IMG/VR virus record: IMGVR_UViG_3300037485_001293 | Location: 1-35,791 of that record | DNA length: 35,791 nt | From: a virus | Strand: one strand, 5' to 3' | Shown here: piece after piece, positions 1 through 35,791 of the stretch | How the letters are laid out: each line of letters begins with the position of its first letter | How positions within the stretch are numbered: the stretch's first letter is position 1 | The notes under the pieces: generated by a model | What the model saw: only the letters and a program-made list of their open reading frames with translations | Told to the model about the DNA's origin: nothing | Databases searched by the model: none | Translations under genes and position numbers: made by a program

Positions 1-524
1 CCAGAAGCGCCGAGGGTAAGCGCCGTCACGTTGCCGCGCTGCAAGAGCAGGTCGTGCGCTGTGCTCGTACCGACGACAGCGGCCGAGCCTGTGAGCCCTG
101 CGCGGAAGGAGAGCGTGTAGTCCGACGCCGAAAAGAGTGCCTCGGTTGACCTCTGTAGGCGGACGCCCTCGTACGCGCTACCAGCGAACGGAAATCCAGC
201 GTTATCCTGCACGTGCAGTAGCGTGCCCGGAGTACCACCTATGCCGGCTGCTCGGCCGATGGTGTCGAGGACGAGCGTGCTCTCCGGGCCCGCGGGGCTC
301 TTGACGACGAGCGCGAAGGTGTTTGCCTTAAGGGTCCACGTCTGCGCGTTGGGGAACGTCTCCGCCGTTGCCGCGCTCGTGATCGTCGTGCCCGACTCGC
401 TCAGGAGCGAATCGCCGATTGACGTGCCCGCCCCGGTGAACTTCGCCAGCGTGCCAGGCGTGCCGCTGCCTGTAACCGTGCCGCCTGAAGCGGCTCCGGG
501 ATTGATAATTTCTGGTGCGCTCAT
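1..524 (-). CDS. tail fibre / virion surface protein, 5' part (runs off left edge)
   Basis: An open frame starts with ATG at 524 behind an AAGG ribosome site (spacing about 6) and stays open to base 1, giving 174 codons. The protein is rich in Gly, Thr, Ala and Ser. It contains a GTLAKFTG..TSIGDSLLSESG segment and later TALTLGAS, the repeating beta-rich style common in phage fibre and baseplate appendage proteins. It is the last visible gene of the leftward virion operon, a usual place for host-recognition proteins. The 3' end is missing here. A C-terminal-looking fragment at the right edge of the window probably belongs to it. The family call rests on composition and motif style, not on a named domain. 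Confidence 0.7.
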   Translation of the reverse strand, partial: MSAPEIINPGAASGGTVTGSGTPGTLAKFTGAGTSIGDSLLSESGTTITSAATAETFPNAQTWTLKANTFALVVKSPAGPESTLVLDTIGRAAGIGGTPGTLLHVQDNAGFPFAGSAYEGVRLQRSTEALFSASDYTLSFRAGLTGSAAVVGTSTAHDLLLQRGNVTALTLGAS

Positions 525-540
525 GATAGCCTTAAATTTT

Positions 541-588
541 GTACGCTATGGTAATACCGCATGCGTATGGTTTATAGTTCGTGCGTAC
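541..588. promoter_or_regulatory. AT-rich dyad in the fibre gene leader
   Basis: The gap between the 127-aa virion gene and the fibre gene is locally AT-rich. It holds an outer inverted repeat GTACGC (541-546) / GCGTAC (583-588) around a near-palindrome ATACCGCATGCGTAT. On the leftward strand TATAAA and TATTAC boxes occur, but no convincing -35 is correctly spaced. It may be a promoter or a processing hairpin for the fibre gene; neither is proven. Confidence 0.3.
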
Positions 589-592
589 GTTG

Positions 593-976
593 TTAGTTCC
601 CGGCAACCTTGAACGTCAGCGTCGCCGCAAGCACCCCAACACAAATCCCCGTGCCGTCACGCACATCGAATCGCTGCGCAACGCCAGGCAGAATCTCAAA
701 CGCCGTCAGCGACGACGTCGCATCGCACGTCAACGTATCGTACTCAAGACCAGCGATAAACAGACTGACAGTAGCAGATGGGTTTCGGATGATGATACCC
801 TGCGTATACGAACTATCCAGAGTCCGGACGCGCACAGCTGCCGCCAACACCACCGGGGTCCCGATGGCCACCACCACGCTATCGTCTGTGCGCGCTGACT
901 CCAACTGTCGAAACGTCGTACCCACAGTTGCTGCGTACGTGCGGATTTTTGAACCTAGACCAGTACCGACTCTCAT
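593..976 (-). CDS. small beta-rich virion protein (hypothetical)
   Basis: A 127-aa protein with ATG at 976 behind GAAAGG. Its second half alternates hydrophobic and Thr/Ser residues (IIIRNPSATVSLFIAGLEYD, then LPGVAQRFDVRDG), as in small beta-sandwich decoration or tail-accessory proteins of phages. It lies between the 1175-aa internal-virion candidate and the fibre gene, all on the same strand, which supports a structural role such as a fibre adaptor or head-surface protein. No catalytic motif, signal peptide or membrane segment is visible. I do not recognise a named family. Confidence 0.6.
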   Translation of the reverse strand: MRVGTGLGSKIRTYAATVGTTFRQLESARTDDSVVVAIGTPVVLAAAVRVRTLDSSYTQGIIIRNPSATVSLFIAGLEYDTLTCDATSSLTAFEILPGVAQRFDVRDGTGICVGVLAATLTFKVAGN

Positions 977-1029
977 GATGGTTTGCCTTTCGCGTGTGTA
1001 GTATCATCCGCCAAATGGCGGCAACGTCT

Positions 1030-4000
1030 TTATTCGCCGATCAGCTTTGAGCCCTCGACCGAGGCTGACTTCGCGGGTGGACGAGCGCGAGCCGCAGCCG
1101 CTTCTGACCCAGGAGTAAGCTCCTCCTTGGGGCCAGACGAAGCGCCCACGAGCGACTGGGCGAACGCAAGCGACATGCCCCCGCCCCGCATCGAGGACTT
1201 GCTCTTCATCATCAGCTTGAACAACGGCGCAAGGTTCGTCGCCATCTCAGGACGCTTCTCCTGAAGCAATTGCACCGCGCTCTTCAGCTGCTCGTACGCC
1301 TCTGGAGACACGCTCTTCATCACGTCTACGTCCTGCTGGCGCAGCGACCCTTCATGCACGAACTTGGCAAGCAAGTCAGGGTCACGGATAACCGCAACCG
1401 CACGAGCAAAGTTCTGCGCATCCGCTCCGTTCGATGTCGTCGGGCGCTTGCGCTCCAGGTAGTCTACCGTCGCGTCGAACCGCTTACGAGCTTCCTGGAT
1501 GTGAGCAGGGTCCACCGCCCCGCTCTCAAGCATCTTGTCGAACGAAGCTCCCATGGCCTCGCGCTCCTTCAGAATGCCGTCAAGGTACGCGTTTGCCGAT
1601 GGGACCGAGAACGTGTAGCCCTTGTGCCCCGAAAGCGCACGGCCAGCCGGCACGGCCCCGCGAGCGATAACGTCCATGGTTCGGCTCGCGCCGCTCCAGA
1701 ACTTCACCGGGCTGATCATCGAGGCCGCTGCCTGATACATAGCCTTCTTACCGCCAAGCGCCGCGAGAGCCACGCCGACAACCATGCTCGTCATCCCGCC
1801 GCCAAAAGGACCGGCACCAATGAACCCCGTGGAGAGCGCACCGAGGACGTTGTCCTTGGTGAACATCTTCTCGCCGCTCTTTGGAGCGATGAACTTCATC
1901 GCCTTGAGAAGCTCCTTGCCCTCGACGGACTTGCTGAACGCCTCAAGGCCATCCGTGAACAGGCGGCTCTGCGAGTACGGGACCAGACGGTTCTGGACTC
2001 CAGACTTTTCCGCCACGGTAAGGCCACGGCTGGTGAACGCATCCATGGCGTCCGCTGCCTGCGTGAACCTCTCGTTCAGTGCCGTCAGCTCAATCTTCAG
2101 CTGCTTCTGGGCAGAGAGCGACTTCTCCCCGACGACCACGTCATGGGCAAGATTCGCAATCTTCTCGTTGGTCTTCTCTTGAGCAATCGCATCGCGAGCC
2201 AACTGCAACGTCTCAGCGCCTTCGGCTGAAGTAATCGCATCGGCGGTACGAGTGACTCGCGCAGCATTCTGCGCCGCGAATACGTTCTCTTTGAGCGACC
2301 CAAGCTCCGCTGCGCTTGTCTCAAGACGAGTAGCTGTGCTGCCAAGCTCCGTGACTTTAGCTGTAAGAGCGCGCTTCTTCGCGAGAGTTGACGCTTCAGC
2401 CAATTTCTTGTCTACAGCGGCAAGCTCTTCGGCAACGGCGTTCCGCTTGACGTTGTTGCCAGCAAGCGTCTCGTCGAATCCGGCCAGGGTCTTCCCGGAA
2501 ACGTCAAGAGCCGTGCGGAGCTTTGCAGTCTCCCCTGGATTCGCTGCGACGATGTTCGAAGACTTGACCGCTGCGGGTACGGCTGGAGCCGCCGCCGCTA
2601 CCGGAGCCTGCTTGCCAGCTCGTTCAGCTGCGGCAAGCCGGTACTTCTGAAGAATCTCCTGCGCATCACCCGCGAGCGGCTCTGGCAAACTGCGGAAGTC
2701 TGCAAGGGCCTGCTGCTTGATGCCAGCGAGGGTCTGCTCGTCGAGCCCTGCCATCACTGGGCCAAGGTTCTCTGGAACCAAGAGAGGCAGCCGCTCCGCC
2801 GTGGGACCAATAGCCCTGGCAAGGCCAAGAGCCTTCGAGTCTGCGGCAAGCGCGTTAACGTATGCGGCGTTCTCCGCGCTTAGAAGCTCAGCTACTTGCG
2901 GGTGCTTGAACGTCTCCGCAAGAACGCTGATGTTGCTCTTCGGGTTTACGTTCATCCCGCGTTCGACGCGGAGCATGTCTTGAACGTATGCCCGGAACTC
3001 TGCCGGGTCTCCACGGCCAACAGTCTTGAGCATCGGAATGAAGTCGTTGGCGAATTTTGCCTTCGACGAGATGCCCATCGCTTCGACTTCGCCCTTGGCT
3101 GCAAGGATTCCAGACTCGACCTGCTGCGTCACGCCGCGAGTCTCGCTCGCCACGGCCCTTGCTTCAGTCGCAAGCGACCCAGCCAAGTCCTCTGTCTCTT
3201 CGCCAAGGCGAGCCAGCTTGTCAGAGAGTCGTCGGTACCTGCCGGCTTCAGCACCCTTGAGCGCCAAAGTCTCCATACGGTCTTGCTGCAAGCGAACTGC
3301 CTTGCCCAGAGCCGTCCCTCGTGTTTCGTAATGCCCGACAAGCAGGTCCATATCGTTGAGAGACTCTTGTACCTGAAGCTTGCGCGCGTTAATGCCAGCA
3401 ATCTTCTGTTCCGAAGCGCCGGTCGCAGTCGCAAGCTTGAGTTCTTCCTCCGCCGCAGCCAGCTGCCCCTGATAGATACCCTGGTGCTTGAGGGCCTCAA
3501 CCTTGCCAGCTTTGAGACCTTGAGATGCTGTGAACGTAATCTTCTGAAGCTCGTCGATGCCGTTGAGCGAGTCCAACGTGGCGGTGTCGCTCAGGAGGTC
3601 TTCGCTGATCTTCTTGATGCTCGCATCCGTCTTGTGGATTGCATCAATCGGCTTGCTGCTCTTGAATCCAAGGTTGCTAAGCTTGTCAAGCTCATCGTTG
3701 AAGCTCGTAGTGGCCTTGGCCGCCTCGTCTGCAAGCGTTCGAGCTTCTCCTTGAAGCGCAGTCTTCTTTGCTTCGTAGGCGGCTCTTGCATCAGCGCGAA
3801 TGGCCGCATCGTCAACGGCCCCTGCTGGCTGAGCAAGCGTCTTTGCCCCAGCTTCGCCTTCCGCTGCCGCGCTCTTGCCAAGAAGCCTCTTCGCTCCAGC
3901 CCCAAGCACCGGAACCGCTGCGCCGAATGCTCCGCCAATGCCCGCGCCAAGAAGACCGCCTTCGAGCGGACGCGCCTCACGCTCCTCGACCGCCGCCTGC

Positions 4001-4557
4001 GTAATCTCTGAACCAGCGCCGTACGCTCCGCCGATGGCAGCTTCGCGCCCAGCCGATTCGAGGACTTTACGGCCAAGAGTCTTTGACGCAAGCGCCGCAG
4101 CTCCCTCACCTACCAACGACTCGCCACCCGTCAGCGCCCCAAGGCCAATAGCCCCGCCAAGCTCTCCCGCGCCCACGAGGTAAGGGTGCGCCTCTTGGAG
4201 CTTCGCGAGGTTCTCTGGCGTCGAAGCGCCGGACTCGATAAGGCCCTTTCCGCCAAGGCCCAACGTGCCCCCCTGAAGCGCGCCATAGCCCAAAGCCTTC
4301 AGCCCGCCGCCAAACCCGCCGTACTCTGATTCGGCTTCCTTCTTGAACCGGCTTTCGCTGGTCTGCAAACGCAGCAGCGAGCCTTTGCTAATCTCGTCCG
4401 CAAGAGCCTCAATCGGAATCTCCGTCCCCGCAGAGTCGGCCAGCGTGACCGTCTGGCCGCGCGTCGCGCTGAACCCAGACCGCAGCAGCGGAATGACCTG
4501 CTCTTGCGGGACTTGAACTTCTTTACCTTGCGGGTCTGCGAGCGATATGTACTTCAC
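1030..4557 (-). CDS. large internal virion / DNA-ejection protein
   Basis: The 1175-aa protein starts with GTG at 4557, its GTGA overlapping the upstream stop, with a G-rich Shine-Dalgarno just before it. Residues of about 80-230 are Gly/Ala-rich and hydrophobic (LGGAIGLGALTGG, GLLGAGIGGAFGAAVP), suggesting membrane association. A very long Ala/Glu/Lys/Leu-rich section follows (about 250-880) that should be coiled coil. Then comes another glycine-rich hydrophobic stretch (GFIGAGPFGGGMTSMVVGVALAALGG). Large coiled-coil proteins with amphipathic glycine-rich segments, encoded last of three after the tail genes, are typical of the ejection proteins of P22- and T7-like phages. No lytic transglycosylase motif was seen. 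Role inferred from size, composition and position. Confidence 0.65.
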   Translation of the reverse strand: MKYISLADPQGKEVQVPQEQVIPLLRSGFSATRGQTVTLADSAGTEIPIEALADEISKGSLLRLQTSESRFKKEAESEYGGFGGGLKALGYGALQGGTLGLGGKGLIESGASTPENLAKLQEAHPYLVGAGELGGAIGLGALTGGESLVGEGAAALASKTLGRKVLESAGREAAIGGAYGAGSEITQAAVEEREARPLEGGLLGAGIGGAFGAAVPVLGAGAKRLLGKSAAAEGEAGAKTLAQPAGAVDDAAIRADARAAYEAKKTALQGEARTLADEAAKATTSFNDELDKLSNLGFKSSKPIDAIHKTDASIKKISEDLLSDTATLDSLNGIDELQKITFTASQGLKAGKVEALKHQGIYQGQLAAAEEELKLATATGASEQKIAGINARKLQVQESLNDMDLLVGHYETRGTALGKAVRLQQDRMETLALKGAEAGRYRRLSDKLARLGEETEDLAGSLATEARAVASETRGVTQQVESGILAAKGEVEAMGISSKAKFANDFIPMLKTVGRGDPAEFRAYVQDMLRVERGMNVNPKSNISVLAETFKHPQVAELLSAENAAYVNALAADSKALGLARAIGPTAERLPLLVPENLGPVMAGLDEQTLAGIKQQALADFRSLPEPLAGDAQEILQKYRLAAAERAGKQAPVAAAAPAVPAAVKSSNIVAANPGETAKLRTALDVSGKTLAGFDETLAGNNVKRNAVAEELAAVDKKLAEASTLAKKRALTAKVTELGSTATRLETSAAELGSLKENVFAAQNAARVTRTADAITSAEGAETLQLARDAIAQEKTNEKIANLAHDVVVGEKSLSAQKQLKIELTALNERFTQAADAMDAFTSRGLTVAEKSGVQNRLVPYSQSRLFTDGLEAFSKSVEGKELLKAMKFIAPKSGEKMFTKDNVLGALSTGFIGAGPFGGGMTSMVVGVALAALGGKKAMYQAAASMISPVKFWSGASRTMDVIARGAVPAGRALSGHKGYTFSVPSANAYLDGILKEREAMGASFDKMLESGAVDPAHIQEARKRFDATVDYLERKRPTTSNGADAQNFARAVAVIRDPDLLAKFVHEGSLRQQDVDVMKSVSPEAYEQLKSAVQLLQEKRPEMATNLAPLFKLMMKSKSSMRGGGMSLAFAQSLVGASSGPKEELTPGSEAAAARARPPAKSASVEGSKLIGE

Positions 4558-6371
4558 TGGATGAACCCCCCGCCGTCGCTTGCATTGTCAACCGTGCTGG
4601 CCTGAGCCTTGCCTCCGTACTTCTGTCCGACCCTAGACATGTCGTTGAGGCTTTTTGCATACTGCTTGTTCGTTTCAATCCACGGCGCAACGGTAGCTTC
4701 CATCACGCGCGCAACATCTGGGTTGAACTTACCAACCGCAAGGCCGCTGTTGATGCCAGCCATGGCATTAGCTTCGCTGTGGTCAATCCACGAGTTGAAC
4801 CCTTCAAACGTGTCGAGGTTGCGGCTCATCAAGTCGCGGACCTGCTCGCCAGTCGTAACAGACCCGCCAGAAATATCCTTGAGCCTATTGTTGATCATCT
4901 CTTGAGCGAACGAAAGCATCTTGCGCTCATCGTTAGTCATGTTCGACTTGAACTGTGCCCCGATGTATCTGGCAGCCGCAGCGATTGCTGCGCCCGAATC
5001 TGGCGAAGCTGCGGCTTTGTCCGCTGCTTCTCTAAGAATCTTCGAGACGCCGGTATTCCATAGCTCAGCCTGCTTCTCCAAGGGAATTTCCGCCTGAAGT
5101 TTTCGCATCTCAGCAATTGATTGCAGCGACTTCGACGAGGACTGCCACCGCTCGTCTTTGGTTGCCGCGTTGTATGCGTTGCCTTGCTTAATCTGGTCGT
5201 CGAGAGACATACCAGCATTGCCAGCCTTGAGAAGCATCAACGCTTGCATCTTGGCGGCGTTCACCGAGCCTTGAGCCGCAGCATTCTTCAGGTCCAAGTC
5301 CATCTGGAGCTTGCCACGCTGCCCATCAAGAGCGTAAATGGCCCCCTTCAACGAAGCCTTTTCCCTTGCTCCGCTTACTCGCTGTTCAGCGAATTGAAGA
5401 GCGCGCTTGTGCTGGTCCATCGACGCCATCGTAGATGCAGCAAGAGCTTCGTTGTCGTCTGCACCCATCTGGCGCGCATCGTGGAAGTTTGAGCGTGCCG
5501 TCGTTTGTCCTTGGAGCATCCGGCTGTACTGCTCTTTCTGATTCATCACGTCGCGCTCGACGGCCTTATCAACCTCGGCGAGAACCTGATTCGCCGACAT
5601 ATCGCCAGCCGCACCCTTGAGCGCGCCGACAAGACCAGCCGCAAAGCTCATGGCTCCCGTGCTGACAAGGCTGTCGCCCATGCCGCGAAGTGCGCGAGAC
5701 GCGTCAAACGTCTTTTCTGCTGCCGCAAGCTTGCGCTCGTCTTCAGCCATTACTGCGCGTCGAGCGTCATTGACGCCTTGTCGTTGCGCGTTGAGCTTCT
5801 CAAGCCCGCCGATGTACTGTTGCCCGACTTGCTGCATACCGGCGCGGGCAGCGTCGATCTCTGGCTGTGCCGCGTTCATGGCGGAAATCTGCTCGCCAAG
5901 AGCGCCCTGCTGCCCCTCGAACCCGCGTATTTGATACTTGTTCATACCAACAGATGGGGCGTGCATCCCCATAATCTGAGCGCGCAACGCCTCTAGTTGA
6001 GCTTGCTGCTTTTGCTCTGGTGTCAACTCAGTAGGCGGGGGCGCGGGCGGAAGATCCGCTCCGACGTTCCCGGTGGGTTGCTCCGCCCAGTTTGTGGTCA
6101 TGCCGCTTGCAAGGTCTTCTTCTGGAGACCCAGTCGGCCTAAAAACAGTTGGCGCGCGAGGCCGTCCCAGCAGGCCATTTGCCCCATATGCATTATTTTG
6201 TCTGGCGGCACGCAGCCCCGCTGCAGTGTCGCTGCCGGATTCCCGTGCGACGCGAGCCATCGCGGCCAATACATCTGGAGGTAGTGTAGACGCTTTGAGT
6301 TCGGCTGCTTTCGCTGCGTCCGCTGCTTCGTCTGCTTCGCGTTGCTCTTTCTGCTCTGGAGTCTCATCCAT
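4554..6371 (-). CDS. internal virion protein (second of three)
   Basis: About 605 aa. Two in-frame ATGs exist, at 6377 and 6371. AAAGGA sits only 2 nt from the first but 8 nt from the second, so 6371 is preferred. The N-terminus is acidic and Ala/Glu-rich, residues of about 115-190 are Gln-rich helix, and most of the rest is predicted helix/coiled coil with a short hydrophobic Gly/Ala patch near 235-250 (TGAMSFAAGLVGALKGAAGD). There is no enzyme motif. The gene lies between two other Ala/Gly-rich virion genes, matching the three-gene ejection-protein block of short-tailed phages. Role inferred from context. Confidence 0.65.
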   Translation of the reverse strand: MDETPEQKEQREADEAADAAKAAELKASTLPPDVLAAMARVARESGSDTAAGLRAARQNNAYGANGLLGRPRAPTVFRPTGSPEEDLASGMTTNWAEQPTGNVGADLPPAPPPTELTPEQKQQAQLEALRAQIMGMHAPSVGMNKYQIRGFEGQQGALGEQISAMNAAQPEIDAARAGMQQVGQQYIGGLEKLNAQRQGVNDARRAVMAEDERKLAAAEKTFDASRALRGMGDSLVSTGAMSFAAGLVGALKGAAGDMSANQVLAEVDKAVERDVMNQKEQYSRMLQGQTTARSNFHDARQMGADDNEALAASTMASMDQHKRALQFAEQRVSGAREKASLKGAIYALDGQRGKLQMDLDLKNAAAQGSVNAAKMQALMLLKAGNAGMSLDDQIKQGNAYNAATKDERWQSSSKSLQSIAEMRKLQAEIPLEKQAELWNTGVSKILREAADKAAASPDSGAAIAAAARYIGAQFKSNMTNDERKMLSFAQEMINNRLKDISGGSVTTGEQVRDLMSRNLDTFEGFNSWIDHSEANAMAGINSGLAVGKFNPDVARVMEATVAPWIETNKQYAKSLNDMSRVGQKYGGKAQASTVDNASDGGGFIQ

Positions 6372-6383
6372 AATCATTATCCT

Positions 6384-7406
6384 TTAGCGTGAGCCGCGCA
6401 CGGCGCGAGGGCGTCGGCCCGTGTTGGGAACCGCGCTGGCGAGGTTCTCTGGCGCATATGGGTCCGTTGAATACGCGATTCCGCGCATTGGGTCTTCTGA
6501 TGCCCCAGGGCTGGCTGGCTTGTCGCCCACTTGGGCAGGCTGCATTCCGCCAAAGCTGCTCATCCGAACAGGTTCAAAACCACCGCTTGCAGTCATTCCA
6601 GGGAGCCCAGTTTCTGCACGAGTGTGCTGCGGAGCCCCGCCAATTGTGGTCTCGGGCACATCCGGTGTGTTCTGGCCGTTTAGCTGTAGGCTGCCTGGAC
6701 TTGCCAGCGATGGGGCCACCGCATGGTATTGCCCGTCTCCGCCGAACAGGTCAGTCCGGGCCTGCTCCGCTCCGATTTGGGCCATGCGCGCCGACCATGC
6801 CGCGCCAGCGTCTCCGCTCGTGCCGCCGAATGGCTTGGCCGCCGCCTGCTCCGCGTTGTAGGCATTGGCTTGGTCAGCCGTGAGCTTGTTCGGGTCTGGA
6901 GCGCCAGACGCCATCCCAAGCTTCGTTCCCATGGCAACCGCAGAACCTATCGCGCCGGACAACGCTTCGCGCTTGCGCTTTGCATCAGCTGCCGCTCGCT
7001 GGCCCTCGTAGTACGCAAGCTGGCTGCTTGCGCGCTCCTGCTCTTTCGAGCGAAGGTCCGCAAGCTGCGACGCGTAGCGCGCTTGAGTCTCTATAACCTG
7101 CTGTGTCGAGTTGCCCTTGCCAGACATGTTTGCCAAGTCTTGAAGGGTGCGCGCACGAGCGTAGGCCATGCCAGCCTGCCCCTGAGTCGTGCCGCCAGTG
7201 GCGACGCGCTGTAGAGGCGCTAGGGCCGCTTTCTCCGCAGCCTCCGCATCGGTCACGCCAAAGAGCCCGCCAAGAGCCTTCGCTATGAACGGGGTCGCCG
7301 CACCAGCCACGCCTCCAATGACTGCGCCCCACGGGCCGGCGGCGGCACCCGTTGCTGCACCGGATGCAGCGCCTTTAAGCGCGTCGTACTCGTCTGGGTT
7401 TGCCAT
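6384..7406 (-). CDS. internal virion protein (first of three)
   Basis: 340 aa, ATG at 7406, 7 nt after the preceding stop. The N-terminal 50 residues are a Gly/Ala-rich hydrophobic stretch (GAASGAATGAAAGPWGAVIGG), a possible membrane-inserting segment as in small phage ejection proteins. A helical middle (about 80-150) carries Gln/Arg/Lys-rich coiled-coil-like sequence. The C-terminal half is Gly/Pro/Ser-rich, low-complexity and probably flexible. It is followed by two larger helical genes, so the trio looks like the ejection apparatus. No sequence family was recognised. Confidence 0.6.
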   Translation of the reverse strand: MANPDEYDALKGAASGAATGAAAGPWGAVIGGVAGAATPFIAKALGGLFGVTDAEAAEKAALAPLQRVATGGTTQGQAGMAYARARTLQDLANMSGKGNSTQQVIETQARYASQLADLRSKEQERASSQLAYYEGQRAAADAKRKREALSGAIGSAVAMGTKLGMASGAPDPNKLTADQANAYNAEQAAAKPFGGTSGDAGAAWSARMAQIGAEQARTDLFGGDGQYHAVAPSLASPGSLQLNGQNTPDVPETTIGGAPQHTRAETGLPGMTASGGFEPVRMSSFGGMQPAQVGDKPASPGASEDPMRGIAYSTDPYAPENLASAVPNTGRRPRAVRGSR

Positions 7407-7413
7407 GGTGTTC

Positions 7414-8913
7414 TCAGTGCTTCGCTTCAGTGGTAATACGCTTGTCGAGCCCGCTCTTCAAGCCAACAACGACAGCAATGTTTGAGAGTGCAAGACCGAA
7501 GCCGTCGCCAAGCACGGAGGCCGGGTTGCCTTCTGTGTAGTACACAGAAACTTTCTGGCCCTTCTGCTCGCGAACGTGAACCTCGAATTGCGCACGGCCT
7601 TGCGCGCCGATGACAGTCGTCATCTGGTCGTGCGTCCACGATGCCGTCTGGGTGTTTGCGACGGACGGCGTGTAGTCCGTCCACAAACCAAGAGCGAGCT
7701 GCCCATAGTCCGAAGTGCCAGCAGGCGATATTGCCGTGCCAAGGAGTCGAACGCGCTTGAGGCGCTGGAACCCTTGAACCTCGTTCATTGAAATTGGTGC
7801 AGTCTGCACGGTCATCTTGACGAAGTTCTTGTATCCGACGCCGATGCCGCGTGTCGTGTCATAGTAAAGCGACGTGTCGTACGTGTACGCAAACGCTTGA
7901 TCCGCAAAGGATGCATCAGACTTGCACGCGAGCCACATGTCTGAGTTAACAGAAGCCGCGTGATACATTCCGCGCCCGAGGTAATTCGAGTCTCCGGGCG
8001 TGATGAACTTTGACCACGTGCCCGTTTGGTAGTTGTAGATAATGATTTCAGCAGTCGGGTTTTGAAACACCGCGCCAATCTTCGAGTCGTGACAAACAAA
8101 CCAGACCTCGCGGTTCGTCGGATAGTGAGCCGTCGAGGTGATGTACGGGAAAAGCTTCAGCGTCTCCCGCACCTTGACCATCGGGATAACTTCGAGGGCC
8201 GAAGTCAGCAGCTCCAGGCCGCGTTGACTCTGGAAAAACACGCCAACGGGCGTGTTAATGACGCTTCGATGGTCAATGCATCCAACGCCCGTCGATATGC
8301 TGTACGGCTCGCCAAGCGAGGGACCGTTACCGCTCGCATCTGGCAAGGTGCCCGGTACGACAAAAACATCTTGAAGCTTAAAGACGATCAGATTTTCGCC
8401 ACTCGATGCCAAGCCCGTTACTGGGCCGCCGTCACCGATGGTGATTGTCAGCTGATCGTTGAACCCAGGGCCTTCAGTCGGCGTGATAGGCTTCGAGAAC
8501 CACACCACGGTCGTATCGTCAGCGCCACCAAGAACAAGCCTGTTCTGATGCACGCACATCGCTTTCGCCGCTGGAGGCGGGACGTTGTCGAGGTCGCCGC
8601 CGGTCGTGTACAGGTAAGGCTCTGACATGAGCCCGTTGTAGTCTTTCGTCCCGCCATCGAAGCACGTAAGGTTCGTCGTCACGAGACCAAGCGGGACCGT
8701 GCCAGTGCCGCCATAAGCTCCGTCGTACGCCGTGTTCGTGTACGGCACGACTGCGCGGGTCACGTTGCGGTCAATAACGAAGTCCGACGCCGAGTTCCCG
8801 AAGTTCGAGAACGGCATCCGATACAAGACCGTCGAGAACGGCTCCGCTGTCGTGTACGGTTGCGTGACCATGCGACGAGGGTCCGCCGCCGCTGTGCTCA
8901 GCCGGTTCGTCAT
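7414..8913 (-). CDS. tail hub / stabilisation protein, C-terminal section (frame-shifted from the upstream gene)
   Basis: 499 aa from ATG 8913, but this start has no good Shine-Dalgarno and the same frame is open upstream to 9078, overlapping the end of the preceding 1165-aa gene. The upstream codons read like tail protein (APAYTGGLVSVFQYG, then FFAPRLE directly before MTNRL). The body has beta-rich motifs (NRLVLGGADD, WFSKPI, GLASSGENLIVFK, SRGLELL-like) resembling the propeller half of long podovirus tail stabilisation proteins. I infer that this section and the upstream gene are one polypeptide made by a -1 shift, or a recently split gene. Confidence 0.75.
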   Translation of the reverse strand: MTNRLSTAAADPRRMVTQPYTTAEPFSTVLYRMPFSNFGNSASDFVIDRNVTRAVVPYTNTAYDGAYGGTGTVPLGLVTTNLTCFDGGTKDYNGLMSEPYLYTTGGDLDNVPPPAAKAMCVHQNRLVLGGADDTTVVWFSKPITPTEGPGFNDQLTITIGDGGPVTGLASSGENLIVFKLQDVFVVPGTLPDASGNGPSLGEPYSISTGVGCIDHRSVINTPVGVFFQSQRGLELLTSALEVIPMVKVRETLKLFPYITSTAHYPTNREVWFVCHDSKIGAVFQNPTAEIIIYNYQTGTWSKFITPGDSNYLGRGMYHAASVNSDMWLACKSDASFADQAFAYTYDTSLYYDTTRGIGVGYKNFVKMTVQTAPISMNEVQGFQRLKRVRLLGTAISPAGTSDYGQLALGLWTDYTPSVANTQTASWTHDQMTTVIGAQGRAQFEVHVREQKGQKVSVYYTEGNPASVLGDGFGLALSNIAVVVGLKSGLDKRITTEAKH

Positions 8914-9008
8914 CTCAAGACGTGGAGCAAAGAACCCGTACTGGAATACGGATACCAGCCCTCCGGTGTATGCTGGAGCGTCGCCTTCGGACTTTATAGG
9001 AGCCCCGA

Positions 9009-12000
9009 CTATTTGACCGTGTACTGCGTGGGGATAGACGGAGCCGATTGCGTCAAGCGACCTGTCCCGTCTACATACTCATACGTCCAGCGCATGAGAA
9101 AGTCTCCACCAGCGTCAGCTGGGCTGTAGATGCTTGCCTTGCCAAAGTCGGTGTCGCTTATACCTTCACCTGGTCCTCCGCCCCACCCAGGCGCGCTTCT
9201 CGGTGCCCATACGAACAGACCTTGGCTGTCTCCCACAAACATCCCTTGGCTGTCTCCACCGGAATTCTTGCCGAAGAGCGCAGGGTTGTTGTGATAGCGA
9301 CCGTAGTAATGCTGCCCGATTGCGCCAGCTTGGCTAAATCCAGATGTCGATGGACTTGTCGAGCTAAACTGCGAAATGCGTGGGTCCGAATAAGCCGCCT
9401 CGTAATTTTCCGAAGGAGCCCCGCCCCAAGTAGTGCTTATGAATGACCAGCCGTTCCCAACACTAAGAAACGCGCTGACTAAATCTTCGTATCCATTCTT
9501 AGCATTAAACCCAGCCTCATACTTGAAGTACGGGCGGGTGATGTTCAAAAGCAGAAAGCTTGCTGGGCCTGGGTAGCCACCTCCTGTATCCGCATGGTAG
9601 TCAAAAAACGCGCACGGCATGTCAGCGTACGCTGCTCCTGCATGATAAATGCTGGTTTCAGCCGTCGTCAAATACACATCAGGAGTGCTCGCCCAATTGA
9701 TGCTGGTCAAGTCGTACTGCGGCCAGAGAAGCGGAACGATTTCGTTGCAGCCAACGCCGTCAAACACAGACGGGACGCCGCCGTTGATGAACGTGTAGTC
9801 GCTGAGAACCTGCATCTTTCGCCAGTTCTGCGCCGTGTCCTCGTAGTCGATGGCGAAGACCTGCTGCGTTCCTCTGGCTACGCCGTCCCGAAGGCCCGAT
9901 GTCAAGAACCCTCGACTCGTCACCGTAAGCCTTGGCACGTTGAGAGGCAGCGACGTAACGCGCATCATGTTGACCGATTCGACCAACATCCCTGAGTTGT
10001 TGCCGTACGTGTATCCCTCTGCACCCGTCTGAGTTTCTGGATTGGCCGGCGCGTAAGTAATCGTCACCGTGCTGGAGTCTGAACCCACGCGCACCAACAT
10101 GGTGTTGCGCTGGCTATCGTCGCCAGATGGGCTGACAGCGCATCCGATGTCCGCTCCCGACGACACACTAGGCCCGAGGAGCTGAAGCCCGCTAACAAGC
10201 CGCCAAGGCCCGCCAAGAGCAGCAATAAGGCACCCGACAGCTGAGCCGCCAGTGACAAGCGACGTATTCAGGGCAGCGACCACCGGGTCCCACTTGTAGA
10301 CCTCGAAGAAGTTGTTCGAGTTGTGAGGGTCCGCTGCGCCGTACGGCTCTTGACCGTTTGGAGTCGTTACGACGTTCGCGCTCGTGGACGCCAGGGCAAG
10401 CGCCACGTAGCTGCTCGTAGCGGCAACCGACCATCTATGGACGCAATGCTCGTATCCACCAGATGAATGATACGAGCTGCCTCCCGTGTTCACGCCAGAA
10501 GATGGCACGTCAACAAAGACAGCAGGCACCCCGGATGACGGATGAATCGTGTGCGCCAAGCCGGCAGTCAACGTGCCAGCACCGGACACCAACGGTGGAC
10601 CATTGATATGAGAGATTGACGCGGTTGAGTTGACCGCCGGGTACGCATATACAGTCCTGCCATCTTCAACCGCAATCTCCGTAATATGTCCTGCGCTGTC
10701 CACATATACGGTAGCTTGAGCCAGCTGCACATGCGCCGTCCCAGAGCCAGCTCCTACGCCAGTCGCGACGAACACGACGTTAACGGTATTTGCAGAAGCT
10801 CCAATGAGCGTGAAGTCTGTCGAACCTACGGTGGCAATCTTATACCGTTGGCCAATAACAAAACTTCCAGCACTCGCTGTCGGGCCAAAAATAAAGCTTC
10901 CAGTGTATGTTCCTGGCGTATACGTGCCAGACGTGGCTGTCCAGGTGATCCAGTTGGTTTGCACCGCTGGGATACTTGGTGCCGTCGCGGCTCCCGATGG
11001 ATACACATGGGCAATCATCGGGTATACTGCCGCTGCCGTGATGTTCGGCATGTCGGTTGCGGTATACGGTGAGACCGGCGTGTATCCGTTAGTCGATGCC
11101 GAAATGATGTACTGCTGTACGGTGGCCGATATCCCGACAAGGCCGGTAAGAGTCAACGCTGTTTGAAAATAGAGCGGAGGTACCGCCGGAGCTACGTAAC
11201 CGATACTTGTTCCAAGATTCGCCGCTGACGTAACGACCACACTTGCCGAAAGCCGCGTCGGGCCAAGTGGCGTCGCGAAGATGCTGGCGTGGCTGTCCTG
11301 CGTCGTGAACCCAAGCTGCGGCAGGTAAACTTGGTTGGTGTCGGGTGCCAGCGCCGATGCCGTCGCCACAGCGCGGCCAAGAACGATAGTTCCGTCGAGC
11401 GTGAACGTGTTCGTCGAGCTGTCCGAGTAGTACGCCGAGACCGTGCGAGCCGCAAAAGCGACCTCGCCCGTTGATGCAGCTTCCTGGTCAAGAACGACGC
11501 CACGATGCGCCCATGCGTTGTATCCGCCGCCGGCTGGGACCGTATGGCTGATGAGGTCCGAGACCGATGCAACCGTCGTAAGCCCACCAGTCGTGGTGTT
11601 TACCGTCTTCGTCACGCCGATAAGCGCCGCTGGAGTCGTGTTGCTGGCAGTGTCAGCTGCGCCATACACAACCAGGATGCCGTTTGGCAAGATGGATGGA
11701 TGCAGCCCGACAACGTCGAACGCTCGATGGCCTGTCTGACTTAGACTAGATACCACTGAGGCTGACGCCGTTGCGGCTCCAGTCGTGATGTTGATAACAA
11801 CGCCACGCACCTTGCCGGTCGTCGCCTCTTGCCATGCAACGTACGGCTTCCAGGTCAAATCCGCTGCCGTGATGCGCGTTACTCGAAGGTTGTACAATAC
11901 ACTGACTGCGGCGGTGGACGAACGAAGCAGCGTAGGAGGCATGATGAATGCCCCGGTTGCCACGAGCTGCACGGCGTAATAGATGGCGTTCCCGCCACCA

Positions 12001-12506
12001 ACCGTCTGAGCCCCGTAGATGAGGTCGCTGGTGCGCTCTTGCCCGGTGCGCTGACCGGATACCCACACCGTCAAGCGGTAGGTGCCCGTCGAGTCTTCGA
12101 TGGTTTCGGTCTCGATGATCGAGCCGCCCGACGAGGTCACGCTCACGAGCGACCCGACGTACGAAGGAAGCTTGTTCACATAGCGCCAGCCGTGGGTAGA
12201 GTCGGAGCCAACGTACTCGTAGAGCGCGTTGCCCGAGGCCATGACGGGACGCACGCCGTTCTGCCCGGAGTACGAGTCAAGAGCCTCTACAGAGCCAGAA
12301 GGAGCCGCAAGGCTGCCACCGTAGGCCGTTGCTGGGACTCCTGGCGTAGCCTGGACAAGCGTGAAGCCGTGCCGCTTCTCGATGCGCCCTGGACGCCGAA
12401 TGACGGCTTCGTTGCACTGTACAAGTTCTGGAGGTGGAAGCTGGTCTGGATCGTTAAACTCGTTCATCCCGCCAATGAACGGAATCGAGACTACCTTCGT
12501 GTCCAT
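9009..12506 (-). CDS. tail hub / stabilisation protein, N-terminal section
   Basis: 1165 aa. The ATG at 12506 overlaps the previous stop (TGATG) with GGAG 8 nt ahead. The N-terminus (IPFIGGMNEFNDPDQL, then RRPGRIEKRHGF) is typical of podovirus tail proteins that open with a plan of native beta-strands and an 'R.G...R.GF' motif. The rest is Thr/Ser/Gly-rich beta structure. Around residues 545-600 lies a copy of the mobile virion module GSFVIGQRYKIATVG..DFTLIGA, seen repeatedly in phage structural proteins. The protein ends with RLTQSAPSIP..YTVK and then TAG, exactly where family members usually continue into a propeller; that continuation is in the -1 frame downstream. It probably forms the tail tube or hub below the head-tail adaptor. 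Confidence 0.75.
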   Translation of the reverse strand: MDTKVVSIPFIGGMNEFNDPDQLPPPELVQCNEAVIRRPGRIEKRHGFTLVQATPGVPATAYGGSLAAPSGSVEALDSYSGQNGVRPVMASGNALYEYVGSDSTHGWRYVNKLPSYVGSLVSVTSSGGSIIETETIEDSTGTYRLTVWVSGQRTGQERTSDLIYGAQTVGGGNAIYYAVQLVATGAFIMPPTLLRSSTAAVSVLYNLRVTRITAADLTWKPYVAWQEATTGKVRGVVINITTGAATASASVVSSLSQTGHRAFDVVGLHPSILPNGILVVYGAADTASNTTPAALIGVTKTVNTTTGGLTTVASVSDLISHTVPAGGGYNAWAHRGVVLDQEAASTGEVAFAARTVSAYYSDSSTNTFTLDGTIVLGRAVATASALAPDTNQVYLPQLGFTTQDSHASIFATPLGPTRLSASVVVTSAANLGTSIGYVAPAVPPLYFQTALTLTGLVGISATVQQYIISASTNGYTPVSPYTATDMPNITAAAVYPMIAHVYPSGAATAPSIPAVQTNWITWTATSGTYTPGTYTGSFIFGPTASAGSFVIGQRYKIATVGSTDFTLIGASANTVNVVFVATGVGAGSGTAHVQLAQATVYVDSAGHITEIAVEDGRTVYAYPAVNSTASISHINGPPLVSGAGTLTAGLAHTIHPSSGVPAVFVDVPSSGVNTGGSSYHSSGGYEHCVHRWSVAATSSYVALALASTSANVVTTPNGQEPYGAADPHNSNNFFEVYKWDPVVAALNTSLVTGGSAVGCLIAALGGPWRLVSGLQLLGPSVSSGADIGCAVSPSGDDSQRNTMLVRVGSDSSTVTITYAPANPETQTGAEGYTYGNNSGMLVESVNMMRVTSLPLNVPRLTVTSRGFLTSGLRDGVARGTQQVFAIDYEDTAQNWRKMQVLSDYTFINGGVPSVFDGVGCNEIVPLLWPQYDLTSINWASTPDVYLTTAETSIYHAGAAYADMPCAFFDYHADTGGGYPGPASFLLLNITRPYFKYEAGFNAKNGYEDLVSAFLSVGNGWSFISTTWGGAPSENYEAAYSDPRISQFSSTSPSTSGFSQAGAIGQHYYGRYHNNPALFGKNSGGDSQGMFVGDSQGLFVWAPRSAPGWGGGPGEGISDTDFGKASIYSPADAGGDFLMRWTYEYVDGTGRLTQSAPSIPTQYTVK

Positions 12507-12925
12507 CAGAAAAGCTCCAAGTGCATCCGCACGGATTCGGTTGAACCCGCAGGAGCAACATACCTCAAACGCATGATCTTCTGTCCAAGATTCCCTGCGA
12601 CCGGCACGAGCTGCAAGTTCGGTGATGCCGATGGCATGGCCGAAGCTGAGTTGCCGTTCGTGAGAAGCTTGGCGATGTTGAAACCAGCTGGCAGTCGGCC
12701 AAGCTGGTGCGGGATGTCTACCGTCTGCCCAGGCTTGAACGTCACGCCCTGATTCGGGCGGTTCTTCTGCAAGCCTGTGACGACTTGTCGAGGGGGCGGA
12801 GCCGCCCTCGCCGCTTGCGTAGTCTGCTTGACAGCTTGTTGGATGCCGTCAATTGTTGCGTTGCCAGTAGGCGCTGGAGCAAATGCCTGTGGCTTCGTTA
12901 CAGCCGTCGTGCCAGTAGCTGCCAT
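12506..12925 (-). CDS. small virion protein with fibre-type HxLGRxPxGF motif
   Basis: 139 aa, ATG at 12925 behind GGAG, 2 nt after the adaptor stop; its TGA overlaps the next ATG. The first 60 residues are Ala/Pro/Thr/Gln-rich and likely extended. The C-terminal half holds VDIPHQLGRLPAGFNIAK and ends with a beta-rich LRYVAPAGSTESV. The pattern 'beta strand - H.LGR.P.G(F/W)' recurs in small phage fibre or tail-tip domains, so this may be a tail-associated appendage or connector accessory. Position between the adaptor and the tail hub supports a virion role. Exact function unknown. Confidence 0.6.
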   Translation of the reverse strand: MAATGTTAVTKPQAFAPAPTGNATIDGIQQAVKQTTQAARAAPPPRQVVTGLQKNRPNQGVTFKPGQTVDIPHQLGRLPAGFNIAKLLTNGNSASAMPSASPNLQLVPVAGNLGQKIMRLRYVAPAGSTESVRMHLELF

Positions 12926-12927
12926 GA

Positions 12928-13887
12928 TTAGCTCCAGGGACCTAGTCGCCGGCTCAAGAGCCGGACGTTGCGCACGCGCTCAGGTTGCGACCCATCGCGA
13001 TCCGAAGCATGAAGCTGGATACGGGACCAAATCTCGTCACGGATAACCTTCAGACTAGCCGCCTGTTCGATGCTCTCTTCTTTGAGCAGACACTTGATGG
13101 CTACGTCCTTGATAACCCAATCGTCCCAGCCCGCGCGACCGTCCACGCGGTCTTGCGTGTTCGACATGATAGGCGGAGCCGGGTAATACCAAACCCTAAG
13201 AGAGCCGCCGAGAATATCCGGTGTGAGGTAGATTTTCTCGCGTCCGTTCTCAGAGATCACTCGATAAAGAGGCAGCTGCGACGTGCCGGCATAGAGGCCA
13301 GCCTGGGCGAACATGTTCAGTTCCTCCCATTGGAACCGCTTGAGCGGATTCCAAATTACACCGTTGCCGAACCACACGCCTTTTACCTTGTAAAAGTCTG
13401 ACTCAACATAAAGCGACGCCGCGCCAGTGGGCGTCGATAGGAACGAAACAGCCGCGCTGTTGGTAGCAAGGCTGTCGGAGATGTATCCGTTCCCTTGCAG
13501 GTAGATGCTGGCGGTCACGACTGCGCCAGACCCGTCGATTGTCTCAACCTTCATGTAGGCCGTATTGGCACCAGTAGAAGCCTGAGTGAGCGCAAGAATC
13601 TGACCGACCGTATGCCCGCTCCCAGATGGGATAACGAGCGTGACGGAGCGTCCTACTCCGGTTTTGCCTGCATTCAGAAGGTCATACGAACCTGCGCCAG
13701 CGGTCGAAAAATCGACATAGCGCAGGTAGTATTCCTGGTCGAAAAGACATACCCGGTCGTAGAGCTGAGCCCACGACTCGTTGATGTAGTCGCGCACCTC
13801 ATCGGAACTCACGAACGCGGAGTTCACCATATCAGCCTCGCGGCGGATGAAGGTTTCGAGTTCTGCGAGTGTGCGCGACCTAGCCAT
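12928..13887 (-). CDS. head-tail adaptor (connector) protein
   Basis: 319 aa. The ATG at 13887 shares a base with the upstream TGA. The helical N-terminus (LAELETFIRREADM, then DEVRDYINESWAQLYDR) followed by a beta-rich middle and a C-terminal helical domain is the plan of short-tailed phage adaptor/tail-tubular-A-type proteins that ring the portal. Y-rich motifs such as EYYLRYVDF and RVWYYPAPP are typical of these genes. It lies between small head genes and the long tail hub, where an adaptor is expected. Family assignment is by architecture and context, not a diagnostic motif. Confidence 0.7.
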   Translation of the reverse strand: MARSRTLAELETFIRREADMVNSAFVSSDEVRDYINESWAQLYDRVCLFDQEYYLRYVDFSTAGAGSYDLLNAGKTGVGRSVTLVIPSGSGHTVGQILALTQASTGANTAYMKVETIDGSGAVVTASIYLQGNGYISDSLATNSAAVSFLSTPTGAASLYVESDFYKVKGVWFGNGVIWNPLKRFQWEELNMFAQAGLYAGTSQLPLYRVISENGREKIYLTPDILGGSLRVWYYPAPPIMSNTQDRVDGRAGWDDWVIKDVAIKCLLKEESIEQAASLKVIRDEIWSRIQLHASDRDGSQPERVRNVRLLSRRLGPWS

Positions 13888-14150
13888 CAGTACTTCTCCT
13901 CATCCATGCCGTCTTCGTCGGACTCTTCGCCATCCATGTAAGAGGCGCAGATGTGATGAATCTCGACTTCGATTTTAGCAGCCTTCTTAAAGTCGCCACG
14001 CTTCATGCAGTCCCATTGGGCCTTCAGGAGCGGTTCGAGTTCGGCAGACGCATCATCTTGCCCGTGCTTCGAAGAAGAGGGAGCCTCTTCCTCGTCATCG
14101 TCCATCGGCTTTTTAGACCCGAGGATGATGGCTAGTCCGCGACCTTTCAT
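13887..14150 (-). CDS. small acidic head-region protein (hypothetical)
   Basis: 87 aa, ATG at 14150 overlapping the upstream stop (TGATG). It has an N-terminal RGLAIILGSKKP, a strongly acidic stretch DDDEEEA, a short helical core (LEPLLKAQWDCMKRGDFKKA) and a second acidic tail DGEESDEDGMDEE. Small acidic proteins between capsid and connector genes occur in many podoviruses, but I cannot name a function. Tight coupling to both neighbours supports it being real. Confidence 0.6.
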   Translation of the reverse strand: MKGRGLAIILGSKKPMDDDEEEAPSSSKHGQDDASAELEPLLKAQWDCMKRGDFKKAAKIEVEIHHICASYMDGEESDEDGMDEEKY

Positions 14151-14548
14151 CAGGCAATCACCGAGCTGTTCGAGCAGGTGAGCGTGACGCAGAGCGTTCC
14201 AGCAAGGTCAATTGGACCGAGGGCCTGCGTAGTCGCGTCGTACGCCTGAAGCACGCACCCAGCGGCGCTGATGCTCTTGACGTTGATGCAGGTCTTCTTG
14301 GTCTTGTCAAACGCCGAGACGTAAGACGCCTCTACGTTCAGGACCGCGTTGACGCTGCCGCTGTCGAAGGTCACTGTGTAAATCGTACTCGTGGTTGAGC
14401 CACTCTGCACAATCGTCATGCCGCGACCTGCGACAAGCGCAAGGACGTTGGCTGCACCAGCGCCGTCAACGGACCACTGGGTTGAGAGTTTGACCTCCTT
14501 GACGATGTTGGTTCCGTCAGGAGGATACAAAAATCGAGTAAGCGCCAT
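14150..14548 (-). CDS. small virion protein, possible head decoration
   Basis: 132 aa, ATG at 14548 with AAGGAG 7 nt upstream. The composition is beta-rich, with repeated small polar and hydrophobic alternation (IYTVTFDSGSVNAVLNVEAS, VTLTCSNSSVIA). It comes directly after the major capsid gene with a 27-nt gap, the common position of decoration or head-stabilising proteins. No signature of a known decoration family was recognised, so the role is inferred from position. Confidence 0.6.
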   Translation of the reverse strand: MALTRFLYPPDGTNIVKEVKLSTQWSVDGAGAANVLALVAGRGMTIVQSGSTTSTIYTVTFDSGSVNAVLNVEASYVSAFDKTKKTCINVKSISAAGCVLQAYDATTQALGPIDLAGTLCVTLTCSNSSVIA

Positions 14549-14575
14549 GTATGGGCTCCTTTCTTAGCCTGTGGC

Positions 14576-15904
14576 TCAGAGGCCGAAGCCGTCGATGACG
14601 ATGTTCGCGCCAGGGTTGTTGCAGATGAACTGACCGTAGTGACCGAAGCGAACTTCGTACTGGTCGTTGCTCGACACGCGGAGGTAGTCGTTGTTGTCCC
14701 AATCGAGCATCTGGGGTGCTGGACCGAGGGTCGCGAGTTCCCAGCTGGCGAGGTTGAGCATCATGGCCTTGTTACGAGGGCAGAATGGGGCCGAGATGAT
14801 CTTGATCGGGCCTTGCATTCCGTCGTACTCGACAGCCTTGAACGACACGCCGGCCACGTTGCTCTGAACGCGGTCGTAGCGGATGTCAACGCCAAGAGCC
14901 TTCTTGAGATTCTGGAGGTCGAGCGGATTCACGAAGATATGGTCCGGGTGCCCAACGCCTTGAATGGCGACTTGGCCTTCGGCTTCCATGAGAGCCTCGT
15001 TGAGCGGGAGGCCCGCCGCGTTGAGGTGCTGGCCCGCAAGACGAACAGGGTCGTTCGTGCGGTCAAGGCCCCAATACGTGGCCGAAGTGACCGTGAGGGG
15101 AACCCACGCCTGAACGCCACAGACAACGCCGCTCGCAGCGCCAGCCGTAGCTGCACCAGAACCGCCGACAGCACTCGCGGCCTGCCAGTCACCAGCGCGA
15201 GCGATAACGTCCGTCGCCACAGGGTCGCCGTTTCCAACGGAGAACGTCGGGGCAACTGCCGTTCCACCAGCGGTCGGGACCGCAACAATGGTTACGGTTC
15301 CAGCTTTGCGGTCGATGGACTGAACGAACAGGTTATGGCTTGTGACGGTGCGCTCAGCGCCAGCCGTCGAGAAAATCTGAACGCGCATTCCGAGGTTGAA
15401 GTAAACCGCGTTCGCCGTGGTCGCGAGGGTGATAACGCCAGCCGTATAGCCGCCCGTCGCAACCGAACCACGGACACCCGTACCGTCGCCGAAGAGCTGG
15501 AACTCAAGGTCCGCCATCTCGTTCTTGGAGATTCCGTCCGTCTCTTGGCTCCAGAGGTCAACGAGCGCGCCAGCCGAACGAACGGCAGCCTTCATCGTTT
15601 CGCCGTCCATACGGAGAATGCCGTAGTGGCGGGTGCGATAGACCTGGAAACGCTTGTAGGAGCCGCCGCCGCCCTGAAGGCCGTACTGCGAAACGCCTTG
15701 AGCCGTGGCAAAGTCCGAGGACGAACCCTGGGGACGCTCGTTCTGAAGCGCCACGACGCGGAAGTCGCCGTCGAAGTTCGTCGTCTTCTTGACGAGCGAG
15801 AGGAACGGGAAGTCCTTGTACATCGACTGAGGGATCGCTCCGTCAGGGTACTTGGTCTTGAGGATAGCTTGGACTGCGCCGTACGTTGGATTTGAGTATG
15901 CCAT
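14576..15904 (-). CDS. major capsid protein
   Basis: 442 aa, ATG at 15904 with GAAGG about 8 nt upstream. It follows portal and scaffold genes, the standard order. The protein starts with a short helical arm (TYGAVQAILKTKYPDGAI), has an extended loop with GSYKRFQVYRTRHYGILRMD and an A/G/T-rich middle insertion, and a C-terminal core with HPDHIFVNPLDLQNLKKAL and KAVEYDGMQGPIKIISAPFC, the strand-helix pattern of HK97-fold coat proteins. No protease gene or N-terminal delta domain is evident, consistent with a separate scaffold protein. It should be the most abundant virion protein. Confidence 0.85.
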   Translation of the reverse strand: MAYSNPTYGAVQAILKTKYPDGAIPQSMYKDFPFLSLVKKTTNFDGDFRVVALQNERPQGSSSDFATAQGVSQYGLQGGGGSYKRFQVYRTRHYGILRMDGETMKAAVRSAGALVDLWSQETDGISKNEMADLEFQLFGDGTGVRGSVATGGYTAGVITLATTANAVYFNLGMRVQIFSTAGAERTVTSHNLFVQSIDRKAGTVTIVAVPTAGGTAVAPTFSVGNGDPVATDVIARAGDWQAASAVGGSGAATAGAASGVVCGVQAWVPLTVTSATYWGLDRTNDPVRLAGQHLNAAGLPLNEALMEAEGQVAIQGVGHPDHIFVNPLDLQNLKKALGVDIRYDRVQSNVAGVSFKAVEYDGMQGPIKIISAPFCPRNKAMMLNLASWELATLGPAPQMLDWDNNDYLRVSSNDQYEVRFGHYGQFICNNPGANIVIDGFGL

Positions 15905-15920
15905 TTGAGATTACCTTCTT

Positions 15921-16892
15921 TCAGTTAGATGCGGAGGGCTGACGTGCCTTTTTCGCTGCGGCTAAAAGGACCTCTCTCTGCTCTTCAGCAGAGAGCTGCC
16001 CAAAAGGCTTGCCAGACGTCCGCGTCTCGCTGGAAGCCTTTGTGCTGAGCGACTTTGCTACTGGCTTTTTTGCCGGTGTTGGCTCCGTCGTCCCACCACC
16101 AAGACGCGCGACGCGCGCCTTGTACTTTTCCTCAAGGTATTTGATTACCTTGGAGTCTTCAGGAGGAACCCCGTGCTGACGCTCGTGCGTCTGGGCCACG
16201 CTGATTGCCTCGCGCCACAGCGCGTCACGGTCATCGTAAAACATTGAGTAAAGCGTTGGGAACTTGGACTTATCGACTTGCGACAAGAACTCCGTTCGCG
16301 CTTGCTGCATCTGGGCGCGTTGCGTTTGCGTCTCCTGCTGACGCAGGGACTCTTCGCGCTCTTTCTTCAGGAACTGAATCTCTTGCTTCAGCTCGTCGAA
16401 CCCATCGGCAAACCGAGAGTCTTCGCGATTGCCCTCGCGCATTCCTGCGTCGATGAGGTCCTGGAAGTCAAACCCGTGCTCCTGAAACGTCTTTGCCGGC
16501 GCGCGGCGGAGCTTCTTAAAAAGCTCGCTGATCATCTGCTGCTTCGTCTGCTCGATGGCCTGTCCAGCTTTTTCAAGCTGAGCCTCAAGAGCTGCAACGC
16601 GATGTTCGGCCTTGCGGACCTTGCGCTCTGCGCTTGCACGCACGGCGAAAATCTCATCGACAACGTCCGCCTGGGAGGGCGCGGCTTCGTCGCCGTCTTC
16701 TGCTACTGCTGCGGTCTCGACACTGTCGCCGTCGTCATCGGAGCTTGCCGCAGACGATGGCTCTTCAGGACTCGCAGAGGCGGTCTCTACGACTTCCGAC
16801 GAAGCGTCGCCCCCGTCGTCGCCGTCAGCGGGCGCAGACTCTTTAAGGGCCATGTCGGCGGCAGCAATAAGCTTGCTCGTTAGTTCATCCAT
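15921..16892 (-). CDS. capsid scaffolding protein
   Basis: 323 aa, ATG at 16892 behind GGAGG; it overlaps the end of the portal gene by 8 nt. The N-terminal 90 residues are Asp/Glu/Ser/Ala-rich and disordered. Residues of about 95-215 form a long charged coiled coil (RKVRKAEHRVAALEAQLEKA, then LKKEREESLRQQETQTQRAQ). The basic C-terminal tail (TPAKKPVAKSLSTKASS, ending KKARQPSASN) fits the coat-binding end of scaffolds. Its place between portal and major capsid is diagnostic for a scaffold in short-tailed phages. It is expected to direct procapsid assembly and then leave. Confidence 0.85.
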   Translation of the reverse strand: MDELTSKLIAAADMALKESAPADGDDGGDASSEVVETASASPEEPSSAASSDDDGDSVETAAVAEDGDEAAPSQADVVDEIFAVRASAERKVRKAEHRVAALEAQLEKAGQAIEQTKQQMISELFKKLRRAPAKTFQEHGFDFQDLIDAGMREGNREDSRFADGFDELKQEIQFLKKEREESLRQQETQTQRAQMQQARTEFLSQVDKSKFPTLYSMFYDDRDALWREAISVAQTHERQHGVPPEDSKVIKYLEEKYKARVARLGGGTTEPTPAKKPVAKSLSTKASSETRTSGKPFGQLSAEEQREVLLAAAKKARQPSASN

Positions 16893-18792
16893 TTGCGGTT
16901 TCCTCCGGTGGTGCAGCAGGGGGAGCCCCCTGCGGTGCTTCTTGCGGCGGCTGCTGGGCGGCTGCGGCTTGCGCCTGCTGCTCCTGCTGCTCTGCCTGGG
17001 CTGCGGTCAACAGCTGCTCAATCTTGGTCAAGTACTCGTCGAGGGCCTGGACCTTTTCGTCCGGGACTCCGTCGATACGAGCCTTGAGGTAATGCTTCCG
17101 GGTGCGGTCGTAGGCCAGCGGCAGGTTCATGCGGCGGTCAGGGTCCGGGTAGTCCTTGCCTCGGAGAATCAGCGAGACGGTCTTATCGACCATGTCAATG
17201 TCCGCAGTCTCAAGGTCGCGCTCTTCCTCCACGTCCGGGAGGCTGAGCATCCGCGCAACAACGCCACGGTCGGTGATAATCTTGCGGTCTACCAGTTCCA
17301 GCACTTCAGCAAAGAGTGCCGCTTTTGTCTGGGAAAGTGCGGAGATTGGCTCGCATCGAAGGGCGTATTCTTTGCGGTCCATCTGGATGTCAGACCAGTT
17401 GATCCGCTCAAGCGATCCTTGGCCTGGAGCCAGAATCTCCACTTTCTGTCCGGCTTCAGTCGCTTCTTCGCACGCATCGACGATGAGCCAGCCGATGTCC
17501 ACGTGGAACTGCTGCACGGACTCATGGGCTACGCGGAACCGCGCATCTTCCATGTCGTCATAGACGGTGAGGGCTCGACCCGAAGCTTGGCGTAAGCCAG
17601 CTGGGAGCGTGGACTGCGCAGCCATCTCTGAAATACCGAGGTACTTCAGCATGTTGGTCGCAATCGTATCCTTGTACGCGTACGTGTCCGGGTGGACCGG
17701 CTGCGGGTTGAACGTCCTCGGCTCAGCGCCTGAGTATTCGATGAACGTCCCGATGTCGTTGTCGATGTGCGTCTTACCGAGGGTGCCGGCCTGAACCAAG
17801 ATGTGGCTTCCGCCCATCAGGTTATGCGCCAGCTGAATCTTCTCGCTGAGCCTGTCGTACTCGTCTTGAGCTGACGCAAGCTCCAAGGCCATCGAAGGCC
17901 CGAACACGCCCGAGAGCGTGGCGTTCAGCTTGAGGAATGCAAGGCCCGCGTTCTTGTTGCGCGTCCATGGCAGCGCCTGGAGCGTGCCCGAATTCGTACC
18001 GCCGTTCACAGCGACGACCCGAAGGCCATCGTTCGCATCTGGACCCGACGCAAGATGCGTGGCCTCGTAGACCAGAATCTGGTCCGAGTGTCGCGTTGCG
18101 TTCAGGTAGATCGAATCGTCGTCCGCAGGACGAGAAGCGGCAAGGATAGACGCCCGACGCTCTTCGAGGGTGCCGTAGAGCGACTCGTCGTCGCTGTCGT
18201 CTTCACGGCCAAACATCTCCAGGACAACGGAGCGGTCCATGTAGCAACGATGGTAGAAGCATCGTGGCGTGCCGTAGCGCGACTCGACCTCGCTGATGAG
18301 CAGGTCAAAGATAGGCACGCGCTCGATGACCGGCTGGCCGTCCTGAATGTAGACCTTCACCGCAGCCGTGCCGAAGACGAGCACGTCTAGGATAAGCTGC
18401 GGGTAAATCTTGGCGTAGCTGTTGGCCGCGAACGTGCCGGCCATGAACTTGTCGAGTTGCTTGGCGCGGAAGCGACGAAGGAAGTCTGCACCGACAGTCT
18501 GCGCGCTTGGGAGCGGCATCTGCCGGCACAGCTTCGCTTGCATCGTGTGGATAGCGTTGCGTGCGACGTTGAAATTGACGCGCTCATCCCAGATATTCTT
18601 CGTCGGCATCCCGAACATCTTCAGGTCGGTGCCGTATACCTGGGCAGCTCGCTGCCACATCTGACGGCGGTACGATGACTCGTTTCGGATGTCATTAACC
18701 GCACCGATGACTGCGCCTCCGGGGTTCTCATCTTGCTGATAGAGAAGCCACCACGCTTCAGTCGTGTCGGAAATACTCGCCATATAGGCCAA
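16885..18792 (-). CDS. portal protein
   Basis: 635 aa from TTG 18792, or 632 aa from the in-frame ATG at 18783; neither has an ideal ribosome site, so the start is uncertain. The N-terminal region is helical with WWLLYQQ and DERVNFNVARNAIHTMQAKL. The core shows typical portal sequence: DVLVFGTAAVKVYIQDGQPV, RVPIFDLLISEVESRYG, then ELASAQDEYDRLSEKIQ and ISEMAAQSTLPAGL. The C-terminal 60 residues are Gln/Ala/Pro-rich and low-complexity. Gene order terminase, portal, scaffold, coat supports the call strongly. It forms the dodecameric DNA gate at one capsid vertex. Confidence 0.9.
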   Translation of the reverse strand: MAYMASISDTTEAWWLLYQQDENPGGAVIGAVNDIRNESSYRRQMWQRAAQVYGTDLKMFGMPTKNIWDERVNFNVARNAIHTMQAKLCRQMPLPSAQTVGADFLRRFRAKQLDKFMAGTFAANSYAKIYPQLILDVLVFGTAAVKVYIQDGQPVIERVPIFDLLISEVESRYGTPRCFYHRCYMDRSVVLEMFGREDDSDDESLYGTLEERRASILAASRPADDDSIYLNATRHSDQILVYEATHLASGPDANDGLRVVAVNGGTNSGTLQALPWTRNKNAGLAFLKLNATLSGVFGPSMALELASAQDEYDRLSEKIQLAHNLMGGSHILVQAGTLGKTHIDNDIGTFIEYSGAEPRTFNPQPVHPDTYAYKDTIATNMLKYLGISEMAAQSTLPAGLRQASGRALTVYDDMEDARFRVAHESVQQFHVDIGWLIVDACEEATEAGQKVEILAPGQGSLERINWSDIQMDRKEYALRCEPISALSQTKAALFAEVLELVDRKIITDRGVVARMLSLPDVEEERDLETADIDMVDKTVSLILRGKDYPDPDRRMNLPLAYDRTRKHYLKARIDGVPDEKVQALDEYLTKIEQLLTAAQAEQQEQQAQAAAAQQPPQEAPQGAPPAAPPEETANG

Positions 18793-18815
18793 GTATCCAT
18801 AACCACCGCCTTACT

Positions 18816-20462
18816 TCAAGAGCGGAAGCGGAGATACTTCGACTCGCGTTCATTTTTCTTGCGTATCTTCTTTTCCAATGGATTCCATATTTCTTTTTCT
18901 TCTTTGGTCAACCCCTGGTACCCGTCCTCAAACTCGTTCTGTTGAGGGCTCTCTTCCAGCTCGTGCCACCTTGTCAAAGCCATGCAGATAGCTGGGGCAT
19001 AGTCGGCATGGCGACCATCGCCAGACTTGGCGAGGTCGATGCTGATGCCCGATTGCGTGTACCGGCGGATGACCCGCTGAAGGTCTTGGCGGACGAACGA
19101 GTCAGGTGGAAGCTCCACGTCGCCTATCTCGAACATGGTCCGCAGCGTCAGGTACCGCTTCGTTCGCTCCGTCGAGGTCCAAGCATGAGGCACGAGCACG
19201 AGCCCGACTTGGTTCGCCAAGTCTCGAAGAGCGTCTCCCATGTACTGGTCACTATCCAGTATCGTGACCCTATATGCTTTCAGTATGTGCGCAATCTCTT
19301 GGAGCACAAGTGCTGGGCGCAGGGGATTTACAGGACTTCCGGTCCATTGACGCGCCAAGCAGATGACCTTCTTCTTGCGTCCTGAGCCGGTGGCGACGAC
19401 GAGAGTGAAGCTGTTGCCTCTGGTTGCCGGGTCAATGGCTGCGGTGTACGTCACTCCGGGCTGAGGTGCGGAAGCAATCGGAGATTCCCTCGTGGCACCT
19501 TCAATCATGCTTGTCGTGAAGAGCGCCTCTTCTGGGTCGGCGAACTCCGCTTCGATGTCGGTGCGATAGATGCGAGGGTCGCGCCTCGCAATCTCCAGCT
19601 TCTCTGGCGTCCAGATGATGGGAGCCATGTCATAGGCTGGAGCTTTGACCACGACGCAGTCCCGGCTTGGACGCCCCCACCGTTCTTTCACGAGGTCGTA
19701 AAGGAACCCCATCGGAGCCCACGGCGACGAGATGTAGACGAGCTGCGCTCCTGGCAGGATACGAAGCAGGACGGCGTCTCGAAGGTCGTTGACGGAGACG
19801 GCTGCATCGTCCGAACCCCATCGAGCAACCTCGTCGAGGATGACGCCGGCAGACCAGCGTGCCACAAGCGACGTACCGGCCTTACTGGATGCGACGACCT
19901 TGATCTCCACGGGCCGCCCTGACGGGTGCCGCATCATCAAGGTGTCGGCTGTCGGAGTCTCAAGGACGAGCTTTGACAGTAGCGGAGACGCCATCGTGCG
20001 GCCTACGATGTGGCCGTAGACGACGTCCGCGAGGTCCTTTGAGAGAGAGACGATGGAGATACGCGGAATCTCTCCAGGGCCTAGCCTTGAGAGGTCCGCA
20101 CGCTGCGACCAATGGACCGCAAGCGCCGCAGCAGATAAGCTCTTCGCGGTACGGATGCCCGAGACAATCGCGAACTCAGACGGCTTCGTCGCTTCTGGAA
20201 CCACGCCGCCAAACGCGCGGAGCACGACCGGGTCATCCGCAAGGTCGCCAAGAGGACGACCATCGGCAACCCGAGCAATGGCGCGTTGAAGCGGGCTAGC
20301 AGTGGTGAGAGCAAAACCAAGAGGAGAGGTGAGCAAACCTTCAAAGTGAACAAGGCTCTTCTCCTCCAGGTTCTGCTTAACCCTGGCTTCGAACGCGCTT
20401 AGAATATCAGCTGACGGGGATTTTGCGTGGGCGTCCACGGCGGCGGATGACGGCTTCTTCAA
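18816..20462 (-). CDS. terL: terminase large subunit (packaging ATPase/nuclease)
   Basis: 548 aa from TTG 20462, chosen because GAGGAG lies 7 nt upstream; it overlaps the previous gene by 56 nt. The ATPase half has a degenerate Walker A SGIRTAKS (101-108), Walker B GVILDE (207-212) with the catalytic Glu, and coupling motif YISSP (243-247). The nuclease half has the three acidic residues expected for an RNase-H-fold cutter: D344 in AIDPA, D403 in ILDSD and D487 in HADYA. It pumps DNA into the procapsid through the portal and cuts concatemers. The P-loop has Ala where Gly usually precedes the Lys. The basic C-terminus (KKIRKKNERESKY) may contact portal or DNA. Confidence 0.93.
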   Translation of the reverse strand: MKKPSSAAVDAHAKSPSADILSAFEARVKQNLEEKSLVHFEGLLTSPLGFALTTASPLQRAIARVADGRPLGDLADDPVVLRAFGGVVPEATKPSEFAIVSGIRTAKSLSAAALAVHWSQRADLSRLGPGEIPRISIVSLSKDLADVVYGHIVGRTMASPLLSKLVLETPTADTLMMRHPSGRPVEIKVVASSKAGTSLVARWSAGVILDEVARWGSDDAAVSVNDLRDAVLLRILPGAQLVYISSPWAPMGFLYDLVKERWGRPSRDCVVVKAPAYDMAPIIWTPEKLEIARRDPRIYRTDIEAEFADPEEALFTTSMIEGATRESPIASAPQPGVTYTAAIDPATRGNSFTLVVATGSGRKKKVICLARQWTGSPVNPLRPALVLQEIAHILKAYRVTILDSDQYMGDALRDLANQVGLVLVPHAWTSTERTKRYLTLRTMFEIGDVELPPDSFVRQDLQRVIRRYTQSGISIDLAKSGDGRHADYAPAICMALTRWHELEESPQQNEFEDGYQGLTKEEKEIWNPLEKKIRKKNERESKYLRFRS

Positions 20463-20685
20463 CGGCTGGCTCCTCTGTAACTTGGGCAGCTTCCGGCAAG
20501 GCCACGGGCAGGCTGAGCATTTCGACGACGTTATCTACCGGGACGAGGACGTTCCCGGACCGAACGAACCCGTTCTGGTAGTAGAGGTCTCGGTGCTTTG
20601 GTCGGTAGAAGGTGGTTGTGATTCGGCTCTCTTCGGATGGATCGGAGACACCACGAAGGAACACGGCACGTTGCAGTTGGAGCAT
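20407..20685 (-). CDS. small basic-tailed protein upstream of terL (hypothetical)
   Basis: 92 aa from ATG 20685, chosen because AAAGG lies about 7 nt ahead; longer upstream sequence in this frame does not look coding. It has a plausible folded part (TTFYRPKHRDLYYQNGFVR, VLVPVDNVVEML) and an AT-hook-like basic tail RRRGRPRK near the C-terminus. It overlaps the preceding 127-aa frame by 151 nt and the terminase start by 56 nt. It could bind DNA and assist packaging, or be the C-terminal part of the upstream zinc-binding protein made by frameshifting. No family recognised. Confidence 0.6.
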   Translation of the reverse strand: MLQLQRAVFLRGVSDPSEESRITTTFYRPKHRDLYYQNGFVRSGNVLVPVDNVVEMLSLPVALPEAAQVTEEPAVEEAVIRRRGRPRKIPVS

Positions 20686-20918
20686 TTGTGAGCCTTTGGC
20701 CTGATGACTGGGAATAGAGCTTCGATGAATTCGATGCTCATGGATTGGGTGTGCTGGTAGTCTGGCGACACGAACTTGATGTCTTTGCCGAACGAATGGA
20801 TTGCCCATCCGGTCATGGCGGCAACGGGCTCAGCGTAGCGTCGCCACCCGTCGCAGTATGCCTTAGCGGTGCTGGTGAACTTGCCGCCTGGGATGCGGCG
20901 TTTGATGGAGTCAGTCAT
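20535..20918 (-). CDS. small protein with CxxC zinc-like motif; 3' end uncertain
   Basis: 127 aa as an open frame, ATG at 20918 with AAGG about 9 nt upstream, overlapping the previous stop. The first 90 residues look real (GGKFTSTAKAYCDGWRRYAE, FGKDIKFVSPDYQHTQS) and end in HKCSNCNVPC, a possible zinc site. The last 35 residues (STDQSTETSTTRTGSF) are Ser/Thr-rich and look like an out-of-frame translation of the overlapping 92-aa gene. Either the two genes truly overlap by 151 nt or a frame change joins them. Function unknown. Confidence 0.55.
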   Translation of the reverse strand: MTDSIKRRIPGGKFTSTAKAYCDGWRRYAEPVAAMTGWAIHSFGKDIKFVSPDYQHTQSMSIEFIEALFPVIRPKAHKCSNCNVPCSFVVSPIHPKRAESQPPSTDQSTETSTTRTGSFGPGTSSSR

Positions 20919-21138
20919 GGGGTGGAGCCTTGGTGCGGCATGATAGGCAAGCGACGAACCGATAGTTTATCTCGTTCTCGAACCTGCGAGCGAACTCGCC
21001 ACACGAGCACTGGACGAGCCAACGCCTGGACGATGACGAGCCCATGTCTTCGAGCAGCTTGATGAGGGTCCACTCGTAGTGCTTGTCGCCTGGAGACTTG
21101 CGGCTCACGGTCTTGAACCGCCTGGGGACTTGGGTCAC
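20911..21138 (-). CDS. zinc-ribbon small protein
   Basis: 75 aa from GTG 21138, whose GTGA overlaps the upstream TGA, with GAAGGAGA just ahead. Upstream sequence in the same frame is Arg/Ala-rich antisense-type translation and was excluded. The C-terminal half has CSCGEF and, 20 residues later, CLSC, a C-x-C...C-x2-C zinc-ribbon arrangement. W/Y-containing segments (KHYEWTLIKLLEDM, RRWLVQCSCG) look like a small folded domain. It sits in a chain of tightly coupled small genes before the terminase. Role unknown, possibly DNA or RNA binding. Confidence 0.6.
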   Translation of the reverse strand: MTQVPRRFKTVSRKSPGDKHYEWTLIKLLEDMGSSSSRRWLVQCSCGEFARRFENEINYRFVACLSCRTKAPPHD

Positions 21139-21473
21139 AGCTTCTCCTTCAGCGCGTCGCACTCTTCCTCGGCGAGCCGGCGAGCCCGGTTGCAGGACTC
21201 GAACGTTAGCTGTGCGTTGTCGCGCTCCGTTCGGACTCGCAACAGCTCCTCTGCGAGCTTCCGCCGGTCCGCGCAGCAATGCCGGTGCCCGTCGCAGGGG
21301 CTGTCGGTGTCGGTGGCTGCGAGCTGTGCGCGGGCCTCGTCGCGCTCTTTTTCGAGCCGCTCCATGATGTGCAGCCGCAAATCGCACACGCCGCGCAACC
21401 TGTCGCGCTCCTCGACGACCTTCGCCGCGAAGGCCGACCACGTGCCCTCTCCGGGTCCATTAAGCGTGCTCAT
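21135..21473 (-). CDS. coiled-coil small protein (hypothetical)
   Basis: 112 aa from ATG 21473 behind GGAGG. It is almost entirely charged helix (VVEERDRLRGVCDLRL, MERLEKERDEARAQL, KLAEELLRVRTERDNAQL), so a coiled coil is expected. A Cys/His-rich break (CDGHRHCCADR) lies in the middle and might bind metal. Start and stop both overlap neighbours by four bases, so translation is coupled. It resembles the adjacent 169-aa protein in style and may be derived from the same ancestor. No function assigned. Confidence 0.6.
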   Translation of the reverse strand: MSTLNGPGEGTWSAFAAKVVEERDRLRGVCDLRLHIMERLEKERDEARAQLAATDTDSPCDGHRHCCADRRKLAEELLRVRTERDNAQLTFESCNRARRLAEEECDALKEKL

Positions 21474-21979
21474 GGCTCGTCCTCCGGGATCAACAGGGCG
21501 CGGATGGCGTCGCGCATGGCTTCCGCGCCTCGCCGGTAGGCGCAGTTGCGGCACGCGCCGCACGGTCCGTCGCCATCCGCGCCGCACCCGACTCCTCGAA
21601 GCACATCTACCTCGGCGCATTTCTGGTCATGTTTATCGCCAGCGATTCTGGCCATGGCCAAAGACGATGCAGCTTCCGCCAGCGCCTCGTCGCGCTCGCG
21701 GGTCATCTGCCCAAGCCGCTCCTCGGCGGTCAGGGCGCGCTCTGCAAGCGCGTGAATCGCGTGCTCGATGGTCTTGTCCAGCTCGATAGGCACGACGCAC
21801 CCGGCGTCTGCGAGCGCACCGTGCGCTCGCTTTAGCATGACTTCGCGGTACGCTAGGTCCGCCCGCAGGCGGTCGTTTTCTGCAAGCTCTTGCTCCAGAT
21901 CATGGACGTACGCGAGGAGCGCGGGAACGTCCGCTGCATCGCAGCGCGCTCGGATGGCGGCTAGGTCGAGGAGCTTCAT
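21470..21979 (-). CDS. coiled-coil protein with C-terminal Cys cluster (hypothetical)
   Basis: 169 aa from ATG 21979 with GGAGG upstream; its stop overlaps the next start (ATGA). Residues of about 20-125 are a long charged helix (LLAYVHDLEQELAENDRLRA, ERALTAEERLGQMTRERD). Near residue 135-150 is a Cys-rich knot CGADGDGPCGACRNC, suggesting metal binding, followed by a short helix. Together with the neighbouring coiled-coil gene it forms a pair of small helical proteins in the leftward unit. No known family was recognised. Confidence 0.6.
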   Translation of the reverse strand: MKLLDLAAIRARCDAADVPALLAYVHDLEQELAENDRLRADLAYREVMLKRAHGALADAGCVVPIELDKTIEHAIHALAERALTAEERLGQMTRERDEALAEAASSLAMARIAGDKHDQKCAEVDVLRGVGCGADGDGPCGACRNCAYRRGAEAMRDAIRALLIPEDEP

Positions 21980-22374
21980 GGCGCGGCCTCCAGTGCGGCG
22001 ACGAGTGCTTCGGCCTGTGTCGACCCATAGAACGAGGGAACGTGCACGAGATCGCGCTGTTCTTTGAAGAATGAGATCGGGACGGACCACCTCTTCGTCT
22101 CGTCCGGCGCGTAGGCGCTGAAGCAGACGGAGATCCGGCACGCGTTCCACGCTTCCCCCACCAACGCGAGCAGGCAGCCAAGCGTGGCGGGGTCGGAAAG
22201 GTCGGGAACGCAGTCCCTCAAGCTATCCGAGTCATACCCATCGGTCCGGTATGTATGACCGTCACAGTTGTTTGATACAACGCGGTAGGTCGGAAGTCCG
22301 TGTACCGTCATCCCATCCATCCAGCGCCAGTGCTTGCACGCTGTGGCGCGACGCCCAAGGTCTTCGATGCTCAT
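21976..22374 (-). CDS. paralogue B of the ACKHW-type small protein
   Basis: 132 aa from ATG 22374. It shares with the next gene upstream the N-terminal pattern LGRRA.ACKH..W..GM, the centre DL.DPAT.GCLL.LV.EAW and the C-terminus EALVAALEAAP, including the same GGAGGCCGCGCC ribosome-site sequence overlapping its end. Proteins of this ACKHWRWM / DPATLGCLL style are familiar as hypothetical proteins in phage genomes, but I know no assigned function. The two copies are the same length and adjacent, so tandem duplication is likely. Confidence 0.65.
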   Translation of the reverse strand: MSIEDLGRRATACKHWRWMDGMTVHGLPTYRVVSNNCDGHTYRTDGYDSDSLRDCVPDLSDPATLGCLLALVGEAWNACRISVCFSAYAPDETKRWSVPISFFKEQRDLVHVPSFYGSTQAEALVAALEAAP

Positions 22375-22769
22375 GGCGCGGCCTCCAGTGCGGCCACGAG
22401 GGCCTCGGCTTCGGACGGGTGCCACGGGAACGTTGAGGACGCAAACACGGTAGTCACATTGACCTGCCCTGGTCCCGCGTTGCGAGTGATTACGCCGAAC
22501 GTCCAGCCGCCGAACCCGTCGTGAACCGGAACCGCGTAGTCGGTCCACTCGTCAGGCCACGCTTCGCGCACCAGATACAGCAGGCACCCCATCGTAGCGG
22601 GGTCGTCGAGGTCGGGCCACACAGGCTCTGGCTCTGAGCTGCCGCAGACGGTTCCTGGAATCCAGACGCCAACGCGACGGCCACTGCTTGAGAGCATCCC
22701 CTGCACCCAGTAGAAGTGCTTGCACGCCAGGGCGCGCCGACCCAACTCATCAGCATCTTGCTTGGTCAT
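22371..22769 (-). CDS. paralogue A of the ACKHW-type small protein, first gene of the leftward unit
   Basis: 132 aa from ATG 22769 behind TTGGAGGAAACC. N-terminal LGRRALACKHFYWVQGM, central DLDDPATMGCLLYLVREAW and C-terminal SEAEALVAALEAAP match the next gene closely at the ends; the middle has diverged. It is the first credible gene reading leftward from the divergent intergenic region, so its promoter should lie between 22770 and about 23200. Function unknown; a role in early-late switching or in host takeover is possible but unsupported. Confidence 0.65.
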   Translation of the reverse strand: MTKQDADELGRRALACKHFYWVQGMLSSSGRRVGVWIPGTVCGSSEPEPVWPDLDDPATMGCLLYLVREAWPDEWTDYAVPVHDGFGGWTFGVITRNAGPGQVNVTTVFASSTFPWHPSEAEALVAALEAAP

Positions 22770-23290
22770 GGTTTCCTCCAAGAAGCATCCGAGCATGTGG
22801 AGAAGAAGCCATCAAGGGAAAAGATACCGACAGTCAACGAATCAGAGAGAGGTCGTAGTGAAGCGTGCAGAGTGCAGATAGGTACCGCAAGTCTACAGGG
22901 AATGTAGAGGCGAGTTGCAGAGTACAAGGAAAGCAAGCAGTGACGAGCCAGTAAGTGTAGGCCGTAGAAGTATCTTTGAAGGGGATGTCGAATCTGACTT
23001 GTATAACACCGTCATCTGTGAGCCTCTGGAACCGCAGGGGAGGTCTGATTCTCTCTCTCATGTCTGCGTTCTGCTACTGGCAAGTACAGAACCAGACGTC
23101 CACGTGCCCCCGGCACTCTAATCGAGAGCCTAGAAGGTACGCGTATTGTTCACGTAACACGGGAACACTGGACGATGGAAAATTTTAGCGGGTTGTCCCC
23201 CCTAGGTCCCCCCACCAAAGAAGTGCATACCGGGGTAAGCTCAACGAATTCGCACACTTAGCGCGTAGGGGCCTTGCGATAACGCTTCCC

Positions 23291-23373
23291 GCGCGTGAGC
23301 GAGTGAGCGCGTGAGGCTCTGAGAGGCACGCGCGTGAGGGAGGCTCTGAGAGGCTCTGAGAGGCTCTGAGAGC
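23291..23373. repeat. tandem 10-bp AGGCTCTGAG repeats
   Basis: Four copies of AGGCTCTGAG occur at 23314-23323, 23341-23350, 23351-23360 and 23361-23370, the last three in perfect tandem. They are flanked by three related GCGCGTGAG / GAGTGAGCGCG words. No gene spans them convincingly. Exact 10-bp spacing puts each unit on the same face of the helix, as in protein-binding iterons. They lie in the divergent control region, so an operator array or secondary origin element is possible. Confidence 0.6.
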
Positions 23374-23482
23374 CATCCGATACACCGCCCCCAATCCAAT
23401 CGCTCACAACACCAACGCACGCGATTGAATCGTGCACAACCTTTCAGGCTCTCTCGTCTCTCATCGGCTTGTCAAGCGTCAC

Positions 23483-23496
23483 TCACTCATGAGTGA
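23483..23496. promoter_or_regulatory. perfect 14-bp palindrome, operator-like
   Basis: TCACTCATGAGTGA is a perfect dyad in the divergent control region about 270 bp before the first rightward gene. Its size and position fit a dimeric regulator site. The cognate protein is unknown; the winged-helix-like and RHH-type proteins of the early unit are candidates. TCAC/GTGA half-sites also occur in the iterons of the replication gene. Confidence 0.4.
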
Positions 23497-23501
23497 CTTC
23501 G

Positions 23502-23544
23502 CCCTATGACTTTTCTGCATAGCACTGACACGATTGTCATAGGG
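23502..23544. promoter_or_regulatory. spaced inverted repeat CCCTATGAC / GTCATAGGG
   Basis: Two exact 9-bp arms at 23502-23510 and 23536-23544 are separated by 25 bp. They follow the 14-bp palindrome directly, so this stretch looks like a control site, either an operator pair or a long hairpin in a transcript. No T-run follows on either strand, so it is not a standard terminator. Confidence 0.4.
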
Positions 23545-23743
23545 ACTATGTGCAATGCTTCCGCTCTCTTAGTCGCTTTCTCGCATTTGACCATGACACG
23601 CGTGCCTTGGTTGCCCTAATTTGGCCCCGCTGCCTTGCATCGTGCCTTGCGAGCGTTTCCCCTGCATATATCCACGGAAAGCAAGTTGGCACGGTCCGTG
23701 CTCAGTATGTTCCGTCCAAGGCGAGCAAGCCTAGGACGAAACC

Positions 23744-23757
23744 GCGCCGGTAGGCGC
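23744..23757 (+). promoter_or_regulatory. GCGCC-loop-GGCGC hairpin before ribosome site (copy 1, loop GGTA)
   Basis: GCGCC (23744-23748), loop GGTA, GGCGC (23753-23757), then TCAGGATATACG and ATG at 23770. The five-base stem is identical in seven early-gene leaders while the loop differs each time, and the stem end is always 12-14 nt from the start codon. This is the most upstream member. Confidence 0.65.
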
Positions 23758-23769
23758 TCAGGATATACG

Positions 23770-24021
23770 ATGGAACGCGATACCCTCTCTGAATGCCTCA
23801 CGTGGGCTGAGTTCCCGGCTTCTGCTGTTTCTCTTTCGGTGACCGACGACGTGTGCGAAGTCCGCGTCGAAACGCTAATCGGATGCACCGTCACATCATC
23901 GGCTGTCGTAGCGTCATTCGCGTCAGAGCGCGCAGCTGTGGCGTATATTTCTTCCGAATTCGGACTGTCGCGGCAATGCCGCGATGGTGACGACGCCCAC
24001 GAAGGATATTGGCTTGCGTGA
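23770..24021 (+). CDS. early small protein 1 (hypothetical)
   Basis: 83 aa from ATG 23770, with AGGA 7 nt upstream and the conserved hairpin before it; longer upstream sequence in frame is basic and unlikely to be translated. The protein has a beta-rich middle (VSLSVTDDVCEVRVETLIG, TVTSSAVVASFAS) and ends with GDDAHEGYWLA. It is the first gene of the rightward unit, so it should be among the earliest expressed. No family recognised; small unrecognised first-early proteins of phages often act on host defence or host takeover, but nothing in the sequence shows this here. Confidence 0.6.
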   Translation: MERDTLSECLTWAEFPASAVSLSVTDDVCEVRVETLIGCTVTSSAVVASFASERAAVAYISSEFGLSRQCRDGDDAHEGYWLA

Positions 24022-24124
24022 CTTCCACCCCCTCATCGCCTATAGGGCGCGCCGATTCATGGTCGGATGAGTGGACCGCTGCATCACGCAGCATTAACGC
24101 GCCTTCGGCGCTAAGGATAAGACC
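24018..24124 (+). promoter_or_regulatory. structured leader copy A (three-way junction plus two hairpins)
   Basis: Begins TGAC (which supplies the stop of the previous gene) and a C-rich tract. Then outer stem CTCAT (24032-24036) / ATGAG (24067-24071) encloses hairpin CGCC-TATAG-GGCG (24037-24049) and hairpin CCGA-7 nt-TCGG (24052-24066). Next comes hairpin GCTGC-ATCAC-GCAGC (24078-24092), then GCGCC-TTC-GGCGC (24099-24111), AAGGA and ATG at 24125. GTGACT and TATAGG are 17 bp apart, so the 5' part could also be a promoter. Two further copies follow downstream. Confidence 0.75.
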
Positions 24125-24361
24125 ATGTCAATCGTATACCGCGTACGGGCCTCTAAGCATCTCTCAAACGGACGCGTCGACACACTTGGAACACTCTATG
24201 AGGGACCATCGCTTCCCGAAGCCACGGACGCCTATGCAGCGTATGAGAAGCCCCGCAATGTAAGGGCGCGCGTCATGGTTGGCCTAACGGAATGGGAGAA
24301 CGAGGGCGGGCTTCTCAAGCATAAGCTTTACGCTTCGTTGTCCGTTCGCCGTGAAGCCTAG
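24125..24361 (+). CDS. early small protein 2 (hypothetical)
   Basis: 78 aa from ATG 24125, ribosome site AAGGA 7 nt upstream inside the repeated leader. Sequence includes ASKHLSNGRVDTLGTLYEGP and a probable beta strand RARVMVGLTEW. The first four codons (MSIV) are identical at DNA level to those of early protein 3, although the rest differs, so the homologous segment shared with that gene ends just inside the coding sequence. No motif, signal or membrane segment. Function unknown. Confidence 0.6.
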   Translation: MSIVYRVRASKHLSNGRVDTLGTLYEGPSLPEATDAYAAYEKPRNVRARVMVGLTEWENEGGLLKHKLYASLSVRREA

Positions 24362-24475
24362 TTGACTCCCCCCCCCCCCCTTCATCGCCTATAGGGCGCG
24401 CCGACTCGCGATCGGATGAGGGGACCGCTGCATCATGCAGCATTAACGCGCCGTGTGGCGCTAAGGGATAAGATC
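24362..24475 (+). promoter_or_regulatory. structured leader copy B, with a 13-C tract
   Basis: TTGACT (24362-24367) is followed by 13 C residues (24368-24380). Outer stem TTCAT (24381-24385) / ATGAG (24416-24420) keeps pairing through a T.G wobble. Inside are CGCC-TATAG-GGCG (24386-24398) and CCGA-CTCGCGA-TCGG (24401-24415), whose loop differs completely from copies A and C while the stem is unchanged. Then GCTGC-ATCAT-GCAGC (24427-24441), GCGCC-GTGT-GGCGC (24448-24461), AAGGGA and ATG at 24476. Changes fall in loops, which supports a conserved fold. Confidence 0.75.
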
Positions 24476-24697
24476 ATGTCAATCGTAGGTAGAATCAACA
24501 TCAACGATGTACCATCACGCGTCACCTCAAGTCCACAAGTGCGGACCCGTACGGGTTACGGTAGCCGACTGCCCACGTGTCAAATGGTCCGCGTCAACCA
24601 ACGCTGGCGCAGAGTGTACGTGTGCATATTCGGCAACGCTGGCACATGCTACATTGACGGTCCGTGCAAGGGCGAATGGATCGTCGTCGAAGGCTGA
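24476..24697 (+). CDS. early small protein 3 (hypothetical)
   Basis: 73 aa from ATG 24476 with AAGGGA upstream in leader copy B; the open frame reaches back to 24416 but that part is leader RNA. The protein is basic and beta-rich: TGYGSRLPTCQMVRVNQRW, RRVYVCIFGNAGTCYIDG, then GEWIVVEG. Three Cys residues are present but without a clear metal motif. It shares only its first four residues with early protein 2. The fold is possibly a small barrel; function unknown. Confidence 0.6.
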   Translation: MSIVGRININDVPSRVTSSPQVRTRTGYGSRLPTCQMVRVNQRWRRVYVCIFGNAGTCYIDGPCKGEWIVVEG

Positions 24698-24802
24698 CCC
24701 CCTCCCCCCTCATCGCCTATAGGGCGCGCCGATTCATGGTCGGATGAGTGGACCGCTGCATCATGCAGCTACACACGCGCCTTCGGCGCTAAGGGTAAGA
24801 CC
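24694..24802 (+). promoter_or_regulatory. structured leader copy C
   Basis: Begins with the TGAC stop of the previous gene and a C-rich tract. Outer stem CTCAT (24709-24713) / ATGAG (24744-24748) encloses CGCC-TATAG-GGCG (24714-24726) and CCGA-TTCATGG-TCGG (24729-24743), identical to copy A. Then GCTGC-ATCAT-GCAGC (24755-24769), a diverged linker, GCGCC-TTC-GGCGC (24777-24789), AAGGG and ATG at 24803. CTGACC to TATAGG spacing is 18 bp. Confidence 0.75.
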
Positions 24803-25057
24803 ATGCGATACACGTCAAAGGCGATCCACGCGCTATGCCGCGCACTGAACGCAGAACATGGAATCCTGGCCACAAGCGAGGAAGGTATCATGTTGGCGCA
24901 AGGGTTCACGGTCGAACGCGATTCGACCGGCTGGCGCGTGTGCCGATACACGGGAAGCCGCTATGGCGTGCGCGATATGCACCCGATACGGCTGACAGCT
25001 GCAGCTTGCGCACAAGTCCTGATCGCGCTTTCGAATTCATCGCGCGAGTCCCGATAA
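24803..25057 (+). CDS. early small protein 4 (hypothetical)
   Basis: 84 aa from ATG 24803, ribosome site AAGGG in leader copy C. Starts with a helical RYTSKAIHALCRALNAEHG, followed by a beta-type FTVERDSTGWRVCRYTGSR and a C-terminal helix LTAAACAQVLIALSNSS. This helix-strand-helix plan looks like a genuine small domain, but I recognise no family. Its 3' end lies 13 nt before the next start. Function unknown. Confidence 0.6.
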   Translation: MRYTSKAIHALCRALNAEHGILATSEEGIMLAQGFTVERDSTGWRVCRYTGSRYGVRDMHPIRLTAAACAQVLIALSNSSRESR

Positions 25058-25070
25058 CCTAGGTCCTACC

Positions 25071-25304
25071 ATGTCCAAGCCAATACCTTGCCTCGGTTCG
25101 CGTTCGTGGAATGCCTGCCAAGTGTCTCTCATAATCGCCAATACCGAAAGCTTGTACATTCTCGCGCAAGAATGCCTAGCGCGCACCCAGGGGGACGCGA
25201 AAAAGGCTTCCCGTCTTATGCTCCGAAGAATCCCAGCGCGTGCACACGGCTGCAACTTTAACCCGTTGTGCGTCCGGGAGGCGCTAGAGGACTTGAAAGC
25301 CTAA
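25071..25304 (+). CDS. early small protein 5 (hypothetical)
   Basis: 77 aa from ATG 25071 with a weak AGG ribosome site and no leader hairpin, so it is probably coupled to the gene before it. Helical NTESLYILAQECLARTQGD and KKASRLMLRRIPARAHGCN are followed by NFNPLCVREALEDLKA. It may be a small helical protein, possibly nucleic-acid binding given its Arg/Lys content. Four Cys residues do not form a clear zinc motif. Function unknown. Confidence 0.55.
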   Translation: MSKPIPCLGSRSWNACQVSLIIANTESLYILAQECLARTQGDAKKASRLMLRRIPARAHGCNFNPLCVREALEDLKA

Positions 25305-25312
25305 CCGCTCCT

Positions 25313-25383
25313 TTGCTTGCCAGCCTTTTCGCTGGCTTGCAACGATAGCGGCTGAGCCGTGAACCTTCCCAAATACCTGGGGA
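25313..25383 (+). promoter_or_regulatory. hairpin cluster in leader of early gene 6
   Basis: Three stems precede the GCGCC hairpin here instead of the three-way junction: TTGC-TT-GCCAGC / GCTGGC-TT-GCAA around a CTTTTC loop (25313-25342), CGGC-TGA-GCCG (25349-25359) and CCTTCCC / GGGGAGG with one G.T pair (about 25363-25384). No T-run follows, so ordinary termination is not obvious. This may be a diverged replacement of the leader element. Confidence 0.5.
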
Positions 25384-25391
25384 GGAAAAAC

Positions 25392-25406
25392 GCGCCCATG
25401 TGGCGC
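25392..25406 (+). promoter_or_regulatory. GCGCC-loop-GGCGC hairpin (loop CATGT)
   Basis: GCGCC 25392-25396 and GGCGC 25402-25406, followed by TAAGGGTAGACA and ATG at 25419. Same stem and same distance to the start codon as in the structured leaders. Confidence 0.65.
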
Positions 25407-25418
25407 TAAGGGTAGACA

Positions 25419-25658
25419 ATGAATGTGAGCACGCCTATCGGAGCGGTCCGAATCGTGAGGGAGTTTCTTGATGCTCAAGGATATACTCGTCATGGCCAGT
25501 ATTTCGGACTAGGTCCGAAGTTGTACCTCATTGTGACCGACGAAAGCCAAATCCACGTCCGCGCACCCGGTGCGTACGCGCTAGCGCGTTGGTGCCGTGC
25601 TCTCACAAGCGCGGAACAATTGCATGCCGCGAAGTATCGCGGGATTGACTTCACCTGA
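25419..25658 (+). CDS. early small protein 6 (hypothetical)
   Basis: 79 aa from ATG 25419 with AAGGG upstream after the conserved hairpin. N-terminal GAVRIVREFLDAQGYTRHG is followed by beta-type FGLGPKLYLIVTDESQIHV and a helical end RWCRALTSAEQLHAAKYRG. Helix-strand-helix order resembles early protein 4 in plan, although no residue identity is evident. Function unknown; the good ribosome site and separate leader indicate a real, independently expressed gene. Confidence 0.6.
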   Translation: MNVSTPIGAVRIVREFLDAQGYTRHGQYFGLGPKLYLIVTDESQIHVRAPGAYALARWCRALTSAEQLHAAKYRGIDFT

Positions 25659-25678
25659 AAAACCTGGGCACGAAAACT

Positions 25679-25692
25679 GCGCCGCGTGGCGC
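25679..25692 (+). promoter_or_regulatory. GCGCC-loop-GGCGC hairpin (loop GCGT)
   Basis: GCGCC 25679-25683, loop GCGT, GGCGC 25688-25692, then TAGGGGTAGAGC and ATG at 25705. Fourth different loop with the same stem. Confidence 0.65.
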
Positions 25693-25704
25693 TAGGGGTA
25701 GAGC

Positions 25705-25905
25705 ATGAACAGTCTGAAGTCAGTGTGTCACCGTGACGGTACCGTCACGTATTGGAGTGTTTACCAGCAGTCCTGGGAGCGGCGCGCTGCGAGCGTGCCA
25801 GACCGTGAGCTTGCCGCGATGTCTGAGCATGAGCGGCACCTAGTTCAGCGGCACCTTGCGCGGCATGGATACGATGAAACCTCACACTATCGGTGCGAGT
25901 CGTGA
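25705..25905 (+). CDS. early small protein 7 (hypothetical)
   Basis: 66 aa from ATG 25705, AGGGG upstream after the conserved hairpin. Sequence starts NSLKSVCHRDGTVTYWSVYQ, then a basic, His-rich helix SEHERHLVQRHLARHGYDE. A GTGA overlap couples it to the next gene. The protein is small and basic; nucleic-acid or protein binding is possible, but nothing specific is shown. Confidence 0.6.
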   Translation: MNSLKSVCHRDGTVTYWSVYQQSWERRAASVPDRELAAMSEHERHLVQRHLARHGYDETSHYRCES

Positions 25906-26300
25906 ACTATCACGACTTCCCCGAGCCTCCCTTGGACCCTCCGGAATACTGGGGGCCATCGGATGAGCTTCACCCTACCTTGGAAGAGGTAGAAGACGCG
26001 CTTTCAAGCGCGGAGCGGGAAACCATGGCCGTCCTCTTTTCCCTGTCGGGGAACGTGGACAGCATCTCGCATTATGAGCTGACGCCTATGCTCACGTTCG
26101 AAGACTGGTGCGAGGAATGGCCGGACTGGTTTCCGGGCGTTGCGACGCCGACGCGTGAGGCGTTCGCTCCTCTGATCGCATCGATTGCGGTACTGGTGGA
26201 CGCGGCGAATGCCGTGGAAACCTGGGAAGAGCCTGCGCGGCAGGATGAATGCCAGTGCCGCAAGCGCAAGTGTGCCTACTGCGGCGACTCAGATTATTAA
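25902..26300 (+). CDS. acidic early protein with C-terminal Cys cluster (hypothetical)
   Basis: 132 aa from GTG 25902, chosen because GTGA overlaps the stop of the previous gene; GTG 25893 is an alternative. The protein is strongly acidic (DFPEPPLDPPEYWGPSDE, EEVEDALSSAERE, FEDWCEEWPDWFPG) and ends with a Cys-rich QCRKRKCAYCGDSDY. Very acidic small early proteins can mimic DNA and block DNA-binding host enzymes; that is a possibility only. The terminal cluster could bind zinc. No family recognised. Confidence 0.6.
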   Translation: MNYHDFPEPPLDPPEYWGPSDELHPTLEEVEDALSSAERETMAVLFSLSGNVDSISHYELTPMLTFEDWCEEWPDWFPGVATPTREAFAPLIASIAVLVDAANAVETWEEPARQDECQCRKRKCAYCGDSDY

Positions 26301-26301
26301 C

Positions 26302-26316
26302 GCGCCGCGTTGGCGC
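26302..26316 (+). promoter_or_regulatory. GCGCC-loop-GGCGC hairpin (loop GCGTT)
   Basis: GCGCC 26302-26306, loop GCGTT, GGCGC 26312-26316, then TAGGATAAATACC and ATG at 26330. It is preceded by ATTAAC, the same linker seen in leader copies A and B. Confidence 0.65.
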
Positions 26317-26329
26317 TAGGATAAATACC

Positions 26330-26566
26330 ATGTGGAACGATTATGCTTTCCGAGTCTTTGACAATTCCGGTGCGTGCCTTGGGCACGGAAACACGAAGCT
26401 TGCCGCGCTTCAATCGGCGCTCCGCGCCCATCCATGGATTTCGGCCATGACTTGGGACCAAGTGAGAATGGCTGGCATTCGCATCCGATTCGATTGCAGT
26501 CCTGAATTCCGGGCATGGCAGGGAAAGCAAGAGCCGGCGCAAATGTTCGCCCCATGCCGTTCCTGA
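26330..26566 (+). CDS. early small protein 9 (hypothetical)
   Basis: 78 aa from ATG 26330, AGGA upstream after the conserved hairpin. WNDYAFRVFDNSGACLGHG, helix KLAALQSALRAHPWISAM and strand AGIRIRFDCSPEF suggest a small alpha/beta domain. The 3' end overlaps the next small membrane-protein frame by 13 nt. Function unknown. Confidence 0.6.
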   Translation: MWNDYAFRVFDNSGACLGHGNTKLAALQSALRAHPWISAMTWDQVRMAGIRIRFDCSPEFRAWQGKQEPAQMFAPCRS

Positions 26567-26712
26567 TCCTGGCGGTGCTTTTCATGGCATGCACCGGGAA
26601 CTGCTCGGGCGCTGCGCATAGCGCGGGTGCCTTGGCGTTCCTCTCGCTCGCGACTCCGTTCCCCTGGCTCTTGCTGGGTGCGGTATGGGTCGTGGCGAAA
26701 AACCTGGACTGA
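26554..26712 (+). CDS. small two-helix membrane protein (hypothetical)
   Basis: 52 aa from ATG 26554; an upstream in-frame ATG at 26515 would add 13 residues inside the previous gene. Two hydrophobic stretches (PFLILAVLFMACTGNCSG and ALAFLSLATPFPWLLLGAVW) indicate two membrane helices. No good ribosome site is visible for either start, so expression may rely on coupling. It could affect the host envelope or exclude other phages, but no motif shows this. Confidence 0.45.
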   Translation: MPFLILAVLFMACTGNCSGAAHSAGALAFLSLATPFPWLLLGAVWVVAKNLD

Positions 26713-26778
26713 CGTTCGCCCCTTGCCTGCGATTCCTCGCGGGCAACGTGCGCACCTAAGCGCGAAGGACCGAAAAAC

Positions 26779-27171
26779 ATGGGCAATGTCAAAGCATCTA
26801 TCCGCGAAGAATATAACTCCGGCCCGGACTACCTCGACGCAGTCGCGACGGCGCTCGCCGACGCATACTTGAAGCTCATCAGCGTGAGCTTTAAGAACGG
26901 GCCGGACGAACACCGCGCGATAACGCGGGAGATTGGCGAGCTTGCGGCTCGCTACGAGCGAGCCAAGACCGTTCGATATATGGTTGCCGAAACTGGGGAG
27001 ACGCTTCAGGGCCTGCGGCGCACGCTTGCTGTCGCCGTAGCGGAAGCGGACCTGAAACTGCGGGACATCTCCAGCGTCGGCGAGGGATACGAAGACCAAA
27101 TCGACGAAGTCAATCGCTCGCGAGACCGCTATCAGACTGTCGTCAGCGCAATCGCCGATGGATACCGCTAG
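26779..27171 (+). CDS. helical early protein (hypothetical)
   Basis: 130 aa from ATG 26779 with AAGGA 8 nt upstream; a weaker GCGC-6 nt-GCGC stem (26750-26763) lies just before, a degenerate form of the conserved hairpin. Mostly charged helix: DAVATALADAYLKLISVSF, ELAARYERAKTVRYMVAE, LAVAVAEADLKLRDISSVG. It precedes the recombination genes and overlaps the next start by 14 nt. No catalytic motif. It may be an accessory or scaffold-like protein of the recombination unit. Confidence 0.6.
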   Translation: MGNVKASIREEYNSGPDYLDAVATALADAYLKLISVSFKNGPDEHRAITREIGELAARYERAKTVRYMVAETGETLQGLRRTLAVAVAEADLKLRDISSVGEGYEDQIDEVNRSRDRYQTVVSAIADGYR

Positions 27172-27571
27172 GCTCATCCCTCGTGAGGCCGCCACCGAGA
27201 CCGCGCTCCGGGAAACCGAGGCGCGTCTCGTGCGGCTCATCGCCCAACTGAACGCACGCTTCGATTCCATCGAGGTGCGAATCAATGCGTTGCACCTGCA
27301 CTCGACCTGCCATCCTGAATGGGTGGCTCCGGGTGCTGGTGCTGGTGCGCAAGCGCGCAGAGCGGGAATTGTGGAAGCGGTCCTGCTCATGTCTGGTGCG
27401 GCAGGAATGACCGTGCCCGAACTTGCAGGATACCTGCATATCCCTGTGTCCAGGCGTGAAACCCTGGGCGAAGATTTGTCTTATCTGGTCGCCGAAGAGC
27501 GCATCCAGATTGTTCCATCCCGAAACAAACGCTGGAGAATTAGAAGCCATGGCTCGAAAAGCAATCGCTGA
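27158..27571 (+). CDS. coiled-coil plus winged-helix-like protein
   Basis: 137 aa from ATG 27158. Residues of about 10-48 are a charged helix (ETALRETEARLVRLIAQL), followed by a Gly/Ala hinge (APGAGAGAQARR). Residues of about 70-130 look like a winged helix: AGIVEAVLLMSGAAGMTVPE then LAGYLHIPVS, EDLSYLVAEERI and a basic RNKRWRI wing. Such proteins can be DNA-binding regulators. It directly precedes and overlaps the recombinase gene, so it might control or assist recombination. Not assigned to a named family. Confidence 0.55.
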   Translation: MDTARLIPREAATETALRETEARLVRLIAQLNARFDSIEVRINALHLHSTCHPEWVAPGAGAGAQARRAGIVEAVLLMSGAAGMTVPELAGYLHIPVSRRETLGEDLSYLVAEERIQIVPSRNKRWRIRSHGSKSNR

Positions 27572-28268
27572 AACCATCGAAACCGTCAACGAAGAAGCCC
27601 CAGAAACTGGGGGCGGAAACCTGGAACTCTGGAACTCCGTGCAGTCCACGGACCCGAAGTATACCAAGAAGTTCTCCCGTGGCGGGGGCTTCAGCGGCAC
27701 CGCCATCAACGCCACGTTCCTGGCCAAAAAAGCCACGGACAAATTCGGCCCCATCGGCATCGGCTGGGGCATCATCGTCGAGGACGAGACCTGGGCAACC
27801 GGTGCTCCGCTTATCGACGACAAGTGGGGCAAGGTCGGCGAGGAGATCGTCCACGTGCTCCGCATCATGCTCTGGTACGACTGGCAGGGCACCCGTGGCG
27901 AGGTTCGCCACTACGGCCAGACGGTGTTCGTCGGCAAAAACAAACACGGGATCTTCACGGACGAAGAAGCTCCGAAGAAGTCGTTGACCGATGCCATGTC
28001 GAAGGCGCTCTCGCTCCTTGGCTTCGCGTCCGACGTGCACCTCGGGCTGTACGATGACAACAAATACGTCTCAGACTTGAAGGCTGCGCTCGAAGCGGAG
28101 AAACCCAAGGGGCCGACCCTGGAAAGTATCCTCGCTGCGGTAGGTGCGGCTGGAAACCTGGAGGCTCTCAAGGCGTCCGTCGTGGCGGCGTCGGTCCTGA
28201 GCGACGGCGACAAAGCCACGCTCAAGGTTGCATACCTCGCACGCAAAGCCGTTGTTGAGGCGGCGTGA
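27549..28268 (+). CDS. single-strand annealing recombinase (Rad52/ERF-like, probable)
   Basis: 239 aa from ATG 27549 behind GGAGAA; the longer open frame upstream is not protein-like. Motifs include LWNSVQSTDPKYTK, a long beta-rich core with GWGIIVEDETW and TVFVGKNKHGIFTDEEAPKK, then SLTDAMSKALSLLGFASDV and a GLYDDNKYVSDL signature that I associate with Rad52-superfamily phage annealing proteins. It is paired with a downstream RecB/Cas4-type exonuclease, the standard exonuclease-annealase arrangement. It would anneal complementary single strands during phage recombination. The exact family (Sak, ERF or a neighbour) is not certain. Confidence 0.7.
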   Translation: MARKAIAETIETVNEEAPETGGGNLELWNSVQSTDPKYTKKFSRGGGFSGTAINATFLAKKATDKFGPIGIGWGIIVEDETWATGAPLIDDKWGKVGEEIVHVLRIMLWYDWQGTRGEVRHYGQTVFVGKNKHGIFTDEEAPKKSLTDAMSKALSLLGFASDVHLGLYDDNKYVSDLKAALEAEKPKGPTLESILAAVGAAGNLEALKASVVAASVLSDGDKATLKVAYLARKAVVEAA

Positions 28269-28387
28269 TCGTCGCGCTTATCGGCATCATGCGCACGTGG
28301 CCCTGGTGGGTCGGTGCGGCGGTGGGCGACCACACCGGCTTCATGCTCGGCATGGTCGTGTGGGCTCTACTGGAGAACAAGACATGA
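28265..28387 (+). CDS. 40-aa membrane micro-protein between recombination genes
   Basis: A short gene reads GTG 28265 to TGA 28387. Its GTGA overlaps the recombinase stop and its own stop overlaps the exonuclease ATG (ATGA), leaving no gap. The peptide has hydrophobic stretches IVALIGIMRTWPWWVGAAVG and FMLGMVVWALLENK, a likely membrane hairpin or single helix. Exact coupling on both sides is the main support. It is smaller than most gene finders accept. Function unknown; such leader-like genes may simply keep ribosomes moving between neighbours. Confidence 0.55.
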   Translation: MIVALIGIMRTWPWWVGAAVGDHTGFMLGMVVWALLENKT

Positions 28388-29142
28388 AGCTCCCGGTTCT
28401 CTCCGCTTCCTCGACCGAGGAGTGGATTAACTGCGCGCTCCGCGCCTACCTGCCCGAAGAGCGTCGCCCACCCGGCGAAGCTGCGCAGATAGGAACCCGC
28501 TTCCACGCGCTCGTTGAGAAGCCCATTGTGGCCAAGCAATGGGTGCCCCTCGATGCGCTCGACGAGTGCTTCGAAACCCCGATTCGGAACGCCGTCGAAT
28601 GGCTGCACGAAGCCATGCCCACGGGTGAGCACGAGCTTCTGGCAGAGCAAGCCTACGAGCTTGCGCCGATGGGCTCCTACGTTCACGAACCCGGCAAGCG
28701 CGAGCCGCACTGGCGCGACTCGCTCACGTGCAAGACCATCAAGATGACCGGGCACCGCGCGTATCCCAACACGGAATCGCGCATCTACGGGACCGCCGAC
28801 GTGGTCATCGTCGAGGGAAAGAAAGGCCACGTCATCGACTGGAAAACTGGGCGCAAGTCTAGTTCCCACGAAGCGCAGCTGAAAACCCTGTGCCTCATGG
28901 CGTCGGAAGCTCACAAGCTTTCGTCCGTCCAAGGAACGGCGGTCTACGTGAACCTGAAAAGCGGGAAGGTGGAAGCCACGACGTGGCTGTTCGATGCCTT
29001 CGACCTGCACATGCACGCTGGCGCAATCGTCAGCCTGTCGAAACAATTGCTCACGGGTAAAATCCCGGACGCAAACCCTGGTAAGTACTGTTTCTTTTGC
29101 CCAGCGTTGGGCTGCCCTGAAAAACTGAGGACGACACGATGA
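28384..29142 (+). CDS. RecB/Cas4-type PD-(D/E)XK exonuclease with four-Cys (Fe-S-like) set
   Basis: 252 aa from ATG 28384. Nuclease motifs in order: H41 in RFHALVE, D139 in GTADVVIVEG, D152-x-K154 in VIDWKTGRKS and Q165 in EAQLKTLCLM, the RecB-nuclease pattern. C17 near the N-terminus and C236, C239 and C244 near the C-terminus match the split four-Cys set that holds an iron-sulphur cluster in Cas4 and AddB-type enzymes. It should resect DNA ends to give single strands for the annealing protein upstream. Stop overlaps the next ATG. High confidence for the nuclease fold; cluster inferred. Confidence 0.85.
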   Translation: MKLPVLSASSTEEWINCALRAYLPEERRPPGEAAQIGTRFHALVEKPIVAKQWVPLDALDECFETPIRNAVEWLHEAMPTGEHELLAEQAYELAPMGSYVHEPGKREPHWRDSLTCKTIKMTGHRAYPNTESRIYGTADVVIVEGKKGHVIDWKTGRKSSSHEAQLKTLCLMASEAHKLSSVQGTAVYVNLKSGKVEATTWLFDAFDLHMHAGAIVSLSKQLLTGKIPDANPGKYCFFCPALGCPEKLRTTR

Positions 29143-29588
29143 CCACTGAACTTGTAACCGAAGCCCTTCGCCGCATTGAACAGAAGCTCGACGAGGTTCT
29201 GAAGATGGCGAAGGCTGCGCCGACTGCGACCAGCACCTTCTCGAAGAAGACCGTGGAAGACGCCGACCTCGACGGCAAGTATGGGAACCCCGAAGTCCGC
29301 ATGGTCCCGTCGCGCTGGTCGGGTCCTGACTACAAGGGCTGGAAGTTCGGGGATTGCCCTGCTGAATTCCTGGAGGAGATGGCCGGTATGCTTGACGCGA
29401 TTGCGCGCAAGCAAGCTGGCGACCCTGCCAAGGCGAAGTTCTCCGATTGGTCGGCGAAGGACGCGGCACGAGCGCGCGGGTGGGCAGAGCGCAAGCGCAA
29501 GACGCAGCCTTCCCTGGTCGATGAATGGGGCGGCGACGCTACTGAAGTCGCTGGCGGCGACACGGCCAGCGAAGGGTTCCCGTTCTAA
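29139..29588 (+). CDS. recombination-linked protein with SSB-like acidic tail
   Basis: 149 aa from ATG 29139 (ATGA overlap). An N-terminal helix (ALRRIEQKLDEVLKMAKAA) is followed by a core DADLDGKYGNPEVRMVP, SRWSGPDYKGWKFGDCPAEF and a basic RARGWAERKRK. I have seen the DLD..YG.P.VR...W.G and F.DCP.E(F/Y)L pattern in phage hypothetical proteins beside exonucleases. The C-terminus ends in an acidic stretch and EGFPF, like the tail of single-strand binding proteins that recruits partners. It may coat or organise single-stranded DNA. No OB-fold signature could be confirmed by eye. Confidence 0.6.
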   Translation: MTTELVTEALRRIEQKLDEVLKMAKAAPTATSTFSKKTVEDADLDGKYGNPEVRMVPSRWSGPDYKGWKFGDCPAEFLEEMAGMLDAIARKQAGDPAKAKFSDWSAKDAARARGWAERKRKTQPSLVDEWGGDATEVAGGDTASEGFPF

Positions 29589-29604
29589 ACGGCAAGAATT
29601 GCAT

Positions 29605-29697
29605 CGAGACGTGGCCCGGTATTTGGGGCGGACCACGTCTCGGTGCTTCCGCAACATGCGGAGCAGGCACCTTGCCACACGAGCCTACTTGTGGCAA
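29605..29697. ncRNA. three consecutive strong hairpins before the replication gene (candidate structured RNA or DNA element)
   Basis: The 231-bp gap 29589-29819 holds CGAGACGTGG / CCACGTCTCG (29605-29614 / 29633-29642, perfect 10 bp), TGCTTCCGC / GCGGAGCA with one bulge (29644-29652 / 29658-29665, five-base loop), and TTGCCACA / TGTGGCAA (29672-29679 / 29690-29697, perfect 8 bp). No T-run follows on the plus strand. It may be a regulatory RNA, a processing site or a replication element. Type chosen as the nearest available. Confidence 0.5.
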
Positions 29698-29819
29698 AAA
29701 GAATTTGGCCCCGAACTCCCGCAAAGAGTCCGAGGCCGACAGAACAATGAGATGGCAAAGGCAAGATACCCCAACAGGTTTGGGTTGTCGAGTCCTTGCC
29801 ACGCACCGAAAGGCAGCCA

Positions 29820-30593
29820 GTGGCAGGATGGTATAAGCAACACACGAGCGAGCTTGCTTCGCTCGAAGCGTTCGCCAAGTGCGGACGCATCGACCTCGTC
29901 ACGTCCTGGCTTCGCGTCACGCGCTGGACTGTTGACCACGAGAGCGACGAGATTCCTGACTCGTTGCGCCATGAGGCTGAGACTCTCGAAGAAGCTGGCC
30001 TAGTCGTCACCTTCGCGAGCCGATGTAAGAAGCTCCTCGACCAGCGAACTTCGATGGCCGAGAAGCGTGAAGCTAAGAGAGCTTGTGTGAACTCACGTGA
30101 ACTCACATCGATTCACATCGATTCACGTGAACTCACTTCGTATCACGTGAACTCATGTGATCATCAAGACAAGACAAGACAAGACAAGAGAGAAGAAGAG
30201 GGAGAGGGAGAGCACGAGAGGGATGTTGCTCCGCAACCCGCGAGCCCTGCTCGCTCCAAGAAGCCTTCGAAGGGCAAGCTTGCTCTAGACGCTTGGTGCG
30301 AAGCGGTCAAGACCGAGACCGGCACCCGGTCAGCCGAGCAAGGCAAGACGCTTGAGGCTATCGCGTCCAAGCTTCAAGACATCGCCGCCGAGTCCGGCGA
30401 CACGTTCATCGACATCGTCCGCCGCCGCGTCGCTCTGAACAAGAGCCTTCAGATCCGCTGGGCAGCGCAAGACTACGCCACCGACAAGACCCAGAAGCCT
30501 TGGAAAAGGGCAAACCCCCTCGACTGCGGCAACTCAGACAAGTGGGATAAGTTCGCGAAAGACTGGAAGAACCCTTACGGAGAGACCATGTGA
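29820..30593 (+). CDS. replication initiation protein with internal origin iterons (lambda-O-like arrangement)
   Basis: 257 aa from GTG 29820, chosen for AAAGG 6 nt upstream; the frame is open back to 29751 with a TTG at 29796. The N-terminal 85 residues are a helical domain (LASLEAFAKCGRIDLVTSWL, RHEAETLEEAGLVV) that could bind DNA. Residues of about 91-135 are a low-complexity linker (RELTS..IDSRELTSYHVNS, KTRQDKREEEGEGE) encoded by tandem iterons and a purine tract. The C-terminal domain is Lys/Trp-rich (RWAAQDYATDKTQKPWKRAN). Linker iterons plus an adjacent helicase loader copy the lambda O/P logic. No named domain recognised. Confidence 0.65.
   Translation: MAGWYKQHTSELASLEAFAKCGRIDLVTSWLRVTRWTVDHESDEIPDSLRHEAETLEEAGLVVTFASRCKKLLDQRTSMAEKREAKRACVNSRELTSIHIDSRELTSYHVNSCDHQDKTRQDKREEEGEGEHERDVAPQPASPARSKKPSKGKLALDAWCEAVKTETGTRSAEQGKTLEAIASKLQDIAAESGDTFIDIVRRRVALNKSLQIRWAAQDYATDKTQKPWKRANPLDCGNSDKWDKFAKDWKNPYGETM
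30091..30160 (+). repeat. seven 10-bp iterons, candidate replication origin
   Basis: Consecutive decamers ACTCACGTGA, ACTCACATCG, ATTCACATCG, ATTCACGTGA, ACTCACTTCG, TATCACGTGA and ACTCATGTGA start at 30091, 30101, 30111, 30121, 30131, 30141 and 30151. All share a TCA(C/T) core in exact 10-bp register, and three contain the palindrome TCACGTGA. They sit inside the initiator gene's linker. Repeats of one helical turn suit cooperative initiator binding. Confidence 0.75.
30161..30226 (+). repeat. AAGAC repeats and purine tract next to iterons
   Basis: Four AAGAC units and one AAGAG (30166-30190) run into an almost pure A/G strand to about 30212. Such asymmetrical tracts unwind easily or form triplex DNA, and this one lies where lambda-type origins carry an AT-rich melting region. 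It encodes the charged linker of the replication protein. Confidence 0.55.
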
Positions 30594-31330
30594 TGGAAGA
30601 CGTAGACAAAATCCTGAGCCGCCTAATGGTTCAACCGGCCAACATGACCGATCACGCAAGACGCTGGGACCAAGAGCGCCTCGCACCGTACTCCGCCGCC
30701 GTTGCTCGCTGCCTCGCAATGCCAGAGTCCTTCGAAGCTATCGCCAAGGCGCACCCCTGGTTTCCCCTCGCTTCGATGCCCGTCATCGCCAAGGTGCTCC
30801 GCGACAACGAAGCCGACTTCGAGGAAACCGTCTCGAAGCTTACGCCGTCTCCCTTCGCTTCACCCACCGTCGCGCTCATCGGAAAAACTGGGGCCGGGAA
30901 AACTACCGCCGCGCTCGCCATGTTCTTGCTCTACATGCGGGCAAGCCGCACGACCATGATTGCTGCGGCCAGGATGGCCCTAGAGCGAGCTTGCGCGGGT
31001 GAGATGGCACCAAGGGTGGCTAAGCCAGCAAAGGTCGTCTTCGTGGCAGCCAAGGACATCGTAGACGCTCGTCGCTTTTCACCGCTTGGCAAGGAACCCG
31101 CCGTCCTCGAACAATCGAAGAGCGCGTCGCTCCTCATCCTCGACGACATCGTCGGCACGCGCGACACTGACCAGGACCTTTACCAAGTCATCTGGTCCCG
31201 CGATAACTTCAAGCTACCCACCATCGTCACCACGGCCATGAACCCAGCCGAGATGACCGCAAGCTACAGCGAGATGTTCACCCGTCGAGTCTTCGGCGGA
31301 ACGTCCAAGCTCATCACGAGGAAACCATGA
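30593..31330 (+). CDS. DnaC-like AAA+ helicase loader
   Basis: 245 aa from ATG 30593 (TGATG overlap with the initiator gene; GGAGAG upstream). AAA+ motifs: Walker A G97-x4-GKT (GKTGAGKT), Walker B LLILDD (180-185), sensor-1 TTAMN (212-216) and an arginine-finger region MFTRR (227-231). N-terminal residues 1-90 are the variable helicase-binding part. Length and motif spacing fit DnaC / phage helicase-loading ATPases rather than replicative helicases. It would place the host DnaB helicase at the origin marked by the upstream initiator. No phage helicase or primase is seen, so host enzymes are presumably used. Confidence 0.8.
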   Translation: MEDVDKILSRLMVQPANMTDHARRWDQERLAPYSAAVARCLAMPESFEAIAKAHPWFPLASMPVIAKVLRDNEADFEETVSKLTPSPFASPTVALIGKTGAGKTTAALAMFLLYMRASRTTMIAAARMALERACAGEMAPRVAKPAKVVFVAAKDIVDARRFSPLGKEPAVLEQSKSASLLILDDIVGTRDTDQDLYQVIWSRDNFKLPTIVTTAMNPAEMTASYSEMFTRRVFGGTSKLITRKP

Positions 31331-31539
31331 AGCTCATTCAAAGCCCATCGCGCAGGCCCGAGTTCACAGGCTGCGACTACGAGTGGCGCTGCCACACGTG
31401 CGCGACAACCGCGACCACGCACAGCACGCCCGACGCCGTCTCCCTCCCGCCAGGGTGGACGCTATCCAATGCCGCCACCACCGCCTGTCGCTCATGCAAT
31501 AGGCTCACGCCCCAACACCGGGGAAGCATTGGTTCGTGA
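31327..31539 (+). CDS. zinc-ribbon small protein
   Basis: 70 aa from ATG 31327 (ATGA overlap with the loader gene). CHTC near residue 22 and CRSC near residue 54 make a C-x2-C...C-x2-C zinc ribbon, with an aromatic YEWRCHTCATTA start. It could bind DNA, RNA or a host polymerase subunit. Coupling to the loader suggests a role in replication or early control. No specific family recognised. Confidence 0.6.
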   Translation: MKLIQSPSRRPEFTGCDYEWRCHTCATTATTHSTPDAVSLPPGWTLSNAATTACRSCNRLTPQHRGSIGS

Positions 31540-31549
31540 GTGACAGCCC

Positions 31550-31590
31550 AGTAGACTGGGAGGAAACCTAGCCGTCTCCTCCGCTCATAC
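31550..31590 (+). promoter_or_regulatory. short hairpins before the small-terminase candidate
   Basis: The 71-bp gap 31540-31610 has CCCAGT-AG-ACTGGG (about 31548-31561) and GGAGGA / TCCTCC (about 31559-31582) with a 12-nt loop. The two share bases, so they are alternative folds, and the second could hide the internal GGAGGA. No T-run follows. The gene's own ribosome site GAGGAAA lies further down. Confidence 0.35.
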
Positions 31591-31610
31591 ACGCATTCGA
31601 GGAAAGTACA

Positions 31611-32135
31611 ATGGCAAGAAAGAAAGCCATCATGGCGAGCGTCGCCGCAAGCAAGCTGCCCGTCACCGGCAAGCTGAACCGGGCGCTGCTCCCATCGCGC
31701 ACCACCGACAAAGACATCGCCGTCGAAGCCATCGCCAAGCTCATGTATTCCGGCCAGTGGGATAACGACTCGCGAGACGCCACGCTCAAAGAACTTGGCT
31801 GCGCCAATACGGTCATGAGCAAGTACGAGAAGGAAGCTCAGCGCCTCGTGCGCATGAGCATGAAGCACAGCGGCAAAGCCTTCGAACGCCTGTCCGGCGT
31901 GCTCAACGAAATCATCGACCGCACCATGGACGAACGCGACCACCGCACCGCCGTCATGGCGATCGGCAAGCTCGCCGACATTACCGGCTTGAACAAGCAA
32001 GTCATCGAGCACCGCGAGGGAGACCGGCTCGAAGAGTTCCGCCGCCGTGCTCTGTCCGGCGAAGACCCTGAGCTTCTTGCGAGGGAAGCAACGGACTTTT
32101 TGCTAGGCGTAGAATCTGGTTTGATGTATCAGTGA
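31611..32135 (+). CDS. terminase small subunit (probable)
   Basis: 174 aa from ATG 31611 behind GAGGAAA. Residues of about 35-78 look like a helix-turn-helix (DIAVEAIAKLMYSGQW, ATLKELGCANTVMSKYEKEA). Residues of about 85-130 hold helices ending RTAVMAIGKLADITGLNK, the 'rxAvxAlxxLaxlxGL' end of many small terminase subunits. The C-terminus is acidic with an EFRRRALSGEDPELL stretch. It would recognise phage DNA and recruit the large subunit. It lies about 11 kb from terL on the other strand, an unusual split that lowers certainty. A DNA-binding regulator is the alternative. Confidence 0.6.
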   Translation: MARKKAIMASVAASKLPVTGKLNRALLPSRTTDKDIAVEAIAKLMYSGQWDNDSRDATLKELGCANTVMSKYEKEAQRLVRMSMKHSGKAFERLSGVLNEIIDRTMDERDHRTAVMAIGKLADITGLNKQVIEHREGDRLEEFRRRALSGEDPELLAREATDFLLGVESGLMYQ

Positions 32136-32149
32136 ATGAGGAGGAAACC

Positions 32150-32434
32150 ATGAAGTCAGTACATGTGCCCGTTCTTACGGTTGAAATCGCGAACTATAAC
32201 ATTATCCATGTGTCGGCAGGGAAAGCAGGAGAGGGGAAAGACCTGCGCACCGTCGTTCGCATAAGGAATTCCGCAGGTACTCAGATGTGGGTTGGCGTCA
32301 ACGGCCAAGACTCCGTAGAAGCTGAAGACTTTACGCTCTCGTTTCGCGGAAGTGCGGAGCTGGAAACCTTTTTAGAGGCTCTTGAGTTTATGAAACATCA
32401 ACTCAAAGCTGCGCAAACTATCGAGGTTCCTTGA
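32150..32434 (+). CDS. small alpha/beta protein (hypothetical)
   Basis: 94 aa from ATG 32150, chosen for GAGGAGGAAACC directly upstream; a GTG at 32132 is in frame but lies in the previous gene's end. Beta-rich start (VPVLTVEIANYNIIHVSAGK, LRTVVRIRNSAGTQMWVGV) and a C-terminal helix (AELETFLEALEFMKHQLKAA). Its TGA shares a base with the resolvase ATG. The fold is probably a small sheet with one helix; function unknown. Base use is somewhat more AT-rich than its neighbours. Confidence 0.6.
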   Translation: MKSVHVPVLTVEIANYNIIHVSAGKAGEGKDLRTVVRIRNSAGTQMWVGVNGQDSVEAEDFTLSFRGSAELETFLEALEFMKHQLKAAQTIEVP

Positions 32435-33009
32435 TGGCTAAGAGAATCCCAGCTTCGGACCTGAACGTCCCGAGCTATGCACACGAAATTGCTGGGGGAT
32501 ACCCCGTCCACGTCACCGAAGAGTTCGGGTGGGACCTCGTCGCGTACGTCTACTGCCCGATGATGCCGAGCCCGCGACCACGAGTTACCTCGCGCGGGAC
32601 CTTCATGCCCAACGACTACAAGAAGCATTGTGAGAAGCTGGCTACGTCTCTCGCGTATGCTCGCGGACTCCTCGAATCCGGGCACTTCGGCAACATCATC
32701 ATCTGGGACGCCTTGATTCCCTTCAAGCTCGACATAGCCTTCTGGTCAGAGAAGCAGCGCGGCGACCTCGACAACTGCGCCAAGACCATCATGGACGCGG
32801 CGCAGCTGCACCGTGGCGAACCGCCTGGAGCTGAACTCTGGAAGAACGATAGCCAAATCCGGAACCTATCCGTCGAGTGGTGCCCCACCGACGACATCAC
32901 CTGGGAGCAAGTCGTCGTTCGCGTCGTCCGCTCCGCCAAGGACGCCATCGCAGACGCTCCGAAACCCACGCGCGCCAGCATCCGCAAGGCAGCAGGAGCG
33001 AAGAAGTGA
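32434..33009 (+). CDS. rusA: RusA-type Holliday junction resolvase
   Basis: 191 aa from ATG 32434 (TGATG overlap; GAGG upstream). RusA signature: PRPRVTSRG near residues 47-55, then GDLDN at 110-114 with K117 and D121, and WKNDSQI with D139. The acidic residues D111, D113, D121 and D139 match the metal-binding set of the family. The protein is longer than E. coli RusA, with an N-terminal extension of about 30 residues and a basic C-terminal tail (ASIRKAAGAKK). It should cut four-way junctions from phage recombination or replication so that branched DNA can be packaged. Confidence 0.9.
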   Translation: MAKRIPASDLNVPSYAHEIAGGYPVHVTEEFGWDLVAYVYCPMMPSPRPRVTSRGTFMPNDYKKHCEKLATSLAYARGLLESGHFGNIIIWDALIPFKLDIAFWSEKQRGDLDNCAKTIMDAAQLHRGEPPGAELWKNDSQIRNLSVEWCPTDDITWEQVVVRVVRSAKDAIADAPKPTRASIRKAAGAKK

Positions 33010-33731
33010 AAGAGCCTATCAATGTAGGCGACCAGTTCGGCCAGCTCACCGTGCTGCAAGTCTCTCCGCTCCACCTGATGTGCGTGTGCGGCACCGAAGT
33101 CACCAAGTACAAGGTCTCGCACCTTCACGCGTCGCGGCACGTCAAGAGCTGCGGCTGTATGCGGCGCTCAGCAACCGAAGATTGGGAAGGGCAAATCCAC
33201 GGCGACATCAAAATACTATCGTGCATGGACCCTGGCGAGAAGGTGCGCTTTCGGTTCTATCGCGTCGAATGCATGAAGTGTGGCACGCTCAGCACCATGG
33301 GCCGCGAGACCGTAGGCACGGCGCACACCCGCAAGTATGGTTGCACCGGCTGCATCGAGAAGCGCCACAAGGGCCGTGAGCGCACGACCAACGCACGCAT
33401 CTACCTCGAACCCGTCATCGACGCGCAGCTCCGCACCCATTGCAACAGCAAGGGCCTGACGTACACCGGCTTCATCAAAGCCGCCATCGCCACCATGCTC
33501 GTCGAGCCCATGTCCTACGATGACATCCCGGACCATCGAGCCACCTACGGTCGCTTCGGCTCTCACTCGTTCAGCGTCCCGCTGACCGTCAAAGACAAGA
33601 AGAAGCTGAAGGCAAAAGCCGATGAACTCGGGCTCCGCATGTCGCGCACCAACTCGAAGCTGATTCGGTTCGCCGTCAGTCAGGCTTGCGCGCGAGCTTC
33701 TTCTTCCGACGCAGCACCGAAAGCGCAATAG
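33006..33731 (+). CDS. double zinc-module, double ribbon-helix-helix-like protein
   Basis: 241 aa from GTG 33006 (GTGA overlap, AGGAG 8 nt upstream). N-terminal module VGDQFGQLTVL with C26-x-C28 and C49-x-C51 (KSCGC) matches the zinc module often attached to phage HNH/AP2 endonucleases. A second copy follows (GDIKIL, C89-x2-C92, C113-x2-C116). No HNH nuclease follows; instead there are two RHH-like segments, NARIYLEPVIDAQLRTHC with YTGFIKAAIATML, and SFSVPLTVKDKKKLKAKA with NSKLIRFAVSQAC. Two RHH units in one chain could act as a built-in dimer on DNA. It is the last rightward gene, probably a DNA-binding regulator. Confidence 0.65.
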   Translation: MKEPINVGDQFGQLTVLQVSPLHLMCVCGTEVTKYKVSHLHASRHVKSCGCMRRSATEDWEGQIHGDIKILSCMDPGEKVRFRFYRVECMKCGTLSTMGRETVGTAHTRKYGCTGCIEKRHKGRERTTNARIYLEPVIDAQLRTHCNSKGLTYTGFIKAAIATMLVEPMSYDDIPDHRATYGRFGSHSFSVPLTVKDKKKLKAKADELGLRMSRTNSKLIRFAVSQACARASSSDAAPKAQ

Positions 33732-33816
33732 CAATAGCCTGCTCTCGGGGCTTGCCATGCTCCATCTCGGTCTTGATGTTCTTACCGACGTTCTTCTTAC
33801 CGGCTTTGAGTGGCAT
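33676..33816 (-). CDS. DUF6496-type small basic protein
   Basis: 46 aa from ATG 33816, with AGGAG 7 nt upstream, 9 nt after the muramidase stop. The sequence MPLKAGKKNVGKNIKTEM, then HGKPREQAIAIALSVLRR, and a Lys/Arg tail fits the small 'MPLK.GKS....NI.E..H.G...KQAVAIAL' family (DUF6496) common in phages. Function is not established. It overlaps the 3' end of the rightward zinc/RHH gene by 56 nt on the opposite strand, so the two operons converge inside coding sequence. It is too short for ordinary gene-calling thresholds. Confidence 0.75.
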   Translation of the reverse strand: MPLKAGKKNVGKNIKTEMEHGKPREQAIAIALSVLRRKKKLARKPD

Positions 33817-33825
33817 GGCAGTCTC

Positions 33826-34431
33826 CTACAGCATCACGATGGACGGGAACTGGACGTTCGCGAGCTTCTTGTCGTAGCTCTTCGCAATCGAATCGACCGT
33901 CTTGCGATAGGTCGCCTCGTCTGCCGTGAAGTATCCGCCCTTCTTCAGCTCGTGGACGTACGCCGTTGTGTCGTGCTTCTTCGCCGCTTCAAGCGCGCGA
34001 GGGTACCGGCTGAAGAGCAATTGCAGCTGGGCCTTGGCCGCGTCGTCGAGCGTCTCCCACGATGCGAAGCAGTTCATGCTCTGCTTGCCGGCGAACTTCA
34101 ACGTCTTCGTCGAGTCGGCATTCTCAGACACAAGCGTAACCTCTGAACCCGGCTTCGATGCCGCCAAGTACTTGTCCGCCTTGTCGCGCTTGAACCGCTC
34201 GGTCGTCGTGAAGTACGTGAAGTCACAACCCCCGTGCTTCTTCGAGCCACCAAGGTTGTAGTTACAGATGCTCTTCCAATGGCCCGTCTCAAGCGCCGAC
34301 TGCGCATGAATGACCAAGATAACCTTGCGGTCTGGGAGCGTACCCGTGATGGATTGCCACGCCATTGCCAGCGAAATGAAGACTTGTTCGGGATTCACCG
34401 GGGTCGTCTTACACGTTCGTTCGGTACCCAT
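33826..34431 (-). CDS. endolysin, GH73-like peptidoglycan hydrolase
   Basis: 201 aa from ATG 34431 (TGATG overlap; AGGAG 5 nt upstream). HAQSALETGHW with E48 as the likely catalytic acid, followed by CNYNLGGSKKHGGC and YFTTTERF, follows the lysozyme-fold pattern of beta-N-acetylglucosaminidases such as FlgJ (AL.(S/T)G.. then N.(F/L)G..). The C-terminal helix RKTVDSIAKSYDKKL resembles the 'Y...I..I...Y' end of that family. No signal peptide or membrane anchor, so export needs a holin. It would cut the glycan chains of the host wall at lysis. Confidence 0.8.
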   Translation of the reverse strand: MGTERTCKTTPVNPEQVFISLAMAWQSITGTLPDRKVILVIHAQSALETGHWKSICNYNLGGSKKHGGCDFTYFTTTERFKRDKADKYLAASKPGSEVTLVSENADSTKTLKFAGKQSMNCFASWETLDDAAKAQLQLLFSRYPRALEAAKKHDTTAYVHELKKGGYFTADEATYRKTVDSIAKSYDKKLANVQFPSIVML

Positions 34432-34730
34432 CAAGTCTCCTTGCTCGACTGCTCCTTCAATGCGGCTTGGAGCCTAGCACGGTCGAGTCCTTGACTGTTG
34501 AGCGCAGCAATATGCAGCGCCGAATGAAGCGTAGGGTCCGCAGTCACAGCCGCACTGAGCAGCGCGTTCGCGACCTCGGCAGGGTCGAGGAGGCCCGCCG
34601 CCACCTTGAGCGACTGCGACTCCGGCATGATGAGCTTGCCGCCCTCGAACCTGGGGAACTGGCCGATAGCGTCTTCGAGCTTGTTCACGATGGCGATGAC
34701 GGCTGACAACCAGCCAAGTGCTTCGCTCAT
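34431..34730 (-). CDS. small lysis-cassette protein with N-terminal hydrophobic helix (hypothetical)
   Basis: 99 aa from ATG 34730 with GGAGA 7 nt upstream. N-terminal EALGWLSAVIAIVNKLEDA is a short hydrophobic or amphipathic helix; the rest has KVAAGLLDPAEVANALLSAA and DRARLQAALKEQS. It overlaps both neighbours by a few bases in the lysis cassette. It may be peripheral to the membrane. I recognise no holin or spanin signature, so the role is open. Confidence 0.55.
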   Translation of the reverse strand: MSEALGWLSAVIAIVNKLEDAIGQFPRFEGGKLIMPESQSLKVAAGLLDPAEVANALLSAAVTADPTLHSALHIAALNSQGLDRARLQAALKEQSSKET

Positions 34731-34954
34731 TTGCCAATCTCCGCGCTGCACGTGCCTGCCGTGAGCGTGTCTACGACGTGGAGGTACGCCGTGGCGCACG
34801 CCACTGCGAGCTTCATGTCCTTGTTGTCGCGGGCGACTACCGCGCACTCTTTGTCGAGAGCCACCGCAGTAAGCGCGACCCTCTTGCACGGAGTGACGCA
34901 GCCCACAGTCGCGCCAGCAAGCGCCAGAACCGCCAGCCGTTTCGCATGGTTCAT
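34727..34954 (-). CDS. small lipoprotein, possible outer spanin-like protein
   Basis: 75 aa from ATG 34954 with GGGGA nearby; the stop overlaps the next ATG. MNHAKRLAVLALAGATVGC is a short basic n-region plus hydrophobic core ending in a lipobox-like TVGC with C19 as the lipidated residue. The mature part has five further Cys residues (TPCKR, DKECAVV, AVACATA, TAGTCSA is the last). Its place beside the endolysin suggests a role at the outer membrane during lysis. It is not embedded in another frame as lambda Rz1 is. Confidence 0.6.
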   Translation of the reverse strand: MNHAKRLAVLALAGATVGCVTPCKRVALTAVALDKECAVVARDNKDMKLAVACATAYLHVVDTLTAGTCSAEIGK

Positions 34955-35154
34955 TCTTTCCCCGCTGCTTGCTTCAATGCGTTGAGAGCCTTTGCGCCGT
35001 CGAGACCAAGCGCGCTCACGAGGCGCACCACGCCTGCGAGGCGCGGGTTGCGCTCTGCCCAGGCCCACCACGCATTGGGCGACTTGAACCGGAAGACCGC
35101 GTTGATGATCAGCGTCATGAGTGGCCAGATAAAGGCCCATCGAGCTTCTTCCAT
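34951..35154 (-). CDS. small membrane protein, holin candidate
   Basis: 67 aa from ATG 35154 (TGATG overlap). One clear membrane segment, RWAFIWPLMTLIINAVFRF, at the N-terminus, followed by an amphipathic NPRLAGVVRLVSALGL and DGAKALNALKQAAG. Its position upstream of the endolysin in a tight lysis cassette is compatible with a holin or an associated membrane protein. The gene is coupled to both neighbours. No specific holin family recognised. Confidence 0.55.
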   Translation of the reverse strand: MEEARWAFIWPLMTLIINAVFRFKSPNAWWAWAERNPRLAGVVRLVSALGLDGAKALNALKQAAGKE

Positions 35155-35405
35155 CACTTCCCCGCAAACGGGTTGAGCTTGTTCTGAATCGTCCAAATCA
35201 AACCGGAGACGACGAGCATGGCCACAACTTTGACCATGGCCGCCGTCCCCTGCTCTGCATATTTCCGCATAGACTTGCCGAAGCGCAGGTCTTGGCGGAA
35301 CTCCTCGATACTCGCTGCATCGTGAACGTCCACGCCAAGCAGGAAGAAAACCCTTTCAACGGCTTTCTCTGCTGCTTCTCCGGCAGGGTCTTTTGCGGGT
35401 GCCAC
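35154..35405 (-). CDS. small membrane protein with C-terminal transmembrane helix
   Basis: 83 aa from GTG 35405, sharing a base with the previous stop; no strong ribosome site, so it is probably coupled. The N-terminal helical part (AEKAVERVFFLLGVDVHDA, SIEEFRQDLRFGKSMRKYAE) is followed by one membrane helix (MVKVVAMLVVSGLIWTIQ). Small phage proteins with D/E-rich 'dLrf...R....' then one terminal helix are common near lysis genes. It could be a holin or an accessory. Family not named. Confidence 0.6.
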   Translation of the reverse strand: MAPAKDPAGEAAEKAVERVFFLLGVDVHDAASIEEFRQDLRFGKSMRKYAEQGTAAMVKVVAMLVVSGLIWTIQNKLNPFAGK

Positions 35406-35572
35406 TACAGCGCGTCGCTCGGTGGCGCTGGTGGCGCGAGATTGGCCTTGAGAGCCTCTACAGCCTTGACGGCTTCGAGGACTACTGGCGCGTCGGCAAG
35501 GGCGAAAACGCCCGCCTTCTGCGCAGCGTGCGCCACATTGATGAGAACTTGAATTGCGTCTGATTCAGTCAT
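35405..35572 (-). CDS. small helical protein of the lysis region (hypothetical)
   Basis: 55 aa from ATG 35572 behind an excellent GGAGGA ribosome site; longer upstream sequence in this frame is low complexity. SDAIQVLINVAHAAQKAGVF and ALADAPVVLEAVKAVEAL form two helices; the tail is Ala/Pro-rich. Similar 'aiqvL..va..aqK.G.f.L.eA..v..Ai' small proteins occur near phage fibre and lysis genes, without known function as far as I know. Confidence 0.6.
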   Translation of the reverse strand: MTESDAIQVLINVAHAAQKAGVFALADAPVVLEAVKAVEALKANLAPPAPPSDAL

Positions 35573-35791
35573 TGGTTCCTCCTGCTGCTGGAACTTCGTC
35601 TGATACCACGGGCGCGACGGCTGGCGCAACTGCCGGAAGGTCGGGAGCTGCAACGTCGGGGACGATCTCGACGATGACGAGTCCGAGCTGCTCGGCGGTG
35701 AAGCGATACAAATACTCGTCATCCTCGCCCCACGCGGCGTAGGCGTCGCCGGAGAGCGTGAGGATGCCGAAACCCACTTGCGCGCCGTCAG
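35565..35791 (-). CDS. tail fibre / virion protein, 3' part (runs off right edge)
   Basis: The frame ending at 35565 is open to the right edge (about 75 aa: DGAQVGFGILTLSGDAY, then YLYRFTAEQLGLVIVEI and an Ala/Pro/Val-rich tail). A GTG at 35777 lacks a ribosome site, and the residues before it fit fibre sequence, so this looks like the end of a longer gene. The cut 5' fibre gene at the left edge ends in TALTLGAS, and the pair reads naturally as one fibre C-terminal region with a one-base frame discrepancy at the joint. It ends 8 nt into the next gene. Confidence 0.6.
   Translation of the reverse strand, partial: DGAQVGFGILTLSGDAYAAWGEDDEYLYRFTAEQLGLVIVEIVPDVAAPDLPAVAPAVAPVVSDEVPAAGGTND

Follow-up and report, generated by a model that had tools for sequence, protein, structure and literature searches.

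The small early genes of the window, a linear IMG/VR virus contig of 35.8 kb, are separated by three copies (A, B and C) of a folded leader. Comparison with related contigs indicates that these leaders are one class of structured cis-acting RNA, in which shape is conserved across the phage lineage and sequence is free to vary. The existence of a structured leader RNA is near certain, and compensating mutations in relatives give strong support to its fold. The proposed role is that of a gene-boundary element in polycistronic early mRNA, under selection for its shape, a tentative reading given somewhat less than an even chance.

Genome Organization and Lineage

The late genes of the window lie on the minus strand and include a capsid gene with Pfam SU10_MCP and PHROG matches, a terminase gene and a head-tail gene. 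Early genes occupy the plus strand from ~23.7 kb, starting with small unknown ORFs that are followed by exonuclease, helicase-loader and RusA-like genes. Relatives were reached through the exonuclease and the terminase, and the lineage is known from metagenomes only. Against 50,697 phage records, no isolate match was obtained for the major capsid protein and a single one, at 25% identity, for the terminase. The terminase also matches at 86% in a single MAG contig assigned to an uncultured delta-proteobacterium; as this contig may be a phage placed in the wrong bin, it is weak evidence for the host.

Each leader fills the gap between two successive small ORFs, reaching from the upstream stop codon to the downstream ATG. 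The first of these ORFs (23770..24021, plus strand, as are all those below; 83 aa) has a homologue in the related contig L252. Copies A and C are followed by ORFs of 78 aa (24125..24361) and 84 aa (24803..25057) with no homologue among the relatives compared, and the 73 aa ORF behind copy B (24476..24697) has a homologue behind the L059 leader at 2464-2574. Since these two share 67% amino acid identity and differ at codon positions 19/14/38, the ORF behind copy B is taken to be a real gene. The first-pass annotation had called the ORFs behind the leaders unrelated beyond their first residues; in agreement, BLASTp finds no similarity of these ORFs to one another, and MSIV is all that those behind A and B share.

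Leader Architecture

A 79-nt repeat family (85-90% identical, with starts at 24025, 24374 and 24702) runs through the three leaders. Copy A (24018..24127, plus strand) consists of a C-rich tract, five stems (P1 to P5), the SD and the ATG at 24125. The outer stem P1 (24029-24036 with 24067-24074, about 8 pairs) is joined without a spare base to P2 (CGCC/GGCG; 24037-24040 with 24046-24049); two bases later, P3 (CCGA/TCGG; 24052-24055 with 24063-24066) encloses a 7-base loop and leads back to P1, again without a spare base. P1 to P3 form a three-way junction, two of whose three strands have no spare bases. The junction is followed by P4 (GCTGC/GCAGC; 24078-24082 with 24088-24092) and then P5 (GCGCC/GGCGC; 24099-24103 with 24107-24111), directly 3′ of which stands the SD (TAAGG), followed by the start codon. 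Copies B (24367..24478, ATG 24476) and C (24695..24805, ATG 24803), both on the plus strand, have the same parts. The upstream stop codon lies ~7-13 nt 5′ of P1 in all three, copy C overlapping the stop codon of the upstream ORF. Copy B has a T.G pair in P1, the P3 loop CTCGCGA and a 13-C tract before P1; homopolymers being difficult to assemble, the true length of this run (24368-24383) may be uncertain. All 7 close copies keep a tract rich in pyrimidines, and mostly in C, 5′ of P1.

All of the stems drawn in the first-pass annotation are present in A, B and C, copy B has the T.G pair that it placed in the outer stem there, and RNAalifold returns the drawn fold unaided from five copies. Single-sequence MFE prediction gives the drawn fold for the L059 copies and for copy G of L252; in A, C and F the preferred fold is one in which the arms of P2 pair with those of P5. 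A switch based on this arm exchange was considered and rejected, the exchange not being kept in L059, where P2 is CGCA/TGCG. MFE z-scores range from -1.9 to -2.5 for A to C and reach -4.9 in relatives; coding windows, as controls, average -0.2 and -0.4.

Rfam 15 gave no match at gathering for the whole window and none at E ≤ 5 for 23600-26800; a literature search likewise returned no description of this layout, consistent with the earlier statement that no described phage leader is known to have it. ARAGORN reports no tRNA or tmRNA in the window or in seven relative loci. No terminator-like site (hairpin plus T run) is present on the plus strand at the A to C leaders, and no sigma-70 promoter-like site in 22800-27000, where 2.0 are expected; by eye, A and C hold weak half-matches to sigma-70, 17 nt apart. 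A tRNA-like fold was also considered, P3 with its 7-base TTC loop beside P1 resembling a T-arm, and was discarded, as the T-loop A is missing and ARAGORN finds nothing. At L061:6690-6790, upstream of a P5 start hairpin, GGCCCTG...GCAGGTTCGATTCCTGC...CAGGGCC resembles a tRNA acceptor stem and T-arm without the rest, and ARAGORN reports no tRNA there.

Conservation of Base Pairing in Homologous Copies

Four further homologous copies are found in two related contigs, D and E in L059 and F and G in L252, in which P1 and P2 pairs are altered on both sides. Among the seven copies, three pairs have double compensatory changes, in P1 (T-A / T.G / C-G and C-G / T-A) and in P2 (C-G / A-T), one of them (P1.4) with a T.G intermediate. 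Standard pairs fill 191 of the 196 counted cells (179 Watson-Crick and 12 G.U), the rest being 3 A.C and 2 other; in the strand comparison, G.U outnumbers A.C by 12 to 3 and, once one constant wobble is left out, by 5 to 3, a slight lean towards RNA. Homologues whose changes break stems as often as loops, named in the first-pass annotation as evidence against the fold, were thus looked for and not found, and its claim of selection on RNA structure is supported by the double changes in P1 and P2 and by those in the ten-leader alignment described below. Its account of the P3 loop of copy B stands in part: the loop differs and the stem is intact, but the loop exists as two alleles and CTCGCGA is not private to B, recurring in copy F of L252, with TTCGCGA in L059. 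Scans for exact hairpin-fragment patterns gave mainly chance matches; they also picked up L252 and L250, the latter being the L059 contig itself.

RNA is favoured over cruciform DNA as the structured form, because the leaders are always in the sense orientation, ending at SD and ATG, and because cruciforms do not readily extrude from stems as short as 4-9 bp.

P5 and SD as a Lineage-Wide Start Element

The last hairpin with its SD, earlier described for A to C, is indeed present there and also stands at four other early starts, giving seven in the window. With the window included, the same pair occurs in 16 related contigs; its loops vary, and it lies mostly on the early strand. P5 adjoins the SD at a fixed distance and is nearly constant in sequence in most copies. 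In many genes it is preceded by a P4 hairpin whose stem differs in sequence and still pairs (CCTTCCC/GGGGAGG, CCACC/GGTGG, CCGGCCC/GGGCTGG, GCCCGG/CCGGGC). With P5 and SD so widespread and P4 often before them, A to C are therefore the most elaborate version of a start leader that is lineage-wide.

A related leader of different sequence (25302..25421, plus strand; R2, the covariance model described below, E 1e-6; MFE z -3.3) runs through hairpins, the P4 stem CCTTCCC/GGGGAGG, P5 and SD to the ATG of the ORF at 25419. The leader of the first early gene (23653..23772, plus strand; R2 E 8e-5; MFE z -3.2) has hairpins, P5 and SD before ATG 23770. The remaining two plus-strand sites consist of P5, SD and ATG: that at 25679..25707 (ATG 25705) has no clear upstream structure (z +0.8), and that at 26302..26332 (ATG 26330) coincides with an R2 match at 26245-26332.

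Several other sites were also observed. Another start leader, at 26725-26781 of the window, has a TTGCCTGCGA/TCGCGGGCAA hairpin followed by TGCGCACCTAAGCGCG and an SD; at the homologous site of L059 (4957), bases are changed and pairing is kept. At L356:7097 and L359:7099, from more distant phages with about 45% identity in the neighbouring gene, a GGTAACC hairpin is followed by TGCGCCATTGTGCGC, a purine-rich SD-like stretch and ATG; this may be the same start element. Upstream of the first early gene, at 23640-23740, the window shares TTGGCACGGTCCGTGCTCAGTATGTTCC (nearly) unchanged with L059 and L252; it is probably a regulatory region between diverging gene blocks.

Leaders of the Same Shape with Other Sequence

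Leaders of largely unrelated sequence and the same junction geometry precede early genes of L060, L061 and L063. Upstream of P5, stems of such sequence take up the junction layout at 6248-6364 and 6922-7034 of L063 and at 6322-6419 of L061. In a scripted junction finder, controlled with 100 shuffles of each leader, the L061 leader scores 37.2 against a shuffle maximum of 24.4 and the two L063 leaders score 34.3 against 26.8 and 32.5 against 29.3; for another leader of L063, at 5612, the result is borderline (p 0.02). The leaders of L319, L320, L328 and L310 have P5, mostly with other hairpins, and no clear three-way junction, so the junction is not essential everywhere.

In an alignment of ten leaders (A3) that includes the sequence-unrelated ones, 95.1% of cells pair and both sides are changed in 19 of 29 pairs, levels reached by none of 500 shuffles. 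The covariation score is 0.50, compared with 0.15 in shuffles and ≤0.11 with slid partners; because A3 was fitted to the structure, with three of its ten leaders picked by the structural model, these covariation counts lean towards that model. Support independent of the base pairs comes from where the leaders stand, in front of an SD and an early ORF.

The first-pass annotation had proposed a covariance-model search, and such a model (R2, built from A3) finds the L060 leader, on which it was not trained, at 58 bits and an E-value of about 1e-14. Across 125 loci of other, unrelated viral DNA, 1.3 Mb in total, R2 has no match below E 0.01 except L250, the best being at E 0.014. In the window it yields seven matches, all on the plus strand at 23.6-26.4 kb and each ending at a start codon, and none in the late genes. 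A match in L306/L346 (42 bits) was not counted as a three-way junction, its outer stem being unpaired, and one in L081 was not counted, having several broken pairs. A protein scan for further L063-type leaders returned only L063's own contig.

Leader Recombination and Gene Turnover

Copies within a genome are 88-95% alike for A to C and 90% for D and E, compared with 72-86% between genomes; the F-G pair, at 81%, is no closer than copies between genomes. Recombination has likely homogenised the leaders in the window and L059, to judge from these identities. The genes behind leaders turn over while the leader persists. The L060 leader (1868-1977) equals the 6248 leader of L063 up to CTGCCCAG and the 6922 leader of L063 thereafter, and the gene that lies between those two leaders in L063 is absent in L060; this mosaic is read as the product of recombination within the leader, with gain or loss of a gene. 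Both this recombination and P5 as a lineage-wide start element were missed in the first-pass annotation.

On the minus strand of the window, at 22147-22796, two diverged direct repeats of 60 nt and 57 nt lie about 400 nt apart, suggesting tandem duplication of a small gene, and LEDLGRRA proteins similar to those encoded there recur in relatives.

Proposed Role of the Leaders

The position and conservation of the leaders point to a putative cistron-boundary role, which is favoured over translational control. In the early mRNA the leader would lie between two small genes, after the stop codon of the first and before the SD of the second, and once folded it would act physically as a cistron boundary, blocking exonucleases or setting processing points; physical action is suggested because the shape is kept and not any loop sequence. 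Each small early gene would receive its own protected 5′ end directly before the start site, whatever gene is swapped in. Genes between leaders come and go as the leaders recombine. A point against the boundary role is the near-constant sequence of P5, which would suit a sequence-specific binder. The leaders might further be an exchangeable gene-boundary cassette, an RNA defined by shape and hardly by sequence, with genes travelling with or between copies and the fold alone guaranteeing mRNA ends and a start site for any incoming gene; this is possible, if doubtful.

Translational regulation, in which a phage or host factor binds the leader or the C-rich tract pairs with the SD until it is opened by a ribosome that has reached the upstream stop codon, is a less likely explanation with several features to its credit. 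P5 adjoins the SD at a fixed distance, the stop codon precedes P1 closely in A to C, and deleting ~25 nt after the stop raises predicted SD exposure in most copies (for example from 0.42 to 0.70 in B and from 0.23 to 0.63 in F). However, once flanks and shuffled controls are included, the average effect on the SD is that of chance, neither exposure nor sequestration by the leader standing out clearly from shuffles (mean predicted exposure 0.50 with the native leader and 0.44 with shuffled ones, from coarse energy models). Because SD exposure is not clearly better than with shuffled leaders, the simplest translational models, and the "start" part of the boundary role, are without computed support. 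The C-rich tract is moreover missing in the L060, L061 and L063 leaders, and the class has no common loop sequence for a binder. A DNA-level recombination cassette, the repeats being kept mainly as homology for gene shuffling, or else as a hairpin in DNA or a site for a protein, with the RNA fold secondary, would fit the closer likeness of copies within the window or within L059 (88-95%) than of most copies between genomes, the changing genes behind them and the mosaic in L060, but is improbable: homology needs no pairing kept while sequence is replaced, nor a strict sense orientation with SD and ATG. Also quite improbable is a transcription element acting on RNA polymerase, either an anti-termination or anti-pausing RNA like HK022 put or one hiding C-rich RNA from Rho. 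Structured nascent RNA in early genes, and put RNAs of about 70 nt in early transcripts (PMC9378689), speak for it; put, however, consists of two stem-loops, one element downstream of each early promoter, whereas up to three near-identical copies stand here between successive genes, tied to start codons. The notion that the leaders are T7-like phage RNA polymerase promoters (CCTATAGGG), the outer stem and first hairpin being DNA and only partly transcribed, draws on CTATAGGG, present in all three window copies. It is rejected, with hardly any probability left to it, because the homologous copies D, E and G lose the TATAGGG core and carry CACTAGGTGCG with pairing kept, and because an RNA polymerase gene is absent: Pfam RNA_pol has no match in the window or in six relatives, contigs that may be incomplete (positive control, T7 at 1e-109).

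The structured RNAs of phage genomes are poorly catalogued, and this leader, which matches none of 4227 Rfam families, offers a clean case of RNA shape kept and sequence replaced, with several copies in small genomes and structure-function rules testable by leader swaps. It suggests how a phage may gain or lose small early genes without building a new translation start each time, and the leaders could supply natural gene-boundary parts.

Comparison with Known Systems

Intercistronic stem-loops such as those of REP/BIME and the puf operon stabilise parts of polycistronic mRNA and are simple hairpins after stop codons. The leaders resemble them as folded elements between cistrons with shape prevailing over sequence, but reach the SD of the next gene and hold a three-way junction. 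RiboJ-type insulators, which are engineered, likewise place a hairpin immediately before the SD as part of a folded 5′ unit; they differ from the leaders, which contain no ribozyme (no Rfam match) and give no insulation in the SD-exposure computation.

The nearest described system is SAS/ESAS of the cluster K mycobacteriophages (PMC3203893), which is likewise conserved across a phage cluster, with many copies per genome immediately upstream of the start codons of unrelated genes and overlapping the SD region, some carrying an extra upstream inverted-repeat module. P5 with SD has this multi-copy placement at seven early starts. The SAS is a 13-bp sequence, GGGATAGGAGCCC, at the SD (PMC3203893); allowing ≤3 mismatches, the window has 6 matches against 8.2 expected, none at early starts. 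For ESAS, its authors found little support for RNA hairpins and preferred DNA-binding sites (PMC3203893), whereas pairing in the leaders is conserved with double changes, their sequence is not conserved and a three-way junction is present. The leaders are not SAS/ESAS members, as the SAS sequence is absent and pairing is supported here, unlike in the ESAS arms. HK022 put acts on RNA polymerase by binding the zinc domain of the beta-prime subunit (PMC9378689); the leaders share with it the character of a structured cis-acting RNA in phage early transcripts and differ in being multi-copy and intercistronic, built of a junction plus hairpins and ending at the SD.
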